From Halobacillus kuroshimensis DSM 18393 (lineage in GTDB: Bacteria > Bacillota > Bacilli > Bacillales > Halobacillaceae), in contig NZ_AUDY01000008.1 of NCBI RefSeq assembly GCF_000425705.1, forward strand, positions 1,054,001-1,118,000: DNA of 64,000 bases, written 5' to 3'. The notes under the pieces were generated by a model. That model saw only the letters and a program-made list of their open reading frames with translations. It did no database searches and had not been told where the DNA came from. Positions 1 to 64,000 of the stretch are shown piece by piece. Within the stretch, counting starts at the first letter, position 1. The number at the start of each line of letters is the position of its first letter. Position numbers and translations under genes: made by a program.

Positions 1-454
1 GCAGGCACACATCATGAATGTCCTCTACTTTCGCAAGGGAAACGACATTCCTTTCCGCTCTCCTCGTAACCGTCCGTGCGATATGCAGTGTGCCGGAAGC
101 CGGAGCCCCTCCAGGTAGGATAAACCGTTTGAGCTCAGGCGTTTCTGCAATATAATCATCCATCCGGTCTTCCAGCCAGTTCACACTTGTCTCTTCCAAT
201 TTATAGGGATGATCCGCTTTTTTATTAGCCAGATCGCCTCCACAGTCAAACAATTCATGCTGGATCCGTTCCAGTTCCTGATCCACCTGCTGAAGTGAAT
301 CGATCGACAGATCCAATTCTGTTCTTGCTTTTCCGACAAAGCTGTTAGCTTCATCAACCGTACCATAGGCCTCCACACGGATATCATCCTTGTCCACACG
401 TCCACCGATGACACTCGTCTGGCCCTTATCACCAGATTTTGTATAAAGTCTCAT
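1..454 (-). CDS. PduO-type cob(I)alamin adenosyltransferase (3' part outside window)
   Basis: Transfers the adenosyl group of ATP to cob(I)alamin, the adenosylation step of coenzyme B12 salvage. The start is the ATG at 452-454 with an AGGAGG-type ribosome binding site just upstream. The N-terminus MRLYTKSGDKG is the nucleotide-binding signature of PduO/EutT-type enzymes (B. subtilis YvqK family), and GTVDEANSFVGKAR and the later HIARTVTRRAER stretch fit the same family. About 151 residues are visible of a usual 180-190, so the C-terminus lies beyond position 1. It is the last visible gene of the cobalamin operon, 15 bases after the stop of the short cobU-like gene. Confidence 0.92.
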   Translation of the reverse strand, partial: MRLYTKSGDKGQTSVIGGRVDKDDIRVEAYGTVDEANSFVGKARTELDLSIDSLQQVDQELERIQHELFDCGGDLANKKADHPYKLEETSVNWLEDRMDDYIAETPELKRFILPGGAPASGTLHIARTVTRRAERNVVSLAKVEDIHDVCL

Positions 455-469
455 TTGATAACCTCCTGT

Positions 470-862
470 TTATTTCAATTGTTCTGCAATACCGAACCAC
501 ACCACATACGCATGAGCTGCCTCTTCCATAATCCTTTGATATAAGAAACCTGTCCGGTCACGCCACTCTCTGTCCGACTTTTCCAATGGAACAATCCCTC
601 TGGTAATATCCGTACCTATCAGAAGCAGACGGCGCTGAGGGGCCTGACTCTCCCATAACAACAACGGCTTCAGCCAGGACCAGCCTTCTTCCGTTTCCCT
701 GGCCATAAATTCAATGTTTTCAACAACAAGCTGATCTGTGTCCGGCATGTGCACCTCCTGGGATTTCATATCCATCCATGTGTGCTCCTTATTATGGTTC
801 AGCCACATATCCCTGGCCCATTTTCCTTTCCCGTTATAGGCTCCACCTGTAACAAATTCCAT
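470..862 (-). CDS. Short CobU-like protein with altered P-loop
   Basis: A 130-residue protein resembling the C-terminal part of adenosylcobinamide kinase/guanylyltransferase. Residues near 83-110 carry a CobU-like block (TDITRGIVP, then REWRDRTGFLYQRI) matching the family pattern S-N-E-V-G-x-G-x-V-P...R.FRD..G..NQ. The N-terminus GGAYNGKGK stands where CobU has GGxRSGKS, so the Walker A Ser/Thr is replaced by Gly. No RIxxH guanylylation motif is visible. The start overlaps the 3' end of cobC by 64 bases, and it precedes pduO. It may complement the longer cobU gene (3643-4179), whose C-terminal motif is missing. This is inference; it could also be a degenerate paralogue. Confidence 0.7.
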   Translation of the reverse strand: MEFVTGGAYNGKGKWARDMWLNHNKEHTWMDMKSQEVHMPDTDQLVVENIEFMARETEEGWSWLKPLLLWESQAPQRRLLLIGTDITRGIVPLEKSDREWRDRTGFLYQRIMEEAAHAYVVWFGIAEQLK

Positions 863-1431
863 GACATCCCCCCTTCCCCTTTTAGCTGAAGCTTAATTTT
901 GACGCCTTCTCCAGGGTGGACTCGATATGTCCAGAGAGGTGTTCCTGTCACCCAGCTGATCATTTCCCTTAACGGACCTCCGTGGGTCACGACCGCAGCG
1001 GATTCAACCGGCTGTTTCTTGACTGCTTTTAGCAGATAGAACAAAAATCGTTCCACTCTCTGTTGGAAGTGAGGATACGATTCACCCTCGGGCGGTGTAA
1101 ACCGATCCGGCCGGGACACCCACGCCCTATAGAGGTCTTTATCCTTTAAATCCTCATATGTGCAGGTTTCCCAATCACCGAAATGGATTTCCCTCAAGGA
1201 AGAACTTCTTCCGTATCGACAGCCGGGGAACAACAGCTCCGTCGTTTCCAGGCAGCGAAGCAGATCACTGCTGTAAATCAACCCCATATCAGGGAGCTGG
1301 TCCTTGAGCTTTTGTATGTTTGTTTTCCCTTCTTTGAGAAGCGGAAAATCACTCCAGCCAATATATTGTCTCTGTTTGTTTCCTTTGGTTAATCCATGAC
1401 GGATAAAATAGAGATCCACCATACGATCCAC
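799..1431 (-). CDS. cobC: Alpha-ribazole phosphatase, histidine phosphatase family
   Basis: Removes phosphate from alpha-ribazole-5'-phosphate or cobalamin-5'-phosphate late in nucleotide-loop assembly. The N-terminus YFIRHGLTKGN contains the RHG catalytic motif of histidine phosphatases. The second histidine lies in VVTHGGPLREM, and an acidic GDWE block lies between them. I chose the GTG at 1429-1431, 12 bases from a CCTCCT complement (1444-1449); the ATG at 1420-1422 is three codons further in and 21 bases from that site. The gene begins inside the 3' end of cobS and its 3' end overlaps the short cobU-like gene, consistent with translational coupling. The assignment to cobC rests on the operon context. 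Confidence 0.85.
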   Translation of the reverse strand: MDRMVDLYFIRHGLTKGNKQRQYIGWSDFPLLKEGKTNIQKLKDQLPDMGLIYSSDLLRCLETTELLFPGCRYGRSSSLREIHFGDWETCTYEDLKDKDLYRAWVSRPDRFTPPEGESYPHFQQRVERFLFYLLKAVKKQPVESAAVVTHGGPLREMISWVTGTPLWTYRVHPGEGVKIKLQLKGEGGMSWNLLQVEPITGKENGPGICG

Positions 1432-2183
1432 AACAGTGTTTCCCCTCCTTCTACCGTTGCACCCAGAACATCGCCCGTCATTCCCCCGAACGATCGGATA
1501 GATAAGTACCGGAACAGCCAATACATCAAAAAAGCAGCTGATAACGAAAGAAAGACCGGAATCCAGAACAGGTGATATCCAGCAATGAATAATGCAGTCA
1601 AAATAATGTTCTGCATAAGACTGATGATCATTAGTTTTTTTTCATAGGCTGACTGAAAAAGCACACATAACCCTACCTGCTTCGCAGGCGGTGTCCAGGC
1701 AAAATGATAAAGTAGGACACCTCTGCTTATCCATGGAAGGACAAGGAGTCCGAACGCAAATGCAGCAAAGGATAAATGGAGGGTTTCCATTAAAAACAGG
1801 AATCGGACGGAAAGGAGCAGAAGGACGGAAAGGACGCCGAAAGCCCCCGTGCGTGGATCACTCATGATCTCCAATCGTTTACCAATGGATTGATAGGAGA
1901 AATAAGCATCCCCTGTATCCATCCACCCATCCAGATGAATACCTCCAGTGAACACACTGCTGATAATCAAAGCTGCGAGCGCAATCCCTCCAACAGACAT
2001 AGGCGTATACACATCCAACAGAAAAGAAACTACTAGTGCGCATACCCCGGCAGCAAGCCCGACCCAGGGTAGACTTACCACGGCTCCCTTCAACTGTCTT
2101 TCCTCCATCGGCAGCTCACGGCGCACAGGTAAAATGGAGAAGAATTGAAAAGCCAGAAGAAACCCTTGGACCCATGCCTTCAT
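1389..2183 (-). CDS. cobS: Adenosylcobinamide-GDP ribazoletransferase
   Basis: Integral membrane enzyme joining AdoCbi-GDP and alpha-ribazole to give the nucleotide loop. The 264-residue protein begins MKAWVQGFLLAFQFFSILPV, a typical CobS start, and has several hydrophobic helices with the conserved GGIHLDGWMDTGDA block and a downstream DPRTGAFG motif. Length is usual for the family. A GAGGAG site lies 8 bases before the ATG, and the start overlaps the cobQ stop by four bases (ATGA type). Confidence 0.95.
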   Translation of the reverse strand: MKAWVQGFLLAFQFFSILPVRRELPMEERQLKGAVVSLPWVGLAAGVCALVVSFLLDVYTPMSVGGIALAALIISSVFTGGIHLDGWMDTGDAYFSYQSIGKRLEIMSDPRTGAFGVLSVLLLLSVRFLFLMETLHLSFAAFAFGLLVLPWISRGVLLYHFAWTPPAKQVGLCVLFQSAYEKKLMIISLMQNIILTALFIAGYHLFWIPVFLSLSAAFLMYWLFRYLSIRSFGGMTGDVLGATVEGGETLLWIVWWISILSVMD

Positions 2184-3646
2184 GGTATAAGCTCCTCCCC
2201 ATTTAATAAACGCAGGAGCGCATCGGTATCCACTTCTGCAGCGAATTCTTCCGCCACTTTGTCATAAGGATCTCCGTCCTCATCCGCTTCAGGACGGACG
2301 GGAAGCTGCTTTGCATTACGAAGCCTGTTTAACCAATCCGTTCGAAAGCCATCATTATGGAAGACATGATGCAGATGGGTGCCTATCACTTTGCCATCGT
2401 TCCAGACTGCTCCTTCCTCATGGCCATTAAAGCTGAACAAAGCTGAAACTTCGTCTTCAGCTGTGACTTCTCCGAGGTGAATTTCATACCCTTCAACAGA
2501 CTGGAGTCCGAAACCACTGGAAGAGTGTACTTCTCCCTGCACCTTCCTCGTCTGCTTGTCGGTATGAAACACCGACCTCATTGGCAGAATGGACAGTCCC
2601 TCATGGGAACCGTGTTGATCTGTCAACTGCCGGGTGAGCATTTGATATCCTCCGCATATCCCCGCTGCTGTTCCTCCCTTATGTATATAAGAGATCAGAG
2701 CTTCAGCCAGACCTTTGCTTCGCAATGCTTTCAAGTCTTCAATCGTACTTCTTGTTCCCGGAAGAAGTACGGCATCCGGACATCCAAATTCTTCCTCCTT
2801 ATACACATAGCGTATACTGACATCCTTTTCCCTATAGAACGGATCGACATCTGTAAAATTGGAAACGTAAGGAAAAACGATGACGGCAAGGTCCAGAGAC
2901 TTGGGAACGGTGGAAGCCTTAGGGGGACGTAATGACAAGGAATCCTCCGCTTCAATATGATGTTCGACATGCGGAAGAACCCCAAGGATAGGGAGTCCCG
3001 TATAGACTTCGAGCCACTTCCGTCCGTCTTCGAACAAGGCAGGGTCCCCACGGAACTTATTGATGATGATCCCTTTGACCCTGTCCCTGTGATGCGGGGG
3101 AAGAAGTTCCAGCGTACCGACAATGGATGCAAAAACTCCGCCCCTGTCGATATCCGCTGCCAGCAGGACCGGAACGTCAGCAAGGTCGGCGACAGCCATA
3201 TTCACAAGCTCCCGGTCATTCAAATTCACTTCAACAGGGCTTCCGGCTCCTTCAATCACGATATAGTCAAAAGAATTATTCAGTTTGTCAAGGCTCTGCT
3301 TGATGGCTTGAAGCCCCTCTTCATAAAAACCGGCCCGGTAATCCCTCCCTGATAATGTCTTCACCGACTTTCCGAGACAGATGACTTCCGCATGCTGATC
3401 GTTTCTCGGCTTTAGCAGGATTGGGTTCATTTCCGGAAGGGCCGGTGTCCTGCACGCCTCAGCCTGGACTCCCTGTGCCCTTCCGATTTCTGTACCCCAA
3501 TCGGTTACATAAGAATTATTCGACATGTTCTGCGATTTAAACGGGGCTGCACGATATCCCTGGTTGGAGAGCCACCGGCAGATTGCGGTTACAATGAAGC
3601 TCTTCCCTACATTGGAAGCTGTTCCTTGTATCATTAGTCCCTTCAT
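2180..3646 (-). CDS. cobQ: Adenosylcobyric acid synthase (glutamine-hydrolysing)
   Basis: Amidates four side chains of adenosylcobyrinic acid a,c-diamide using glutamine and ATP. The 488-residue protein has an N-terminal dethiobiotin-synthetase-like P-loop (IQGTASNVGKS), the KSQNMSNNS block, and a C-terminal class I glutamine amidotransferase domain whose nucleophile lies in GICGGYQML and whose histidine lies in GTHLHH. An AAGGGG site precedes the ATG, and the start overlaps the cobU stop by four bases. No genes for earlier corrin ring steps are visible, so the enzyme may serve partial precursors or genes elsewhere. Confidence 0.96.
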   Translation of the reverse strand: MKGLMIQGTASNVGKSFIVTAICRWLSNQGYRAAPFKSQNMSNNSYVTDWGTEIGRAQGVQAEACRTPALPEMNPILLKPRNDQHAEVICLGKSVKTLSGRDYRAGFYEEGLQAIKQSLDKLNNSFDYIVIEGAGSPVEVNLNDRELVNMAVADLADVPVLLAADIDRGGVFASIVGTLELLPPHHRDRVKGIIINKFRGDPALFEDGRKWLEVYTGLPILGVLPHVEHHIEAEDSLSLRPPKASTVPKSLDLAVIVFPYVSNFTDVDPFYREKDVSIRYVYKEEEFGCPDAVLLPGTRSTIEDLKALRSKGLAEALISYIHKGGTAAGICGGYQMLTRQLTDQHGSHEGLSILPMRSVFHTDKQTRKVQGEVHSSSGFGLQSVEGYEIHLGEVTAEDEVSALFSFNGHEEGAVWNDGKVIGTHLHHVFHNDGFRTDWLNRLRNAKQLPVRPEADEDGDPYDKVAEEFAAEVDTDALLRLLNGEELIP

Positions 3647-4179
3647 AGCTGTTTCCCCTTTTTAAGCTGGGCATGACCGAACTGCACTTGATAAACAAAG
3701 TCGGCCATAGCAACCAATTTTACATGGAGGGTTCCCAGCAGTTGTAGATATTCTTCAATCACAGGCGGATGATTGGATGCATCCGAAAAAAGATCATTGG
3801 AAACAACAATCAAATGACCTGCCCGTCCATTTAAATGAATGATTTCACCCAGAATCGCGGCCACAAGATCATCGACGTCGTCATCATCGTCCATCTTCAT
3901 CCATTCATTCGTCGCCCAGGTCGTCAAACAGTCCAGGATGACAACGCTCCCACCAGGAAAAGGAGCTTCCGAAGGTTGTACTGGATGCTCATGAAGAACC
4001 CATGTATATAACGAATTTTCCCTGGACTTTTGATGATGATTAATCCGGTGCTGCATTTCTTCATCTGTGTTAACCCCTGCAGCAATATAATGAAGGCTTT
4101 CTTCTCCTGTATCCACAGCTTTCCTCTCCGCCATGCTGCTTTTGCCACTTCTGACACCGCCTATCACTACTGTAAGCAT
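3643..4179 (-). CDS. cobU: Adenosylcobinamide kinase/guanylyltransferase-like
   Basis: CobU phosphorylates adenosylcobinamide and then transfers GMP to it. The N-terminus TVVIGGVRSGKSSMAE is an intact CobU P-loop, and EEMQHRINHHQKSR carries the histidine expected to be guanylylated. VILDCLTTW is the Walker B-like segment. The C-terminal SNEVGxGxVP motif of typical CobU is replaced by SNDLFSDASNHPPVIEEY. I prefer the ATG at 4177-4179 because GGAG lies about 6-8 bases upstream; an in-frame ATG four codons earlier has a weaker site. It overlaps cobD and cobQ slightly. The missing C-terminal motif may be supplied by the gene at 470-862. Confidence 0.85.
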   Translation of the reverse strand: MLTVVIGGVRSGKSSMAERKAVDTGEESLHYIAAGVNTDEEMQHRINHHQKSRENSLYTWVLHEHPVQPSEAPFPGGSVVILDCLTTWATNEWMKMDDDDDVDDLVAAILGEIIHLNGRAGHLIVVSNDLFSDASNHPPVIEEYLQLLGTLHVKLVAMADFVYQVQFGHAQLKKGKQL

Positions 4180-5252
4180 ACACTTCTCCATTTTTCCAGA
4201 GCTTCGAGAAGCTGTTCATTATCCGTCCGCTGTTTCACCGCCACACGAACAAACGCACCGTTCAACCCCTTGAAGTTATTCGTATGCCGGACCGTTAACC
4301 CTTCCTGCAGAAGAAACCCGATCATGTCATCGGCCTGGCTGTGGAAAGGGTCTCTCATAAGAAAGAAGTTGGTTTCCGTGGATAAAGGAGTGTAGCCCAG
4401 CCTCTTCAATTGTAAAAAGAGATAGGCTTTCTCCCTGGAAATATCAGCAGCTGTCTTCCGGGCGAATCCTTCCTGACTTAAACAATACATACCCGCTTCC
4501 TCAGCAAGTGCGTTGACGCTCCACTCCGGCTGCAGACGCTTCAGTGCTTCAACCACCGCTGCCTCCCCCATCAGATAACCGAGACGGAGTCCGGGAATGC
4601 TGTACATTTTTGTGAGTGAGCGAAGAAGAAGAACATTCGGAAATTCAAACAAGTCTGGTGAGAAGAAAGGCTCTCCTGAAACAAAATCATAAAAAGCCTC
4701 ATCAATCACGACCTGGACATCGTTGAATTCACAGAGTTTTAATAACCCATACAATACATCAGGCCGATAGGTTCTACCTGTGGGATTGTTGGGATGACAC
4801 AGGATTAATAGATCCAGGTTCGGGAGGTGTGGAAGAATATCTGGAATAAAGAGATGAAAATTCCTCTTTTCAGATACATGAAGGTCGATGATTTCACAGC
4901 CATACGCTTCACACGCTTTTTGGTATTCAGAAAAGGTTGGTTGAATAATCCCTACCCTCCTGCCCTGCCAAAACCGGGCCAGCATATGAATAAGTTCAGA
5001 AGCTCCGTTGCCGACGAGTACATGTTCTTCCGGCAGGTCCTGCATCAAAGCAATTCGTTCTGTGAGACGCTTTTGTTCAGGATCAGGGTATTCGTGGATC
5101 AAATCCAGATGGTTTGCCATATGACCCTTCAACCCTTCCGGAGACCCGTATGGATTTGTATTCACGCTGAAGTCCGTAATCGTTTCTTTCGGTATTTTTC
5201 CCTGCATTTCATAAAGTTTATAAGGATTTGCCCCATGAGACGGCCAGTTCAA
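4167..5252 (-). CDS. cobD: Threonine-phosphate decarboxylase
   Basis: PLP-dependent, aminotransferase-like enzyme making (R)-1-amino-2-propanol phosphate, the linker of the nucleotide loop. Diagnostic segments are SHGANPYK at the N-terminus, FSVNTNPYG, the PNNPTGRTY substrate block and SLTKMYSIPGLRLGY, which carries the PLP lysine. No ATG is near the start. The TTG at 5250-5252 is 7 bases from an AGGGGGG site and is preferred over the TTG two codons earlier. The start lies inside the cbiB 3' end. The operon context separates it from the related histidinol-phosphate aminotransferase. Confidence 0.9.
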   Translation of the reverse strand: MNWPSHGANPYKLYEMQGKIPKETITDFSVNTNPYGSPEGLKGHMANHLDLIHEYPDPEQKRLTERIALMQDLPEEHVLVGNGASELIHMLARFWQGRRVGIIQPTFSEYQKACEAYGCEIIDLHVSEKRNFHLFIPDILPHLPNLDLLILCHPNNPTGRTYRPDVLYGLLKLCEFNDVQVVIDEAFYDFVSGEPFFSPDLFEFPNVLLLRSLTKMYSIPGLRLGYLMGEAAVVEALKRLQPEWSVNALAEEAGMYCLSQEGFARKTAADISREKAYLFLQLKRLGYTPLSTETNFFLMRDPFHSQADDMIGFLLQEGLTVRHTNNFKGLNGAFVRVAVKQRTDNEQLLEALEKWRSVCLQ

Positions 5253-6189
5253 ACCCAATCCCCCCTAACCAGAGCAGGACAATCCATGCTGCCACCGTCC
5301 GTGTTAACAGTACATTGACCTGCTTGATATGTGTGTCTGCCAATTCATGATGAGGAAAACCAATATACGGGCGGAATGACTTTTCCCCGAAATACGTATT
5401 TTCTCCACCTAAACGTACGCCAAGCGATAAAGCGGCTGCGGCTTCCCCCCAGCCACTGTTCGGGCTTGGGTGATGCGAGGCCTGAGAAGGCAGGTGACGG
5501 AACCTCCATCGCTTTTCACGGAATGTTCCATTGGAAACGATGAGCGTCACCCAAGCCGTCAGCCGGCTTGGGATATAGTTAAACACATCATCCATTTTCG
5601 CTGATACATACCCGAAGGCTTTGTATCGGTCTGTTTTGTAACCGACCATTGAATCGCACGTATTCACCGCCCGATACAACACGGCGAGGGGTGCTCCTCC
5701 GATTAAAGCGTAAAAAAGTGGTGCGGTAACGCCGTCACTTACATTTTCAGCCACCGTCTCGACCGTACCACGGACAATCTCATCCTCTTCAAGATGGTCC
5801 GTATCCCGGCCGACAATCCACCCAAGCTCCCCACGTGCGGTCTTCCAATCCCCGTCCTTCAAAGGTAAATATACCTTGAGAGCGGCTTCTTTCAGCCCTT
5901 TTCCTGCAATCGTCGTCCATATGAGAAGCCCTTCTACAATGACGGACGCCGGTTGACTCCATAAAGCCACAGCGGCTGTCATCCCCCATGCAATCAGAAA
6001 AGCAGAACCTGTAACGGCAATCCAAAGAAGGGCTCCTTTCCAAACCTGGTGACGGCCTTTGTTCCAGGACTTCTCCAAAAACGCAATAAGCTTTCCCATT
6101 CCTGTGACAAGGTGAGGCATCTTTGTCGGATCACCAAAAAAGTAGTCCAGCAGGCAGCCTAATGTGAGGGCAAGCAGATGGGGAATCAA
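5218..6189 (-). CDS. cbiB: Adenosylcobinamide-phosphate synthase CbiB
   Basis: Membrane enzyme attaching aminopropanol phosphate (or a related amine) to adenosylcobyric acid. The 323-residue protein starts MIPHLLALTLGCLLDYFFGD with the typical CbiB DxxxGDP pattern (DYFFGDPTKMPHLV). It also contains VGRDTDHL, the ETVAENVSDGVTAPLF block and NTCDSMVGYK, all family hallmarks. The start is TTG at 6187-6189, overlapping the stop of the btuD-cbiZ gene. Together with the upstream CbiZ domain it forms the route cobinamide to cobyric acid to cobinamide phosphate. Confidence 0.94.
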   Translation of the reverse strand: MIPHLLALTLGCLLDYFFGDPTKMPHLVTGMGKLIAFLEKSWNKGRHQVWKGALLWIAVTGSAFLIAWGMTAAVALWSQPASVIVEGLLIWTTIAGKGLKEAALKVYLPLKDGDWKTARGELGWIVGRDTDHLEEDEIVRGTVETVAENVSDGVTAPLFYALIGGAPLAVLYRAVNTCDSMVGYKTDRYKAFGYVSAKMDDVFNYIPSRLTAWVTLIVSNGTFREKRWRFRHLPSQASHHPSPNSGWGEAAAALSLGVRLGGENTYFGEKSFRPYIGFPHHELADTHIKQVNVLLTRTVAAWIVLLWLGGIGFELAVSWGKSL

Positions 6190-7655
6190 AACCCGTCCTC
6201 TTTTCGGTTGAGGTATCGGGCAGCCGCTTCCTTCGTCGCTTTGTATACAGCAGGACCGACCGCTCTGCCTAATTTGGAAATGGTTCCCCCATATTCCAAC
6301 GTCGTTCCCTGCTGGGTGCCTGCGATTAATACACTATCCGTAGAAGTTCCTGTTGCCGCTGTACCCGTTACAGGATCGTTAATCCCCATATCCATCAAAG
6401 CCCTCACCTTGGCCTCTGTGGCGGTCATCAAGCTTTGAGCATAGGCCTGTTCAGATAAATGTCCGTCTATGAACACCCAGGTGTTGATCGTCCCAGGCAC
6501 GGTTTCTTGTATATGACTGCTGCCGTGGACGACATCCACAGCGTTACCTGTTCCTGCAGTGACGACGACGAGCAGCGTAAAATCTTCGTTTTCCATAAAC
6601 TCGATTGAAACATCCTCGACGTCCGCCGCTGTCATCATGCCCACGGTCCTATGGATCTGACAGCCCCATCGCTCCGCTTCTGTCATTAAATACCCCGCTG
6701 GATCATCACATCGGAAAGAATGGTCTACCTGGACGTTGATAAATTCTTCAAACCAGCCGAAGCCGGGATGAAGAACGGCCGAGGAATAACACTTCAAAGG
6801 TTGACGACTTTTGTAATAGACCCGCTCCTTTGAAACGTCCAACTCATCTGGTGATAGGATGGATTTTGGTTTATCTTCGTTAAAAGAGGGGACGACATTT
6901 GTAAAAGGCTTTGAAAAGGAGGGGTGGGCATGGACATGGATATCTGATCGGTAGACGGCTGATAGATGCTGTTCATTCAGCACTATTTCCGGTTCTTCAA
7001 GCGCCTTCACCTTTCCTTGATCCAAAAGAAGGAGACGGTCGCAGTACAGGCTTGCCAAATTCAAATCGTGGAAGATCGCGACGACCGTCAGTCCGTTTTT
7101 CAAGGACCATTGCTTTAACGCGTCCAGCATCTGCTTTTGATAACTGAAATCCAGGTGGTTCGTCGGTTCATCCAATAGTAGAATACCAGGTTTTTGAGCA
7201 AGCGCTTGTGCCAGGAAAACCCGCTGGCGCTCTCCTCCACTAAGGGATAACAGCGACTGATGTCTGAACTGTGTCACCCCGGTTTGTTCCATCACCTCTT
7301 CAGCAATCCGGTAATCCTCATTTGTCCACTGCTTGAAAAGGCCTTTTTGATAAGGGTAGCGGCCTATCAATACGGTCTGCTCCACTGTTGTGGAAAAGGA
7401 CACATCATGATGCTGGGGCAGGACTGCCATTTCCCTCGCTGTTTCTTTCGCTGTCATACGGGTGATCGGACGGCCTTGAATGGCAATGTCTCCTCTGACT
7501 CCCGGCAGCGTCCCGTTTATCGCTTTAAGTAACGTCGTCTTTCCACTGCCGTTCGGACCGAGGACACCAAACATTTCACCCTTAAGTACAGAAAAGGACA
7601 GATCATGAAGAATGTCATGGTCGTAGCCCGCATAGAGATGTTGCACGTCAATCAT
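6186..7655 (-). CDS. btuD: Fusion of corrinoid ABC ATPase (BtuD) and CbiZ amidohydrolase
   Basis: A 489-residue two-domain protein. Residues 1 to about 255 are an ABC ATPase of the BtuD/FecE type, with Walker A GPNGSGKTT, signature LSLSGGERQR and Walker B ILLLDEPTNHLD. Residues from about 290 to the end match adenosylcobinamide amidohydrolase CbiZ (KCYSSAVLHPGFGW, TVGMMTAADV, VTAGTGNAVD). The ATPase powers import through BtuC, and CbiZ hydrolyses adenosylcobinamide to adenosylcobyric acid. Such fusions are known in bacilli (YvrA type). A strong AGGAGG site precedes the ATG, which overlaps the btuC stop. Confidence 0.93.
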   Translation of the reverse strand: MIDVQHLYAGYDHDILHDLSFSVLKGEMFGVLGPNGSGKTTLLKAINGTLPGVRGDIAIQGRPITRMTAKETAREMAVLPQHHDVSFSTTVEQTVLIGRYPYQKGLFKQWTNEDYRIAEEVMEQTGVTQFRHQSLLSLSGGERQRVFLAQALAQKPGILLLDEPTNHLDFSYQKQMLDALKQWSLKNGLTVVAIFHDLNLASLYCDRLLLLDQGKVKALEEPEIVLNEQHLSAVYRSDIHVHAHPSFSKPFTNVVPSFNEDKPKSILSPDELDVSKERVYYKSRQPLKCYSSAVLHPGFGWFEEFINVQVDHSFRCDDPAGYLMTEAERWGCQIHRTVGMMTAADVEDVSIEFMENEDFTLLVVVTAGTGNAVDVVHGSSHIQETVPGTINTWVFIDGHLSEQAYAQSLMTATEAKVRALMDMGINDPVTGTAATGTSTDSVLIAGTQQGTTLEYGGTISKLGRAVGPAVYKATKEAAARYLNRKEDGF

Positions 7656-8716
7656 GAACTTCTACCTCCTTTTCTTCTTCGGATTAGTATGGCAGCAAAC
7701 ATCGGTGCCCCGATTAGAGCGGTCACCACACCTATAGGAAGCTCGGATGGGGTGACGATCGTTCGGGCCAGTAAATCAGCGAGAATTAAAAACGCACTGC
7801 CATTCAAGACACACAATGGTATAAGGTGCCGGTGGTCACTCCCAAACAACTTCCTGCATATATGAGGGATCACCAGTCCGACAAATCCGATCGTCCCGGA
7901 TACGGCGACAGCCGCACCAGTCAAAATAGAGGCCGCAGACAGGACCACGTATTTCTGAAGCTCCACATGAACCCCGAGCTGCCTGGCCCGTTCCTCACCA
8001 AATGTCATCGCATTCAGTTCCTGTCCTGTAAACATGAGTAATAAGACTCCACCAACAAAGAAAGGAAGAATCAAATGGACATAATCCCAGCCACGGTTAC
8101 CGACACTGCCAAGCAGCCAGTTGATGATCTGCCGCAGCTCCTCTCCTGTCAAAGAAATCATAAGGGAGATGAATGATCCGAGGAATGAGCTGAAGATAAT
8201 CCCAGTTAATATGATCGTCGTCATGGACATTGATCGGTCCACAAGCCTGGCAAAACCTACGACGATAAAAATCGTGCAGATCGCTGCCGTAATACTTACG
8301 ACTGGAAGCGTAAAAGAACCGGCAAAAGGAAGACTTATGCCCAGGAACAAAACCGCAACCGCTCCCACCGACGCACCTGATGACACGCCGAGTGTATAGG
8401 GATCTGCGAGTGGGTTTTTTAGCAGCCCTTGAAAAGCAGCCCCTGATACAGCCAGTGCGCCGCCTACCAACCCTGCAAGAACGACCCTCGGCAGCCGGAT
8501 CTGCAGAATAATCGCCTGCAGAGTAGGATCTGTCCCTTCAGACATATGTGAAAATGGAAGCAGCTGCCCGCCGATGATGCGGGCAATCGCTTCGAAGGAA
8601 ATCGGGACACTGCCTAGGGACGTCCCAAGAAAAATGCTGAAAACTAAAAACAAGACACTACCAGTATAATGAGTGGTCTTATTCGCTAAAAACGTCTGGA
8701 TAAACGGCTTCTGCAA
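7652..8716 (-). CDS. btuC: Corrinoid ABC transporter permease
   Basis: FecCD/BtuC-type permease with about ten membrane helices, forming the channel for vitamin B12 and cobinamides. Family segments include RLPRVVLAGLVGGALAVSGA, NPLADPYTLGVSSGASVGA, and the C-terminal GTIGFVGLVIPHICR that contacts the ATPase. No ATG is near the expected start. The TTG at 8714-8716 lies 9 bases after AAGGGG and is my choice; a TTG six codons upstream is the alternative. Either start lies inside the 3' end of btuF, so the genes are probably coupled. Confidence 0.9.
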   Translation of the reverse strand: MQKPFIQTFLANKTTHYTGSVLFLVFSIFLGTSLGSVPISFEAIARIIGGQLLPFSHMSEGTDPTLQAIILQIRLPRVVLAGLVGGALAVSGAAFQGLLKNPLADPYTLGVSSGASVGAVAVLFLGISLPFAGSFTLPVVSITAAICTIFIVVGFARLVDRSMSMTTIILTGIIFSSFLGSFISLMISLTGEELRQIINWLLGSVGNRGWDYVHLILPFFVGGVLLLMFTGQELNAMTFGEERARQLGVHVELQKYVVLSAASILTGAAVAVSGTIGFVGLVIPHICRKLFGSDHRHLIPLCVLNGSAFLILADLLARTIVTPSELPIGVVTALIGAPMFAAILIRRRKGGRSS

Positions 8717-9674
8717 GTTCCTGAACCCCTTCAACTAAACGTGGACCCGGACGTGTGACAAGGTCGGAATGAACATCATAGACCTGTTCATCCTCAACAG
8801 CAGGTACGGTGTCCCAGCCATCCCGGCTTAACACACTGCCTTGAGGATCTTCTGTGTAATAGCCATACGTCGTAATGATGACCTCCGGCTGCAGTTCAAC
8901 GATCGCTTCATTATTCATTTTGAACCAGCCTTCCTGATCCCCGACGACATTTTCCGCCTGAATAACAGCCAGCATTTCATTCAAAAATGTCCCTTGTCCA
9001 CCTGTGTAGATTTCAGGTTCCGGTGACACTTCCACAAATACATCTTTTTTGTCTTCCTCAGCAATTGCAGCCGCCTTTTCTTCGACCGCTTTTAAGTCGT
9101 TCTGCATACCAGAGACGATGTCTGAAGCTTTTTCGCTAGTTCCGGTAATATCTCCAATCGTGGCAATCGTTTCATAGACCGTATCGAACGAAGAAGCATC
9201 CTGGACGACATAAACGTCAATCCCTGCATCACGAATCTGCTGCAGGGCTTCTTGGGAAGTATGCGCTCCGGAAGCATGAGCAAGGACTATGTCCGGCTCA
9301 AGAGAAAGGATTTTCTCTACATTCAAATCCTGCCCTCCAATTTTCTCCTTTTTGGCAGCTTCTTCCGGGTAATTGGCGAAATCACTAACCCCGACCACTT
9401 CCTCGTTCAAGCCAAGTGCAAACAGGATTTCCCCATTGCTTGGAATTGTACTGATGATTTGATCCGGTTCTTCTTCTATGGTTACTTCATTATCCATAGC
9501 ATCCGTTAAGGTCAATGGAAAAGAACCCTCATCTCCGGACGTTTCGTTTTCTTCTGTCGTTTGTTCAGACTGGTCATCAGAAGACTCTGCCTCCTCATTT
9601 CCACCTGAAGCACACCCTGCTAATAGACCGATGACAAATATCACAGCCAGCAGCTTTCTCCATAAATGTTCCAT
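8679..9674 (-). CDS. btuF: Corrinoid-binding lipoprotein
   Basis: Extracellular substrate-binding lipoprotein that delivers corrinoids to the BtuC permease. The ATG at 9672-9674 follows a GGGAGG site. The signal peptide ends with lipobox LLAGC near residues 18-22, then an acidic Ser/Glu/Asp-rich linker typical of halophilic Gram-positive lipoproteins. The body has the class III binding-protein fold with IISTIPSNGEILFALGL, EKILSLEPDIVLAH and the late RPGPRLVEGVQELA block. It is the first gene of the operon behind the riboswitch. Confidence 0.92.
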   Translation of the reverse strand: MEHLWRKLLAVIFVIGLLAGCASGGNEEAESSDDQSEQTTEENETSGDEGSFPLTLTDAMDNEVTIEEEPDQIISTIPSNGEILFALGLNEEVVGVSDFANYPEEAAKKEKIGGQDLNVEKILSLEPDIVLAHASGAHTSQEALQQIRDAGIDVYVVQDASSFDTVYETIATIGDITGTSEKASDIVSGMQNDLKAVEEKAAAIAEEDKKDVFVEVSPEPEIYTGGQGTFLNEMLAVIQAENVVGDQEGWFKMNNEAIVELQPEVIITTYGYYTEDPQGSVLSRDGWDTVPAVEDEQVYDVHSDLVTRPGPRLVEGVQELAEAVYPDVFSE

Positions 9675-9704
9675 CTTTATTCCTCCCCTTATTCCTTGGA
9701 ACAC

Positions 9705-9732
9705 AAAAAAACACATCCCCGGAAAAGATGTG
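9705..9732 (-). terminator. Riboswitch expression-platform terminator
   Basis: On the minus strand CACATC and GATGTG form a stem around a GC-rich loop and are followed by seven U residues (positions 9711 to 9705). It lies between the cobalamin aptamer and btuF, as expected of a B12-induced terminator. Confidence 0.8.
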
Positions 9733-9810
9733 CACCATTAGAAAACACCGCAGACGGGTCTCTTCTAATCTTTCGACACACCCTCCTATCCGCGTAGGTT
9801 TTTTTGGTGT

Positions 9811-9980
9811 TTAAAGCAGGCAGGTCTCCTGACTTCAGGTCAACAAGCCCCGCTCCTTCCCATACGATTTCGCGTACAGTGGATCATGCGGGTCTCTCTC
9901 TGTTACAGTGGCGGGACCGTGCTGGAATTACACCAGCTTCCCTATTAAGCAATTGAGTCGTTCAATTGCGCCTGCTTTTC
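9811..9980 (-). promoter_or_regulatory. Cobalamin riboswitch
   Basis: Read on the minus strand, a P1 stem is formed by AAAGCAGGC (9978-9970) and GCCTGCTTT (9821-9813). Between the arms are the AGCTGG...CCAGC stem, the B12-box-like GGTCCCGCCACTGTAA segment and the terminal CCTGCCTGC run. This is the standard cobalamin aptamer layout. Together with the terminator at 9705-9732 it should switch off the 11-gene operon when adenosylcobalamin is plentiful. Confidence 0.93.
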
Positions 9981-10098
9981 CAATATGTAATTCAATTCTA
10001 TTGTAAACGAAATTTGACTAAATTGCTCCCATTTTCTTTTTTTCCGTCGGACTTTATTTAACCCAACCAGCCTTTCAAAGCTGTCCATCCTGCTCTTG

Positions 10099-10746
10099 TC
10101 ATAATCCGTCCATTTCACTAACGTGCACCAAAGAAGCTTGAATAATATACCTTTCCGGCGCATCTCCAACAAAATTAAACGGATAACAGGTAGTCAATGT
10201 CAATGTCGGATCCTTCTTATCCACAATGACAGAGCGGTCGTCTGCATCGGTAATCCAGGTCTTCTCTACTTTGTATTCATAACGCTTTTGTTCATACTCA
10301 TAAAAAAGGGAATCTCCTTGCTTGATATCGCCCAGGTTCGTAAAAACCGTCTCCCGGTGCCCACTTAACACGGTATGCCCTTTTTCATCAGGAGTGGTGG
10401 TCCACTCACTCACATACATGCCGACGCCTCGCTTCAGTGAATCCTCATCCGCGCCCCAGTATGTGGTGTATCCTTTGTTAAGCATCGGAATGATCAGCCT
10501 TCCCATCTGTTCTCCTTTTTCATATGTAGATACTTGCTCACTGTATACCTTTTCTTCTCCGGCCGTTTTACGGTCCGGCCCATCCATGACCGCCATTTCA
10601 TTTATTTCCGTGGAAGCTTCCTCCCATGTACTGATTTCTTCTTGGGAGACCTTCTCTACTGCACCAGCAGCATTCCACCATTGAAGTCCATAAAACAGAG
10701 AGATGGAAAGCCCGATGGTTATGATCCCAATAAGAAATTTATTCAC
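10099..10746 (-). CDS. Class D sortase
   Basis: Membrane-anchored transpeptidase that cleaves a sorting signal and links the protein to peptidoglycan. The 215 residues begin with a hydrophobic anchor (about residues 4-21). The catalytic triad is visible: His130 in LSGHRE, Cys187 in TLTTCYP and Arg199 in APERYI. The LTLTTCYPFNFVG block is typical of class D (YhcS-like) enzymes. The start is GTG at 10744-10746, 7 bases after AGGAGG. It lies directly downstream of a gene whose product ends in an LPDTS sorting signal, the motif known for B. subtilis YhcS. Confidence 0.93.
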   Translation of the reverse strand: MNKFLIGIITIGLSISLFYGLQWWNAAGAVEKVSQEEISTWEEASTEINEMAVMDGPDRKTAGEEKVYSEQVSTYEKGEQMGRLIIPMLNKGYTTYWGADEDSLKRGVGMYVSEWTTTPDEKGHTVLSGHRETVFTNLGDIKQGDSLFYEYEQKRYEYKVEKTWITDADDRSVIVDKKDPTLTLTTCYPFNFVGDAPERYIIQASLVHVSEMDGL

Positions 10747-10770
10747 AAAAAAACCTCCTTTTTCATTAAT

Positions 10771-10801
10771 AAAGAAAGGGAGAAGCCGCTGTACGGCTTC
10801 T
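10771..10801 (-). terminator. Hairpin between surface-protein gene and sortase gene
   Basis: AGAAGCCG and CGGCTTCT form an 8-bp stem with a 5-base loop, followed on the minus strand by CCCTTTCTTT. The imperfect U-run suggests partial termination, leaving less sortase than substrate mRNA. Confidence 0.5.
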
Positions 10802-10812
10802 CTATGTCCTCC

Positions 10813-11724
10813 TTATGCTGTCTCTTTTCTTCTGTACAAAAGGACGGCTCCGGCAGCAGCGGCAGCAAGTGCGCCTGCTAATGCGTAAACCGGTTCATGG
10901 GAAGATGTGTCTGGAAGCTCCCCACCGGCAGTCTCTTCGAGTGTCTGAGCATCCAGGACTTCCTGAGGAATTTCGATAGAGCCTACTCCATTGAAATTGG
11001 AAAGAGTGACATCAGATGTCTGACTGATGGTTATAGATTCACTGCTCTCCTCAAACGTAAGTTTCATATCCATCATCATACCTGTCATATAATGGTTTTC
11101 CTTATCAATGGTTACTTGATAGGAGAAATCTTCAATTTCAACTTTCTCCATCAACTGCTCAATCATCTTCTGCATTTCAGCAGACTGCTCCGAATCCTGC
11201 TGACTGCCGGAAGATTGAAGCATTTGCGTGGACATTTTCAATAGTTTTTCGCCGTCACCTTCATAGGTCAGTACATAAGCGTCATCTTCCTCACTGACGG
11301 TCATGTCCGAGGCAAGCGGCATGGCTTGGGACATCTGGCCTTCTGCCATCATGGATTTTTGAAGATTTCCAAGATCTCCGGACATTTTTACCCAGCCTTC
11401 CTCAGGCATCTGTACGTAATACCCATCTTCAGTCAAATATGATTCCGTTTCCTGACCGGCAATGGTCGTCGTCATATGCATTTTAAGAGGATCAAGCATG
11501 ACATCCGCTTTTGATTCAGATGTCACTTCTGAGTTTTCTCCACCCTCCATACCAGGTACTGTCTGATCAGAAGACGTATGGATCGTATAGCTGTCCAGAT
11601 CCATCATCGCTTCATTCGATTTTTTCAAGATGTCTTCCGCACTCATGTCAGCCGCAGCGGCTTGAAGAGGTAACGCAAACATTACAGCACCGGCCATCAT
11701 CGTACTCAAAAACTTTTTCTTCAT
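10813..11724 (-). CDS. LPDTS-anchored surface protein, DUF6612-like
   Basis: A 303-residue exported protein with an N-terminal signal peptide (about residues 1-25, ending AAAAD). The mid region resembles lipoprotein-like DUF6612/LolA-type folds (NEAMMDLDSYTIHT near the start, repeated beta-strand character, METESYLTEDGYYVQM-like segments). The C-terminus is a textbook wall sorting signal: LPDTS at residues 270-274, an Ala-rich hydrophobic helix and the tail YRRKETA. The next gene encodes a class D sortase, the likely anchoring enzyme. The family name is from memory and the ligand, if any, is unknown. An inside-out role in sensing cell-wall stress cannot be excluded. Confidence 0.8.
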   Translation of the reverse strand: MKKKFLSTMMAGAVMFALPLQAAAADMSAEDILKKSNEAMMDLDSYTIHTSSDQTVPGMEGGENSEVTSESKADVMLDPLKMHMTTTIAGQETESYLTEDGYYVQMPEEGWVKMSGDLGNLQKSMMAEGQMSQAMPLASDMTVSEEDDAYVLTYEGDGEKLLKMSTQMLQSSGSQQDSEQSAEMQKMIEQLMEKVEIEDFSYQVTIDKENHYMTGMMMDMKLTFEESSESITISQTSDVTLSNFNGVGSIEIPQEVLDAQTLEETAGGELPDTSSHEPVYALAGALAAAAAGAVLLYRRKETA

Positions 11725-11922
11725 CCAAACACTCCCGTTTCATATTGGCTTCTACGGTGAGTTTCCTATGTATGTATGATCCAAAAGCTGACACAACCCA
11801 CTATTTTCCACCTACAAGTTAATAACCCACCCTCCCCACACTTAAACATAAAATCCTCATTTTCTGCATTTTTATTCCAGATGTTGTCGAAGGATCGGGT
11901 CTATAGTTGGGAGGACCGTCGA

Positions 11923-12597
11923 TTATTTTCCCGAAAGGTACAGGGATCCATCCTGATGAATTTGACAGGCTGAAATTTCCTTAAAAGAAACATACCCCGC
12001 CGTTTTCACCTGCTCCTGAAGCCATTGCTCGCTGAAACCGCTCTGCTGCAGCTGTTTTTTGACAACTTTTCCATCAGTGATCACAAGGTAGGGAGAAGAA
12101 ATGGTTTGAGTGACAAGGTTCATCTGTGCAGGGGTGACCGGAGAAGCGTCCGCTTTCCTCAATACACTTACAGTCCCGTCGGTTTCGAGTACAGCTGCCT
12201 CCACCTGACTGAAGCTGAAGACACCTTTCTTCCTTAACTCTGCAATGAGTTCATCCACTGTAAAACGTACTTTATTCATTTCTTCCATCTGAATCCGCCC
12301 ATCTTTCATGAGCATGCTTGCTTCACTATTGAAAATCCGGCGGATCAAAAGACTTTTCAACGTCAAATGGTCGATAAGAAAAACCAGTCCGGAAAATAAA
12401 GTGAGGGCAAGGATGCCACGCGGAAGGGACACACTTGGAGATAGAAACGTTGTCGCTGTCATACTACCCAAGGTTATACCTGCAATAAAATCGAAAAGCG
12501 TCATCTGGGATGTCAATTTCTTTCCAAGCGTCCGGGCCAGCATGTATAAAACAAAAAATAACACGATCCCGTTTCCAAGGTACATAACCGTATTCAT
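11923..12597 (-). CDS. DUF421 membrane protein (YetF/YrbG family)
   Basis: A 224-residue protein with three N-terminal membrane helices followed by a soluble DUF421/YetF domain. The segments LARTLGKKLTSQMTLFDFIAGITLGS and PVSLP-like helix 2-3 connection fit the family, and RFTVDELIAELRKKGVFSFSQVEAAVLETDG is the characteristic cytoplasmic motif. YetF-type proteins are frequent in spore formers and the function is poorly defined. GGAGGG precedes the ATG. It appears to be a single-gene unit. Confidence 0.88.
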   Translation of the reverse strand: MNTVMYLGNGIVLFFVLYMLARTLGKKLTSQMTLFDFIAGITLGSMTATTFLSPSVSLPRGILALTLFSGLVFLIDHLTLKSLLIRRIFNSEASMLMKDGRIQMEEMNKVRFTVDELIAELRKKGVFSFSQVEAAVLETDGTVSVLRKADASPVTPAQMNLVTQTISSPYLVITDGKVVKKQLQQSGFSEQWLQEQVKTAGYVSFKEISACQIHQDGSLYLSGK

Positions 12598-12778
12598 AAG
12601 TCACCCTCCTTACTCTTTTTCCATAATCCTAGCGTTCCATAATCATCAGAGAATATGAAAAAGCCCCCTAATCTTACACTTTCAGGGTATTCCAGTGTGA
12701 ATGAAAAGCCTTTAAGTTGATGAAATGAAGCGGCTCTGAAATAATAAGACCACACCTACTAGAAACGGAGGTATGAAC

Positions 12779-13420
12779 ATGGATGCATTTATCCGCTCCG
12801 ATCAATACCATTATATAAAGAATGAAACCCAGAATCTGTTGAACGGCCACCGGACGACCAATGATTCATCGGTCACTCAGGCACTTACCTCTCTCTCTTC
12901 CGAAAAAGCCCTCGATGTTTTTGAAACGTTAACGGAAGGCCAGCACGAATTGATCCGTCAGATTGAACAGGTGCAGGAAGAAACGGATGCCATTTTTTAT
13001 TTTTCCAGACTGAAGCATTACGTGATTCCTTTCCCGAAGCTGACTGACGCAGAAATCAGTCTACTGTTTCCTAAAGTAAAAAAACTCCAGGTTCCGGAAT
13101 TCGATGAAATGGACTGGGCTGAAATGTCCTATATGGGATGGAATGACCCTGCAGCCAATCGGAAATATATTATCACTAAAGTCGACGGCCGGTATACCGG
13201 TCTTTACGGACACTACCTGCCATCCCGGCAGAAAAACATATGCACGCTCTGCCATGAACAGGAGCGTGTCGGCCTGTTTACGGTCACCAGCAAAGGGAAA
13301 GATGCTGAAGAAAGCGTAAGTCGTGGGAATTATATCTGCTATGACAGCAGGAAATGCAACGAAAATATTAAATCCAGAAAACCTCTGGAGTCGTTTATCA
13401 TCCGTATGATGAATCTATAA
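12779..13420 (+). CDS. FusB/FusC-family EF-G-binding protein
   Basis: Predicted zinc protein that binds elongation factor G and frees stalled ribosomes; in staphylococci this gives fusidic acid resistance. From the chosen ATG at 12779 the protein has 213 residues, the same as FusB. The N-terminal half is helical (SEKALDVFETLTEGQHELIRQIEQ), and the C-terminal half has a four-cysteine zinc site: Cys157 and Cys160 in ICTLC, then Cys189 and Cys195 in YICYDSRKC (numbered from the ATG two codons upstream). The second ATG is preferred because GGAGG is only one base from the first. In an environmental bacillus it is probably a housekeeping ribosome-rescue factor. Confidence 0.88.
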   Translation: MDAFIRSDQYHYIKNETQNLLNGHRTTNDSSVTQALTSLSSEKALDVFETLTEGQHELIRQIEQVQEETDAIFYFSRLKHYVIPFPKLTDAEISLLFPKVKKLQVPEFDEMDWAEMSYMGWNDPAANRKYIITKVDGRYTGLYGHYLPSRQKNICTLCHEQERVGLFTVTSKGKDAEESVSRGNYICYDSRKCNENIKSRKPLESFIIRMMNL

Positions 13421-13422
13421 TA

Positions 13423-13457
13423 AAAAAAGCCCATCCGGAATCCGGATGGGTCTTTTT
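13423..13457. terminator. Bidirectional terminator between fusB-like and MFS genes
   Basis: AGCCCATCCGGA pairs with TCCGGATGGGTCT, flanked by A-run and T-run on each side, so it can end transcripts from both converging genes. Confidence 0.9.
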
Positions 13458-14902
13458 TATGCTTGTTTCTGTTGAGTTTCTTTGTCGTAATCAGGAGAAA
13501 CCGCACGCTTAATCGTAAGAGCAATGACCACTGTGATAACTCCCAGGGCAAGCGCAAACCAGTAGGCTTGATGGACGCCGGCGGTCATGGCTTCGGTCAT
13601 AAGGGCACTTCCCTCCTGTGCCTGTTCTCCATCGAGGTAATTTCTCTGCCCCTGGCTCATTATGCTGACAAAAATGGATACTCCAAGCGCTCCACCGATC
13701 GGCTGCAGCGTATTGGCTATCGCTGTTCCATGAGGATACAAGTGCTTCGGCAGCTCATTCAGCGCATTGGTCTGGGAAGGCATCATAATGGCTGAAATTG
13801 ACAACATCAGCAGTATATAAGCAAGAACAAAACTCCACGTCGGGATGGAGGGCGTGATTTGGCTGAAGAAGAACATGACGCCTGTCAGGACAATCGTCCC
13901 GGGAATAATCAGCTTCCGCGGGCCGACTTTGTCAAATAACGTCCCCATAACCGGTGACATTAACCCATTAAGCAAAGCGCCGGGAAGTAAAAGCAGTCCG
14001 GCGATTTTAGCAGAGTAACCAAGCGGCCCCTGGAGATACATCGGCATGACGATTTCGGAAGCGAACATTGCCATAATGACAATAACAAAAATAGAGATGC
14101 CTCTAGTATAGCTGGGATATTGAAAAACCCGCACATCCAGAAGCGGCTCTTCCAAACGAAGCTGCCGGAAAACAAACCAGGCTATGCTGATGACTGCCAC
14201 AGCTAGAATCACAATGATTAATGGTGAGGCGAATCCTGCTTCTGTTTCCCCGGCACTGCTGAATCCATAGACAATCCCCCCGATTCCTATAGAAGAAAGG
14301 ACAATCGAAAGTGCGTCCGCCTTCGGTCTTGTGATCTCACCGACGTTCTCAAGGAATTTCCATGCAAAAACGATGGAAAACAAGGCAAATGGAATGACAG
14401 TAATAAACAACCAGCGCCATCCAAGGAAATCGACAATAACTCCCGATAATGTCGGTCCAATCGCTGGAGCGAACATGATGACAAGTCCGAATGTCCCCAT
14501 AATCCTTCCTCTGACCGCAGGCTCATAAAGCAAAAGGAGGGCATTCATAATTACAGGTATTAATAAACCCGTTCCAACCGCCTGAATCATGCGCCCTGTT
14601 AAAAGCATCGGGAAGTTCAATGCGGTCGCAGCAATTGTCGTTCCTATTAAGAAGATCGTCATAACTCCGATAAACATCTGTCTCGTGGTAAACCATTGAA
14701 TCAAGAGGGCGGATATCGGCATCAATACCCCCATCACCAACATGAAGCCCGTGGCCATCCACTGGACCGTCGGAGCACTTAAGCCGAAAACATCCATAAG
14801 TTCTGTTAATGCTATGTTTAAAAGCGTCTCATTGAGAATCGCGAAAAACGCCCCGATCATAAACGTTGCCAAAATAATTTTTCTATTCTGCGTCGTCTCC
14901 AT
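13457..14902 (-). CDS. MFS drug exporter, DHA2 (EmrB/QacA/LmrB) type
   Basis: A 481-residue 14-helix drug:H+ antiporter. The N-terminus contains the DHA2 signature NETLLNIALTELMDVFGLSAPTVQW and the motif-A region WFTTRQMFIGVM. The VGTGLLIPVIMNALLLL and GPTLSGVIVDFLGWRWLF segments are motif C and motif B positions. It most resembles LmrB/YhcA-like lincomycin or multidrug exporters of bacilli. No regulator gene sits beside it, and the exported compound cannot be read from the sequence. Confidence 0.9.
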   Translation of the reverse strand: METTQNRKIILATFMIGAFFAILNETLLNIALTELMDVFGLSAPTVQWMATGFMLVMGVLMPISALLIQWFTTRQMFIGVMTIFLIGTTIAATALNFPMLLTGRMIQAVGTGLLIPVIMNALLLLYEPAVRGRIMGTFGLVIMFAPAIGPTLSGVIVDFLGWRWLFITVIPFALFSIVFAWKFLENVGEITRPKADALSIVLSSIGIGGIVYGFSSAGETEAGFASPLIIVILAVAVISIAWFVFRQLRLEEPLLDVRVFQYPSYTRGISIFVIVIMAMFASEIVMPMYLQGPLGYSAKIAGLLLLPGALLNGLMSPVMGTLFDKVGPRKLIIPGTIVLTGVMFFFSQITPSIPTWSFVLAYILLMLSISAIMMPSQTNALNELPKHLYPHGTAIANTLQPIGGALGVSIFVSIMSQGQRNYLDGEQAQEGSALMTEAMTAGVHQAYWFALALGVITVVIALTIKRAVSPDYDKETQQKQA

Positions 14903-15084
14903 TTTGAACCTCCATCTTCTGTTTCAAAGTACAATCCTTCCCTATGTTCTATAAAATGATTCACTTTTGCAAGGGTTTTGTTTTTCTTTTTGATCATTTT
15001 AATCGGCTTTTACAATGGCTTCCCTCTTAATAGAAAGGAAATCAATCTTTCTTTGACAGGAAGCGCACAATGATGTAAATTACT

Positions 15085-15098
15085 ATTGTACGAACAAT
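15085..15098 (+). promoter_or_regulatory. Palindrome upstream of guaC, possible PurR half-box
   Basis: ATTGTACGAACAAT is a near-perfect palindrome (ATTGT/ACAAT) and contains ACGAACA, like the core of the Bacillus PurR box. It lies 46 bases before the guaC start. A second inverted box is not obvious, so PurR control is only suggested. Confidence 0.35.
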
Positions 15099-15143
15099 AT
15101 ATTTAATTATTACTAAAATATTCGTGTTTCAGGAGTGATTTTG

Positions 15144-16127
15144 ATGGAAAATGTATTTGATTATGAAGATGTTCAATTAATTCCCGCAAAATGTGTCGTA
15201 AATAGTCGTTCTGAATGCAATACCTCTGTTCAATTTGGAAATCATACGTTCAAGCTGCCTGTGGTTCCCGCCAACATGCAGACCATTATTGATGATGAAA
15301 CAGCAACAAAGCTTGCTGAAAATGGATATTTCTATATTATGCACCGCTTCCAGCCTGAAACACGTACCCGTTTTATTGAAACAATGAAGGAAAGAGGTTT
15401 GATTTCTTCCATTAGTGTAGGTGTGAAGGAAGACGAATATGAATTTATCGAATCCTTGGCTGCCCGCCATCTGACTCCGGATTATATTACGATCGACATC
15501 GCCCACGGACATTCCAGCGCTGTCATTCATATGATTCAGCACATCAAAGCCCACCTCCCATCCACGTTCGTTATTGCCGGGAATGTCGGTACTCCAGAAG
15601 CCGTCAGGGAACTTGAAAACGCCGGGGCCGATGCCACTAAAGTAGGAATCGGACCAGGAAAGGTTTGTATTACAAAGGTCAAAACCGGTTTCGGTACTGG
15701 TGGGTGGCAGCTGGCAGCTTTACGCTGGTGTGCAAAGGCAGCCAGTAAACCTGTTATTGCCGACGGCGGAATCCGCACCCATGGAGATATCGCAAAATCC
15801 ATCCGTTTCGGCGCCTCCATGGTAATGATCGGCTCTCTCTTTGCCGGTCACGAAGAATCTCCGGGAGAAACCGTTGAAAAAGGTGGGAAACTATACAAAG
15901 AATATTTTGGTTCTGCTTCTGAATATCAAAAAGGGGAAAAGAAGAACGTCGAGGGCAAGAAGATGTTCGTGGAATACAAAGGACATTTGAAAGATACCCT
16001 CACAGAGATGGAACAGGATCTTCAGTCCGCTATCAGCTATGCGGGCGGTATCGATCTTGATGGCATCCGACACGTGGACTATGTCATTGTGAAAAACTCC
16101 ATCTTCAATGGAGACAAAGTTTATTAA
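15144..16127 (+). CDS. guaC: GMP reductase
   Basis: Reduces GMP to IMP with NADPH, returning guanine nucleotides to the purine pool. Starting at the ATG 8 bases after AGGAG, the protein has 327 residues, the normal length of bacillar GuaC. Diagnostic segments are [25 protein letters not shown], the catalytic loop [12 protein letters not shown] with the reactive cysteine, [12 protein letters not shown] and [14 protein letters not shown]. It is monocistronic and ends in a hairpin terminator. Confidence 0.97.
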
Positions 16128-16155
16128 AAGAAAACCGGCCGTAAGAGCGGCCGGT
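16128..16155 (-). terminator. Minus-strand terminator downstream of GyrI-like gene
   Basis: ACCGGCCG and CGGCCGGT form a stem; on the minus strand it is followed by TTTTCTTTT. It ends transcripts coming from the GyrI-like gene at 16414-16893, about 260 bases upstream. Confidence 0.7.
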
Positions 16156-16158
16156 CAG

Positions 16159-16188
16159 GCTGTCGGTAAAGTTCCCGGCAGCTTTTTT
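16159..16188 (+). terminator. guaC terminator
   Basis: GCTGTCGG pairs with CCGGCAGC (one G-U pair), followed by six T residues on the plus strand. Confidence 0.85.
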
Positions 16189-16413
16189 GTACTTGGGATT
16201 CCCGATCTTATGAAAAAAGCCCGTTAAGTATGCCTGAAGAAGCACCATCATCCGAAGATCTGCTTGGTCAGGAATCTCTACCGGAAAAAGGTAACGGAGG
16301 CCGTGCTCCCTACAGACTTCTTCCCAATATGCGGCCCTTCGCAATCCAGATGACATACAGCTACCTCTACGTAATGTTTCTAAAGCTGGGACGGTCTTCT
16401 TTTTTGATCCGGA

Positions 16414-16893
16414 TCAATAATCTCGCTGCAGAAGTGGGATGTAGATATCAAAATCATGATGATCCATTTTCCTTGGCACCGGGTACTTCTCGAACTTGAT
16501 TGGCAGATCATCATAATACTCCACACCAGGTTCACGATGAGGTTGTCTCCCCGTATTCTTAAACCATTGATAGACAGCTGTATAGGTATCTGCAACATTT
16601 TTCTCTTTCAGATACTGCACGTGAAGATAGGTTTGTTCTGGAATCGTTTGAATGTTCATCGTCGAGGGAATTTCCACCGACTCGTCAACCTGAAACCCTG
16701 AATAGTGCACAAGTCCATCATCCCTTGTATGATAGGAAAACCCCCACTGTTCAGATACATGCTCAAGGTCAGCTCTTCCGATCATTTCCTCCATTACCCC
16801 CTCAATCAACCCTTTCAGATCCGAAAGTTCTGTGTAACCTCCTTCCCATCTCCTGCAGGCTGCCTTCCATTCCGGAAGCGTAATGATTTCCAT
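16414..16893 (-). CDS. GyrI-like small-molecule-binding domain protein
   Basis: A 159-residue stand-alone effector-binding domain of the AraC-C/GyrI type (SHS2 fold). Features are the N-terminal strand EIITLPEWKAACRRWEGGYTE, the central LVHYSGFQVDE, the strand PEQTYLHVQYLKE and the C-terminal YYDDLPIKFEKYPVPRKMDHHDFDIYIPL. Such proteins bind amphipathic or cationic compounds. A related domain is fused to an AraC regulator at 50989-51852. The ligand is unknown. Downstream, about 285 bases separate it from guaC: they hold two terminators and an unassigned in-frame open stretch, discussed as a finding. Confidence 0.75.
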   Translation of the reverse strand: MEIITLPEWKAACRRWEGGYTELSDLKGLIEGVMEEMIGRADLEHVSEQWGFSYHTRDDGLVHYSGFQVDESVEIPSTMNIQTIPEQTYLHVQYLKEKNVADTYTAVYQWFKNTGRQPHREPGVEYYDDLPIKFEKYPVPRKMDHHDFDIYIPLLQRDY

Positions 16894-17017
16894 AGACTCA
16901 CTCCTTTCCCGTAAAACAGGATTGATTAGTTATGTGAGACGTTCAATCTGTTTTCTATACTACATATGAGTCTCTTCCCTTCCAATCCAACCCTTATAAA
17001 TGATCAGGTCCTCCACC

Positions 17018-17488
17018 TTACGGTTTCCATAATTCGCTGGACAGCGTTGCCTGCTCTTCTACACGGTCGACGAACTCCTGGACGACTTTATCATTCCCTT
17101 TTTTATTCGCCAGCTTCATCATGGCACGGCCGACAAAGTTAGTCCCACGATTGGACCCGGAATATATCAACCTTGTTGTCGACTGATCCACTTTTTCCAA
17201 TCGGAAGGACGCCGTTACTTCAAAAGCTTTGCCGATCACAAAAGCGATTTTCTTATGTTTAAATGCCGGCTTGTCCTCATACACAAGCGTATCTACAGTA
17301 TAGGTTTCGAGACGCTTCCCTTCTCTGTAGGTCTGCAGGTGTTTCGCACCTGCTTCCGTTTCTGTTTTTTCAATCAGCTTATGCTCTTCCACCTTAGGCA
17401 TGATCCGCTTAATGTTTTGATCTTTGAAAAGATCCCACACATCCTCAAGAGAAGCGTCGATCATTTTTTCTTTTTCCCATTCTATCAT
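17018..17488 (-). CDS. SRPBCC (START/polyketide-cyclase-like) protein
   Basis: A 156-residue hydrophobic-pocket protein. The N-terminus EWEKEKMIDASLEDVWDLFKDQNIKRIMPKV is typical of SRPBCC family members, with a long C-terminal helix (VGRAMMKLANKKGNDKVVQEFVDRVEEQA). The start codon overlaps the stop of the MerR gene, so the two are translationally coupled. The likely role is binding a small ligand linked to the MerR regulator; nothing identifies the ligand. Confidence 0.8.
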   Translation of the reverse strand: MIEWEKEKMIDASLEDVWDLFKDQNIKRIMPKVEEHKLIEKTETEAGAKHLQTYREGKRLETYTVDTLVYEDKPAFKHKKIAFVIGKAFEVTASFRLEKVDQSTTRLIYSGSNRGTNFVGRAMMKLANKKGNDKVVQEFVDRVEEQATLSSELWKP

Positions 17489-17829
17489 TCGTTCTCCTCC
17501 TTACCTGATTGGATAAAAGCATCCAGTTCCTTAATTCTTGCCTGAATATCTTCGGCCTCCTGTTCCATCTTGCTCTTCTTTTCTGCTAACAACTCTCCAA
17601 GACTGGCAAAGGATTCATCGGCCATTACGGTTTTCATTTCCTGTATGGAAAAACCGAACCTCCGCAGTTTACCAAGCAGAAGAGCGAGAAAATAGCTGCC
17701 GTCATCATAGTACCTGTACTTGTTTTCCGGATGAATAAAAGCCGGTTCCAACAGGCCCACCTCTGCATAATACCGGAGTGTATCCTTGCTGAGTCCCGTA
17801 AGGTTTGAGAATTCACTTCTTTTATACAT
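17485..17829 (-). CDS. MerR-family regulator
   Basis: A 114-residue DNA-binding regulator. The ATG at 17827-17829 follows GGAGGG by about 7 bases. The helix-turn-helix is SEFSNLTGLSKDTLRYYAEVGLLEP, with the wing ENKYRYYDDG, followed by a dimerisation helix ending in a coiled coil (LAEKKSKMEQEAEDIQARIKELDAFI). There is no metal-binding cysteine cluster and no long effector domain, so it is a small drug- or stress-type MerR protein. It is co-transcribed with the SRPBCC gene and probably autoregulated at the long-spacer promoter just upstream. Confidence 0.88.
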   Translation of the reverse strand: MYKRSEFSNLTGLSKDTLRYYAEVGLLEPAFIHPENKYRYYDDGSYFLALLLGKLRRFGFSIQEMKTVMADESFASLGELLAEKKSKMEQEAEDIQARIKELDAFIQSGKEENE

Positions 17830-17848
17830 GACACGCCCTCCTGCACTT

Positions 17849-17880
17849 ATTATAAACCGTGGGGTACACGCCATAGTCAA
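17849..17880 (-). promoter_or_regulatory. MerR-type promoter with 20-bp spacer
   Basis: On the minus strand TTGACT (17880-17875) and TATAAT (17854-17849) are 20 bp apart, longer than the normal 17. The spacer contains CGTG-TACCC-CACG, a short dyad. Over-long spacers with a central dyad are the classical architecture of MerR-activated promoters. Confidence 0.65.
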
Positions 17881-18146
17881 GGAATCTCTCCAAATGAAGA
17901 AAACATCCCCTCCCATTGACCTTATTCACTCTATCTTTACGAATCTTTCACGCTGCACCTGGCAGGATAAAAGTCCGGGTAGTTTTTGTTTCATCTTGTT
18001 AAATGGTGAAAGATACTGTCTAAAATTGTTGATTTCAACCATATTATGTTAATCATGAACAGGAGGAATTTACCTTGTCATATAATGGAAGTTTACATAC
18101 ACTTAATCATAAACATGTTAAACAATCTATCGCAAAGGAGTCCACC

Positions 18147-18476
18147 ATGCTCACTAAAGTAAAGCAAGTCCTATTCTTAAAACGCTTGGAAAAAATGCTG
18201 GGATCTTACAGGATAGACGTTCTCCATTTTATTCCCGGCAGAGTCCGGCTTTCGTCACCATACTGGGAAGGCCGTTCTAAAATTATTACGCGTTTGATTC
18301 CATTGTTGGAATTGGAAAATAAAATATACACCGTCAAACACACACCAGAGACCGGAACACTGCTTGTAGAGTACGATCCTGATCCAAATGTAGGGGAAAA
18401 ACAAATAGAAAACTGGTTAACCATCATTCAACGCGTTCACAATGATGTAATCTCCAAAGAAGTGACTGAATTATGA
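18147..18476 (+). CDS. HMA2-like domain protein 1 of the P-type ATPase cassette
   Basis: A 109-residue protein with the signature HFIPGRVRLSSPYW near residues 27-40 and TPETGTLLVEYDP further on, the pattern of the HMA2-type ferredoxin-like domain. It lacks the CxxC pair of metallochaperone domains. I chose the ATG with AAAGGAG 7 bases upstream, which gives the same spacing to PGRVRL as in the next gene. A TTG at 18075, 8 bases after a perfect AGGAGG, would add 24 residues in frame and remains possible. The stop overlaps the next start by four bases. Confidence 0.75.
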   Translation: MLTKVKQVLFLKRLEKMLGSYRIDVLHFIPGRVRLSSPYWEGRSKIITRLIPLLELENKIYTVKHTPETGTLLVEYDPDPNVGEKQIENWLTIIQRVHNDVISKEVTEL

Positions 18477-19006
18477 TCCAGAATTTAATCGGTCTGGGTG
18501 CATCTTTGGCCGCTCCAGAAATCATGAAGCGGATGAAGGATCAAAAAGTTCAGGTCCTCCATGCGATGCCGGGAAGAGTCCGTCTCCAAAGCGATCATTG
18601 GAAAAATGAAACGACAGCCGCTGCTCTGGAAGAAGTATTCACGGAAATCCCCATCGTCCAGCATGTGGAAGCTTCAGGAATCACAGGGAGTCTTCTCATC
18701 TTGTTCAACAGCAGTACCCTGACATCAGAACAATTTGATGCCTTAATCCAGCTGGCCGTCGACACGTCTACATCGACCTATCCCTACATAGAATCAAAGA
18801 TGAAAAGTTCGTTCCGAAAAGGGATGAACTCTCTGAACAATGCGGTTAAGAAACAAACCGGAGGGAAAACCGATGCGGAATCCCTTTTGGTTTTATGGCT
18901 CCTATATAAAGGAACAACAGGTTTCGGCGGCAACCCGGCCTTTGCCAGCAGCCTCCTTTACTGGGCTTATACTCTCATCCAGAAAGATGGTGACGACAAA
19001 ACTTGA
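18473..19006 (+). CDS. HMA2-like domain protein 2 with membrane-associated C-terminus
   Basis: A 177-residue protein beginning MIQNLIGLGASLAAPEIMKR, followed by LHAMPGRVRLQSDHW, the second PGRxRL signature of the cassette, and SGITGSLLILFN. The C-terminal part (ESLLVLWLLYKGTTGF, then FASSLLYWAYTLI) is hydrophobic enough for one or two membrane helices. It overlaps the genes on both sides by four bases, so the three products are probably made in fixed ratio. A role in loading or regulating the ATPase is inferred from position. Confidence 0.75.
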   Translation: MIQNLIGLGASLAAPEIMKRMKDQKVQVLHAMPGRVRLQSDHWKNETTAAALEEVFTEIPIVQHVEASGITGSLLILFNSSTLTSEQFDALIQLAVDTSTSTYPYIESKMKSSFRKGMNSLNNAVKKQTGGKTDAESLLVLWLLYKGTTGFGGNPAFASSLLYWAYTLIQKDGDDKT

Positions 19007-21123
19007 TGCAAGGAACAATCATACATCAGCTGCCAGGAAGGACACGGTTGAGAATGGAAAAAGAACAAAGGCCAGAAGTCGTCGAAGCTTTTCATCGAAA
19101 CCTTCCAGGGGTGAAATCCGCCCTTTACACCCCGGAAACAGGATCGCTGCTGCTCCACCACGACGTTCACTGGAATGCGGACAGCAGCAGGACAGCTCGT
19201 TTACTCTCTTCTGTGTCTGAACTTTCACTGTATAAAAAAGAACTTCAAACAGCAGGTGCTGCGTTCCTGATGGACTTTTTCCTACCTGCGTCCCGGTTCA
19301 CTGGAATGCTGAAAGTCCTTTCCCCTTCAGCATTGACTACCCTGTACGCTTGCAGGAATACTCTAAAGAACGGGGTGCGGCCACTTCAGGAAAAGACCCG
19401 CCCAAATGCCGACACATTGAGTATGGCTGCTATCATCGCTTCTATTATAAAAGGAAATCCGAAGTCAGCCGTTATGATTCTCATCATGTCGACGTTAAGT
19501 GAGATTATTACCGACATGACGTCACAGCGAACGAAAACATACGTGCGGGATATGATGAGTGTGGATACGCCATATGTATGGAAAGTAATTCATAACGGCC
19601 GGGAAGAGAAAGTCCCCATCCAAACCATCAATCCCGGTGATACACTGGCGGTTTTCGAAGGGGAAAAAATTTCAGCGGATGGCCGAGTATGCCAAGGAAC
19701 CGCCACCATAGATCAATCGGCCATTACAGGAGAATACATGCCTCAAGAAGTGTTCAAAGGGCAGGAAGTGTATGCTGGGACTATTGTACAGTCCGGAAGT
19801 CTGCAGATGGAAGTCACCCGCGTCGGAGAAGACACGACCGCTGCCGGAATCATTCATATGATTGAACATGCTCAGGATTCCAAAGCCCCGATTCAAAATT
19901 ACGCCGACGACATGTCGGAACGGCTGGTTCCCGTGTCATTCCTGCTGGCATTATTGACATACGCCCTTACAAGAAGCTGGGACCGTGTGTTGAACATGCT
20001 TGTCATTGATTATGTATGTGGGATCAAGCTGGCTACAGCTACTGCTGTTTCCGCTTCAATCGGCAGAGCAGCCAGTCAAGGTGCCATCATGAAAGGCGGG
20101 CAGCACCTGCAGTCCTTAGCCTCTGTCGATACGGCCATATTGGATAAAACCGGAACAATTACGGAAGGACGCCCAGAAATTGTTCAAATCCTTCCATTTA
20201 ATGGTTTCACAGAAAACGACATACTCCGATACGCGGCGTCTGCTGAGGAGCATTCCTCTCATCCAATAGCTGAATCTATTTTAACTAAAATGAAAAAGAA
20301 TGGCCTTACTGCCTATGACCATGACCACTCAAGCATTGAAAATATCGTAGGTCACGGAGTTAGAGCGATCGTCAATAAAAAGGAAGTACTGGTCGGCAGC
20401 CAGGAACTTCTCATAAAGTCACATGTGGATATGAGCAGCCTGCCTTTTCTTAAAAAATCTTTAAAAAAGAAAAACACCGTATATGCAGCAGTTGATCAGT
20501 CCATTGCCGGTGTGATTGTTATCGAAGATGCTGTCCGCTCTGGAATGAAGCGGACGATCAACCAATTAAGAAGAAGCGGGATTGATGAAATTGTCATGAT
20601 TACAGGGGATAAAAAGGAGACAGCTGAAGAAGTTTTCAAGGAGCTTCATCTGGATCACTATTACCCTGAAGTCCTCCCTCACGAGAAAGCAGCCTTTGTC
20701 CATCATTACAAAAATCAAGGAAGAAATGTCATGATGGTCGGTGACGGAATCAATGATGCTCCTGCTTTGGCAGCAGCTGATATAGGAGTAAGCATGGGAG
20801 GAAAACGGACGGATATTGCCGTGGAAGCCAGTGACCTTGTTATCACCTCAGACGATCCTCTAATCCTGGCAGATATGGTCGATCTATCCAAGTCCACCAT
20901 GCGGATGATCCGGAGGAATTTCGCTGTCACCATTGCTTTAAATAGCGCGGCTATATTGTTCGGCCTTTTCGGATGGATTACACCGACAGTGGGTGCCGCC
21001 ATACACAACTCGGCTACAATCGGAGTTGTCCTGAACAGCACACGCTTGTTGGTGAACAAGGAGAGAAAACCATGCAGGCAACCTTTACCATCGTCCACGA
21101 CATACCTGGTCGACTCCGCCTGA
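19003..21123 (+). CDS. Metal-transporting P1B-type ATPase with N-terminal HMA2-like domain
   Basis: A 706-residue P-type ATPase. The N-terminus HQLPGRTRLRM and TPETGSLLLHH form a third PGRxRL domain. Core motifs are TGEYMP (actuator, about residue 242), DKTGTITEG (phosphorylated Asp about residue 381), SSHPIAE (P1B HP motif) and GDGINDAPALA (about residue 580). The transmembrane metal motif, normally CPC or SPC, is DYVCGIKLATA with Cys at about residue 339 and no proline. A similar C-x-x-K-L pattern is what I recall for CtpC-like ATPases, but substrate cannot be assigned. Export of a transition metal is the likely job. The 3' end overlaps the next gene by 52 bases. Confidence 0.88.
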   Translation: MMQGTIIHQLPGRTRLRMEKEQRPEVVEAFHRNLPGVKSALYTPETGSLLLHHDVHWNADSSRTARLLSSVSELSLYKKELQTAGAAFLMDFFLPASRFTGMLKVLSPSALTTLYACRNTLKNGVRPLQEKTRPNADTLSMAAIIASIIKGNPKSAVMILIMSTLSEIITDMTSQRTKTYVRDMMSVDTPYVWKVIHNGREEKVPIQTINPGDTLAVFEGEKISADGRVCQGTATIDQSAITGEYMPQEVFKGQEVYAGTIVQSGSLQMEVTRVGEDTTAAGIIHMIEHAQDSKAPIQNYADDMSERLVPVSFLLALLTYALTRSWDRVLNMLVIDYVCGIKLATATAVSASIGRAASQGAIMKGGQHLQSLASVDTAILDKTGTITEGRPEIVQILPFNGFTENDILRYAASAEEHSSHPIAESILTKMKKNGLTAYDHDHSSIENIVGHGVRAIVNKKEVLVGSQELLIKSHVDMSSLPFLKKSLKKKNTVYAAVDQSIAGVIVIEDAVRSGMKRTINQLRRSGIDEIVMITGDKKETAEEVFKELHLDHYYPEVLPHEKAAFVHHYKNQGRNVMMVGDGINDAPALAAADIGVSMGGKRTDIAVEASDLVITSDDPLILADMVDLSKSTMRMIRRNFAVTIALNSAAILFGLFGWITPTVGAAIHNSATIGVVLNSTRLLVNKERKPCRQPLPSSTTYLVDSA

Positions 21124-21647
21124 TCATTCCTGCTCTCTACGATAAGAAAGAGCACGGGCAGATCCAGGATATGTTTACGTCCATTAAAGGAATACAGAAG
21201 GTAAACATTGAACCGGCTATTCAATCGATGACGGTCCACTACTCCAAGGACGTGATTAACAGAAAAATCATCCTCCGTTTTATCAGTTTATTTTTTAAGC
21301 AGACGCAGTTTGATCCGCTGGACAATATCATGATCAATATTGCCCCTGCCCAGCGCAAGGATTTTTTCCGAAGTCTTGTAACAGGATTCCTTATTCTGCT
21401 GGCCTATTTGAACAACAAGCCCGGCAGCGTCCCTGGAATGCTCGACTATGCCGTCGTCATTTCCACTGCTTATACAGTTCTGTCCCACGGAGAAAACAAA
21501 CTCCGTCACCCGGATGTTCTCACGGGAATTGTAAGCATGCTGTCCATCGGGGCAGGAAACATTCTTCAGGTAGCTATGGTAACTTGGGCTGTCAACGTCC
21601 TTGAGCTTTTAAATGATTCAAACAAAAAAAGAATACTGCCATTCTAA
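21072..21647 (+). CDS. HMA2-like domain protein 3 with membrane segments
   Basis: A 191-residue protein starting at the ATG after AAGGAGAG. It begins with VHDIPGRLRLIIPAL, the fourth PGRxRL signature, and QSMTVHYSKDV. The C-terminal half has two or three hydrophobic stretches (RSLVTGFLILLAYLN, DYAVVISTAYTVLS, LTGIVSMLSIGAGNILQVAMVTWAV), so the domain is tethered to the membrane. It begins inside the ATPase gene. There is no CxxC. Function is unknown; a membrane partner of the ATPase is inferred. Confidence 0.78.
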   Translation: MQATFTIVHDIPGRLRLIIPALYDKKEHGQIQDMFTSIKGIQKVNIEPAIQSMTVHYSKDVINRKIILRFISLFFKQTQFDPLDNIMINIAPAQRKDFFRSLVTGFLILLAYLNNKPGSVPGMLDYAVVISTAYTVLSHGENKLRHPDVLTGIVSMLSIGAGNILQVAMVTWAVNVLELLNDSNKKRILPF

Positions 21648-21667
21648 AAAAAACAGGAGGTATTACT

Positions 21668-21916
21668 ATGGTATTAAATAAGGATTTCATGATGGGATTT
21701 GTATCAGGAACAGTCGTTGGAGCAGTCGGCTACCGGCTCTATGAACAAAACCAGGGTCAGCTTTCACAGCTCATTCAAAACCCCGGCGTTCAATCTATGA
21801 ATTCACTGCCTTCCCTTTCAACCAACCAACATGAAGTAACGATGGAGGATTTAATCGCACAGAAAGAACGCCTGGAAGATTATATTGCCGAGAAAAAAGT
21901 GAACAGCGCCCAATAA
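21668..21916 (+). CDS. Small glycine-zipper membrane protein of the cassette
   Basis: An 82-residue protein with one N-terminal membrane helix rich in spaced glycines (GFVSGTVVGAVGYRLY) and a charged, probably coiled-coil C-terminus (TMEDLIAQKERLEDYIAEKK). AGGAGG lies 7 bases upstream. The layout recalls the small PacL-type partners encoded beside mycobacterial metal P-type ATPases, which gather the pump into platforms, but I cannot see enough identity to claim homology. It is the last gene before a strong terminator. Confidence 0.75.
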   Translation: MVLNKDFMMGFVSGTVVGAVGYRLYEQNQGQLSQLIQNPGVQSMNSLPSLSTNQHEVTMEDLIAQKERLEDYIAEKKVNSAQ

Positions 21917-21927
21917 GAAGAAGGCCA

Positions 21928-21962
21928 AAAAGGTACACTCCCCCGGGAATGTACCTTTTTTA
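21928..21962 (+). terminator. Terminator of the P-type ATPase cassette
   Basis: AAGGTACA...TGTACCTT stem with a GC-rich top, followed by seven T residues. Confidence 0.9.
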
Positions 21963-21993
21963 TAAACTTTCGTATAATATTCTGACTTCACTG

Positions 21994-22022
21994 TTGACAT
22001 TTCGTGGAGTTAGCTATATATT
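21994..22022 (+). promoter_or_regulatory. SigA promoter of the manganese importer
   Basis: TTGACA (21994-21999), a 17-bp spacer and TATATT (22017-22022). The first MntR-type box begins at the end of the -10 hexamer. Confidence 0.75.
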
Positions 22023-22038
22023 TTGCACTAAGGAAACT
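22021..22038 (+). promoter_or_regulatory. MntR box 1
   Basis: TTTTGCACTAAGGAAACT fits the MntR consensus TTTGC-N4-5-GG-N-AAA known from B. subtilis mnt promoters. It overlaps the promoter -10 end and start site, so Mn-bound MntR would repress. Confidence 0.75.
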
Positions 22039-22072
22039 TTTTATGCTGAAAGCAATACTGTCATCTTTTTTC

Positions 22073-22107
22073 GGGACCCCCATATAGTAAAGGGGTATCT
22101 TTTTTAA
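22073..22107 (+). terminator. Weak hairpin with T-run in the mnt leader
   Basis: ACCCC and GGGGT form a short stem, followed by TATC and a run of six T. It lies between the two MntR-like boxes and could attenuate transcription or end a short leader RNA. Confidence 0.35.
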
Positions 22108-22113
22108 ACTAAA

Positions 22114-22132
22114 AGTTGCACTCGGCAAATTT
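22114..22132 (+). promoter_or_regulatory. MntR box 2
   Basis: AGTTGCACTCGGCAAATTT has the TTGC-N4-GG-N-AAA spacing of an MntR site and lies about 75 bases before the ATPase start. No clear second promoter is visible. Confidence 0.5.
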
Positions 22133-22205
22133 AAATGCCCTAATATAAATTTCATGAAGACATGCACGAACTATGTATAAAGAAAATGATTAAAGGAGGA
22201 TCATC

Positions 22206-22946
22206 ATGCACCACCCTGCTATTTCCATCAAAGACCTTCACGTTTCCTATTACGGAAATGAAGCTGTCAAAGGTATCAGTCTGTCAGTGCAGCCAGGGAA
22301 CCTTATAGGAATTATCGGGCCTAACGGCGCAGGTAAATCTACGTTTCTAAAAGCTGTACTGAATTTGATTCCTAAAGATAAAGGAACCATTCATTTATTC
22401 GGGAGTTCCATTCAGGAAGCACGACGGAAAATCGCCTATGTCCCTCAAAGAAATGATATCGACTGGGATTTTCCAATCACTGTCCTGGATGCTGTCCTGC
22501 TCGGCACCTACCCCAACTTGAAATTGTTCCGTAGACCGGGAAAAAAAGAAAAAATCTGGGCACTGGAGTGTTTGGACAGAGTCGGTATGAAAGATTTCAG
22601 CAAAAGACAGATCGGTGAACTTTCCGGGGGGCAGCAGCAGCGTGTATTCCTCGCCCGTGCTCTGGCCCAGAAAGCGGATATGTTCTTTCTTGACGAGCCT
22701 TTTGTAGGAGTCGACGTGTCCAGTGAGGAAACGATTGTCAAAATCCTAAAGGAATTATGCTGGCACGGAAAAACCGTCGTGGTCGTCCATCACGATTTAA
22801 GTAAAGCAGAAGAATATTTTGACCAGCTCATTTTACTAAATAAGGAATTGGTTGATTTCGGTCCTGTCAGTGAAGTTTTCCGTACAGAAACCATTGCCAA
22901 AGCGTATCAAGGGCAATTTGCCTTCATGAAAGAGATTGGAGTGTAA
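22206..22946 (+). CDS. mntB: Manganese ABC transporter ATPase
   Basis: A 246-residue ATPase of the metal (cluster 9) ABC family. Walker A GPNGAGKST, PQRNDIDWDFPITV (the Q-loop region typical of MntB/ZnuC-type proteins), signature LSGGQQQRVF, Walker B MFFLDEPFVGVD and switch histidine VVVHHDLSKA are all visible. GGAGGA precedes the ATG. The next gene begins two bases after its stop. The two MntR-type boxes in the promoter region point to manganese rather than zinc. Confidence 0.93.
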   Translation: MHHPAISIKDLHVSYYGNEAVKGISLSVQPGNLIGIIGPNGAGKSTFLKAVLNLIPKDKGTIHLFGSSIQEARRKIAYVPQRNDIDWDFPITVLDAVLLGTYPNLKLFRRPGKKEKIWALECLDRVGMKDFSKRQIGELSGGQQQRVFLARALAQKADMFFLDEPFVGVDVSSEETIVKILKELCWHGKTVVVVHHDLSKAEEYFDQLILLNKELVDFGPVSEVFRTETIAKAYQGQFAFMKEIGV

Positions 22947-22948
22947 CT

Positions 22949-23806
22949 ATGGAATTTATCGAGGCCGTCTTTCAATATGAATTTTTACAAAAAGCCCTGC
23001 TTACATCGATTATGGTCGGCATCATCTGCGGAGTCATCGGCTGCTTCATTATCTTAAGAGGAATGGCACTTATGGGAGACGCCATCTCACATGCCGTCCT
23101 ACCTGGTGTTGCCATTTCTTATATGCTGGGAATCAACTTCTTTTTCGGTGCCGTTTTCAGCGGTGTACTAACCGCCATTGCCATTGGATTCGTCAGTCAA
23201 AACAGCCGGATCAAACATGACACATCCATTGGAATTATGTTCACCGCTGCATTTGCTGCCGGGATCATCATTATTACACTGCTGAAAAGCAGTACAGATC
23301 TGTATCACATTCTGTTCGGGAATGTCCTGGCCGTCCGTTCCTCAGATATGTGGATCACCATGGGCATAGGTTTAGTTGTCTTGGCAGCTGTTTACTTATT
23401 CTATAAAGAACTGCTCGTTACATCTTTTGACGAAACAATGGGAGCCGCCTATGGGCTGCCTGTACGTATGATTCATTATTTTCTTATGACTCTGTTAACG
23501 ATGGTGACCGTGGCTTCTCTGCAGACCGTGGGCATTGTCCTCGTCGTAGCCATGCTGATTACACCGGCAGCCGCCGCTTACCTATTAACAGACCGGCTGT
23601 CCATCATGATTTTTCTTGCTGCCGGTATCGGCGTCATATCAAGCATTACAGGGTTGTACTTCAGTTTCACCTACAACCTGGCTTCAGGAGCTGCCATTGT
23701 TTTAGCAGCAACCGCCCTTTTTATTCTCGTATTCCTTTTTTCACCAAAGCACGGGCTTCTATGGAAAATGCTGAAGGTAAGGAAAAAGCGGGCATCCCTT
23801 GTTTAA
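22949..23806 (+). CDS. mntC: Manganese ABC transporter permease
   Basis: A 285-residue permease with eight or more membrane helices, of the ABC-3 family. Diagnostic segments are LRGMALMGDAISHAVLPGVAISYMLG, DTSIGIMFTAAFAAGIIII and GIVLVVAMLITPAAAAYLLTDRL. GGAGTG lies 8 bases upstream. Only one permease gene is present, whereas B. subtilis has two (mntC, mntD), so the channel is probably a homodimer here. Confidence 0.92.
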   Translation: MEFIEAVFQYEFLQKALLTSIMVGIICGVIGCFIILRGMALMGDAISHAVLPGVAISYMLGINFFFGAVFSGVLTAIAIGFVSQNSRIKHDTSIGIMFTAAFAAGIIIITLLKSSTDLYHILFGNVLAVRSSDMWITMGIGLVVLAAVYLFYKELLVTSFDETMGAAYGLPVRMIHYFLMTLLTMVTVASLQTVGIVLVVAMLITPAAAAYLLTDRLSIMIFLAAGIGVISSITGLYFSFTYNLASGAAIVLAATALFILVFLFSPKHGLLWKMLKVRKKRASLV

Positions 23807-23946
23807 TGAATGAATAAGGTAAATGGGAGTCATCACTCCCCTAGTCATCATTTATGCCGGGAAGACAAGTACCTCTTCCCTTCTAACACTTGTTATCTAA
23901 AGCACCATTGAATAAAACAACGTTTTACGAATAGTCAGGAGGAATT

Positions 23947-24894
23947 ATGTTTATGTTGAAAAAGAATTGGATCCTTAGTGTACTCGTGTTTTCCACTCTG
24001 CTCTTTCTGGCAGCCTGTGGAGACAACGAAGCAAGCGGAACGAAAGATGAAGATGAAAAAGTACAGGTCGTTACGACGTATTCCATTATTTATGACATCG
24101 TTAAGAATGTCGGTGGTGACAAAGTGGATATTCACAGTCTCGCTCCCATCGGCTCCAACCCCCATGAATACGATCCACTACCGGAAGATGTCAAGAAAAC
24201 AACAGATGCTGATGCCGTATTCTACAATGGTTTGAATTTGGAAGCCGGAAATTCATGGTTCAATAAACTGATGGAAACCACCGGAAAAGCCGGCGACGAT
24301 GCTCCTGTCTTTTTAATGAGTGAAAATGTTGAAGCCATGTACTTAACGACAGAAGGCAAGGAGGGTGAAGAAGATCCTCACGCCTGGCTGGATATTCAAA
24401 ACGGTATCCAGTATGCTGAAAACGCACGGGACGGCCTGATTAAGGTGGATCCTGAAAACAAGGAAGTCTATGAAAGAAATGCAGAAGAATATATCGCAGA
24501 ACTGCAAGATCTGCATGATGAAGCAGTGGCCCAGTTCGAGGAAATCCCCGAAGAGGAACGTGTGCTCGTTACAAGTGAAGGAGCATTCAAATATTTCAGT
24601 GAGGCTTACAACTTCCAAGCCGAATACATTTGGGAAATCAACCAGGAAAACCAGGGAACTCCTGATCAAATTACTAGAATTGTAGATTTGATCAACGAAA
24701 GACAAATCACTGGATTGTTCCTCGAAACCAGTATTGATGCCCGGAGTATGGAAGCTGTATCATCAGAAACCGATGTTCCGATCAGAGGTAAAGTCTTTAC
24801 CGATTCCCTTGCTGAACCTGGAGAGGATGGAGACAGTTACATCTCCATGATGGAATGGAATATCAAAACCATAAAAGAAGGATTGACTCAATAA
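23947..24894 (+). CDS. mntA: Manganese-binding lipoprotein
   Basis: A 315-residue cluster A-I solute-binding lipoprotein. After a short signal peptide the lipobox LAAC is followed by an acidic linker. Metal ligands expected for the family are visible in IGSNPHEYDP (His), EEDPHAWLD (His), VTSEGAFKYF (Glu) and DSLAEPGEDG (Asp region). The ATG two codons later (23953) is 10 bases from AGGAGG and may be the true start, as the first ATG is only 4 bases away. A 140-base gap separates it from the permease gene, unlike the tight spacing before it. Confidence 0.93.
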   Translation: MFMLKKNWILSVLVFSTLLFLAACGDNEASGTKDEDEKVQVVTTYSIIYDIVKNVGGDKVDIHSLAPIGSNPHEYDPLPEDVKKTTDADAVFYNGLNLEAGNSWFNKLMETTGKAGDDAPVFLMSENVEAMYLTTEGKEGEEDPHAWLDIQNGIQYAENARDGLIKVDPENKEVYERNAEEYIAELQDLHDEAVAQFEEIPEEERVLVTSEGAFKYFSEAYNFQAEYIWEINQENQGTPDQITRIVDLINERQITGLFLETSIDARSMEAVSSETDVPIRGKVFTDSLAEPGEDGDSYISMMEWNIKTIKEGLTQ

Positions 24895-24902
24895 ATGGTA
24901 AA

Positions 24903-24936
24903 AACGCCTCCCGGCTGATCGGGAGGCGTTTTTTGT
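24903..24936 (+). terminator. Terminator of the mnt operon
   Basis: AACGCCTCCCG and CGGGAGGCGTT form an 11-bp stem followed by T residues. Confidence 0.93.
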
Positions 24937-25048
24937 ATAACGGACAGCAGCCGAAGCCACTCTCCTGTACATGTACATCCATTTACGTGTCTTACAGCCC
25001 GTTTTCAAGTGATCGAAGGGACATTCGGCTGCCCTACGACTCTAAAAT

Positions 25049-25089
25049 ATAAAAAGGGAGACTTTCTGTACTTCAGAAAATCTCCCTTT
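25049..25089 (-). terminator. Terminator of the siderophore operon
   Basis: AAAGGGAGA and TCTCCCTTT, extended by CTTTCTG/CAGAAA, form a long stem; the minus strand continues TTTTTATATTTT. Between this and the mnt terminator (24937-25048) I see no gene, only a 9-bp inverted repeat GCAGCCGAA/TTCGGCTGC. Confidence 0.85.
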
Positions 25090-25187
25090 CTTCAAGACAA
25101 GCATTTGGTGAGTCCTCGTTCTAGTTACCGGGAGACCTCCATACTTTTCCGAATGGTAATTGATGTCCCTCAATAGGAAACAGGTTA

Positions 25188-26198
25188 TCAAGACTTCTTC
25201 AATAATAGATAAATAAAATAAGGGGCTCCGATCAGCGCGGTCATAATTCCGGCAGCAATCCCGTCAGGTTCTGCGATGTTTCTCCCGACCGTGTCAGCAA
25301 ACAACAGGAGCCATCCTCCTATCAGGATACTCAAAGGCAGGTACAGCTGACTTCTCGGACCGATCAGTACTTTGGCCAGGTGGGGAGCCATCAAACCGAC
25401 AAACGCAATCCCTCCGGTAACGGATACAGCCGAAGCAGCAAGAGCTACAGCGGTCATCAACATAATAAAACGCTCTTTCTTAAGCGGAAGACCAACACCG
25501 ATGGAAACCGGTTCACTTGTGTTTAGTATGTTCATAACGTTGCTTTTCCAAAGCGCAAATGGAATCAAAACGATGATCCATGGCAGCAGCGCAAGGATGA
25601 AAGGCCAGTCTGTGCCCCAGATACTTCCTGCCAGCCATTTGGATATAAAGTCCACTTTCTCCCTTGGTGCTGATGATATGAGAATAATCATTAAACCGGA
25701 AAGAGCCATGGAAAATCCGACACCGACCAGCACTAATCGTACAGGCTCAAAACCGGTCCGTTTATTATAGGAAAACAAATAAATTCCCAAGGCCGTAATC
25801 ATTGCTCCCCCGAATGCGATCAGTGGAAGAATATAAACGAAAGAGCCTGCATCAATGGGGGCAAACAAAAAGAAGAGCGCAACAGCAGCCCCTGCCCCGG
25901 CGTTGATTCCAATAATTCCCGGATCCGCGAGATCATTGCGGCTGATCCCTTGAAGAATAGCGCCGGATAAAGCAAGGGCCATCCCCGCCAGTACCGTTAT
26001 GATCATCCGGGGAAGACGAATCGAAAATAAAACAAATTCCTCTTTGAATTCGCCGTTCCCGAGGATCGTTGGAAGAATCCGATCGTAGGAAACGGAGGAA
26101 TATCCAAGGCCAAGTCCCACTACAGCGGTTGCTACAATTAAGAGAGAAAGCAGGATCAGATATAGACGTTGTTTTTTCAAGACGGAAGGATGAATCAT
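25188..26198 (-). CDS. Iron-siderophore ABC transporter permease (second)
   Basis: A 336-residue FecCD-family permease. Segments IRLPRMIITVLAGMALALSGAILQGISRNDLADPGIIGINAGA and VTGGIAFVGLMAPHLAK are characteristic. With the overlapping gene at 26195-27196 it should form a heterodimeric channel, as in B. subtilis YfiZ-YfhA or FeuBC. It is the last gene of the operon, and the start overlaps the previous stop (ATGA). Confidence 0.93.
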   Translation of the reverse strand: MIHPSVLKKQRLYLILLSLLIVATAVVGLGLGYSSVSYDRILPTILGNGEFKEEFVLFSIRLPRMIITVLAGMALALSGAILQGISRNDLADPGIIGINAGAGAAVALFFLFAPIDAGSFVYILPLIAFGGAMITALGIYLFSYNKRTGFEPVRLVLVGVGFSMALSGLMIILISSAPREKVDFISKWLAGSIWGTDWPFILALLPWIIVLIPFALWKSNVMNILNTSEPVSIGVGLPLKKERFIMLMTAVALAASAVSVTGGIAFVGLMAPHLAKVLIGPRSQLYLPLSILIGGWLLLFADTVGRNIAEPDGIAAGIMTALIGAPYFIYLLLKKS

Positions 26199-27196
26199 GA
26201 GAATGCACTCCCCTTTTTTTGTATAACAAAGAGGAAGAACGGTAGACCGAGTACAGCAACAATCGCTGCAACAGGTGTCTCATAAGGGGCGTTAATGATC
26301 CGGGCCAATGTGTCCGCGAGGAGAAGGAAAGCCCCACCGAACAAAGCGGACATCGGAAGCACCATTCTGTAATCATTACCCACGATCGGTCTGACCATAT
26401 GGGGCACCATCAAGCCGACAAAGGCAAGGTTTCCGACAAGCGCCACCGCTGCTCCGGCCAGCAGGGTAATGACGATGAATAATATAATTTTTACAGTCAG
26501 GATGTTCTGCCCGAGTCCGACGGCCACTTCTTCGTTCAAACTGATAATCGTCAGCTGACGTGCCAGCAGAACAGCAACAATGATCCCGATGAATACAATG
26601 GGAGCAATCAGCTGTATCTGACTCCAGGACGTTCCGATCAATCCGCCGGCCGTCCACATGGATACATCTTTGGACACTTTGAAATAAAGGGCTACACCTT
26701 CGGCCACAGCGAACAAAAACGCAGAGATGGCAGCTCCGGCAAGTACAATCCTGAACGGAGAAAAACCGCCTCGTTTAGCTGAACCGATTCCAAACACAAG
26801 AACCACTCCGACTGCCGCTCCAATGAAACAGGCCAGCATAATTCCCATGTAATTCGTAGAAGGGAAAAAAGCAAGTGTAACCGCAAGAGCAGCATTTGCC
26901 CCTGCGGTTAAACCAAGCAGACCCGGATCAGCAAGAGGGTTTCGGGTCAACCCCTGCATAATCGCTCCTGACACCGCCAGCGCTGCCCCTACCAGGGCTG
27001 CAGCAATCTCCCGCGGCAGACGAATTTCCCTTAACATCGTCGTAGTCGAGTCCAGCGAACTGGTCGTCATGGAAGCCCACGCCTGCTTAAAGGTGGTGTC
27101 CGCCGCCCCAAATGTCATGGCGACAAAGAAAGAAAGGATGAGGACGGCGATTCCAATTATGAATTTATATAGTTGCTTTAATGAAAAAGTCTGCAT
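26195..27196 (-). CDS. Iron-siderophore ABC transporter permease (first)
   Basis: A 333-residue FecCD-family permease. REIRLPREIAAALVGAALAVSGAIMQGLTRNPLADPGLLGLTAGA and ALVGNLAFVGLMVPHMVR mark the family. About ten membrane helices are expected. It lies 26 bases after the binding-protein gene. Confidence 0.93.
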   Translation of the reverse strand: MQTFSLKQLYKFIIGIAVLILSFFVAMTFGAADTTFKQAWASMTTSSLDSTTTMLREIRLPREIAAALVGAALAVSGAIMQGLTRNPLADPGLLGLTAGANAALAVTLAFFPSTNYMGIMLACFIGAAVGVVLVFGIGSAKRGGFSPFRIVLAGAAISAFLFAVAEGVALYFKVSKDVSMWTAGGLIGTSWSQIQLIAPIVFIGIIVAVLLARQLTIISLNEEVAVGLGQNILTVKIILFIVITLLAGAAVALVGNLAFVGLMVPHMVRPIVGNDYRMVLPMSALFGGAFLLLADTLARIINAPYETPVAAIVAVLGLPFFLFVIQKKGSAFS

Positions 27197-27222
27197 AAAG
27201 TCTCATCTTTTCTACCAAAGGT

Positions 27223-28173
27223 TTATTCGTTCAAAAACTTCTCTTGAAAGAAGCTGAGCTGGTGTTCCAGTGAAATGGGATCATTGAAGTAGAAAGCCTC
27301 GGCATCTGCTTCAAACACTTGATCGTTCTCTACAGCAGGAATGTTCTTGTACGTTTCGGTTTCCTGGAAGGAACTGTCTGCACCATCGGACTTACTGAAA
27401 ATCATGTAATCCCCGGCATAGTCTGAGAGCACTTCCGGAGAAATCGCATAGAAACCATCTTCCAGTGCCATTTCCTTCACTTTTTCAGGCATCTTCAGTT
27501 CCATCTCTTGATAGAGAATTTCTGTTCCGCGTGCCCAGTTATCTCCGAAGACATAAAGCTGCTTATCAAACTCTTCGAATACAGTGACCGTCGCATCTTC
27601 ACCGATTTCATTTTTGATTTCTGTGCCTGCTTCACCGGCTTTTTCCTTAAATTCATCCACCCACTGCTGGGCTTCCTCTTCTTTGTTCAGAAGTTTCCCG
27701 ATTTCCACATGCTGTTCCAAATAATCGAGCTTCCCATATGTGTAGGTGACAGTCGGAGCAATTTCATTCAGCTTGTCCGTGTTTTTCGTGTTCGCCAGCC
27801 CGATAATCAAATCCGGGTCAAGCTCGATGATTTTCTCAAGGCTTTCATCGGAAAGCTCTTCTGCATCCGCAAGATCCTCTTCAAACAACGGGTTTCCTTT
27901 AGACCATGCGTCCACCCCTACAATATTCGTATCCAGCGAAAGGACATTTCCTGCGAAGGACGAAAGGACAACAACGCGCTCCGGATCAGCAGGAACTTCA
28001 ATTTCACCGTTTTCTGACTCATACACTCTTGTTTCTGAATCAGAGCTCGTCTCTTCGGTTTGTGTATCGTCATCGCTTTCATTCCCTGTATTTTCGTTTT
28101 CTGTTTCTCCACCACCGCAGGCGCTAAGAATGAGCAGCAGTGACAAGAGACCGATCAGCCAGATTTTCTTCAT
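27223..28173 (-). CDS. Iron-siderophore-binding lipoprotein
   Basis: A 316-residue class III solute-binding lipoprotein (YfiY/FeuA type). Lipobox ILSAC is followed by an acidic spacer. Then come RVVVLSSFAGNVLSLDTNIVGVDAW, LEKIIELDPDLIIGL and YAGDYMIFSK, typical of siderophore receptors. An AGGGAGA site precedes the ATG. The start lies inside the 3' end of the ATPase gene. The siderophore type (hydroxamate or other) cannot be told from sequence. Confidence 0.92.
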   Translation of the reverse strand: MKKIWLIGLLSLLLILSACGGGETENENTGNESDDDTQTEETSSDSETRVYESENGEIEVPADPERVVVLSSFAGNVLSLDTNIVGVDAWSKGNPLFEEDLADAEELSDESLEKIIELDPDLIIGLANTKNTDKLNEIAPTVTYTYGKLDYLEQHVEIGKLLNKEEEAQQWVDEFKEKAGEAGTEIKNEIGEDATVTVFEEFDKQLYVFGDNWARGTEILYQEMELKMPEKVKEMALEDGFYAISPEVLSDYAGDYMIFSKSDGADSSFQETETYKNIPAVENDQVFEADAEAFYFNDPISLEHQLSFFQEKFLNE

Positions 28174-28969
28174 GATTTCTATCTCCCTTTAATAAGTTGT
28201 ATGTCAAACAAATAGGTTTTCCTGTTCGAGGGTCCGCAACGATTTCAGCATCAATATGAAAGACGCTTCTTAACACGCTTTTATGAATGACTTCCTGTCC
28301 GGATCCAGCTTTTATGATTCGCCCGTGCTTCAATGCAATCAGGTGATCAGCAAACCTGGCAGCCTGGTTGACATCATGAAGCACCATGACAATCGTACGC
28401 CCTTCCTCTTTATTCAGCCGTTCCAGCAGTTCTAGAACTTCCAGCTGGTGTGCCATATCAAGATAGGTCGTCGGTTCATCAAGCAGGATTAAATCTGTTT
28501 CCTGAGCCAGAGCCATCGCAATCCATACCCGCTGCCGCTGTCCACCCGACAAGGCATCCACGGGCCGGTATTTAAATTCCATCATTCCTGTCATTTCGAT
28601 CGACCAGTCAATGACCTCCCGATCTTTTTTCGATAGACGGCCGAATCCTTTTTGATAAGGAAAGCGTCCGTACGATACAAGCTCACCGACTGTCAATCCT
28701 GGAGCACCTTCCGGAGATTGAGGAAGAATCGCCATCTTTTTCGCCAGTTCCTTCGTCGGGTGATTATGGATACTCTCACCGTCCAGATAAATGCTGCCTT
28801 CCTGTTTAGGAATGATACGTGCAATCGATTTCAGCAGTGTGGATTTTCCACAGCCATTGGCCCCAATAATCGTCGTTATTTTCCCTTCCGGAATTTCCAG
28901 TGTCATATCCTCTACAATGAGTTTATCCTCGTAGCCCACATGGAGACCATCCGTATGTAGACGTGTCAT
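28124..28969 (-). CDS. Iron-siderophore ABC transporter ATPase
   Basis: A 281-residue FecE/FhuC-type ATPase starting at the ATG 9 bases after AAGGGG. Walker A GANGCGKST, signature DALSGGQRQRVW, Walker B LILLDEPTTYLD and switch region VMVLHDVNQAA are present. It is the first gene of the operon, directly behind a Fur box. Confidence 0.93.
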   Translation of the reverse strand: MTRLHTDGLHVGYEDKLIVEDMTLEIPEGKITTIIGANGCGKSTLLKSIARIIPKQEGSIYLDGESIHNHPTKELAKKMAILPQSPEGAPGLTVGELVSYGRFPYQKGFGRLSKKDREVIDWSIEMTGMMEFKYRPVDALSGGQRQRVWIAMALAQETDLILLDEPTTYLDMAHQLEVLELLERLNKEEGRTIVMVLHDVNQAARFADHLIALKHGRIIKAGSGQEVIHKSVLRSVFHIDAEIVADPRTGKPICLTYNLLKGDRNHEENLADRSLVTAAHS

Positions 28970-29007
28970 AATAAGGACCCCTTTCGAACATTTAAACCAT
29001 TTAACAG

Positions 29008-29022
29008 TGATAATGATTCTCA
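29008..29022 (-). promoter_or_regulatory. Fur box
   Basis: TGATAATGATTCTCA on the plus strand matches the 7-1-7 Fur consensus TGATAATNATTATCA at all but one position. It sits just downstream of the predicted -10 of the siderophore operon. Confidence 0.9.
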
Positions 29023-29034
29023 CTCTCGTACATT

Positions 29035-29063
29035 ATACTACGTGCTGCTGAGAAATTTGTCAA
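29035..29063 (-). promoter_or_regulatory. Promoter of the siderophore operon
   Basis: On the minus strand TTGACA (29063-29058), a 17-bp spacer and TAGTAT (29040-29035); an alternative TATAAT is three bases further on. Confidence 0.7.
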
Positions 29064-29141
29064 CGCTTCATTCCCTCTCAAATGTGCGAAAATACCCATT
29101 CCATGAAAAAATACGATCCTATTTTGTATTTTCCATAAAAA

Positions 29142-29169
29142 AAGAAGCAGAGCTGTGGCTCTGCTTCTT
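29142..29169. repeat. Terminator hairpin, copy A of a 27-base direct repeat
   Basis: AAGAAGCAGAGC, loop TGTG, GCTCTGCTTCTT: a 12-bp perfect stem. On the minus strand it is followed by seven T, as in a true terminator. The 27 bases 29143-29169 recur exactly at 29738-29764. Confidence 0.9.
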
Positions 29170-29254
29170 TGGCTGTAGAAAAAGTCTGTGTTAACCAGTT
29201 AGAGTTGTCCATTTGGCGTATGAAGGGTCACAATCCAATTTTTGGTGGATGAAT

Positions 29255-29340
29255 GGCGGACACGCCTAAAGCTGACTTGGTCAGGAAGATCGCGCCTGCC
29301 CAAGTGGATCTCCGGCCCGTGCTGTTCCCGCAGGCATCAC
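29255..29340 (-). repeat. Bacillaceae-type GC-rich intergenic repeat
   Basis: On the minus strand CCTGCGGGAACAGCACG (29334-29318) resembles a phrase I recall as frequent in intergenic repeats of bacilli. A hairpin ACTTGGTCAGG/CCTGCCCAAGT (29275-29305, one G-U pair) lies within the block. No protein-coding signal is convincing here. Confidence 0.55.
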
Positions 29341-29385
29341 AACCGAACGCTCCTCGCTCCGACGTTAGATTATAGAGGAGAGAGA

Positions 29386-29472
29386 TTGTGCACTAAGCAG
29401 ATTCAAAAGAACGGCACGGGCTGCGCTATGGCCGCTCACGTGGAAAAGAAAAAGGGAAAGAACAAGCGCTGA
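29386..29472 (+). CDS. Possible 28-residue basic peptide
   Basis: A TTG start five bases after AGGAG (29376-29380) opens a 28-residue frame ending AAHVEKKKGKNKR. The peptide is very basic at its C-terminus and contains two cysteines. It lies inside the repeat mosaic, so it may be a chance frame carried by the repeat. I do not recognise the sequence securely. Confidence 0.3.
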   Translation: MCTKQIQKNGTGCAMAAHVEKKKGKNKR

Positions 29473-29495
29473 TGACGGCTGTCTACCGGAATATG

Positions 29496-29549
29496 AAAAA
29501 GACTCTCCTCCATCCAGCAAGGATGAGCGGGGTGAAGGAGAGTCTTTTT
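29496..29549. terminator. Bidirectional 14-bp terminator hairpin
   Basis: AAAAAGACTCTCCT (29496-29509) pairs perfectly with AGGAGAGTCTTTTT (29536-29549), giving A-run and T-run at the stem base. Confidence 0.8.
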
Positions 29550-29569
29550 CGATTTTATAGAACGCCCAA

Positions 29570-29683
29570 GGAGCGGTGCCCCTTCCACTCCTGCGGAAGA
29601 ACGAGTGGTCCGAGATCGCCGAGCGTGGGTTTTGCGAGGAAGCTCGGACGCTCGTCCGCGGAAAGGGAAGGGGCTTTCGCTCC
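29570..29683. repeat. Long extended hairpin repeat
   Basis: The 5' arm GGAGCGGTGCCCCTTCC (29570-29586) pairs with GGAAGGGGCTTTCGCTCC (29666-29683). Inside, GTCCGAG (29608-29614) pairs with CTCGGAC (29643-29649) with further partial pairing between. The nested arrangement suggests a structured RNA or a DNA palindrome of the GC-rich repeat type found between genes of bacilli. Confidence 0.7.
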
Positions 29684-29702
29684 TGGCGGTAAGAAAGAAA
29701 AA

Positions 29703-29736
29703 AGCTTGTAAAGAAACAGGGGTTTCTCTACAAGCT
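29703..29736. repeat. 15-bp hairpin adjacent to copy B
   Basis: AGCTTGTAAAGAAAC (29703-29717) pairs with GTTTCTCTACAAGCT (29722-29736) with one mismatch. Confidence 0.8.
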
Positions 29737-29737
29737 G

Positions 29738-29764
29738 AGAAGCAGAGCTGTGGCTCTGCTTCTT
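29738..29764. repeat. Terminator hairpin, copy B of the direct repeat
   Basis: Identical to 29143-29169. It lies 13 bases past the protease stop but, on the protease strand, lacks the T-run that follows copy A. Confidence 0.9.
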
Positions 29765-29776
29765 TTGGTCCTCTTC

Positions 29777-31363
29777 TTAATTGACTCCTACATTATTCCA
29801 AGCCTGTGTAACAGCGCTGGCTGTTGAAGATCCATACAGATCCTGGGCTGACTGCTCAAGCGCCTGCTTGGCACTGGAGAAGTTGCTGTTTGGTGTCAGG
29901 TAAACGGTAAGGGCACGATAATATATTTTTTCTGCTTTCGATTTCCCAATGCTGTTAATGGTATAGTATGCAGCTTTGTTCGGAATTCCGCTGTTAATGT
30001 GGACGCCGCCCCAGTCTCCAGCTTCTGTATTTGGAAGGTTCCGGTATTCATTCATATGATCCGGCTGATCGTAGGCATTCGGATTGGACATGGAACGGAG
30101 CGCATCTCCGGAACGCCCTGGTGTATACACATCCTCACCCATCAGCCAGTCCTCCGAATCCACGAAATATCCAAATACATCTGAAAATGATTCGTTTAAC
30201 GCTCCCGGCTGATTTTCATACACAAGGTCAGCGGTTGTATCTGTCACAGCATGAGTCAATTCATGAGCGACGATATCGTCAGCACCGGAAAGATATGTGA
30301 ACGTACTGCCATCCCCATCCCCATAAATCATCTGGTTCCCTGTCCAGGCTGCGTTATTGTAATTCGAACCATAATGGACGGTGGAACGGATATTGGATCC
30401 CTGGTCGTCATAACTTTCACGACCGAATGTATCATAGAAATAATCAAAAACTTCTCCAGCATAGTAATGAGCATCTACAGCCGCTTTCTGTCTTTCGCTT
30501 GTGAATGTGTTACCAGAATCGGTAACATAGCTTCCTGGTAGATTACTAAATTGCCCACCATAGTTATCAAATGTTTCAATAACGCCGCTCATTGGCTTTG
30601 TCGTATCATATAAGTAGTACGTGTTGTTATACGCGTAGGTGTTAAGTGATTTCGTATCTCCCAATACACCTGTTCCCGTACCTGTAGCTTCGTGGACAGC
30701 GTTGGCAGCTTTCAACACTTCTCCTGACTCCGCATTAATATAAACCTTCCAATTGGCAGGATAAGGCTGAGCAAACTGAAGCTCCACTTGGTAAGCCAGC
30801 GTGTAACCCTGTTCACCATTGAACACAACAAGGTCCGTGTTTTCCGTTAACGTTTCAAAATCTTCACCTACATCACTTTTCTGGACTTTATCCGCTTCAC
30901 TGCGATCCACGTCAATGTGCTTCCAAGCAATCATCAACGATTTTGTCTTGCTTACTCTTCGTTTTTCTTCAAGCTTGTCAGGTGCATCCATATGAAATTC
31001 ACCATTCACAGCTGTAACAGTCCCGTTCTTATCGGTATGTACCACGACTTCTGAATCAGCGACAGGAATTCCCTCAATCACCCGTTGGTATGTGTAATGC
31101 TTCATTCCAAGTTCATCGGTTTCTGCATCCACCAGTTTCAAATCTTTGGATGGGTTCAGCTGAAAGTCTTTCGCGTTCTGCTTAAAGAATTCCTGGATCC
31201 CTTTTTCTGATTTGACATTTTTCGTCTGCCATTCTTTCTGCATAAACTCCGATGCGTTCGGTACCTCTTTTACATCTTTGCCTGTTTCAGCATGAGCGAG
31301 TGTCCCGCCAGACACAAGACTCGTACCCAGCACAAAGGTAGCCATTACTGATTTCCAATTCAT
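29777..31363 (-). CDS. Secreted thermolysin-type neutral protease (M4, bacillolysin)
   Basis: A 528-residue pre-pro-protease. A signal peptide (about residues 1-25, ending AHA) is followed by an FTP and PepSY propeptide (LKLVDAETDELGMKHYTYQRVIEGIPV, VNGEFHMDAPDKLE). The mature domain has the zinc motif HELTH at about residues 367-371, the third ligand in GALNESFSDVFGYF and the catalytic His region HINSGIPNKAAYY. Length is usual for bacillolysins. AGGAGG lies 8 bases before the ATG. It acts outside the cell in peptide nutrition. Confidence 0.96.
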   Translation of the reverse strand: MNWKSVMATFVLGTSLVSGGTLAHAETGKDVKEVPNASEFMQKEWQTKNVKSEKGIQEFFKQNAKDFQLNPSKDLKLVDAETDELGMKHYTYQRVIEGIPVADSEVVVHTDKNGTVTAVNGEFHMDAPDKLEEKRRVSKTKSLMIAWKHIDVDRSEADKVQKSDVGEDFETLTENTDLVVFNGEQGYTLAYQVELQFAQPYPANWKVYINAESGEVLKAANAVHEATGTGTGVLGDTKSLNTYAYNNTYYLYDTTKPMSGVIETFDNYGGQFSNLPGSYVTDSGNTFTSERQKAAVDAHYYAGEVFDYFYDTFGRESYDDQGSNIRSTVHYGSNYNNAAWTGNQMIYGDGDGSTFTYLSGADDIVAHELTHAVTDTTADLVYENQPGALNESFSDVFGYFVDSEDWLMGEDVYTPGRSGDALRSMSNPNAYDQPDHMNEYRNLPNTEAGDWGGVHINSGIPNKAAYYTINSIGKSKAEKIYYRALTVYLTPNSNFSSAKQALEQSAQDLYGSSTASAVTQAWNNVGVN

Positions 31364-31521
31364 CGAATCCCTCCTATTTATCTAGCACATTTACAATATA
31401 TCATAATTTTCAGTTAATGAAATTGTGAAAGTAAGAGGGTTTAAAACCGTTTAAGATTGTCTTTTTTCATCGAACTTGGGAATATTTCTGCGGTTCAACT
31501 AACGAATATCTCATCAACCAT

Positions 31522-31551
31522 AAAAAATCCCGGATTTCTCATCCGGGATTT
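31522..31551 (-). terminator. cadA terminator
   Basis: AAATCCCGGAT pairs with ATCCGGGATTT; six T follow on the minus strand. Confidence 0.9.
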
Positions 31552-31559
31552 CCTTCGAT

Positions 31560-34097
31560 TTATGCGTTTTTGCGAAGCAGTCTCATACTATTGAGAATGA
31601 CGATCAGAGCAGCACCTGTATCACTTAACACAGCCATCCACAAAGTTAAGAAACCTGGAAAAATCAAAACGAGCGCCGCTAGTTTTGTAAGCAGGGAGAA
31701 CCAAACGTTCTGTTTGATAATGGTCAAGGCTTTCCGGCTCAATCGTATCGTATGAGGCAGCATTTCCAGATTATCCGCCATCAGAACAACGTCAGCTGTT
31801 TCCATAGCTGTATCCGTGCCTGCACCGCCCATCGCAATACCGAGATCTGAGGAAGCAAGAGCAGGAGCATCGTTAATCCCATCCCCTACCATAGCCACTT
31901 GTTTCCCTTCCTCCTGCAGTTTCTCGATCGCTTTAGTTTTATCTTCCGGCATCAAATCAGCAAAATAACGGTCCACACCTGCTTCTGCTGCTATCCGCCT
32001 GGCGGTCCCCTCGTTATCTCCCGTAAGCATAACCAGTTCTTTTAATCCGGATTTTTTCAAGGATTGGATCGATCGGATCGTGATTTCCCTGATAGAGTCA
32101 GCGACAGAGATGATTCCTTGGATTTCTTTTTCCGTACCTATAAGAACGAGGGTTTTCCCTTCTGACTCAAGCTGATCCAATTGATTTTCCAATTGACCCA
32201 GATCGACTCCCATTTCTCTGAACAATTTCGGATTCCCTGCGTAATAGACAGTCCCGGCAATCCGGGCCTGGGCCCCTTTGCCAGGCAGTGTACGGAAATC
32301 ACTCCCGTGGGCTGTTGATATATGCCGTTCTGATGCATAGGAAGATACGGCTGCCGCTATCGGATGAGTAGAATATTCTTCGATCGTCCCAGCAATCCTG
32401 ATCAGATTCTCCTTTTCCCCATTAAGAGCAATAACATCCGCTACTTTCGGTTTACCTTCTGTCAGGGTACCGGTTTTATCAAAGGCAATAGCTTGGATGG
32501 CACCCGCTTTTTCTAGGAATGTTCCACCTTTGATCAGTACACCCTGCCGGGCTGCATTACCAATAGCCGATACGATCGCAACCGGTGTGGAGATCACCAG
32601 GGCACACGGACAGGCAACAACAAGCAGGGAAATCCCTTTATAAAGCCATTCACCCCATGATCCTCCTATAAACAACGGAGGGATCACCATCACTAAAAGA
32701 GCCAGCATAAACACAATTGGTGTATAAACAGCTGCGAATCGGTCTACAAACGCCTGGGTAGGAGCTTTCTTTTCCTGTGCTTCTTCAACCAGATGTATGA
32801 TTTTTGCGATGGCTGTATCTTCGGATCGTTTCGTTACACGAACTTCCAAAGAACCACTCTCATTAATCGTCCCGGCATAAACTGAATCTCCTTCCTGCTT
32901 ATCAACAGGAAGAGATTCACCTGTAATGGGTGCCTGGTTCAAGCTGGAAGCTCCTTGGATGATCTCTCCATCCAAAGGGACGCGATCCCCCGGCTTGACA
33001 ACGATGACCTCCCCGATCGATACCTCTTCAACAGCTTTGCTGACCCACTGACGGCCTTCTTTCACCAACGCTTCAGCTGGAGCTATGTTCATTAAGCTGC
33101 GAATCGAATCTCTCGTTTTTTCCAACGATCGATTTTGAAGGGAATTCCCTAATGCAAACAACCAGACGACCATAGCTCCTTCGAACCATTCCCCAATCAG
33201 GGCTGCTCCAAGAGCCGCGGAAGCCATCAGCACGTTCATATCAAGCGAGCCGCTTCTCACAGCATAGAAGGCACTTCTTAACGGTTTCCACCCTCCCACT
33301 GCAATGGCCAGCGCATAGAAAGCCGTCACCCATTCAGCAGACAGCGACGTGAAGGTCCCGATAAAGCCCAGGGCAAGAAGAGCCCCCGATATTGCAGCAG
33401 AAGGGAAAGATCTTCGAGCAGTTCTTTGTCTCTCCTTAGAGGAATCCCCTTTTTCAAGATAAGCTTCAAAACCCGATTTTTGGACTTCCCTCATGATTTC
33501 TTCAGGTTTTATCGTGTGAAGGACATGAAGCTTACCTGTGGAAAAATTCACGCGTACATCCTGAACATTGGGGTGATTTGACAGGTGCTTTTCAATGGTT
33601 GCGGCACACGAACCACAGTCCATCCCTTCAACTTTATACGTTTCCATCTCCCTGCCGGTTTGAAGAGGCTCGGCTTCAAATCCCAGCTTTTTCATCTGGT
33701 GAGGAATTTGATCATAAACAGCCTGGTTTTCCCCGCCCACAGCCATTTTAGCCGTACCATAATGGACGGAAACAGATTGAACACCCTCTTTTTTTCGGAG
33801 ACTTTTTTCAATCGTTGCGGCACACGACGGACAATCCATACCTTTAACCTGGTATTCCACAAGCTGTGTCGGAGGTGCCGATGGACTGGAATCCTCATCT
33901 TCCTCTTCTTCACTGGTTTCACAGCATACGTTTTCCCGCTCCTCTTTTCGTTGATTGGAAGGGCAGGAATTTTCCTCAACTCTCCTGCTGGGATTCTCTT
34001 TCGAGCAGCAGGAAGATCCGGACTGGATCACTCCGGGGTTTCGCTCGTTACTTCCGGAACAACAGCTATTTTGTATATCTTTTTCGTTCGTACTCAT
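31560..34097 (-). CDS. cadA: Cadmium/zinc-exporting P-type ATPase
   Basis: An 845-residue P1B-2 type ATPase that expels Cd, Zn or Pb. The N-terminus is Cys-rich and acidic (several CC pairs), then two HMA domains with GMDCPSCAATIE and GMDCGSCAATIE. The transmembrane motif is ACPCALVIS; catalytic motifs are TGESLP, FDKTGTLTEG, STHPIAA and GDGINDAPALAS. I use the ATG of MSTNEKD, with GGAG 9 bases upstream. It follows the cadC regulator by 24 bases. The long Cys-rich leader is an extra metal-binding extension compared with a plain CadA. Confidence 0.95.
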   Translation of the reverse strand: MSTNEKDIQNSCCSGSNERNPGVIQSGSSCCSKENPSRRVEENSCPSNQRKEERENVCCETSEEEEDEDSSPSAPPTQLVEYQVKGMDCPSCAATIEKSLRKKEGVQSVSVHYGTAKMAVGGENQAVYDQIPHQMKKLGFEAEPLQTGREMETYKVEGMDCGSCAATIEKHLSNHPNVQDVRVNFSTGKLHVLHTIKPEEIMREVQKSGFEAYLEKGDSSKERQRTARRSFPSAAISGALLALGFIGTFTSLSAEWVTAFYALAIAVGGWKPLRSAFYAVRSGSLDMNVLMASAALGAALIGEWFEGAMVVWLFALGNSLQNRSLEKTRDSIRSLMNIAPAEALVKEGRQWVSKAVEEVSIGEVIVVKPGDRVPLDGEIIQGASSLNQAPITGESLPVDKQEGDSVYAGTINESGSLEVRVTKRSEDTAIAKIIHLVEEAQEKKAPTQAFVDRFAAVYTPIVFMLALLVMVIPPLFIGGSWGEWLYKGISLLVVACPCALVISTPVAIVSAIGNAARQGVLIKGGTFLEKAGAIQAIAFDKTGTLTEGKPKVADVIALNGEKENLIRIAGTIEEYSTHPIAAAVSSYASERHISTAHGSDFRTLPGKGAQARIAGTVYYAGNPKLFREMGVDLGQLENQLDQLESEGKTLVLIGTEKEIQGIISVADSIREITIRSIQSLKKSGLKELVMLTGDNEGTARRIAAEAGVDRYFADLMPEDKTKAIEKLQEEGKQVAMVGDGINDAPALASSDLGIAMGGAGTDTAMETADVVLMADNLEMLPHTIRLSRKALTIIKQNVWFSLLTKLAALVLIFPGFLTLWMAVLSDTGAALIVILNSMRLLRKNA

Positions 34098-34121
34098 TAA
34101 CCCCATCTCCATTCTGTAACA

Positions 34122-34493
34122 TCACTCATGTTCGTTATGCAGCAAGGCGATCGATACTAATTGCCGGACATGTTCATCAGCCAGGGAATAAAAGACGAGC
34201 TTCCCCTTCTTCCTATGCTTAGCAAGATTCATATTACGCAGGAGCCGCAAATGATGAGAGGCCGTAGCGGTTGTCGATCCAATAATATTCGCCACATCAC
34301 AAACGCACAGCTCATCTTCCAGGGTCAGAGCGTAGGCGATTTTCATGCGTGTCGGATCGGACAGAGCTTTAAAAATCTGCTCCACCCCGGACACCCGCTC
34401 CACCTGAGGCCGCACGCGCTGAACAAGCGCCTCATCGTAACAGAAGATATCGCACGTATCTTTGGCTTGCTTTTTCATTACCTCTTCAGGCAT
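34122..34493 (-). CDS. cadC: ArsR/SmtB-type metal repressor CadC
   Basis: A 123-residue winged-helix repressor. The metal site is visible as DTCDIFCYDE in the N-terminal arm plus ELCVCDVA before the recognition helix (the alpha-3N site of CadC). The helix-turn-helix is DVANIIGSTTATASHHLRLL. The ATG at 34491-34493 is 6 bases after GAGGTGG and is preferred; the ATG eight codons upstream lies within the operator. Metal binding should release it from the promoter and induce cadCA. Confidence 0.95.
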   Translation of the reverse strand: MPEEVMKKQAKDTCDIFCYDEALVQRVRPQVERVSGVEQIFKALSDPTRMKIAYALTLEDELCVCDVANIIGSTTATASHHLRLLRNMNLAKHRKKGKLVFYSLADEHVRQLVSIALLHNEHE

Positions 34494-34507
34494 TCTGTCC
34501 ACCTCAT

Positions 34508-34523
34508 TCAAATACATGTTTGA
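34508..34523 (-). promoter_or_regulatory. CadC operator
   Basis: TCAAATACATGTTTGA has perfect 5-bp half sites TCAAA/TTTGA separated by 6 bases, like the staphylococcal cad operator. It is placed at or just after the predicted start of transcription. Confidence 0.8.
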
Positions 34524-34533
34524 TTATATACTC

Positions 34534-34562
34534 ATCATATGCTTTACGCTTTCACGCGTCAA
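34534..34562 (-). promoter_or_regulatory. cadC promoter
   Basis: On the minus strand TTGACG (34562-34557), a 17-bp spacer and TATGAT (34539-34534). Confidence 0.75.
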
Positions 34563-34585
34563 CATTCAAACGAAGATTAGAATGA

Positions 34586-34613
34586 AAAAACTGCCTCTCT
34601 AGAGACAGTTTTT
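34586..34613 (-). terminator. Terminator of the GNAT gene
   Basis: AAAAACTG and CAGTTTTT with an inner TCTCTAGAGA palindrome; works in either direction. Confidence 0.85.
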
Positions 34614-34638
34614 CCCTGGTTTCATCGCAAAACCGATC

Positions 34639-35079
34639 TTATGTATCAAGCTGCTTCCGGAATACCGCACTCACTTTGTCGTACTGCATATGTTTCTCGT
34701 AAAACTTATGAGCTCTTTGTCTTGTGAGTCCTGAAGATAAAGCGATGCTTGTAAATCCGTTCCGCTCGGCCCATCCTTCAATGAACTGCAGAAGGATGCT
34801 TCCCCATCCAGAAGAGCGTGCTCCGGCAGTCGTGACTAAATCACATACCCATACGAACCGGCCGTAGTACAGCGTCGTCATCGGCTTGAAACCTGCAGCA
34901 GCCACAAGCACTCCATCGTTCCATAATCCATAAAGGTGATAACGATCCACAGAGACGGCCTCTTGAACAAGTTCTACATAACTCTGCTCACTTAAATGGG
35001 GACGCAGCTCCTGCATGACTGGAAAAACAGAACGGATATCAGAGTCCGTTTTCATTTCTATGATTTTGTACCCTTTCAC
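34639..35079 (-). CDS. GNAT-family acetyltransferase
   Basis: A 146-residue N-acetyltransferase. The GTG start is 6 bases after AGGAGG. Family marks are VWVCDLVTTAGARSSGWGSILLQFIEGWAERNG, where the acetyl-CoA loop (normally RxxGxG/A) is ARSSGWG, and the C-terminal HKFYEKHMQY. Substrate unknown. It lies 20 bases after a tiny membrane peptide gene. Confidence 0.85.
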   Translation of the reverse strand: MKGYKIIEMKTDSDIRSVFPVMQELRPHLSEQSYVELVQEAVSVDRYHLYGLWNDGVLVAAAGFKPMTTLYYGRFVWVCDLVTTAGARSSGWGSILLQFIEGWAERNGFTSIALSSGLTRQRAHKFYEKHMQYDKVSAVFRKQLDT

Positions 35080-35099
35080 CTTTCCCCTCCTCCTGCATT

Positions 35100-35186
35100 T
35101 CAAGACCCTGCTGCAACCATGAACCAGACCATGCTTCCTACGACAATCACCAATAAGATGACCATCATCCATATGATCGACTTCAT
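35100..35186 (-). CDS. 28-residue single-helix membrane peptide
   Basis: ATG at 35184-35186 is 8 bases after AGGAGA and the frame ends at 35100. The peptide is almost wholly hydrophobic (KSIIWMMVILLVIVVGSM, then VWFMVAAGS), so it is one membrane helix. It precedes the GNAT gene by 20 bases. No function can be assigned; tiny helices like this are common in bacilli, including spore-associated ones. Confidence 0.65.
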   Translation of the reverse strand: MKSIIWMMVILLVIVVGSMVWFMVAAGS

Positions 35187-35230
35187 ACGATTCACTCTCC
35201 TTTTGTTCATTGTAACAAAGAAAAAAGTAA

Positions 35231-35273
35231 AAAAATAAACCTTCATCCGGTACGATCATGCCAGATAAAGGTT
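35231..35273 (-). terminator. Terminator downstream of spoVIF-like gene
   Basis: AACCTT(C)ATC...GAT(A)AAGGTT stem followed by seven T on the minus strand. Confidence 0.8.
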
Positions 35274-35279
35274 TTCCTT

Positions 35280-35525
35280 TTACTTTTTCTTCTTCATCAT
35301 TTTCTCCATAGAAGCCATGTCTTTCGGTACTTTGCCATCAAGAATAGCCTTGACGATCATATCTTCTTTCTCCCTGGATACCGGACGATTGGCAAGGGAA
35401 GATACTTTCTTAATTACGTTACGAATGGTTTTTTCATCTTTAAAGTTTGCCCCCTGCAGGGATTGTGCCAGCTTAAAGACTTCATCCATTTTGACGCCTG
35501 TCTTTTTTTCAAATTTATCAAACAA
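35280..35525 (-). CDS. spoVIF: Stage VI sporulation protein F-like
   Basis: An 81-residue protein beginning MFDKFEKKTGVKMDEVFKLAQSLQ, with NFKDEKTIRNVIKKVSSLANRPVS and a lysine-rich C-terminus (MEKMMKKKK). This matches what I know of SpoVIF (YjcC), a late mother-cell protein of spore coat assembly. The TTG at 35523-35525 is 6 bases after GGAGGAGGAGGG, so it is a better start than the upstream ATGs, which would translate the ribosome binding site itself as a Gly run. Confidence 0.75.
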   Translation of the reverse strand: MFDKFEKKTGVKMDEVFKLAQSLQGANFKDEKTIRNVIKKVSSLANRPVSREKEDMIVKAILDGKVPKDMASMEKMMKKKK

Positions 35526-35651
35526 CGAGAACCCTCCTCCTCCATTCATAAGATTCATACATATCCTATGTGCAGAAAAGAAAGGCCGTATATGCATCTG
35601 TCCCTGTTTCCTTGATTCCTTCCATGGAGCAGCCACGGAGCGTTTTTTTAA

Positions 35652-36485
35652 CTACTTGTCAGTAAAAAGGGAACCATGATAGATTTCTGCTGCACTCTTT
35701 TGCAGCAGGGAAAGCATCGTTTCTTCCGGGTGGGACCTATGGTAGGACTCCACCATCCGGTAGCCCAGCTGGTATCCGGCCCACTTCGGAAGTCCCTGCC
35801 TTTGACTGCCATACAAATAATCCATATGCTTCTCCTGACCTCTCAAATAGATGGAAGGAAGGTATTTCTTTTTCCAGATCTGCTTCAAATGCCTGTCGGA
35901 ATACCTTTGTGTCCACGGTGCGGTGTATCCTTCCCCATAGAGCTGCAGGACTGCGTATTCTCCTAAACCCTCAATGATAAGGGAATCCAGAAGTGTGACC
36001 TTATTTAATGAATAGGACCCTTGGTGGAGGCGGCAGACATGGTTATACTCATGAGCAAGTACAGCTTTCCAGTCGTCCTTTTCTGAAGGTGCGCCATAAA
36101 AGATATATAAGGCTTCTTTGAAAGCTGCTCCACCTCTTCCTCGTTTTCCGAAGAGACCTCCCGTTTCTTGAAAAGGATACAAATAGACGGGGACATCAGG
36201 ACCGCGCCATATTTTTTTCAGACGCTTGAATTCCTTCTCCAGACGCGAATATAACTGGTGCTCCTTCCACTCTTTCACCAACATTTCTGCTCTTTGGTAG
36301 TTTTCAGGCTTGAACAATCCATAGAAATGGAGAAGCCGTTGGATCTCCTTTTCTGTAAACTCTGGAAACGGATGGTCCTCCGCCCTGCATAACATGTTTC
36401 GCTGTATTTCGTTTGCATCCGCTCTGCTTTTCGCTGCAGCCTTGCAAAACCGTTCCACTGATTCCGCCGTCGGCACCACGCCCAT
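35652..36485 (-). CDS. DUF2268 putative zinc protease
   Basis: A 277-residue protein resembling YjaZ/DUF2268. A metalloprotease-like HEYNHVCR motif (HExxH) follows DDWKAVLA, and a second conserved acidic stretch is SLIIEGLGEYAVLQLYGE, which could hold the third metal ligand. There is no signal peptide. Function in bacilli is not established. It is a single gene. Confidence 0.8.
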   Translation of the reverse strand: MGVVPTAESVERFCKAAAKSRADANEIQRNMLCRAEDHPFPEFTEKEIQRLLHFYGLFKPENYQRAEMLVKEWKEHQLYSRLEKEFKRLKKIWRGPDVPVYLYPFQETGGLFGKRGRGGAAFKEALYIFYGAPSEKDDWKAVLAHEYNHVCRLHQGSYSLNKVTLLDSLIIEGLGEYAVLQLYGEGYTAPWTQRYSDRHLKQIWKKKYLPSIYLRGQEKHMDYLYGSQRQGLPKWAGYQLGYRMVESYHRSHPEETMLSLLQKSAAEIYHGSLFTDK

Positions 36486-36653
36486 GCCTATCCCCCACTT
36501 CAGCTTAACTTTTGTACAAGTATATGTATCAACTTTAAACGTATGTGAATCCCTGGTGAGGTAGACAACCGCACACGCATGATTCAGACCTGGACATATG
36601 CTATCAGTGTAGAGGAACCATCCTCAATTCATGTCAGAAAGGAGTTTTCCTCA

Positions 36654-36803
36654 ATGGGCTTTGGATATGGTGGATACCCTGGTGGTTTCGGCGGCTATGG
36701 CTGTGGTTATGGATACGGCGGATACGGATCCGGCGGCGGTTTCGTATTGATTGTTGTATTGTTCATTCTCTTGATTATCGTTGGAGCAGCTTTCGTCTGC
36801 TGA
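36654..36803 (+). CDS. YjcZ-family small sporulation protein
   Basis: A 49-residue protein with a Gly/Tyr-rich N-terminus (GFGYGGYPGGFGGYGCGYGY) followed by a hydrophobic helix (FVLIVVLFILLIIVGAAFVC). This pattern defines the YjcZ family of small spore-associated proteins. GGAG lies upstream of the ATG. Confidence 0.88.
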   Translation: MGFGYGGYPGGFGGYGCGYGYGGYGSGGGFVLIVVLFILLIIVGAAFVC

Positions 36804-36809
36804 TCAACC

Positions 36810-36842
36810 AGCGGGTGCCCATCGCAGGCACCCGCTTTCCTG
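36810..36842 (+). terminator. Terminator of the yjcZ-like gene
   Basis: AGCGGGTGCC pairs with GGCACCCGCT, followed by TTTCC. Confidence 0.8.
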
Positions 36843-36920
36843 TTTTCCTATCATTTTATGTTATATCCAGTATGAAAAGGGTATAGGACTAGGAATGAAA
36901 TAGAAAAGGAGTGTCCAACT

Positions 36921-37427
36921 TTGACTACATTCAAATTAAACCAAGATGCACCTGATTTCACACTACCAACCGTGTCCGGGGAAACCTTCAGCTTCTCAGA
37001 CACGTTAAAAGAAGAAGGGGAAAACTGGAACCTCATCGTCTATTTCCGCGGTTCCTGGTGCCCGGCGTGCATGAGTGAACTTGATGAATTCCAAAACAGC
37101 AGAGACTATTTCGACAAACATAACATCCGCCTCATAACTGTCACGCATGACGATAAGGAAGCTCTTGAGAAAATGGTGGAAGAGCATGATTTCACATTCC
37201 CTGTTCTTATTGATGAGAACCTGGAATTCCTTTCTTCCTACGGTGTCCATTATCATGATGAGCAGGCGCCATATGAAGATCACGGTACTCATGGAGAACC
37301 GGCCTACTTTCTGACAGATGATCAGGGGAAAGTCTTGTATCAACAGCGTCAGACAAGCCCGTTCGGCCGGCCACACCCAAATGAAATCCGTAAAATCGTT
37401 AAGTATATCCGAAGCAACCTGAAATAA
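36921..37427 (+). CDS. Peroxiredoxin/thioredoxin-like AhpC-TSA protein
   Basis: A 168-residue thioredoxin-fold enzyme. NQDAPDFTLPTVSGETFSF is the AhpC/TSA start and FRGSWCPACMSEL carries a CPAC redox pair. The start is TTG, 9 bases after AAAGGAG. It probably reduces peroxides or protein disulfides in the cytoplasm. No signal peptide. Confidence 0.88.
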   Translation: MTTFKLNQDAPDFTLPTVSGETFSFSDTLKEEGENWNLIVYFRGSWCPACMSELDEFQNSRDYFDKHNIRLITVTHDDKEALEKMVEEHDFTFPVLIDENLEFLSSYGVHYHDEQAPYEDHGTHGEPAYFLTDDQGKVLYQQRQTSPFGRPHPNEIRKIVKYIRSNLK

Positions 37428-37471
37428 CAGACCTTTTCCTATACGACCGGTGAGAAAAGCACTGGTCCTGC

Positions 37472-37502
37472 GGCTGACGGGAATATTTCCGTCAGCCTTT
37501 TT
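37472..37502 (+). terminator. Terminator of the AhpC-TSA gene
   Basis: GGCTGACGGGA/TTCCGTCAGCC stem then a T-run. Confidence 0.9.
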
Positions 37503-37582
37503 CTATCCTTGATCTGCTGCTGTATTATGGTCCATGCACAACGGACTCTATCCGCTTTTATTCTAGAACGTACTGTATCGAC

Positions 37583-37610
37583 AAAAAGACCGGTGCTGAA
37601 CGCACCGGTC
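37583..37610 (-). terminator. Terminator of the AAA ATPase gene
   Basis: GACCGGTGC/GCACCGGTC stem followed by five T on the minus strand. Confidence 0.9.
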
Positions 37611-37614
37611 TTCC

Positions 37615-38373
37615 TTATTGCAGCAGGTGATAAAACAATCGTTCCCGATCTTCGATGAACTGTTTCATAATGTGGTAATGGCTCGTTTCTTCAACCCCGA
37701 CTTTCCGGGATCCTTCCTCTGTAAGCTGAATAATATCAGCATGAGGATAAGCCATAAGAATCGGGGAGTGGGTGGATATGATGAACTGGGATTCATTCTC
37801 TACAAGATCATGAATTCTCGAGAGCATCGAAAGCTGCCTCAATGGAGAGAGGGCAGCTTCAGGTTCATCCAGAATATACAGCCCCTTTCCGAAGAAACGA
37901 TGATTGAAGGCAGCAAAAAAAGACTCTCCATGGGACTGCTCATGCAGGGAGGTACCGCCAAAGGAATCAATAACCTTCCCCCCTCCCATTGGATCACTAT
38001 CCATATCCTCAATATTTGTTGCTACATTATAGAACGTTTCTGCTCTGAAGAAAAATTGATCGTCCGGTTTTTTTATCCCTTTGACAAGGCGCAGGTACTC
38101 ATCAAGGTGAGAGTGGGAATCATAGCTGGAGAAATTGAAATTCTTTGTCCCGCCTTCCGGATTAAACCCATAGGCTGCAGCCGCTCCTTCAAGCAGTGTG
38201 GATTTCCCCATTCCATTCTCACCTACGATGAACGTGACATTAGGATGGAACTGAAGTTCGTCTAATTCCCTCAGCACAGGTAAATGAAAAGGATAGGATT
38301 GAAAGGATGGAACCTTTTCTCTTAACAATTGAAGGGATCGGATATACATATCATTGCTCGATAATTTTGCCAC
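37615..38373 (-). CDS. ABC/RecF-like AAA ATPase, stand-alone
   Basis: A 252-residue cytoplasmic ATPase of the COG3910 type. Walker A is GENGMGKST, the signature-like region follows FNHRF, and Walker B is GLYILDEPEAALS; ISTHSPILMAYP is the H-loop. The start is GTG, 9 bases after AAAGGGGG. Such proteins have no membrane partner and unclear roles. It is divergent from the nucleoside hydrolase gene. Confidence 0.85.
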   Translation of the reverse strand: MAKLSSNDMYIRSLQLLREKVPSFQSYPFHLPVLRELDELQFHPNVTFIVGENGMGKSTLLEGAAAAYGFNPEGGTKNFNFSSYDSHSHLDEYLRLVKGIKKPDDQFFFRAETFYNVATNIEDMDSDPMGGGKVIDSFGGTSLHEQSHGESFFAAFNHRFFGKGLYILDEPEAALSPLRQLSMLSRIHDLVENESQFIISTHSPILMAYPHADIIQLTEEGSRKVGVEETSHYHIMKQFIEDRERLFYHLLQ

Positions 38374-38459
38374 GGGATGTCCCCCTTTCTGATATACATG
38401 AAATATTCTTTCTGCCCATACGATGGTAGAAGCACGTATGATGAGGGAGGAGCAGATTA

Positions 38460-39428
38460 GTGAAAAAAATCATCCTGTTTGCCGACCCTGGTATTGATGA
38501 TTCCATCGCCATTATGTATGCCCTGATGCATCCCCAAATTGAAGTGCTTGCCATCGTCTCAAGCTACGGAAATGTAACGAAACAAAAAGCTGTTGATAAC
38601 GCAGCTTTTCTTTTGAATAAAGCCGGCTTCTCTTCCATTCCCATGATCGGTGGAACAAACAGTCCATTGAGTGGTGAAACCCCTGAGTACTACCCGGAAA
38701 TTCATGGGCCGGACGGACTCGGTCCATTGACTCCTCCACCCTTTAAAGGAAGACTCAACAACTTTTCTGATTTGTATGATATCCTCCATGCCCATACCGA
38801 TGTAACGATAGTGGACATCGGGCGGAACACGGCGCTTGCGCATTTATTTCTCCTCGGGAGCGATATAGAGCCACACATTAAAGACATATTCCTCATGGGC
38901 GGGGCCTTTTTGGTTCCAGGCAATGTCACCCCATCTGCGGAAGCCAATTTTTTTGGTGATCCTGTGGCCGCCAACATCATCCTTCAACGGGCCACGACCA
39001 TCTATATCATTCCCTTGAATGTGACATCAAAAGCCGTCATTACCCCTCACCATATCCAACAGATCACGGCGTATTCTTCTCATCCCCTTGTACCGATTAT
39101 CAAAGAACTTATGGATTACTATACAGAAGCTTATCAAACCCTTATCCCCGGAATCAAAGGGGCTCCTCTCCATGATGTACTGACTTTATACTTGATGGTC
39201 AACCCCGGGAAGGGAAGGTATGTAAGGAGATCCGTCTCTGTTTTAGTCGAAGGAGAAGGAAAAGGAACGTCTATTGCCGATTTCCGCCCGGGGTCGCGCT
39301 CCAAGCCGGGTGACCCTGCGATCTGTCTTGAATTTGATGTGCAGGCTTTTATCGATGATTTCATCTTTACCATCAGCTCATCCCCCATTTCCACCAGGGC
39401 ACACCTGAAAAGGGAGGACCGCTCATGA
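38460..39428 (+). CDS. Inosine-uridine-type nucleoside hydrolase
   Basis: A 322-residue N-ribohydrolase splitting nucleosides into base and ribose. The N-terminus ILFADPGIDDSIAIMYAL has the DPGxDD calcium motif (usual form DxDxGxDD), IFLMGGAF the second motif, and HDVLTLYLMVNP the C-terminal Asp. The start is GTG after GGGAGGAG. Its stop overlaps the cyclase start by four bases, an unexpected pairing. Confidence 0.9.
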   Translation: MKKIILFADPGIDDSIAIMYALMHPQIEVLAIVSSYGNVTKQKAVDNAAFLLNKAGFSSIPMIGGTNSPLSGETPEYYPEIHGPDGLGPLTPPPFKGRLNNFSDLYDILHAHTDVTIVDIGRNTALAHLFLLGSDIEPHIKDIFLMGGAFLVPGNVTPSAEANFFGDPVAANIILQRATTIYIIPLNVTSKAVITPHHIQQITAYSSHPLVPIIKELMDYYTEAYQTLIPGIKGAPLHDVLTLYLMVNPGKGRYVRRSVSVLVEGEGKGTSIADFRPGSRSKPGDPAICLEFDVQAFIDDFIFTISSSPISTRAHLKREDRS

Positions 39429-41278
39429 AGGATGCAGCAGAAAAGGCCGTTTCGGAAATCACTTCTGCCCTCCAGGCTGAACAGGACCATGATGGGCACT
39501 ACTCATACTGTTTTGAAAACAGTCTTTCCACAGATGTCTCGATGATCCTTTTGCTGCACTCGTTCACGAATGATGCTTCCACCGTCCAGAGTCTGTGCAC
39601 ACGACTCGCTTCCCTGCAACATGCAGAAGGCTGGTGGTCCCTCTATCATGATGAAAAAGGGAATCTATCTGCAACGATCGAAGCTTCCTTCGCTCTTCTT
39701 TACGCCGGGTTCTATAAGAAGGAAAGTCAGGAAATACAAAAAGCCTTTCATTTCATCCGTGCCAAAGGAGGTCTTCGCCGCTCCCACTCCATGACAAAAA
39801 TTATACTTGCCATCTATGGGGAATATGAATGGCCGCATGTCTTCCACCTGCCTGTTCATATCAGTCTTCTCCCCCCTGCATCGCCTTTGTCGTTTTATGA
39901 TTTCAGCAGCTATGCAAGGGTTCATATGGCACCGATTCTGCTTATGTCTGACAAAAAATTCCGTATTTTGAAACCAGGGATTCCAGACTTTCACACATTG
40001 AACAACCGAACAGTGGAAGATGGCTCGGACCCCCGTTCTCCGCAGCTGCTTTCTCATATAAAAAGGACAATCCTCAATCTTGCCGGTGCTCCAGAGCAGT
40101 TGTACTGGACCGCTAGAAAAAGACTGGAATCCTATATGATCGATCGAATTGAATCGGATGGAACACTTTATAGTTATACGAGCTCCACCGTTTATATGAT
40201 TTATGCCCTGCTGTCATGCGGGTATAAAGAATCCCATCCTGTTATTCAAAAGGCCATTTCAGGATTGAGAACCCACCTCTTTCCACTCAAGGAAGGGTAC
40301 CATATGCAGAACTCCCCCTCAGCCATATGGGATACGGCCCTGGCGGCTCATGCTCTAGCCCTTCCTCCATCATCTAAAGCAGGCTGTACCAAAGCATTAT
40401 CCTTCCTCCTCCAACATCAGCAATACAGATACGGAGACTGGGTGATGGGAGCCCCTTCTCTTCTACCCGGAGGATGGGGGTTTTCAAAAAGCAATTCCAT
40501 CCATCCTGATATTGATGATACCACGGCAGCTTTACGAGCTCTTACCCCCTTTTTAAAAAGTCACCCTTCGCTCACGAACCACTATACCCGTGGGTTGAAC
40601 TGGGTGCTGGGACTTCAAAACGAGGATGGGGGCTGGCCGGCTTTTGAAAAAGGGAAAACAAACCCGCTCCTCCGCTATGTGCCGATGGATGGAGCTGAGC
40701 ACGCTGCTCTTGATCCATCCACAGCGGACCTGACAGGGAGAACACTGGAATTCTTATGTGCAGATGGAGGTCTTAAATCTGATCATCCAAGCGTAAAAAA
40801 AGCCGTCCATTGGCTGACCGATCATCAAGAAAAGGATGGTTCATGGTACGGACGCTGGGGAGTCTGTTTCATCTACGGGACATGGGCGGCACTGACCGGT
40901 ATGGCCGCTGCGGGAAAAACCACCGCCCACCCTGCCGTCCTCAAGGCAGCTGAATGGTTGATGTCCATTCAGAACACGGATGGCGGCTGGGGAGAGTCAT
41001 GCCGGAGTGATCAAAATGGAACGTACTCTCCGTTAGGCACCAGCACACCCTCTCAGACAGCCTGGGCTTTGGATGCTCTTCTTTCTGTTTACAAAAAAAG
41101 GACTCCTGTCATCGATCAAGGAGTCTCCAGTCTGTTAAAGCAGCTGAAAAACGATGATTGGAGCACCCGATACCCTACGGGAGCCGGCCTGCCCGGAAAT
41201 TTCTATATCCACTACCACAGCTATAATGCTATCTGGCCGCTCATCGCCTTGAAAAAATACCTGCAGATGGACGAATAA
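39425..41278 (+). CDS. sqhC: Squalene-hopene/sporulenol-type terpene cyclase
   Basis: A 617-residue class II triterpene cyclase. The catalytic acid motif DIDD lies at about residues 362-365 (HPDIDDTTAAL). QW repeats are visible: LQNEDGGWPAF, HQEKDGSWYGRWG and IQNTDGGWGES, with an earlier HDGHYSY-like repeat at the N-terminus. Length matches bacterial cyclases of about 620-640 residues. In spore formers this family makes sporulenol from tetraprenyl-beta-curcumene, or hopene-like lipids. It is translationally coupled to a nucleoside hydrolase. Confidence 0.93.
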   Translation: MKDAAEKAVSEITSALQAEQDHDGHYSYCFENSLSTDVSMILLLHSFTNDASTVQSLCTRLASLQHAEGWWSLYHDEKGNLSATIEASFALLYAGFYKKESQEIQKAFHFIRAKGGLRRSHSMTKIILAIYGEYEWPHVFHLPVHISLLPPASPLSFYDFSSYARVHMAPILLMSDKKFRILKPGIPDFHTLNNRTVEDGSDPRSPQLLSHIKRTILNLAGAPEQLYWTARKRLESYMIDRIESDGTLYSYTSSTVYMIYALLSCGYKESHPVIQKAISGLRTHLFPLKEGYHMQNSPSAIWDTALAAHALALPPSSKAGCTKALSFLLQHQQYRYGDWVMGAPSLLPGGWGFSKSNSIHPDIDDTTAALRALTPFLKSHPSLTNHYTRGLNWVLGLQNEDGGWPAFEKGKTNPLLRYVPMDGAEHAALDPSTADLTGRTLEFLCADGGLKSDHPSVKKAVHWLTDHQEKDGSWYGRWGVCFIYGTWAALTGMAAAGKTTAHPAVLKAAEWLMSIQNTDGGWGESCRSDQNGTYSPLGTSTPSQTAWALDALLSVYKKRTPVIDQGVSSLLKQLKNDDWSTRYPTGAGLPGNFYIHYHSYNAIWPLIALKKYLQMDE

Positions 41279-41292
41279 ATCAGCCGTGGGCT

Positions 41293-41769
41293 TCAAGCCC
41301 GCAGCTGATGTTCCTCTGTATGTTCACTTACCTCCGGCTTTTTCTCCAGTTTATAGACGAGGACACCACCGATCAGAAGCGCAATACCAAGCAGCTTCTG
41401 CCAGGATAGATCGGAAGCAGCAAATCCGAACCATCCTCCTGTATTAATGATGAATGCAAGAACGATCTGGGAAATCAAAGCAATTGATATAGCATAAGCC
41501 GGGCCGATCAACGTAACTCCCTGCATTAAAAAGAAAACGATCCCAACACCGAAGACCCCGCCGAATAGATAAATCGGATTTACATTTCCAAAAGTGAACA
41601 GACTTTCCCTTTCAACTGCGTAAAACACTGGCAGCGAACAGACAAGGCCAAGACCAAGCACAAGAGTTGTTGTGGCCCATGGCCCTGTTTTTTCGCTGAC
41701 CCGGGCATTAAAGACATTTTGCAGACTGATTAATATGCCTGCCGCGACGGCAAGAACGATGCCTGACAT
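41293..41769 (-). CDS. DMT-family transporter, YdcZ/DUF606 type (longer)
   Basis: A 158-residue protein with five membrane helices (VLAVAAGILISLQNVFNARVSEKTGPWATT is the family start). GGWFGFAASDLSWQKLLGIALLIGG is the typical C-terminal half. It is paired with a similar gene at 42495-42920 across a Crp/Fnr gene. The pair probably forms a heterodimeric exporter or importer with unknown substrate. Confidence 0.85.
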   Translation of the reverse strand: MSGIVLAVAAGILISLQNVFNARVSEKTGPWATTTLVLGLGLVCSLPVFYAVERESLFTFGNVNPIYLFGGVFGVGIVFFLMQGVTLIGPAYAISIALISQIVLAFIINTGGWFGFAASDLSWQKLLGIALLIGGVLVYKLEKKPEVSEHTEEHQLRA

Positions 41770-41780
41770 CGAATTCCTCC

Positions 41781-42476
41781 TTATTCATAAATATTACCTT
41801 TTGCCAGCAGCCGAAGCTCCTGTAAATTTTTTATCATAATCGATCCTCTCGACCTCTCGATAACTTCATCAGCTTCCATCTTTCTCAGGACCCGGTTCAA
41901 GTGGCGGTAGCTCGTTCCAATCCACTCGGCGAGTTCGGATAAGTTGGACGTACGCATTTCCTGATGAAAAGCGGTCCCTTCACCTACAGAAGAGATAGAC
42001 AGCAAGTACCCGGCCAGCCGGACTTCAACAGGGTAAAGCATATGCATACTCGTAAAATGAGCCTCTGTATAAAATTTATGCGCCACCATTTCCAAAAGGA
42101 AACGGAGAATAGCCGGGTGCTCCTTTTCCAAATCCTTCAGTGCTGCATAAGGAAAGCCGATCATTTCACCCGAACTGACCGCTTCGACAGAATTAAGTAC
42201 GGCACTTTGCTTTATATATTCAACATCTCCGATGACCGCGAGCGGTTTTTTAAACCGGTTGATCAGTGACTGGCCTTCTGGTGTGAGGGTGTAAATTTTA
42301 ATTTTCCCTTCGACTAAGAAATAAAGCCGGTCCAGCCTTTCCCCCGGGACAAATAAATCTTCGCCTTCTGTAAAGGAAAACAATTGAAGCTTATCCTTGT
42401 AAGTTCCAGGAAAATACTGATCAAGATTATACATGGACAGGTAGTCCATCATTTTCTTTGTGCTTGCTTCTTTCAT
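41781..42476 (-). CDS. Crp/Fnr-family regulator, YeiL-like
   Basis: A 231-residue regulator. The N-terminal cyclic-nucleotide-binding-like domain includes FTEGEDLFVPGERLDRLYFLVEGKIKIY. A C-terminal helix-turn-helix is NLSELAEWIGTSYRHLNRVLRKM. No cysteine cluster of the FNR type is seen, so it is not an iron-sulfur oxygen sensor. It sits between two DMT transporter genes, which it likely controls. Confidence 0.88.
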   Translation of the reverse strand: MKEASTKKMMDYLSMYNLDQYFPGTYKDKLQLFSFTEGEDLFVPGERLDRLYFLVEGKIKIYTLTPEGQSLINRFKKPLAVIGDVEYIKQSAVLNSVEAVSSGEMIGFPYAALKDLEKEHPAILRFLLEMVAHKFYTEAHFTSMHMLYPVEVRLAGYLLSISSVGEGTAFHQEMRTSNLSELAEWIGTSYRHLNRVLRKMEADEVIERSRGSIMIKNLQELRLLAKGNIYE

Positions 42477-42494
42477 GGTGATGTCTCCTCTAAA

Positions 42495-42920
42495 TCAAAG
42501 TTGAAAAAGGATCACGCCCAGCACCATCATCGTCAGTCCTGCCGCCTGCCTCAGCGTAATTGGAATTTTCTTCTCTCCAAACCAGCCGCGTGATTCAATG
42601 ATAAAGGCGGTACCAATCTGCGCGACGAGTAAAACAGCAATAGCAGCAGCCGGACCGATCTGATGGATAGCGGTTAATTCGGAAAAGACGACAATGACAC
42701 CGAAAGTTCCTCCGGTCAAATATACGAAGGGAACACGCGCAAAGCTTTTCCCTTTTCCATCTCTTACTTTCATATAAATGGAGAATGAAATGGCAAAGGC
42801 CACCAAATGAACCATTGATGTTGTATGCCAGCCGCCAATGGAATCACTCATTCTCGCGTTGAAAATACCCTGCAGGGTGATACAAAGACCTCCAAGCAGG
42901 GAAAATAATGCACCTTTCAT
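42495..42920 (-). CDS. DMT-family transporter, YdcZ/DUF606 type (shorter)
   Basis: A 141-residue membrane protein beginning MKGALFSLLGGLCITLQGIF, with NARMSDSIGGWHTT and RGWFGEKKIPITLRQAAGL marking the same family as 41293-41769. The first gene of a three-gene unit, with GGAGG ahead of the ATG. Confidence 0.85.
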   Translation of the reverse strand: MKGALFSLLGGLCITLQGIFNARMSDSIGGWHTTSMVHLVAFAISFSIYMKVRDGKGKSFARVPFVYLTGGTFGVIVVFSELTAIHQIGPAAAIAVLLVAQIGTAFIIESRGWFGEKKIPITLRQAAGLTMMVLGVILFQL

Positions 42921-42970
42921 ACGTCAACCTCCTGTTCTTCCTATATTAAAAAGGAAGACAGAGCGCCCGG

Positions 42971-42988
42971 AAAGGACATATGTCCTTT
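42971..42988 (-). promoter_or_regulatory. 18-bp perfect palindrome, candidate Crp/Fnr operator
   Basis: AAAGGACATATGTCCTTT is a perfect palindrome about 50 bases before the transporter start, with TTAATAT nearer the gene as a possible -10. Position and symmetry suit a Crp-type activator site. Confidence 0.55.
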
Positions 42989-43025
42989 TTCGTCATAGAT
43001 GCAAAAAAATACAGAAACAGACACG

Positions 43026-44549
43026 TTAGTTGACCGCGTCCTGTTTCTGCTTTTCTTTTTGTTTCTCTTTACTTTTTTTCACCCGCTCCTCCAGTGTCCG
43101 CTTCAGCTGGGCCTTATACTTCTCCTCGACAAGGATGTATAAAAAGTCCCCAGCGTGAATCTCTGTCTCTCCGTAGGGAGTAATCACTTCGTTATCGCGT
43201 ATAATGGCACTGATATTGGCACGGTTGGGAAAGCTTACCTCATGAAGTTTTTTTCCGACAACCGCTGATTCAGCATTGGTCTGGTACTGAATCATCTCTG
43301 CCTTGGCTTTCCCCATAGATATAAGTTCGATGCTGTGGTGGGGCACATCCTTTTTCGGACCTACCAATGTCATCTTCTTGGCTACATAGGAAATCGTTGA
43401 TCCCTGTACAAGGGCTGATGTCAGAACTACAAAGAAAACGAGGTTGAACAGGCTCTGGCTGTTTTCCAAACCTTCTACAATCGGGAACGTGGCGAGAACA
43501 ATGGGTACAGCTCCCCGTAAACCAGCCCACGATATAAACAACTTTTCCTTATTCGAGTAGTTCATTCCAAGTAATGACAAAAATACGGCGGCGGGTCGGG
43601 CAATTAAAATAAGCACCGCCGAAAGCAGGAGACCATTGATCATGATCGGGGCGGTGAACAATTCACTCGGAAAAACGAAAAGGCCGAGAATCACAAACAT
43701 TAAAATCTGTGCCATCCACGCGAAGCCTTCGTTAAACTGGAAAATGGAATACCGATATGTCAATTCGCTATTACCAATCACAAGCGCTGCTACATATACT
43801 CCAAGAAAGCCACTGCCTCCGCTGAATGCTGTAATGCTGTAAGTAGCCAGGGCAAAGGCTACAGAGAAAATCGGATAAAGAGCACTGGAATCCAGTTTAA
43901 TCTTATTAATTGAAACCGAAGCGAGTTTCCCCAACACAAAACCAAATACAAGACCAAGACCCATCTGGAAGAAAAAGCGCGGAATCAGCATCCATAGGGA
44001 CGTATCCGGTGATGTAATCAATTCAATGAAAGATAAAGTTAAGAAAACGGCCATCGGGTCGTTCGTCCCTGACTCGGCCTCAAGAGTCGCTCCCATTTTC
44101 GCCTTGATATTCCTTTCTTTCAAGGCAGCGAAAACGGCAGCAGCATCAGTGGATCCTACAATGGCACCAAACAAAAGGCTCTCCAACAGACTGAGTTCAA
44201 ACAGAAAATAGACGGAAAACCCGGCAATCATCGAGGTAAGGAGCACACCGAGGGTGGCGAGTGACAGGGACGGAAGTGCGACAGACTTCACTGTAGCCCA
44301 CTTCGTATGGAGCCCACCTTCAAACAGGATAATGACAAGGGCAAATACACCTATCAACTGTGCCGTTGATGCATCGTTGAAATAAACGATACCAAGGCCC
44401 TCACTTCCGAATAACATGCCGATCAAAATGAATAAAATAAGCGCCGGGATCCCCCAACGGCTTGAGAATTTAGCTACAAATACACCGCTGAAAAGTAATA
44501 AAGCGGTTAATAATAAAAATGAGTCTGTTCCAAAAGCTTCGAAAAACAT
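43026..44549 (-). CDS. Potassium/proton antiporter, CPA1 with TrkA-C domain
   Basis: A 507-residue NhaP2/CvrA-type antiporter. About twelve membrane helices include LLLFSGVFVAKFSSRWGIPALILFILIGMLFGSEG and VGSTDAAAVFAAL, the ion-binding region with acidic EAESGTNDPMAVF. A C-terminal TrkA-C ligand domain (residues about 400-485) ends in a Lys/Glu-rich tail. Expected to export K+ or Na+ and to help pH and salt balance. AAGGAG lies about 12 bases upstream. Confidence 0.9.
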   Translation of the reverse strand: MFFEAFGTDSFLLLTALLLFSGVFVAKFSSRWGIPALILFILIGMLFGSEGLGIVYFNDASTAQLIGVFALVIILFEGGLHTKWATVKSVALPSLSLATLGVLLTSMIAGFSVYFLFELSLLESLLFGAIVGSTDAAAVFAALKERNIKAKMGATLEAESGTNDPMAVFLTLSFIELITSPDTSLWMLIPRFFFQMGLGLVFGFVLGKLASVSINKIKLDSSALYPIFSVAFALATYSITAFSGGSGFLGVYVAALVIGNSELTYRYSIFQFNEGFAWMAQILMFVILGLFVFPSELFTAPIMINGLLLSAVLILIARPAAVFLSLLGMNYSNKEKLFISWAGLRGAVPIVLATFPIVEGLENSQSLFNLVFFVVLTSALVQGSTISYVAKKMTLVGPKKDVPHHSIELISMGKAKAEMIQYQTNAESAVVGKKLHEVSFPNRANISAIIRDNEVITPYGETEIHAGDFLYILVEEKYKAQLKRTLEERVKKSKEKQKEKQKQDAVN

Positions 44550-44637
44550 GGAAGGTCTATGCTCCTTCGTTGGTAATGGGGATTTTGAGGAAAAAGACGT
44601 GAGTCATCTATAATTATCCTACAGGACCGGTCCAAAA

Positions 44638-45549
44638 TCAAAAAGACTGCCTGTGAAGCCATTTGTGAATCCAAACCGCCGCCTGAGCTCCATCAGCTGC
44701 AGCTGTACTGACCAGCTGGGAATGCATCAAGATATCCCCCGCAGCCCAGACGCCTTCAATATTTGTCATTTTCGTGCGGGGCTCCACGAGAACGTGTCCT
44801 TTATCATCCTGAATGACACCAAGTGAGTAAGCTAATTCAGTTCGGGGGCGGCTTCCACCGAAAGCAAGGAAGATTTTTTCCACAGCCCATGACTCTCCCG
44901 TGGAACTTCTCAAAGACTGGACCTGTCCATGATGCTGGATAAGGTCCGTAACCACCGCTTCATAGACAGGGATTTCCTTATCCTCCAGCCCTCTTCTTTT
45001 CTCAGCAGACAATGGGAAGGCACCATGATTGACATAAATAATATCTCTCGTCCAGTAATAGATGGTTTCCACCATGTCCGCCCCTGGGTCTCCACGTCCC
45101 CAGACAGCTGTCCGTTTACCTTTCACTTCATACCCGTCGCAATCTGGACAAATATACACAGAAACCCCCAGACATTCCTGCAAACCGGGGACATACGGAT
45201 AGGCATCCTGGATACCTGTAGCGAACAAAAGACTCTTCCCTTTGTAAACGCGGTCTTTCCGGGTCTGGACAATAAAATCTGTGAAAGACTTATGAACACG
45301 GCTGACCTTTTCTTCCACACGCGTAACTCCAAGAGCCTCTATATGTTTCAGACCACGCCTTCTCAATGTATCCCCGCTGACACCTTCCGGAAAACCAAGC
45401 AGGTTACTATATTTCCGGCACGCCGAGGACCTCCCGGAACCAGCATCTACGATAAGGACGCTCCTCATATATCTTCCTAGCTGGACGGCTGCCTGCAGAC
45501 CAGCCGGGCCTCCTCCTATAATAATACAGTCATATTTCATCATATCCAC
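44638..45549 (-). CDS. Thioredoxin-reductase-like flavoprotein
   Basis: A 303-residue FAD/NAD(P)-binding oxidoreductase. FAD motif IIGGGPAGLQAA is near the start, redox pair CPDC at residues 134-137 (VYICPDCDGYE), and the second FAD motif GVWAAGDI near the end. The NAD(P) motif is GRGDPGAD instead of GxGxxA. It differs from housekeeping TrxB and resembles the YumC/TrxB-like or bacillithiol-disulfide reductase group. Start is GTG or one of two ATGs just inside. Confidence 0.85.
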   Translation of the reverse strand: MDMMKYDCIIIGGGPAGLQAAVQLGRYMRSVLIVDAGSGRSSACRKYSNLLGFPEGVSGDTLRRRGLKHIEALGVTRVEEKVSRVHKSFTDFIVQTRKDRVYKGKSLLFATGIQDAYPYVPGLQECLGVSVYICPDCDGYEVKGKRTAVWGRGDPGADMVETIYYWTRDIIYVNHGAFPLSAEKRRGLEDKEIPVYEAVVTDLIQHHGQVQSLRSSTGESWAVEKIFLAFGGSRPRTELAYSLGVIQDDKGHVLVEPRTKMTNIEGVWAAGDILMHSQLVSTAAADGAQAAVWIHKWLHRQSF

Positions 45550-45688
45550 GCCCGTTCAACCTTTTCGCTTACCTTACCCACGTGCGGATTATTTACTCTT
45601 TTTTTCTCCGCACCCTGTCATCCAACGGCCATCCCCTTTATAATGAGTAAGAGCAATTTTACTACAAGGAAAAAAGGTGTTTACGACT

Positions 45689-47245
45689 ATGAGTTTACTA
45701 ACAGTTAAAAACCTGAGCCACGGCTTTGGTGACCGTGCGATTTTTGAGGATGTGTCCTTCCGTCTTTTAAAAGGGGAGCACATCGGGTTGATCGGTGCCA
45801 ATGGCGAAGGTAAATCAACGTTTATGAATATCATTACTGGAAAACTTGAACCGGATGCCGGTTCCATCACCTGGTCCAAGCGGATCCGGATTGGTTACCT
45901 TGACCAACACGCAGACCTTGCCAAGGGCATGACCATCCGTGACGTGCTGAGAACAGCTTTTCAGTATTTATTTGATATGGAACAGGAAATGAACGACCTC
46001 TTCGCAAAAATGGGAGAAGTCTCCCCGGAAGAACTGGAAACCCTCTTAGAGGAAACCGGAAGTATTCAGGATATGCTGACCAACAATGATTTTTACACCA
46101 TTGATGCAAAGGTGGATGAAGTCGCCAATGGCATCGGGCTGGATGATATCGGCCTTGAGCGGGATGTTCACGACTTGAGTGGTGGTCAGAGAACGAAAGT
46201 GCTGCTTGCCAAGCTGCTGCTGGAAAAACCGGATATCCTGCTTCTGGATGAGCCGACCAACTACTTGGACGTCGAGCATATTGAATGGCTGCGCACTTAC
46301 CTGCAGCAGTATGAGAATGCCTTTATCCTCATCTCTCACGACATTCCCTTCCTGAACAGTGTGGTCAATTTGATTTATCATATGGAAAACCAGGAGCTGA
46401 CCCGTTATCCGGGAGATTATGAGGAATTTCAAAGAGTATACGAAATGAAGAAACAACAGCTGGAGGCCGCTTATAAAAAACAGCAGAAGGAAATCGCCAA
46501 CCTCAAGGATTTCGTGGCCCGTAATAAAGCGAATGCCGCTACAAGTAAAATGGCGATGAGCCGCCAGAAAAAGCTGGATAAGATGGATGTCATCGAACTG
46601 GATAAAGAAAAACCGAAACCGAGCTTCCAATTCAAGCAGGCCCGTACACCAGGAAAGTATCTATTTGAGACGAAAGACCTGGTCATCGGCTACGACGAGC
46701 CTCTGTCCCGTCCTTTGAATTTATCTATGGAACGCGGCCAGAAAATAGCCCTCTCCGGGGCAAACGGAATCGGTAAGACGACCTTGCTGAAAAGTATTCT
46801 CGGGGAAATTCAACCTGTCTCCGGATCCGTGGAACTTGGGGAACACCTGCACATCGGATACTTCGAACAGGAGCTGACTGATGTCGGAAGCCGCACCTGT
46901 ATTGAAGAAGTGTGGGAAGAGTTCCGGCACTTCACCCAGTATGAAGTACGTGCCGCCCTCGCTAAGTGCGGGCTGACTAGAAAACACATTGAGAGCAAAG
47001 TCCAGGTGCTCAGTGGTGGAGAAAAAGCAAAAGTCCGCCTCTGCAAGCTGATCAATAAAGAAACCAACCTTCTCGTTCTTGACGAGCCGACCAATCACCT
47101 GGATGTGGATGCAAAAGATGAGCTGAAAAGAGCCCTTAAAGAATATAAGGGCAGCGTTCTGCTCATTTCACACGAACCAGAATTTTACCAGGATATCGTA
47201 ACGGATGTATGGAATTGCGAAGACTGGACGACGAAGGTCTTTTAA
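45689..47245 (+). CDS. ABC-F ATPase, YkpA type
   Basis: A 518-residue soluble protein with two ABC domains and no membrane part. First domain: Walker A GANGEGKST, signature DLSGGQRTK, Walker B ILLLDEPTNYLD. A linker with charged coiled coils (residues about 245-310) precedes a second set: GANGIGKTT, LSGGEKAK, LLVLDEPTNHLD. Such proteins act on the ribosome. The ATG at 45689 is preferred over the GTG four codons upstream, which would be part of the ribosome binding site. Confidence 0.93.
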   Translation: MSLLTVKNLSHGFGDRAIFEDVSFRLLKGEHIGLIGANGEGKSTFMNIITGKLEPDAGSITWSKRIRIGYLDQHADLAKGMTIRDVLRTAFQYLFDMEQEMNDLFAKMGEVSPEELETLLEETGSIQDMLTNNDFYTIDAKVDEVANGIGLDDIGLERDVHDLSGGQRTKVLLAKLLLEKPDILLLDEPTNYLDVEHIEWLRTYLQQYENAFILISHDIPFLNSVVNLIYHMENQELTRYPGDYEEFQRVYEMKKQQLEAAYKKQQKEIANLKDFVARNKANAATSKMAMSRQKKLDKMDVIELDKEKPKPSFQFKQARTPGKYLFETKDLVIGYDEPLSRPLNLSMERGQKIALSGANGIGKTTLLKSILGEIQPVSGSVELGEHLHIGYFEQELTDVGSRTCIEEVWEEFRHFTQYEVRAALAKCGLTRKHIESKVQVLSGGEKAKVRLCKLINKETNLLVLDEPTNHLDVDAKDELKRALKEYKGSVLLISHEPEFYQDIVTDVWNCEDWTTKVF

Positions 47246-47288
47246 TGGAAAAAGGCTGCATCCTTTTCAGCAGCTTTCGAACACACGG

Positions 47289-47334
47289 CAAAAAAGGAGG
47301 TATTCTGTCCAACAGAATACCTCCTTTTTTCATT
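47289..47334. terminator. Terminator of the ABC-F gene
   Basis: AAAAGGAGGTATTCTG pairs with CAGAATACCTCCTTTT, a 16-bp stem with T-run. A weaker hairpin (CTGC/GCAG) lies before it at about 47250-47277. Confidence 0.9.
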
Positions 47335-47425
47335 TTAAATGTCAGAGGCAGCAGGTGCGGGAGTATCCTCTGCAATTCCGGAACGTGCTCACACTTCTCC
47401 ACTGCTGCAGAAACAGAAGGGTTTT

Positions 47426-47464
47426 AAAGATGAGTCCGAATTTTGAATTCCGGACTTTTTTTAA
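47426..47464 (+). terminator. Second downstream hairpin with T-run
   Basis: AGTCCGAATT...AATTC-CGGACT stem, followed by seven T. Between the two terminators (47335-47425) no gene is recognised; a short transcript there is possible. Confidence 0.6.
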
Positions 47465-47605
47465 GACGTTCACAAGAACGCAACCACTTCTCTTCCTCTT
47501 CCAAAATTTTATGATTGACACCCCCTCTTCCACCCTAATAAAATGTGGTGAGAAATTTAGAGAGTGCTGTGCATTTTCATTTGGAAAAGGAAGGGAGGAA
47601 CATGT

Positions 47606-48247
47606 ATGCTTTACCGTTCAATCGTCTATCTGACCGGTATGCTTATTAACTTCTTCGGTGTTGCGCTGCTTATCAATGCCACACTGGGAGCTGGATTCTG
47701 GACGTCATTTTTCATCGGGGTCTCTGACCACCTCGGATTTACGGTCGGTTTCTGGTACGGGGCTTTTCAGCTGATTATTATCTTTATCAATGCAAAGCTC
47801 ATGAAATCGATGCCTGAAGTCCGGGCGGTCATCCCTGTATTTCTGGAAAGTCTCATCTTGGACTTCTGGCTTGAAATCGTCTTTGCAAGTGTAAACTTGA
47901 CGGCTGCCCCGTTCTTCGTTAAAGTCGTGACTCTGCTTGCCGGTGTCATCATTATCGGTATTGGTGTAGCCATCTACATTCTGCCGGAATTCCCGAGAGC
48001 GCCTGTCGATCAGCTTTTCCTTGCTGTCAGTGAACGTTTCCAATTAAGCCTTCAGGCAGGTCAGACGATTGTAGCGGTCATCATGACCTCTCTGGCCTTC
48101 CTTATTGGAGGACCTGTAGGACTTGGAACACTGGCCCCTATGCTGTTTCTCGGTCCCGTGATCCAACTGGCTTATACAAGAGTTTATCCGCTGTATCACC
48201 GACTGCCGGCAGCAGCAGATAAAGCCTATCAGGAAGCTCCTTATTAA
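47606..48247 (+). CDS. YczE/YitT-like membrane protein
   Basis: A 213-residue integral membrane protein starting at the ATG after AGGGAGG. The sequence YLTGMLINFFGVALLINATLGAGFWTSF and the GFTVGFWYGAFQLIIIF helix pair are typical of the YczE/YyaS family. Function is uncertain. In B. subtilis YczE is needed for surfactin production by an unknown route. Confidence 0.85.
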   Translation: MLYRSIVYLTGMLINFFGVALLINATLGAGFWTSFFIGVSDHLGFTVGFWYGAFQLIIIFINAKLMKSMPEVRAVIPVFLESLILDFWLEIVFASVNLTAAPFFVKVVTLLAGVIIIGIGVAIYILPEFPRAPVDQLFLAVSERFQLSLQAGQTIVAVIMTSLAFLIGGPVGLGTLAPMLFLGPVIQLAYTRVYPLYHRLPAAADKAYQEAPY

Positions 48248-48273
48248 AGCATAATCGAATTGTTTCACCATCC

Positions 48274-48311
48274 GCCTGCAGAGAAACCTCATGTTTCCCT
48301 GCAGGCTTTTT
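48274..48311 (+). terminator. Terminator of the yczE-like gene
   Basis: GCCTGCAG-GAAAC pairs with GTTTC-CTGCAGGC, followed by five T. Confidence 0.85.
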
Positions 48312-48334
48312 CATTAACCATTCCCATTCATAAC

Positions 48335-48366
48335 AAGAACCCGGGCTTCTTAACGCCCGGGTTCTT
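48335..48366. terminator. Bidirectional terminator before the NUDIX gene
   Basis: AAGAACCCGGGC/GCCCGGGTTCTT, a 12-bp perfect stem between converging genes. Confidence 0.9.
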
Positions 48367-48370
48367 CACT

Positions 48371-48775
48371 TTACCATTCACGTAAAAAGGGCTGATTCTT
48401 TTCATCCAGACACGCCTGAATCCTTTCCAGGAAATTCGTCCATGTGACAAGTTTTTCAGCCTCTTCCAAATTGAAAAAACCAACATTCAGAGCCTCTTCT
48501 GTCGTTTTCAATTCTCCTCCAATCACTTTTCCAATGAAAAGGGCATTACAGATAGACCGATCAACGTTCTGAAAAATGCCGCAGAACCGAATCACTTCAA
48601 TCTTCAATCCACATTCCTCTTCAGCCTCCCTGACAGCAGCTGCCGTTAAGGACTCTCCTTCCTCCACCTGCCCACCGGGAATCTCCCAGCCCCGCTTCGG
48701 CCCTTGAATCAGTACAAATCTTCCTTCTTCATTCAATATGACCGTCGCTGCCGATATGATGTGATTTGGTGCCAT
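48371..48775 (-). CDS. NUDIX hydrolase
   Basis: A 134-residue pyrophosphohydrolase. The NUDIX box GGQVEEGESLTAAAVREAEEECGL matches G-x5-E-x7-REUXEEXGU. It hydrolyses a nucleoside diphosphate linked to another group; the substrate cannot be told. GGGGAGG lies 11 bases upstream. Confidence 0.93.
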   Translation of the reverse strand: MAPNHIISAATVILNEEGRFVLIQGPKRGWEIPGGQVEEGESLTAAAVREAEEECGLKIEVIRFCGIFQNVDRSICNALFIGKVIGGELKTTEEALNVGFFNLEEAEKLVTWTNFLERIQACLDEKNQPFLREW

Positions 48776-48831
48776 TCCTCCCGCGACCTCCCCTTATTCT
48801 GTAAACTGTGCGTATGTTCACCTGCTCTTCC

Positions 48832-49914
48832 TTATGTAGATGACCAGGTGATGGGCAGCACCCGATGTTCTTCAACATAGGATACAAGATCGCTGATTAC
48901 TTCTCCAGCTGAAGTGTCTCTGCTGAGCCTTGGGCTCTGCCCTGACCAGAGGGACATGTATTCCGGGTTTCCTTTAGCTGCGGAGGCCTGTCTGATCGCT
49001 TTTGTCATCTGGTTTTGCAAAGGGTATGGGAGCAGGTCCTCATGTCTGCTCAACGATTTTGTAAAAGTGTTACGGATGCCCCGGGCCGGCTTTCCGCTGA
49101 AGGCGCTGGTTAATGTCATTTCATCCTCTCTGGCTTTTTGGATCATCTCCTTATGCAGCTCATGGGCTCCACTCTCCCGGCTTGTTACGAAGGCGGTTCC
49201 CATTTGGACCCCTTCAGCACCAAGGGACAGAGCAGCCGAAAAACCACGGCCATCCATGATTCCGCCCGCTCCAATAACTGGAACCTTCACCGCATCTACG
49301 ACCTGGGGAATGAGTGAAAAGAGACCGATCATACTTTTTTCAAAACTCTGCAGGAAAGAGCCTCTGTGCCCGCCTGCTTCACTTCCCTGAGCAACGACGA
49401 TATCCAGGCCTTTCATTTCATTCAAAACAGCTTCTTCAACGGTTGTTGCTGTTCCTATTGTGATGACACCTGAATGTTTCAATGCTTTCATCACTCTTCC
49501 TGAAGGGAGACCGAATGTAAAACTTACGACTCGTATTTTTTCTTCCAATACGACATTGATCTGCTGTTCAAACAATTCCACATCAAGAAAGGGGTCCTGA
49601 CGTTCGTGTACAGCCAATTTATCATAGTAGGGTTTCAGCGCCTTATGGGCGGCTGTCACCTCTTCTCCATTTACTTCGGGATATTCTGGCACAAACAGGT
49701 TCACAGCAAATGCCCTGCTGGTTTTTTCTTTGATATTCTTAATGGCCGTTCTCAATTCCTCAGGGTGCATATAGCCACCGCCGAGTGTACCGAGGCCTCC
49801 ATGGTTCGACACTTCTGCTATAAGGGACGGAGTCGTGACTCCACCTGCCATTCCCGCCTGTATGATGGGATACTTAATAGAAAGCATATGGACAAGTCGG
49901 TTTTGCTTCTCCAT
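48832..49914 (-). CDS. Nitronate monooxygenase
   Basis: A 360-residue FMN-dependent TIM-barrel enzyme oxidising alkyl nitronates such as propionate-3-nitronate. YPIIQAGMAGGVTTPSL, GLGTLGGGYM, AQGSEAGGHRGSF (with the catalytic His) and PVIGAGGIMDGRG are family hallmarks. Start after GAGGAGG. Confidence 0.92.
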   Translation of the reverse strand: MEKQNRLVHMLSIKYPIIQAGMAGGVTTPSLIAEVSNHGGLGTLGGGYMHPEELRTAIKNIKEKTSRAFAVNLFVPEYPEVNGEEVTAAHKALKPYYDKLAVHERQDPFLDVELFEQQINVVLEEKIRVVSFTFGLPSGRVMKALKHSGVITIGTATTVEEAVLNEMKGLDIVVAQGSEAGGHRGSFLQSFEKSMIGLFSLIPQVVDAVKVPVIGAGGIMDGRGFSAALSLGAEGVQMGTAFVTSRESGAHELHKEMIQKAREDEMTLTSAFSGKPARGIRNTFTKSLSRHEDLLPYPLQNQMTKAIRQASAAKGNPEYMSLWSGQSPRLSRDTSAGEVISDLVSYVEEHRVLPITWSST

Positions 49915-49948
49915 TTACCGAACCTCCTCTTTTCAGATGCATCCAAAA

Positions 49949-50302
49949 TCAACATTGACAGATCATCAGCAGATTGCCATCTGGATCCTTGAAATTAAAA
50001 TAGTGGTGATGCTGAATTTCTGTCACGACATTGAAGTTAAGAGACATCATAAAATCATAAGCAGCTTCTATATCTGTCGTATTCAAATGAAAAACCGGAG
50101 TATCAAATGTTTTGCCGGGTTCATACATCCGGCTGTCCAAAACCGCTCCAGTACCCTTCATCGGCAGGATATACAAGTGGTCATGGACGATTTCACCGTC
50201 ATTGGGTACACCTAATAGGCGGCAGTACCAGTCACGGGATTTTTCTATATCACGGACAGGGATAAAAACGGTCCCGATTTCATTTTTGACCGGAGTGGTC
50301 AT
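49949..50302 (-). CDS. VOC-family (glyoxalase-like) protein
   Basis: A 117-residue vicinal-oxygen-chelate fold protein. IGTVFIPVRDIEKSRDWYCRLLG is the first beta-alpha module; HYFNFKDPDGNLLMICQC is the second, ending with a metal-ligand-like Glu replaced by other residues. Enzyme activity is unknown. Confidence 0.88.
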   Translation of the reverse strand: MTTPVKNEIGTVFIPVRDIEKSRDWYCRLLGVPNDGEIVHDHLYILPMKGTGAVLDSRMYEPGKTFDTPVFHLNTTDIEAAYDFMMSLNFNVVTEIQHHHYFNFKDPDGNLLMICQC

Positions 50303-50332
50303 ATTACTTCCTCCTCTGTTTAGGTTATACCT

Positions 50333-50869
50333 TCACCGATAAAGAGCATCCGTCACAAGGATGCTGTACAAGTAGGAATCCCGCCAGCCTTGATCGAGTT
50401 TCAAATGCCCTCTCATCCGTCCTTCCTTTTCCATTCCGTTCTTTTCCAAAACACGGATGGCTGCGGCGTTGCGTGGATCACAGACAGCCTCAATTCTATG
50501 GAGGGTCAAGTTTTGAAATCCGTAGGAAATCATCTGCTCCGCGGCCTGTGTAGCGATGCCGCGTCCCCAGTACCCGGGATGGATCACATAAGAGATCCGG
50601 CCGATTTCATTTTCCTTATCCAGAATATTCATTTCAGCAGCTCCGATCAAATGACCTTCTTCAATATCCGCCAGCCCCCAAACATATCTGGTCGGGTCCT
50701 CCACGCTCGTATCGGAAAGGACCTGCTCTATGTAAAGTTTTGTTTCCCTCTCTGAATTCGGGCCCCATGCCTGAAAACGACAGACGTCAGAAATGGACGC
50801 ATAGCTGTGGACCGCTTCCCAGTCCTCTGATGTAATCTCCCGCATAAAGAAATTCGTTGCTGTTTTCAT
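50333..50869 (-). CDS. GNAT acetyltransferase, RimJ/RimL type
   Basis: A 178-residue acetyltransferase starting at the ATG 8 bases after AGGAG. YVIHPGYWGRGIATQAAEQMISYGF holds the acetyl-CoA loop (GRGIAT), and LHRIEAVCDPRNAAAIRVLEKNGMEKEG is the RimJ/L signature. Target may be a ribosomal protein terminus or a small amine. Confidence 0.9.
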   Translation of the reverse strand: MKTATNFFMREITSEDWEAVHSYASISDVCRFQAWGPNSERETKLYIEQVLSDTSVEDPTRYVWGLADIEEGHLIGAAEMNILDKENEIGRISYVIHPGYWGRGIATQAAEQMISYGFQNLTLHRIEAVCDPRNAAAIRVLEKNGMEKEGRMRGHLKLDQGWRDSYLYSILVTDALYR

Positions 50870-50948
50870 TCGTCTGCTCCTCTCAAGATCCATACTCTTC
50901 CTTAACCTTTTACTTCTCTCTGGGAACAGAAAAATCCTTTTCCCAACA

Positions 50949-50981
50949 AAAAAAAGCACAATTCGAGAATGAATTGTGCTT
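50949..50981 (-). terminator. Terminator of the AraC gene
   Basis: AAGCACAATTC/GAATTGTGCTT stem with seven T following on the minus strand. Confidence 0.9.
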
Positions 50982-50988
50982 ACTTCCC

Positions 50989-51852
50989 TCACTTTTGTAC
51001 GGGGATCCAAATCTCAGAAGAGTAATCGTTACTGTAGGGATTTCCTTCAGGGTAGACTTCGAGTTCGGGCCCGGGGGCCTGGGTGTACCTGCTTGAAGGA
51101 AACCATTCGGAATAGATGCGTTCCCACTTCTCCTGCATCGCCTGAGGCATTGGACCTTTCACTTCAAATACAGCCCAAACAGCTTTTGGAATAGAGATGG
51201 AGGTCATAGAGGCAGGAACTTCGTTCACACTGGCTGCAGCAATCGAGTAATCAATGACACCTTCTTTTTCATCCGACCGGTCTTCACATATTCCCAGAAT
51301 CCCTCTGACCGGTCCGTTATTCACTGCTGCGATTTCCTCAACCGTGCCATCCGTATTTAATTCCACCCACATCTCAGGGATCTTCTTTAGGTTTTCCCCG
51401 TGCAGACAGGATATTTCCCTTTTCACTCCAACAGCCTTAAACCCTTCCTTTTCCTCAATATGAAACTTCATCGGCTCAGCTCCTTTAATAGTTACTTGAA
51501 TGACGAGGGGATTATAAACAGTCACCTTCCTTTCAGGAAGCCGTATATCTCTCGGCGGGCATCCATGCTGTTTTCGGAAGGCCCGGGTAAAAGATTCCGG
51601 TGATTCATAGCCATATCGATACGCAGCATCTATGACTCTGGTGTTCCCCTGCTTCAACTCCAGGGCTGCAAGTGTCAACCTTCTTCTTCTGATGTATTCC
51701 ATTACCGTTGTACCTGTTAAAAGATGAAATGTTCTTTGGAATTGAAACGGAGAAAGACAGGCCTCCCTGGCAGCTTCCTTCACCGAAATATCCTTTTTCA
51801 AATGGCTTTCTAAATATTGAAGTGCTTTCTGCATTGTTTCAATGCCCTTCAC
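50989..51852 (-). CDS. AraC-family regulator with GyrI-like effector domain
   Basis: A 287-residue regulator (GTG start; an ATG six codons on is equally possible). Residues about 8-105 are the AraC DNA-binding domain (ISVKEAAREACLSPFQFQRTFHLLTG and a second helix-turn-helix ending FTRAFRKQHGCPP). The rest is a GyrI-like effector-binding domain (KEGFKAVGVKREISC, VWAVFEVKGPMP, PELEVYPEGNPYSNDYSSEIWIPV). It resembles Rob/BmrR-like multidrug sensors. Confidence 0.9.
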   Translation of the reverse strand: MKGIETMQKALQYLESHLKKDISVKEAAREACLSPFQFQRTFHLLTGTTVMEYIRRRRLTLAALELKQGNTRVIDAAYRYGYESPESFTRAFRKQHGCPPRDIRLPERKVTVYNPLVIQVTIKGAEPMKFHIEEKEGFKAVGVKREISCLHGENLKKIPEMWVELNTDGTVEEIAAVNNGPVRGILGICEDRSDEKEGVIDYSIAAASVNEVPASMTSISIPKAVWAVFEVKGPMPQAMQEKWERIYSEWFPSSRYTQAPGPELEVYPEGNPYSNDYSSEIWIPVQK

Positions 51853-51896
51853 ATCTCCCCCCCCCTTCCTTCTCCTTTACTTTAGCACGTGTAAAT

Positions 51897-51935
51897 ATTA
51901 AAAACCTGTCATCCCATGCTCTTGGATGACAGGTT
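51897..51935 (-). terminator. Terminator of the small gene at 51964-52101
   Basis: AACCTGTCATCC pairs perfectly with GGATGACAGGTT (12 bp); TTTTT follows on the minus strand. Confidence 0.85.
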
Positions 51936-51963
51936 GACGGTTGTAATGAAAAACCGTTGTCCG

Positions 51964-52101
51964 TTATCGTTCTGTATTTGGAATATCTTCATATGTTTCT
52001 ACATCTATCGCGTACACATCACCGGATGCGACGCTTTCTAAAATTCCATAAACACCCATTTCAACAGCGTTAACGAGCTGCCCTCGTTTCTTCCCAGCCA
52101 C
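51964..52101 (-). CDS. Possible 45-residue protein of unknown function
   Basis: An open frame from GTG (52099-52101) to TAA ends 29 bases before a perfect terminator. The product begins AGKKRGQLVNAVEMGVYGIL and ends ETYEDIPNTER; composition looks like protein. The GTG lies within the GGAGG site itself, so translation may instead start at the ATG 14 codons on (31 residues). Not recognised. Confidence 0.45.
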   Translation of the reverse strand: MAGKKRGQLVNAVEMGVYGILESVASGDVYAIDVETYEDIPNTER

Positions 52102-52251
52102 CTCCTTTCCTATAGTTCGCTTTGGTTAGAATAACCTATTTTTCCACCAAAATTTACTTTCATAAAAATAAATCCCCTCCGTTGTCCTACATCTTTAAAT
52201 CATTCCCAGTCAATGAACCCATCTATTGAGGTATCATTTGAAGTTAAGCAA

Positions 52252-52279
52252 AAAGAAGAGATGCATCTCTGCATCTCTT
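52252..52279 (-). terminator. Terminator of the small gene at 52293-52451
   Basis: AAGAGATGCA/TGCATCTCTT stem, loop TCTC; CTTTTT follows on the minus strand. Confidence 0.85.
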
Positions 52280-52292
52280 GAAATAAGAACCG

Positions 52293-52451
52293 CTATTGTT
52301 TTCCTTTTTCTACAGCTTCGTGGATATGCTTTAAATATTTGTTCTGCTCGTCCATCTTAGTGGTGATTTTCCGTGTGTTCTTTTCTATCGTATGCGTGAT
52401 GGACCAGAGCGATATAATAATGACTACAACAACTATAAGACCGATGACATA
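52293..52451 (-). CDS. Possible small membrane protein with no standard start codon
   Basis: A minus-strand frame of 52 residues encodes a hydrophobic helix (VIGLIVVVVIIISLWSITHT) followed by a charged helix (TTKMDEQNKYLKHIHEAVEKG). It lies between a strong GGAGGAGGGG site (about 52450-52460) and a terminator. The only ATG there (52448-52450) is in another frame and stops after five codons. A non-AUG start, a frameshift or a sequencing error would each explain this. Confidence 0.4.
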   Translation of the reverse strand, partial: YVIGLIVVVVIIISLWSITHTIEKNTRKITTKMDEQNKYLKHIHEAVEKGKQ

Positions 52452-52477
52452 CCCCTCCTCCGCCTATTACATATCTA

Positions 52478-53581
52478 CTATTGATAATTAATTACCGCAG
52501 GGTTTGGGTCCAGCCTCAGTACATCTTCAGCACTCATCACCGGTTCGTCCTTGTTGTAAAAGATTTTAAAACCACCGTACTGGACGGCTTCATTGCGGAC
52601 AAATTTACGGTAAAGAGACATTTTAGTCGCTGAATCCCCCCACCCATCATAGTTGAGAACGACTTCAACGTTATCTGTCGGCGTGATGGCTTCCTTGTTT
52701 GTCAGAGCTTCATCCATGAATTGGTGGACGAGGATCATTTTATCCGGCAGGTCGTTTACCTCCACCATCTTCGATAAATAATTCACCGCCTGCTGCACTT
52801 CTGCTCCATCCACCTGACCTAGATTCACTCCCGGCGTTTCGCCTTCAGCCACGTGAAATTCCGTATCGATGGCAAGATGGACATACGGGAGTTTCAGCCA
52901 TTTCTCCAACAGCTTGACCTGATTCATCACAGAATCGGTTCCCAGCTGAACATCAAGCATCAACAAAGCATCATTCTCCTCAGCGAGTTCCGCGTAACGG
53001 TCGATATCTTCAGGCGAGGTGCGGTGATAATATTTACCTTCCGGACCAGGCGTGCGCTGCGCGACCGTACTGATCAACTCTATCATCGGAACAGCCGGGC
53101 GTTCAGGATCAGCGTTGGAATAGGCCTGTGTCTGTTCCTTTAGTTTTTCCATGAGTGCGTCGGGTTCCATTTCCCCAAGGATTCCCATATTTTCAGAATC
53201 CGGGTGCCCATAATAAGCAACGATTCTATGATCCTTCAAAGGACCTGAACTTTCATCTTCAGCCCCTTTCACAAGTGTTTCTCCCACCGGCACCATCCGG
53301 GTCCGGTCACCCCCATGCGCCTCTGCAGACGGCATGTTGTTTAATTCTTCTTCGGTTAACCCTTCTTTTAAAGGAGCTGCTGAATCATCCGGCTCTACGG
53401 CCTTAAATGGTTGTTCCGTGTGCTGAGTATCTGATGAAGCCGATTCTGTCCCTTCGTTTTCCTGCGCTTCTTCTTCCGTTTCTGTTTTATTGTCCTGTTG
53501 ATCCGAAGATGATTCTTCTGAGCATGCGGCTGCGAATACTCCCAGAATCAACAAAAATAGTATCACTGTAATCTTTCTCAT
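52478..53581 (-). CDS. Lipoprotein of unknown function
   Basis: A 367-residue secreted lipoprotein: signal peptide with lipobox FAAAC, then a long acidic, Ser/Glu-rich linker to about residue 110. The C-terminal domain (VAYYGHPDSENMGILGE onward) alternates helices and strands (PVPMIELISTVAQ, ALLMLDVQLGTD, YVHLAIDTEF, MILVHQF, EVVLNYDGWGD). That spacing suggests a TIM-barrel-like fold, with possible acidic active-site residues at AIDTEF and NYDGWGD. I do not recognise a named family with confidence. Monocistronic. Confidence 0.8.
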   Translation of the reverse strand: MRKITVILFLLILGVFAAACSEESSSDQQDNKTETEEEAQENEGTESASSDTQHTEQPFKAVEPDDSAAPLKEGLTEEELNNMPSAEAHGGDRTRMVPVGETLVKGAEDESSGPLKDHRIVAYYGHPDSENMGILGEMEPDALMEKLKEQTQAYSNADPERPAVPMIELISTVAQRTPGPEGKYYHRTSPEDIDRYAELAEENDALLMLDVQLGTDSVMNQVKLLEKWLKLPYVHLAIDTEFHVAEGETPGVNLGQVDGAEVQQAVNYLSKMVEVNDLPDKMILVHQFMDEALTNKEAITPTDNVEVVLNYDGWGDSATKMSLYRKFVRNEAVQYGGFKIFYNKDEPVMSAEDVLRLDPNPAVINYQ

Positions 53582-53778
53582 GCAGTCACTTCCTATGTAG
53601 TAGATTCAGTTTCCTATCTGATAGAAAACTTCCTATATTTTAACATAAGCCGTAGAATGTTTTGATAGGTAGAATCGATTAGATTATTCACAGCAGATTA
53701 CGATATTCCTTTATAAAAAGGGGTAAACAGACAAGAGAATCTGTCAATCTATCAAACCAACGTTTAGGAGGGAGTTCG

Positions 53779-54066
53779 ATGCCGACATGTCCGTCATGCG
53801 GCCGCCGGTGGACCTACATGGAAACGTTCACCCGGATGTGGGCGGTCCGGAAACATCAAAGCACCTGTCCTTCATGCCATAGGGAAAGCAAGGTCGGGAT
53901 AAAGTTGAGAATGGTTTTCCTGTGTTCTTTTATACCCTTAGTCCTGTATCCATTTGTCTTATCTGAAAGGATTCAAATCCCCGCCTATATGATTGGTTTA
54001 ACCTTGACCGCTCTTTCGTTGATTTCTCTTATGCCCTTCTGCACTTATGTAAGAAACCGCCCATAA
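53779..54066 (+). CDS. Small zinc-finger membrane protein, TIGR04104 type
   Basis: A 95-residue protein with two CPSC pairs (PTCPSCGRRWTY and STCPSCHRES) forming a four-Cys zinc ribbon, followed by two membrane helices (MVFLCSFIPLVLYPFVL, MIGLTLTALSLISLMPF). This layout matches the TIGR04104 family of putative zinc-finger proteins. AGGAGGG lies ahead of the ATG. Confidence 0.8.
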   Translation: MPTCPSCGRRWTYMETFTRMWAVRKHQSTCPSCHRESKVGIKLRMVFLCSFIPLVLYPFVLSERIQIPAYMIGLTLTALSLISLMPFCTYVRNRP

Positions 54067-54091
54067 AAAAACCGCCGGGAGACGGCGGTTT
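54063..54091. terminator. Bidirectional terminator
   Basis: AAACCGCC/GGCGGTTT stem between converging genes; the minus strand continues with a T-run. Confidence 0.85.
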
Positions 54092-54375
54092 CATTGAACT
54101 TTTTCCAATTTATGAACTTCACGGGAGGAGGTCAGATCTTTGGTTGCTTCACGATAGGCCTGATAATGGTCAGAATCGATATGCATCTGCAGGGCTTCCT
54201 GGTCCTTCCATGTTTCATAAAAAGCGAATACAGAAGCATCATCAAGAGAACGGTGAAGGACGTAATCGATACAACCCGCTTCCTTGCGGGAAGGCTCAAT
54301 CACTTTTCTCAATTCGTTGAACAGTTCCTCCTCACGCCCTTCTTTCGCTGTTAGAAATGCATTAATGGTAATCAT
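54091..54375 (-). CDS. Antibiotic biosynthesis monooxygenase (ABM) domain protein
   Basis: A 94-residue ferredoxin-like dimer of the YgiN/putative quinol monooxygenase type. NAFLTAKEGREEELFNELRKVIEPSRKEAGCIDYVLHRS and VFAFYETWKDQEALQMHIDSDHY are the family pattern. Substrate unknown. Confidence 0.9.
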   Translation of the reverse strand: MITINAFLTAKEGREEELFNELRKVIEPSRKEAGCIDYVLHRSLDDASVFAFYETWKDQEALQMHIDSDHYQAYREATKDLTSSREVHKLEKVQ

Positions 54376-54576
54376 AGTTATTCTCCTTTTTTTACAGCCG
54401 GGTCCGGCTGATGACTTACTGCCTTTTCATTTTACAAAAACTCATTTCAGTAGAGAAATCATCCGCTCATGGAGTGAATAAAGATCCGACGCTTATTGTT
54501 CCCAAAAGCCTTCTTTGCATACCAGCATTCATCATATGGTGATTAAGAAAACTCACCCAAGAGGTGGTTCGCCGTC

Positions 54577-55785
54577 TTAAGCAGACGCGTGCTGATGTTT
54601 ACTTGTGAGTGTAAAGAAAAGAACCGCTCCAATAAAGGATGTACTGAATAAAATCAGCCCCATAGGTACAGCAGACGTTTCATCCAAACCGACCAGCGGC
54701 GAAACAACGGCTCCAAACAACAGCGGAAGCATACCGAGAACTGCACTGGCGCTTCCTGCCCGGTGGCCTTGATGCTCCATGGCAAGGGTGAATGTACTCG
54801 TCAGCACCATTCCCATCGCTGTCATATAAATGAAAATAGGGGTAACGATGGAATACAACGGCCCCTCTATCCAAGTCATTACCAAGAGAAACCCTGTGGC
54901 GGTTACCGCTGTCAGGACAGCCGTACGCAGCAGGCTGCGTTCATGGATAATTCCGCCGAGACGGCCGATCAAAAAGCTCCCTGTGATGATGGCAAGTCCA
55001 TTGATTCCAAACAAGATACTGAAGACTTGAGGAGATACGTTATAAATACCTTGATAAACGAACGGTGTTCCGGATACATACGCAAAGCTTCCGCCATGGA
55101 CAAAGCCGATGGTCAACGCGTACCCAATGAAGGAACGATCTTTAAGCAGACGTCCAATCGTCAAAATAGATTCTTTGACAGAGCTTGGAATCCTTCTCTC
55201 CTTTGGAAGAGTTTCCGGCATTTTCGCAATGACCGTCAAAACAATAGCCGCTCCGACAATACTTAAGAAAAAGAAAATCGTTTCCCATGTTGAAAACGGC
55301 AGAAGAAGAATCGCTCCTCCTGTCATTGGAGCAATCATTGGAGCTGTCGCATTAATAACCATCAATAATGCAAAAAACTTCGTCAATTCGCGTCCTGTAA
55401 AAACATCACGCACAACGGCACGTGAGAGAACGATTCCTGCTGAAGCAGTAAAACCCTGCAGAAACCTTGCTATAACAAGAATGGTAATGTTCGGTGCCAG
55501 TGCACTTAAAAGTGAAGCAACAGAGAATAAGGCCAGAAATATGGTTAATGGCTTTTTTCTGCCCTGCGCATCACTAATCGGACCTACGACGATCTGTCCA
55601 ACAGCCAGACCAATAAGACAGGCGGTCAGACTGAGCTGCACCAATGAAGCACTTGTATTTAGGTCAGACGCGATGGCTGGAAAACTCGGCAGATACATAT
55701 CAATATTCAGCGGACCCAGAATTCCGAGCATTCCAAGCAGAAACGCTAATCCGATTCTTTCTTTCCCTGTAGGATTTTGTAACAT
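54577..55785 (-). CDS. MFS drug exporter, Bcr/CflA type (DHA1)
   Basis: A 402-residue 12-helix exporter. NIDMYLPSFPAIASDLNTSASLVQLSLTACLIGLAVGQIVVGPISDAQGRKKPL is the Bcr/CflA start and includes motif A; RFLQGFTASAGIVLSRAVVRD is the motif B region. It should expel bicyclomycin, chloramphenicol-like or other small molecules. No regulator beside it. Confidence 0.92.
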   Translation of the reverse strand: MLQNPTGKERIGLAFLLGMLGILGPLNIDMYLPSFPAIASDLNTSASLVQLSLTACLIGLAVGQIVVGPISDAQGRKKPLTIFLALFSVASLLSALAPNITILVIARFLQGFTASAGIVLSRAVVRDVFTGRELTKFFALLMVINATAPMIAPMTGGAILLLPFSTWETIFFFLSIVGAAIVLTVIAKMPETLPKERRIPSSVKESILTIGRLLKDRSFIGYALTIGFVHGGSFAYVSGTPFVYQGIYNVSPQVFSILFGINGLAIITGSFLIGRLGGIIHERSLLRTAVLTAVTATGFLLVMTWIEGPLYSIVTPIFIYMTAMGMVLTSTFTLAMEHQGHRAGSASAVLGMLPLLFGAVVSPLVGLDETSAVPMGLILFSTSFIGAVLFFTLTSKHQHASA

Positions 55786-55962
55786 TGTTCAAACACCTTC
55801 CTCTTTCTCTCTATCTGTAAACAATCCCTGCTATATATCCCTCAATCACCTGTTTGTTAAACTTCGATTTTATCCCTCTTCCTTTGAAAAGTCTATGATT
55901 TTCTTAATGATTCACTGCTCTTGATAGAAAACAGACATTAGAGAGCGGTTCCTTCATCCATC

Positions 55963-55989
55963 AAAAAAAAGACCTGACTGCGTCAGGTC
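55963..55989 (-). terminator. Terminator of the phosphotriesterase-like gene
   Basis: GACCTGAC/GTCAGGTC stem, eight T on the minus strand. Confidence 0.9.
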
Positions 55990-56006
55990 CATAATCCTTC
56001 CTTGAT

Positions 56007-57035
56007 CTAAATCCTTTCTTCCTGTGACTGCGTTTGTTCCGGCTGGGGTTCATAGGCTTGTCCAAAAAGCCTGGCGGGGTTTCTGGACAAGATCTGCTCC
56101 AGCTGCCCGCTAGTTACGGCCCCTTCCTCCAGTAGACCAGGAAGAACATGCTGGAATAAATAGTCCGGCTTCCAATTTTTCAGAAGTTTCTTCAGAGGGT
56201 CAGGCATGACTGGTTCCCGTCCCCACCAGACGTTGACTGTATCATGCGAAAGAAACAGCTGGCCTTCATACCCTGACCCAAGAAGAGCCTTTAAAACAAT
56301 TGTCCGCTCCTCATCCGCAGGAGCCCCGACTATCCCCTGAAGTCCCCAGCGATCCATCGCAAGATAGACTCCGTGCTTCAGCACCTGCAGATGTTCGGTA
56401 ATGTCTGTCGTCCCACACATATGGCCGATCACAACTTTTTTAGGATCGGCTCCTTCTTCCATTAGAAATGCTGCCTGTTCCGGTCCCATCGTTCCTTCCT
56501 GCGTATGGGTTAAAAGAACGACGCCGGTTTCCTTCTGAACCCTCACCGCCGCCCGGAAAAACATGCGCTCATATGCAGTAATTTCCCCTTTGCTAGAAGC
56601 GAGCTTGATGATGCCCGGTTTAATACCGGTCCCTTCAATCCCCTCGGTTATTTCTGCTTTGAATAATTGATAGATTTCCTCTTCCGCTGTTCCTAGCTGC
56701 TGACGAAACTTAAAATAAGGCGTCGCCCCTTCCCCTTCATAGTAATAACCAGTAGCACAAATGATGTTCAGGCCACTTGCTTCAGAAACGGCTCTGAGCA
56801 GTTCAACATGACGTCCGCATTCATTCGGGGTAGGATCGACGACTGTTTCAATCCCCTGCGTTTGAATCAATTCGGCCACTTTAAGGCCCTGCTGTTTTTT
56901 CTCTTCAAAATCATACCCTCCAAGGGTCAGGTCCCCTTGGAAACCAGGATACCCAAAGAAAAAGTGTTCGTGAATCAACGTTTTCCCAAGCTTGTCCGCC
57001 TTGATCGGTCCTGTTACCGTTTCAACGTACTGCAT
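56007..57035 (-). CDS. Phosphotriesterase-family metal hydrolase
   Basis: A 342-residue TIM-barrel hydrolase starting at the ATG after GGAGGAG. All binuclear metal ligands of the family are visible: His22 and His24 (LIHEHFF), the carboxylated Lys144 (GIIKLAS), His177 (LTHTQEG), His205 (GHMCG) and Asp265 (LSHDT). Members include lactonases and phosphotriesterases; substrate is not predictable. It lies downstream of nucleoside-related genes but has its own leader and a TetR-like dyad. Confidence 0.9.
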   Translation of the reverse strand: MQYVETVTGPIKADKLGKTLIHEHFFFGYPGFQGDLTLGGYDFEEKKQQGLKVAELIQTQGIETVVDPTPNECGRHVELLRAVSEASGLNIICATGYYYEGEGATPYFKFRQQLGTAEEEIYQLFKAEITEGIEGTGIKPGIIKLASSKGEITAYERMFFRAAVRVQKETGVVLLTHTQEGTMGPEQAAFLMEEGADPKKVVIGHMCGTTDITEHLQVLKHGVYLAMDRWGLQGIVGAPADEERTIVLKALLGSGYEGQLFLSHDTVNVWWGREPVMPDPLKKLLKNWKPDYLFQHVLPGLLEEGAVTSGQLEQILSRNPARLFGQAYEPQPEQTQSQEERI

Positions 57036-57058
57036 GGACTCCTCCTCCTCGATATACC

Positions 57059-57070
57059 TACCAGTCAGTA
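57059..57070 (-). promoter_or_regulatory. Short dyad resembling a TetR-type operator
   Basis: TACCAGTCAGTA, a TAC...GTA dyad, lies 24 bases before the phosphotriesterase-like start. No TetR gene is in the window. Confidence 0.25.
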
Positions 57071-57082
57071 TGTTAAGGCCAA

Positions 57083-57116
57083 AAAATAACCTTATCTTAA
57101 GGATAAGGTTATTTTT
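57083..57116. terminator. Terminator of the nucleoside hydrolase gene
   Basis: AAATAACCTTATC/GATAAGGTTATTT 13-bp stem with T-run. Confidence 0.92.
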
Positions 57117-57150
57117 CAGAATATTCAATGCAATTATGAAAATATAACGG

Positions 57151-58086
57151 TTAGTCACCGTAGGACCGCAAAGCTTTTTCAAAAACATTCCAGAACTTTT
57201 CCTTGTCCAAATCAACAGCGAAATGGACATTCGGTTCTTTTTTCGTCACACCAAGGAGATCGACACTTGTCATGCCCGTGGTATATTCTCCTCTAGTCTC
57301 CACGTCCACATGCACATGCCTGCATTCAAAGATATCTGGTTCTATAAGGTACATAGCTGTACAGGCGTCATGAATGGGTCCGGCTTCAAAGTTAAAGACA
57401 TCCTTATACGTTTTCGAAAAAAATTCCAGAAGCTCAAAAACAAATTGAGCAACGGGGTGATCGACAGCTGCAACCATGTCCATAATTTTCCGGTCGGCGA
57501 GTGCTTGATGTGTCACGTCAAGACCAAACATCGTAATCGGGATGCCGCTTTCGAATACATGCTTCGCCGCTTCTGCATCCACCCATATATTAAATTCGGC
57601 CGCTGGTGTCCAGTTTCCGAACGTTCCCCCGCCCATCAAGACGATTTCCTCAATATTCTTCTTAATTCCGGGCTCCTTGATGAGAGCTGAGGCAATATTT
57701 GTCAAAGGACCTGTCGGGACGAGTGTAATTTTCTGTTCTGTTTGAAGGGCTTTTTCAATAATCAAGTCAACCGCATGCTGTTCAACCGGCCCTTTTGTCG
57801 GAATGGTTGGGAGTTCAGGACCATCAAGCCCCGATTCGCCATGAAAATCCCCTGCCGTCACCCGCCCCCCTTTTAAAGGTTTTGCTGCTCCCTCAGCCAC
57901 TGGAACGTCCAGTCCTATCATTTCACAGACATTTAGAGCATTGTATGTACATTTCTCCACTTCTACATTTCCAGCCACTGTCGTTATTGCTTCTATTTGA
58001 AGCGGACTTATTTGAGAAGCTGCTAAAATAATCGATATGGCATCATCATGACCGGGATCACAGTCGAGAATCACTTTCCTTTTCAT
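57151..58086 (-). CDS. Nucleoside hydrolase, second copy
   Basis: A 311-residue nucleoside N-ribohydrolase (ATG after GGGAGG). ILDCDPGHDDAISIILA is the classical DxDxGHDD motif; IVLMGGGTFGNWTPAAEFNIWVDAEAA and IHDACTAMYLIEP complete the calcium and catalytic sites. It is closer to canonical IunH/RihB than the copy at 38460-39428. It lies 23 bases after the DUF1445 gene and is probably co-transcribed. Confidence 0.94.
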   Translation of the reverse strand: MKRKVILDCDPGHDDAISIILAASQISPLQIEAITTVAGNVEVEKCTYNALNVCEMIGLDVPVAEGAAKPLKGGRVTAGDFHGESGLDGPELPTIPTKGPVEQHAVDLIIEKALQTEQKITLVPTGPLTNIASALIKEPGIKKNIEEIVLMGGGTFGNWTPAAEFNIWVDAEAAKHVFESGIPITMFGLDVTHQALADRKIMDMVAAVDHPVAQFVFELLEFFSKTYKDVFNFEAGPIHDACTAMYLIEPDIFECRHVHVDVETRGEYTTGMTSVDLLGVTKKEPNVHFAVDLDKEKFWNVFEKALRSYGD

Positions 58087-58109
58087 TGTACACACCTCCC
58101 CTTCCCACG

Positions 58110-58874
58110 TCAGGAATAATTCGGATCTTTTTCGTCTGTAATAAGCATGTGTCCGGGCGCATGGGTAATCATAATCGAAGGCTGTGCCTGAAGGGCGGCA
58201 TTCTGAGGAGTTACTCCGCATGCCCAGAACACCGGTGTCATTTCATCCCTGTCAAATGTAACAGCTTCACCATAATCCGGTTGTTGAATGTCGTCGATTC
58301 CGATCTGCTCCGGAGAACCGATATGGACAGGATCACCATGGGAAGATTCAAATTGGTGGGAGATTTTCAAAGCCTGATCCACTAAATGATTCGGAACAGC
58401 ACGCATACTTACAACCATATTTCCCTTGAAGATGCCTGCTTCTTTTAAGGGAATATTCGTATCAAACATTGGGACGACTTTGTTCTGGTCTTGATGCAGC
58501 AGAGGAATCCCCCCGTCAAGAAGGGCTTGTTCAAAGGTAAAGGAACATCCGATGAGAAAAGTAACAAAATCATCCTGCCAGACTTCGTTCAGATCCAGGA
58601 CTTCCTCTGAAAAGAAGCCATTTCTATAAATCCGATAGCGCGGGAGATCGGTGCGGATATCCGCATCAGCGGTAAAGGGCTTCGTCACCCCTGCTTCCAT
58701 AACTTCCACAACCGGGCATGGTTTTGGGTTTCTCATGCAGAATAAAAGAAAATCGAAAGCGTAGGCTTTCGGGAGCGTTACCAGATTGGTTTGTATATAC
58801 TGTTCGCACAAGCCGGAAGTTGTTCCAGTCAACTCCTGATTTCGAAATTTCATTCGTGTTTCCAATGGATTCAT
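58110..58874 (-). CDS. Putative hydro-lyase, DUF1445 (YcsI, D-glutamate cyclase-like)
   Basis: A 254-residue cytoplasmic protein. TTSGLCEQYIQTNLVTLPKAYAFDFLLFCMRNPKPCPVVE and DLPRYRIYRNG are the DUF1445 pattern, with VFWACGVTPQNA and ITHAPGHMLITD at the C-terminus. In bacilli YcsI sits near sugar-acid or 5-oxoproline genes. Here it leads a nucleoside hydrolase gene. Confidence 0.9.
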   Translation of the reverse strand: MNPLETRMKFRNQELTGTTSGLCEQYIQTNLVTLPKAYAFDFLLFCMRNPKPCPVVEVMEAGVTKPFTADADIRTDLPRYRIYRNGFFSEEVLDLNEVWQDDFVTFLIGCSFTFEQALLDGGIPLLHQDQNKVVPMFDTNIPLKEAGIFKGNMVVSMRAVPNHLVDQALKISHQFESSHGDPVHIGSPEQIGIDDIQQPDYGEAVTFDRDEMTPVFWACGVTPQNAALQAQPSIMITHAPGHMLITDEKDPNYS

Positions 58875-59072
58875 ACCAACACCCTCTCTTGTCTATGGTT
58901 CTATTATAGCGAAAACAACCCTGATTTTTAAACCATTCCGAGTATTCTGTGGTTTTATGAAGCGGGAGTCTTTGTATTTCCAGTGTACCCGGGAGGGGAA
59001 AATTTATCTTTCCGGAAGAAAGGTTTACGATAACGTTCTTCTTTTATAAACATACCCATCACTCGGATCATG

Positions 59073-59101
59073 CAAAATACCCGGGGAGCGCCCCCGGGTA
59101 T
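59073..59101 (-). terminator. Terminator of the small membrane protein gene
   Basis: ATACCCGGGG/CCCCGGGTAT stem, T-run on the minus strand. The 58875-59072 stretch before it shows nothing else. Confidence 0.85.
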
Positions 59102-59104
59102 GCT

Positions 59105-59377
59105 TCAGGATATGAAGTCTGCCAGAAAGTTGAAAAAGGCGAGCCATGCTAAGGAAGCGGCACTCATAGCCAGTACGAATATAGACAATAGGGGATGGAA
59201 CCCTTTTTTATACTGAGCCTGGAATATGAAGAGAGCAGAAACAACGATGCCTGCAGCGAAGGCAAAGCCGAACAATAGATTTAGTACCCCTTCAAAGGTG
59301 AAATCGTATCTGAAAATGATGGTAAGCATGTATAGGATATCTATAGCAGCAAGAATAATTAAAAGACTTCTCTTCAC
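59105..59377 (-). CDS. Small three-helix membrane protein of unknown function
   Basis: A 90-residue protein from a GTG start 5-8 bases after GGAGGAG. Three hydrophobic helices are visible (RSLLIILAAIDILYMLTIIF, LLFGFAFAAGIVVSALFIFQ, LLSIFVLAMSAASLAWLAFF). Single gene with its own terminator; unrecognised. Confidence 0.7.
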   Translation of the reverse strand: MKRSLLIILAAIDILYMLTIIFRYDFTFEGVLNLLFGFAFAAGIVVSALFIFQAQYKKGFHPLLSIFVLAMSAASLAWLAFFNFLADFIS

Positions 59378-59465
59378 GGATTCTCCTCCAATTATGATCT
59401 GTCGTCCTTCATCCTTTGCCTTTTCCATAAAAAAATAAACGTACGGATGTTCGAACAGAGCGCAC

Positions 59466-59492
59466 AAAAAAACACCCGAGGATCTCAGGTGC
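59466..59492 (-). terminator. Terminator of the nucleoside transporter gene
   Basis: CACCCGAG/CTCAGGTG stem (one mismatch) followed by seven T on the minus strand. Confidence 0.85.
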
Positions 59493-59499
59493 TTTCGTT

Positions 59500-60717
59500 T
59501 TACAAAAGAAACATTCCAGCAATGCTGGCTGACAGGAAATTGGCCAGCGTTGCGGCAACAACAGCTTTAAGACCAAGGCTGGCTACGTCCTTCCTCCTGT
59601 CAGGAGCAAGACCGCCAAGGGCGCCGATCTGTACGCCGATACCAGACAGGCTGCCAAAGCCCGTTAATGCAAAGGTCGTCACAATCTCTGCCTTCGCACT
59701 TAATTCATTTTTAGCTTCGCCAAGACTGGAAAACGCAACAAATTCATTGGCCATGATTTTCTCCCCAATAAATCCAGCTGCTCTAACAGCTTCTTCCCAT
59801 GGGACACCAATCACAAAAGCCAGAGGAGCCAGCACATATCCAAGCAGCTGCTGGATGGTAATCGTAAAGCCGAGCAAACCACCGATCCAGCTGACCATCC
59901 CGTTCAACAGGGCCAGAAGGGCAATGAACGAGAGCAGAATCGCTCCGATATTCAAGGCCAGCCGTAAACCGGTCACCGCTCCGTTTGCCACAGCATCGAA
60001 TACGTTCGACGTATCGCTGTCTTCCGGGTTGATATCGGAGAACTCTTCTGAACGCGGCTCAGTCTCTGGAAGAAACAATTTAGCCATCACAAGGGCCGCG
60101 GGTGCAGCCATAAAAGAAGCGGCCAGCAGGTACTCTACGTTAATGCCCAGAAGTGTATATCCTACAAGCGTTGACCCGGCTATAGATGTAAATCCACCAG
60201 TCATAACAGCAAATAATTCCGATTTGGAAATTTTGGATATAAATGGACGGATCAATAACGGAGCCTCTGTCTGTCCGACAAAAATATTCCCTGCAGCATT
60301 GATGCTTTCCACCTTCGTCGTGCCAAGAACTTTAGACAGGAATCCTCCGATCAGCTTTATCACAATCTGCATAATGCCAAGGTGATACAATACAGCAATC
60401 AAGGAACTGAAGAAGATGATCGTCGGCAGGACTTGAAAGGCGAACAGCATCCCCATCCCTTCCTGATTGATCAGCGGGCCGTAAAGGAAACCGATTCCTT
60501 CCTCTGTGTATCCGATCAGCTTACTTACTCCGGAGGACATGGCTCCGAGAAGTTTCTGCCCTCCACTGGTTGCAAAAACCAGGAAGGCAAAAGAAACTTG
60601 GAGCAGAAGACCTGCGCCAACAGTTCTCCAGCGAATCGCTTTTCTATTTGTTGAAAATAGCAGGGCCAGAATGAAGACGATACTCACGCCGCCTAACCCC
60701 CACAAGATATTTATCAT
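59500..60717 (-). CDS. nupC: Concentrative nucleoside transporter NupC type
   Basis: A 405-residue Na+/H+-nucleoside symporter of the CNT family. LLFSTNRKAIRWRTV, the GLPTIIFFSSL-like segment LPTIIFFSSLIAVLYHLGIMQ, NAAGNIFVGQTEAPLLIRPF and ALTGFGSLSGIGVQIGALGGLAPDRR are diagnostic. It is 162 bases after the terC gene with a terminator between. It would feed nucleosides to the two nucleoside hydrolases and GMP reductase in this window. Confidence 0.95.
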   Translation of the reverse strand: MINILWGLGGVSIVFILALLFSTNRKAIRWRTVGAGLLLQVSFAFLVFATSGGQKLLGAMSSGVSKLIGYTEEGIGFLYGPLINQEGMGMLFAFQVLPTIIFFSSLIAVLYHLGIMQIVIKLIGGFLSKVLGTTKVESINAAGNIFVGQTEAPLLIRPFISKISKSELFAVMTGGFTSIAGSTLVGYTLLGINVEYLLAASFMAAPAALVMAKLFLPETEPRSEEFSDINPEDSDTSNVFDAVANGAVTGLRLALNIGAILLSFIALLALLNGMVSWIGGLLGFTITIQQLLGYVLAPLAFVIGVPWEEAVRAAGFIGEKIMANEFVAFSSLGEAKNELSAKAEIVTTFALTGFGSLSGIGVQIGALGGLAPDRRKDVASLGLKAVVAATLANFLSASIAGMFLL

Positions 60718-60844
60718 GTTGAAACCCCTCTTCCTTTTCATCCACTGTTTCATGTGCTGCCGTTTCGAACTAAAGGATAAATGATACCAGTTGAAAAAAA
60801 GGGCCGCAATAGGTTTATAACAAGTAAGAATTGTCCGATAATGC

Positions 60845-60874
60845 AAAAAATGGACCCCTTCTATGGGATCCATT
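60845..60874 (-). terminator. Terminator of the terC gene
   Basis: AATGGA-CCC/GGG-TCCATT stem, six T on the minus strand. Confidence 0.85.
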
Positions 60875-60878
60875 CTCA

Positions 60879-61643
60879 TTAAGAAGCCTTTTTTTCGTAC
60901 GCTTTGTTCAGGTCACGACCGGACAGGAACCAGCCACCGATAGCGACACCAAGTAAAATGGTCCAGAAGATCACTGTCCACCCAAGACCATGAGCGAAAT
61001 GTTCATCCAGTATACCGACATCCTTATGGGATAACGTTATGACAGCAAGTTTCACCCCGACCCAGGCAACAATTAGATAAGCCGTCGTCTCCAAACTTGG
61101 ACGTGTTTCTAAAAGCTTCACGAACCAGGAAGCAGCGAATTTAATCAAAACCAAACCGGCAATACCTGCTGTTATAACCACGATAAATTGACCACCGTCC
61201 ATGCCTCCGATCACTGGCAGCGGTGAATCTGGAAGCGCAAGAGCCAGGGCCACAGCTGCAAGGATGGAGTCGATAGCGAAAACCAAATCGGCAAACCCGA
61301 TTTTCACGACCGTCGGCCAGAAGCCCTTTCCTTTCCCTTCCTGTGCTGTTTCTTCATCGTCACTATCCCTCGATAAAATATTTTTCAAACCAAGGTAGAT
61401 CAGGTAGGCGGCACCAAGAGCCTGCACCTGCCATACACTGGCGATGAATGATATAGCAAATAAAGCACTGAAACGGAAAATAAAAGCTCCGATAATTCCA
61501 TAATTGATGGCTCGTTTTTTCTGGTCCTCCGGCAGATGTTTAGCTATCACGGCGAGAACAAGGGCATTATCCGCAGATAACAAACCTTCAAGGCCGATTA
61601 AAATTAACAGGGTCCACCCGTATTCAATCCAAATAGATTCCAT
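60879..61643 (-). CDS. TerC-family membrane protein, YkoY type
   Basis: A 254-residue protein with seven or more helices. EGLLSADNALVLAVIAKHLP and IGFADLVFAIDSILAAVALA carry the paired conserved Asp residues of TerC proteins. The manganese riboswitch upstream and recent work on B. subtilis YceF/YkoY point to Mn export or metalation of secreted proteins. Confidence 0.93.
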   Translation of the reverse strand: MESIWIEYGWTLLILIGLEGLLSADNALVLAVIAKHLPEDQKKRAINYGIIGAFIFRFSALFAISFIASVWQVQALGAAYLIYLGLKNILSRDSDDEETAQEGKGKGFWPTVVKIGFADLVFAIDSILAAVALALALPDSPLPVIGGMDGGQFIVVITAGIAGLVLIKFAASWFVKLLETRPSLETTAYLIVAWVGVKLAVITLSHKDVGILDEHFAHGLGWTVIFWTILLGVAIGGWFLSGRDLNKAYEKKAS

Positions 61644-61694
61644 GTATTATTCCCCTTCCTGATAAAGGCTTCTGTATCATTTACAGAAGCACAC

Positions 61695-61725
61695 AAAAAG
61701 ACCCTTACCCTGATTGGTAAAGGTC
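61695..61725 (-). terminator. Expression-platform terminator of the Mn riboswitch
   Basis: GACC(T)TTACC pairs with GGTAAGGGTC, followed by five U. Its 5' arm includes the CCTTT segment (61723-61719) that also pairs with AAAGG of the aptamer, giving a mutually exclusive switch. Confidence 0.85.
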
Positions 61726-61812
61726 CTGCCAGCAGCATGTATGCCGCCAATAAAGCCGAGAGCGGAAACTCTGTCATGATGACTTTACTGTTAAAGCTAC
61801 TCCCCTTTATAA
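61719..61812 (-). promoter_or_regulatory. yybP-ykoY manganese riboswitch
   Basis: On the minus strand the 5' part AAAGGGGAGTAGC (61808-61796) and the 3' part GCTGGCAGGACCTTTAC are the conserved ends of the yybP-ykoY aptamer, with GTCATCATGAC and GGCGGCATACATGC hairpins between. Mn2+ binding stabilises the aptamer stem and would prevent termination, switching terC on. Confidence 0.9.
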
Positions 61813-61863
61813 CTAGTAAAACTATAGCAGAAGGATAGAGAAGTGGTCAATACAGCTTAAATA

Positions 61864-62811
61864 CTATACACGGCACAAAGAAGGGGTGCCTTGAAGTTCC
61901 TTATTCACTTCGGCCGCAATCATTACAGAAATCCTCTTCTGCGATTCCTCTGTTAAACCGGCGATGTGAGGAGTCAGCCTAACGCCCGGTGCATGGAGGA
62001 TAGGGTTTTCAGGTTGGGCAGGTTCATTTTCCAACACATCGAGAAAAGCACCTGCCAAACGCCCTTCATGTAAGGTGTCAGCCAGAGCAGTTTCATCGAC
62101 AATGCCGCCCCTCGCGGTATTGATGACCCAGGCAGAAGGTTTCATCATCTGTAAGGCTTCTCTGTCCACAAGGTTTTTCGTAGCCGCATTTAATGGCACG
62201 TGAATGGAAAGAAAATCGGACGTCCTCAGTACGTCTTCCCATTCTTTTTTAACAACACCTGTTTCGTCAATCATATAATCATATTCAGTACGAAAAGGAT
62301 CATAGCCGATCACATTCATGCCGAAAGCCTTAGCCCGTTTTGCTGTCCTGTGGGAAATCTCCCCCAGACCAATGAACCCGAGCGTTTTTCCACTTATTTC
62401 AAATCCGGTATGTACCTTTCTTTCCCACTTGCCTTCAGTCACACTCTTGTGGGCCTCATGAAGAGGGCGACCGGCGCTGAGAACTGCCTGCATCACATAC
62501 TCCGCCACGGAAACGGCATTCGCGTTTTTAGCTGAGATGACAGAAATCCCACGGTTTTCCGCTTCGTTCCGTTCAATATTATCCAAACCTACGCCCAGTC
62601 GGCCGATGACCTTAAGATTTGGTGCATGGCTCAGCAGCTCCTCATCCACCTGGGTCTGGTTCCGCACAATCAACGCATCAGCGTCCCGAAGATGCTCCAG
62701 CAGCTCTCTTCTGTTCTTATACCATTCTTTATCGTATGTTACTTTGTGACCCTGATTCTCAAGAATCTCCACGCCCTCCGGCCATATTACTTCACTTATG
62801 AGAATATTCAC
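61864..62811 (-). CDS. D-2-hydroxyacid dehydrogenase (NAD-dependent)
   Basis: A 315-residue enzyme of the SerA/GhrB-like family. ALIVRNQTQVDEELL, GRLGVGLDNIE, the Rossmann motif TLGFIGLGEISHRTAKRAKAFG, NTARGGIVDETAL with the catalytic Arg nearby and LTPHIAGLTEES with the catalytic His are visible. It has no ACT domain, so it is not a full phosphoglycerate dehydrogenase. The start is GTG at 62809-62811 after GGGAG. Confidence 0.9.
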   Translation of the reverse strand: MNILISEVIWPEGVEILENQGHKVTYDKEWYKNRRELLEHLRDADALIVRNQTQVDEELLSHAPNLKVIGRLGVGLDNIERNEAENRGISVISAKNANAVSVAEYVMQAVLSAGRPLHEAHKSVTEGKWERKVHTGFEISGKTLGFIGLGEISHRTAKRAKAFGMNVIGYDPFRTEYDYMIDETGVVKKEWEDVLRTSDFLSIHVPLNAATKNLVDREALQMMKPSAWVINTARGGIVDETALADTLHEGRLAGAFLDVLENEPAQPENPILHAPGVRLTPHIAGLTEESQKRISVMIAAEVNKELQGTPSLCRV

Positions 62812-63013
62812 AGTTCTCCCACCCTTTCCTTTCTTTCATTAAACCATTTTGTTGGAGAAGGGACAAAGGATGTCGTATGGTTTGTCGAATTTGAAAAATA
62901 ATCAATCAAGGTGACCAACCAGCAGTCAGGGAAAGACTGCGTCGATCCAAGGTTCCTTCCTTTACACCTCTTTCTCAGGATGACTTTTTAAAATCCGTTC
63001 ATCTCCATCATTT

Positions 63014-63232
63014 CTACTGCTCATATCCGAATATCACCTTTTGACAGACTTCACACCTGTGAGCTGGAATCTTCCTTACTTTAAGAAGAGCACTTTCTAC
63101 CAGAACCTCACTGCCAAAATCCATAACCATCGAATCAGGCGATTCTGACCAGCAAATCTTCCGCGGAGAGAATATGTATCCCGCTTTGAGTTTACGGCCA
63201 CAGTCAGGGCATAGCATGTTGTCCTTGTTCAT
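63014..63232 (-). CDS. Small zinc-ribbon protein, DUF6487-like
   Basis: A 72-residue cytoplasmic protein with CPDCGRKLKAGYIFSPRKICW and a C-terminal RCEVCQKVIFGYEQ, giving a four-Cys zinc ribbon with spacing typical of PF20097 (DUF6487). Function unknown. The gap 62812-63013 before it shows nothing. Confidence 0.75.
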   Translation of the reverse strand: MNKDNMLCPDCGRKLKAGYIFSPRKICWSESPDSMVMDFGSEVLVESALLKVRKIPAHRCEVCQKVIFGYEQ

Positions 63233-63352
63233 TTTTTCAGCACCACCTCTTTAATGCTTGGAAGGAAACAGCGGACTCTTATGGTTATAAACGCTTTAAC
63301 CTCCACATAAATAGACATGAGCGTTATAAAAAGATCAGGATGCACCTTCCAC

Positions 63353-64000
63353 TTATTCAAAAGACTCCGCTACTACAACGAGGGTATCTATAGATAACTG
63401 CTCCAGACGACTTTCGAGTTTATAGGTGATAGAATCTGCCGTCCATTTCAAATATTTTGTGTTGTTATCCACGGCATACTTTCCTGTACCATCACCAACA
63501 GCAACCTCTTCCGTTTCCATGCCCTCCAATGGAAGGCCTCCCTCTTTCATCGTGGTCAATGTCATGGATTCTCCTGACTCACCATGAAAAATAAACGTTA
63601 AAAGAGTATCTTTATCTTCCTTTGTTCCAGCTTTTATTTCGACACCATCCACCTCATAAGGCATCACTCGAGGAAATTGGGGCTGAAACGATTCATCAGA
63701 AGAACGGGTCTCCAGACTTGAATAGTCATACTCATATAATCCGTCCGATGTTTTTTCTACGGTATCAAGAGCATGACTCAATGCCTGGCCCTCCGTAAAA
63801 TAGATCCGAGTGATTTCCCCATCTTCATTTGTGTTTACTCTCCCACGAACATCAGCCGTTTCGCCATTATCTACATTCACCTGGTAATCAAAAATATAAC
63901 CTGTTTCAACGTCGCTTTGCTGGATGTCTTTATTTTCCACTTCCATCTTCACTTCGCTGCTGTACGCTTGTTGGTGATACCTTGTAAGCAGATTCGTCTG
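63353..64000 (-). CDS. Unknown protein, 5' end outside window
   Basis: The frame runs open to position 64000, so the N-terminus is missing; about 215 residues are visible. Acidic, beta-rich sequence (DYQVNVDNGETADVRGRVNT, LSHALDTVEKTSDG, MTLTTMKEGGLPLEGMETEEV, NTKYLKWTADSITYKLESRL) without cysteines resembles an extracytoplasmic lipoprotein domain. A GTG at 63950-63952 could be an internal start but has no ribosome binding site. Not assigned. Confidence 0.6.
   Translation of the reverse strand, partial: QTNLLTRYHQQAYSSEVKMEVENKDIQQSDVETGYIFDYQVNVDNGETADVRGRVNTNEDGEITRIYFTEGQALSHALDTVEKTSDGLYEYDYSSLETRSSDESFQPQFPRVMPYEVDGVEIKAGTKEDKDTLLTFIFHGESGESMTLTTMKEGGLPLEGMETEEVAVGDGTGKYAVDNNTKYLKWTADSITYKLESRLEQLSIDTLVVVAESFE

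Follow-up and report, generated by a model that had tools for sequence, protein, structure and literature searches.

A cassette of five genes, which seems to encode an unusual ATPase for metal pumping, three look-alike helpers and a small membrane scaffold, is repeatedly placed beside genes for Mn, Zn or Fe uptake, and this placement is the main new point of our analysis. The cassette was analyzed in the window (the whole 64,000-nucleotide stretch of Halobacillus DNA under study) and in related loci. We put at about even the chance that it encodes a P1B6-like divalent-metal ATPase complex that is deployed with Mn, Fe or Zn importers and most likely pumps outward. No report of a published test of the function of the five-gene cassette was found in the literature.

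Positions 18147-21916 of the window hold five open reading frames in the order A-B-C-D-E, all of which were confirmed, followed by a candidate terminator:

18147..18476, forward strand: gene A, a stand-alone HMA2 domain protein of 109 aa (HMA_2 28.9 bits, conserved motif)
18473..19006, forward strand: gene B, an HMA2 protein of 177 aa with a hydrophobic C-terminal half (HMA_2 75.1 bits, residues 25-167; alignment)
19003..21123, forward strand: gene C, a P1B-type ATPase with an N-terminal HMA2-like domain (TIGR01525 545 bits; DKTGT; alignment; model)
21072..21647, forward strand: gene D, an HMA2 domain with four predicted helices (HMA_2 38.7 bits; hhalign; model)
21668..21916, forward strand: gene E, a glycine-rich membrane helix, read from the sequence, with a charged tail, 82 aa (18-sequence alignment)
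21927..21960, forward strand: terminator-like hairpin with a T run, 3' of E (−18.2 kcal/mol, z −2.66)

Of the overlaps of 4, 4 and 52 nt given in the preliminary description, those between A and B (ATGA, 4 nt) and between C and D (52 nt) hold; that between B and C is 4 nt only with a TTG start of C and 1 nt with the likelier start, the ATG at 19006. No Rfam match to a riboswitch or other RNA element was obtained over 16000-24000 at E ≤ 1.

The PGRxRL signature, from which four consecutive HMA2-like domains had been proposed, is present in all four proteins (coordinates derived by hand):

18234-18251, forward strand: PGRVRL in A
18569-18586, forward strand: PGRVRL in B
19033-19050, forward strand: PGRTRL in C
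21105-21122, forward strand: PGRLRL in D

The suggested search against Pfam HMA_2 (PF19991, curated cut-off 30 bits) placed B (75.1) and D (38.7) above the cut-off and A (28.9) slightly below it, and gave no match to the N-terminus of window C at E ≤ 1. The A genes of several relatives score above the cut-off, and C orthologues in eight other genomes of the order match HMA_2 at E ≤ 0.001, all below it. Given the Pfam matches, recurrence of the signature is not due to chance. Profile comparison of the C N-terminus with A, B and D gave E values of 3e-12 to 8e-14; judged by these profiles, it is an HMA2 domain. The extended motif H-x-x-P-G-R-x-R does not vary among the A, C and D proteins aligned (18 rows each), and in B (17 rows) its histidine is nearly invariant and the remainder invariant; D variants outside the aligned rows read HELSGRIR (L095) and HDIPNRIR (L119). 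In the alignment of A, the invariant residues are HxxPGRxR, W40 and T69-G70. The domains are free of CxxC, as first noted: the pattern does not occur in the first 200 residues of any of the 34 clade ATPases listed, and window A, B and D, by reading, contain no cysteine at all. The family label is no proof of metal binding, and without CxxC the HMA2 domains would probably serve for docking or regulation rather than as soft-metal carriers.

A, B and D may represent three extra copies of the N-terminal domain of C itself: A the domain only, B the domain with a hydrophobic tail and D the domain with four helices. D aligns co-linearly with the ATPase N-terminus (hhalign probability 97.8%, E 7.5e-13, 183 columns), a match carried mainly by HMA2. 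The membrane part of D alone matched the first helices of the ATPase at E 0.0015 with a probability of 17%; two reversed controls gave E 0.22 and 0.33 and column shuffles 0.13-0.63 (6 of 40 listed). It is therefore suggestive only, on alignment grounds, that the membrane half of D is a copy of those helices, and the same comparison found no relation for the hydrophobic tail of B. The model of D had a pLDDT of 72 and a pTM of 0.40.

The set of genes is kept together. Comparison of 40 distinct loci showed the order A-B-C-D-E in 39; it held in all 17 loci of the first cassette set and in all 31 that were found through E alone. B is split into two ORFs in L072 and L089, both among the 39, and the remaining locus, the more distant L118, lacks A. 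It had been stated that relatives without the satellite genes would speak against a tie between these and the ATPase; in the sample from the order, the TM4 signature of the ATPase occurs in 15 genomes, every one of which holds the cassette (signature without cassette, 0/15). Outside the order, E and C stay together in a distant group with a different gene order. The split B genes and the loss of A could indicate that A, B and D are functionless, decaying duplicates of the ATPase N-terminus. We regard this as highly improbable, as the order persists in 39/40 loci even though A falls to about 30% identity among relatives, and D is conserved better than C in all 17 aligned relatives.

The cassette is an accessory element, as indicated by its carriage on Priestia plasmids, including pBM400, and by a sister species (G011) whose merR and mntBCA flank an empty site, which defines one further feature:

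17881..22016, no strand: segment missing at the empty site of G011

A recent foreign origin was considered from composition and gave no signal (G+C 46.1% for the cassette versus 46.4% for the window).

The ATPase matches TIGR01525 at 545 bits, and the cadmium-subfamily model TIGR01512 is also above cut-off. Two helices carry its putative transport site:

19978..20076, forward strand: TM4 of C, residues 326-358, DYVCGIKL, proline-free (alignment, model)
20983..21051, forward strand: TM6 of C, residues 661-683, bearing H668-N669 (alignment, model)

Window TM4 reads MLVIDYVCGIKLATATA, bearing out the earlier remark that VCG replaces CPC or SPC. D336, C339, G340 and K342 are invariant in 18/18 aligned sequences, as is H668-N669 when examined for the P1B6 HN motif; the clade signature is D-[FY]-x-C-G-x-[KQ]-L without proline, and the TM4 of 34 clade rows shows [VIAS]CG and never CPC or SPC. 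A review, in the sections available to us, ties the P-type ion site to helix-breaking prolines in TM4 (PMC10654040); in the predicted model of C, of moderate confidence (pLDDT 74, pTM 0.61), the proline-free helix is broken at 333-338. The classical Cu/Zn P1B features, a TM4 CPC and a CxxC metal-binding domain, were not found in the cassette ATPases.

These features suggest that the cassette ATPase is kin to the P1B6 family, which the consulted portion of PMC9374683 terms poorly characterized, marks by the TM6 HN motif and points out as being encoded with DUF6110 proteins. In the tree, the cassette clade is sister to, and not nested in, the DUF6110-linked P1B6 ATPases (support 99/96; four P1B6 rows only, midpoint root). 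The two groups share HN in TM6, the Asp, Cys and Lys of TM4, the lack of CPC, an HMA2-like N-terminus (in some P1B6) and a small glycine-motif membrane partner gene. They differ in TM4, which in the P1B6 reference rows (L156, L158, L159 and L163) is D-[FY]-S-C-A-x-K-L-x-x-P, a pattern absent from the cassette clade with its proline-free CG; the cassette also has three extra HMA2 satellites, and its E has no DUF6110 match. Among the 60 chains listed, no P1B6 pump appears by name.

E was described from the start as a GxxxG membrane partner with a charged tail like PacL, and both elements are conserved: 33 residues are invariant in 18 sequences, among them G10, G14, G18 and G21, together with the tail LxxQKExLEDxIA, the helix being read from the sequence only. 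The likeness is architectural only. Homology of E to DUF6110 or DUF1490 (PacL) is not supported, as E had no Pfam match at E ≤ 1 and its hhalign match to DUF6110 was insignificant (E 0.033 over 18 columns); three distant E homologues gave no DUF6110 or DUF1490 match at E ≤ 0.5, and, where DUF1490 has a C-terminal metal-binding motif, the E alignment contains no conserved His or Cys. PacL1-CtpC of Mycobacterium tuberculosis likewise pairs a metal P-type ATPase with an adjacent gene for a small single-helix GxxG/GxxxG protein, but CtpC has CPC, and HMA2 satellite genes are not mentioned for it in the portions of PMC9374683 and PMC13043812 at hand.

A gene for Mn, Zn or Fe uptake lies within about 5.5 kb of the cassette in 18 of 40 loci, and none was seen near the other 22. 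These neighbors are of four kinds (Tro/Mnt-type ABC, ZIP, ZinT and FeoB), and an MntR-family gene adjoins the cassette in two of the 18 loci (L080 and L085). The window has an importer of the Mn type:

21994-22022: promoter-like site before mntBCA
22022..22038, forward strand: MntR-like box TTTGCACTAAGGAAACT, in the promoter of the downstream mntBCA, not of the cassette (box search)
22206..24894, forward strand: mntB-mntC-mntA, Mn-type ABC importer adjoining the cassette (ABC_tran, ABC-3, ZnuA)

The window binding protein fits the Mn/Fe model EfaA best, at 425 bits, below the cut-off of 485 for that model. For the four other Tro-type binding proteins tested (L065, L087, L091 and L150), the zinc model AztC scored slightly above the Mn models, all below cut-off, so any assignment of the metal is tentative. 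The uptake count excludes ABC genes near L081, L083 and L084 and a 570-aa one near L078, judged by reading and length not to be Tro-type, and the DUF1980/ArsP_1 pair that adjoins the Priestia cassettes, as its direction is unclear. Neighbor identities cover few clusters, and a resistance regulator could have escaped notice.

The cassette could instead be an ordinary Zn/Cd/Co resistance exporter with redundant satellites, its neighborhoods reflecting general clustering of metal genes. The TIGR01525 and TIGR01512 matches and plasmid carriage agree with this, as do ordinary CPC/SPC ATPases near L074 and L085 and a weak match of the DUF1980/ArsP_1 pair, far below cut-off, to a Cu/Zn efflux model. 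We nevertheless consider it fairly unlikely: C has neither CPC, SPC nor CxxC, the satellites are kept in 39/40 loci, and the window merR is not the cassette's own, since it is also present in the empty-site relative.

The upstream region was searched for regulatory elements. The dyad GTTGATTTCAAC is present at 18028-18039, but its proposed role as operator was dropped: it does not appear in the upstream sequence listed for L065-L067, relatives within Halobacillus, and dyads with 5-bp arms and loops of 0-8 are expected by chance about twice per 230 bp (hand estimate). A consensus box search found no recognizable metal box at the window cassette promoter. An MntR-like box precedes mntB in 12/12 same-genus loci read, the window included, and one lies at the cassette promoter of three Neobacillus species (two mismatches to the consensus), apparently placed as for repression, by comparison with repressor sites at importer promoters in the accessible part of PMC11275975. 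With one mismatch, the broad MntR pattern gave counts no higher than the reversed control, so only exact matches are informative; these number eight in six genomes (three Neobacillus cassette promoters, two tro promoters and three elsewhere), for a pattern partly derived from sites it then matched. L093, in which no importer was noted, has a two-mismatch match 109 bp 3' of E. Zur, Fur and PerR boxes (consensus patterns, up to two mismatches) did not recur across cassette promoters. Single occurrences were a Zur-like box 235 bp 5' of A in L117, Fur-like boxes upstream in L075 and L086 and PerR-like boxes upstream in L081, L085 and L086; in the FeoB-linked L118, a one-mismatch Fur-like box lies at the called start of the first gene and a second, without mismatch, 186 bp 3' of E.

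With uptake systems predominating among the identified metal neighbors, and an MntR-like box as the clearest metal box at any cassette promoter, the original reading as metal export is in doubt; the metal-ATPase complex proposed with it is borne out in part. KdpFABC, too, combines a P-type ATPase and several small partners, and the likeness ends with this principle: the cassette partners match no Kdp subunit, and the alignment of C to KdpB reflects no more than membership of the P-type ATPases. A multi-subunit importer of Mn2+, Fe2+ or Zn2+ under starvation, Kdp-like with accessory membrane subunits, would suit the four kinds of uptake neighbors, the Neobacillus box, which sits as at importer promoters (placement per the accessible part of PMC11275975), and a TM4 that lacks proline and mostly buries a Lys, unlike known exporters. 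We judge it unlikely: little can be built on a regulatory box from a single genus, Pfam matched A, B, D and E to neither a channel nor a Kdp subunit, and P1B pumps are all described as exporters in the available text of PMC10654040. Its more specific form, in which such a pump imports these ions under scarcity through the proline-free, mostly lysine-bearing TM4 with subunits drawn from its own N-terminal module, is distinctly unlikely; if true, it would be a primary-active transition-metal importer, a kind not described in those parts of the literature examined.

For the preferred P1B6-like complex, we infer assembly, substrate and direction as follows. C would form the core of one membrane complex held together by E as a glycine-zipper scaffold. 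The Asp, Cys and usually Lys of TM4 with the His-Asn of TM6 would form a site that fits borderline ions (Mn2+, Fe2+ or Zn2+) better than Cu+. Outward pumping is most likely because P1B pumps are described as exporters, and it may correct the metal mix let in by promiscuous importers. Repression by Mn would be strange at the promoter of a Mn exporter, so an outward pump in Neobacillus would need to move a competing ion. Alternatively, the pump might send Mn or Zn outward under scarcity to surface metalloenzymes or the forespore rather than for detoxification. Co-location with uptake and ZinT genes would be in keeping with this, and the named hosts belong to spore-forming genera of bacilli; the few neighbor clusters identified showed no gene for a surface enzyme or for sporulation, the relatives with another gene order fall outside the order, and we hold this reading to be quite improbable.

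The repeated siting of the cassette beside uptake operons allows a concrete guess at its substrate and calls the default label of 'efflux' into question. The cassette bears on the cargo of P1B6-like pumps, on scaffolded P-type ATPase complexes outside actinobacteria and on how a P-type ATPase functions with a proline-free TM4; for all three, it can be studied in compact, plasmid-borne form in a culturable host, Priestia megaterium QM B1551 (pBM400).

The cassette consists of five genes arranged head to tail at 18147-21916, with a terminator-like hairpin at the end of the block, followed by a Mn-type ABC importer operon. Three of the genes encode satellite proteins with the HMA2 domain (Pfam HMA_2, PF19991).

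Features of the window cassette and the operon downstream
18147..18476, + strand: A, HMA2 protein scoring slightly below the Pfam cut-off
18473..19006, + strand: B, HMA2 protein
19003..21123, + strand: C, P1B-class ATPase (TIGR01525, 545 bits)
21072..21647, + strand: D, HMA2 protein
21668..21916, + strand: E, 82-aa protein with one glycine-rich helix; no family in a Pfam scan
22206..24894, + strand: mntBCA, importer operon

The N-terminus of C proved to be HMA2 when its profile was compared with those of A, B and D; the window copy lies below Pfam detection. D aligned with this N-terminus in a whole-length profile alignment (97.8%, E = 7.5e-13, 183 columns) whose signal comes from the HMA2 part; the membrane part on its own (E = 0.0015) is suggestive of kinship. 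The model of D (pTM 0.40) combines a ferredoxin-like domain, with a mean pLDDT of 82-92 for residues 11-70, and four less confident helices. Foldseek returned nothing for this model at E<=0.001, and the best small-domain matches (all E>0.001) were metal-binding domains of ATP7B and the YAM domain of YajR, with RNA polymerase subunits of like fold ranking equally high. The HMA2 domains of the cassette have H-x-x-P-G-R-x-R in common, and any metal site would therefore differ from the CxxC loop.

The cassette was found by HMA_2 search in 4/44 family genomes and in at least 16/397 genomes of an order sample, where 15 of the 16 regions were read in addition to the window. Among the first 19 loci, 17 preserved the order A-B-C-D-E (B being two ORFs in L057), and the remaining two encoded different ATPases of ~1400 aa. 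A search with E alone, ranging over close relatives, yielded 31 loci in named genomes, all with five genes in order (31/31), from Halobacillus, Pseudalkalibacillus, Alkalihalobacillus, Rossellomorea, Neobacillus, Metabacillus, Priestia, Niallia, Sporosarcina, Ectobacillus, Paenibacillus and others. Forty distinct loci were compared (41 read, L049 and L082 being one locus), and only L118, from outside the order, lacked A. Variants included a first gene closer to B than to A (L088), an A called short (L095) and a B split into two ORFs beside the remaining four genes (L072 and L089). E displayed 33 invariant residues over 18 sequences. The preliminary description had proposed a multi-protein complex, a proposal that relatives with the ATPase and no satellites would have contradicted; no such relative emerged in the order sample, as a back-translated signature of the ATPase helix TM4 matched 15/397 genomes, all of which carry the cassette (15/15). 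The sixteenth cassette genome, G268, was unmatched because the pattern excludes its Val codon.

In an 18-row alignment, TM4 of C is proline-free with D336, C339, G340 and K342 invariant, and TM6 contains H668-N669. Across 34 rows of the clade, TM4 reads D-[FY]-[VIAS]-C-G-x-[KQ]-L, with Q replacing K in Sporosarcina (L083 and L084). Four reference P1B6-type ATPases (L156, L158, L159 and L163) instead have D-[FY]-S-C-A-x-K-L-x-x-P together with HN, whereas the clade has CG and no proline. In a 49-row tree, midpoint-rooted and with four rows on long branches, all CG rows formed one clade (35 rows including the window, support 100/99), sister to these references (39 rows, support 99/96). HN in TM6 is given as a P1B6 feature in the available text of PMC9374683, which also describes DUF6110 proteins as typically encoded with this poorly characterised family; L156 and L158 adjoin a DUF6110 gene, and L163 adjoins a match below the DUF6110 cut-off. 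A review table lists P1B-6 as Fe(II) (PMC7558416, in part), and an excerpt of PMC4932525 states that as of 2016 no P1B-6 had been examined biochemically. The TM4 ion site is tied to one to three helix-breaking prolines, depending on subfamily, in the portion seen of PMC10654040; in the model of C, TM4 is still interrupted at 333-338, beside D336, with moderate confidence.

Other ATPases were noted in passing. Those of L063 (5595-9836) and L064 (1612-5883), of ~1400 aa, combine PEGLP in TM4 with an HMA2-like PGRxRF motif; HMA2 is therefore not restricted to P1B pumps. HMA2 ATPases from other genomes of the phylum (L121, L160 and L161) pair CPC in TM4 with HN in TM6, as is described for CtpC. 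The window genome encodes three more P1B-type ATPases (CPC, CPC and SPC; entry G000:C6:109384-111096), the SPC-type match containing a TAA stop within its matched length.

A second gene arrangement appeared in a phylum sample, where the TM4 pattern matched 17/398 genomes, 13 of them in two families (f79 and f110). Nine of these 13 loci were examined. The six with readable genes (L191, L194-L197 and L199) have the order E, two small proteins, ATPase, the last with IDFSCGLKLSTATA and HN; three of the small proteins, from L195 and L196, were tested for HMA_2, and all three had it. In L192, L193 and L198, E and TM4 were detected by motif, because simple ORF picking left some genes out or assigned them wrongly. 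E retained 16 invariant positions over nine diverse copies. FeoB-like motifs occurred in 3/9 loci (L196, L197 and L199), Pfam-backed in L196 and L199.

Neighbours within ~5.5 kb (upstream flanks were frequently just ~3.4 kb) were clustered, and identification covered representatives from a few of the clusters. By hand count, a metal uptake gene lies near the cassette in 18/40 loci, related species among them being dependent data points, and none in 22.

Metal uptake genes near the cassette
Tro/Mnt-type importer, downstream: window, L065-L067, L087, L091
Tro/Mnt-type importer, upstream: L076-L078
Tro/Mnt-type importer, two permeases (assigned by cluster): L080
ZIP: L059, L061 (barely above cut-off), L075, L080, L090
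ZinT: L055, L088
FeoB: L118; L085 (two ORFs, one of them scanned)

Collapsed by hand to lineages, the count is about 11/27; if each genome has 4-10 such loci, P by chance lies between 2e-14 and 3e-10. That assumption draws on copy numbers in 16 genome handles, including two duplicate pairs (G412/G819 and G337/G820), which gave 3-5 ABC-3 matches (weak ones counted) and 1-6 ZIP matches each. The presence of ZIP, ZinT and FeoB makes this an association with divalent-metal uptake, not Mn alone. The window binding protein scores best with Mn/Fe models (425 bits for EfaA versus 192 for zinc AztC), while the Tro-type binding proteins of L150, L087, L091 and L065 score zinc AztC first (212-228 bits) and Mn/Fe EfaA a close second (195-214 bits), all below cut-off. 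MntR-family genes adjoin the cassette in L080 and L085, with DtxR-type Pfam domains above cut-off and NCBIfam MntR as the best model, below its cut-off. Separately, a DUF1980/TIGR03943 protein and an ArsP_1 permease adjoin the cassettes of L059, L061, L089, L116, L117 and L088, 5' of A and divergent in 5/6, with two intervening genes in L116. An IMPDH/GMP-reductase-like gene (identity by reading) lies upstream at 15135-16127, and the same cluster precedes the cassette in three Pseudalkalibacillus-type relatives (L068-L070).

Regulatory boxes were scored against what we take to be the MntR consensus, which is supported by a box (<=2 mismatches) ahead of mntB in 12/12 same-genus loci (window and L201-L211; of 14 matching genomes, window counted, 12 were read). 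G011 (L201) has two such boxes. In Neobacillus (L076-L078), the MntR-like box TTTGCGCTAGGGAAACA lies 80-83 bp 5' of A (2 mismatches), and a further, weaker copy with 3 mismatches stands ahead of the tro operon. As outlined in part of PMC11275975, importers are repressed via single operators overlapping the promoter and exporters activated via several sites; the Neobacillus box fits the former arrangement, so the cassette of that genus looks Mn-repressed. In the window, the only MntR-like box is at mntBCA (22022-22038), and the cassette promoter has no recognisable metal box. In L118, which adjoins FeoB, an exact Fur-like box lies 186 bp 3' of E and a one-mismatch copy lies at the called start of the first gene, as would be expected of an iron-linked version.

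The cassette also varies in position. In G011, where mntB has 91% identity, the SRPBCC-like, merR-like and mntB genes directly follow one another and the cassette is absent, 135 unaligned bases standing in place of window 17881-22016. In G022, of the same genus, it adjoins another importer (ABC ATPase 52% identical, different gene order), and thus, within one genus, the cassette is found beside one or the other of two different Tro/Mnt-type importers. D matched 14 plasmid records, all from Priestia. Of these, pBM400 and p5_CACC119 were read; both have the complete five-gene set, whose annotation is limited to HMA2 domain-containing, cation-translocating ATPase and hypothetical.

Among the papers listed by literature searches, none was seen to describe the five-gene cassette; PacL-like assemblies are predicted for Firmicutes in general terms (PMC9374683 and PMC13043812, both in part). 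The neighbourhood context makes import by the ATPase a serious rival to export. Since exporter is the role described for P1B pumps (PMC10654040, in the portion seen), we favour outward pumping; complex formation, substrate and direction are all inferred. We read the cassette as an accessory system, tied to Mn/Zn/Fe acquisition, in which a P1B6-like divalent-metal ATPase comes with satellites and a scaffold of its own and probably pumps a borderline ion outward, a reading to which, taken whole, we give an even chance.
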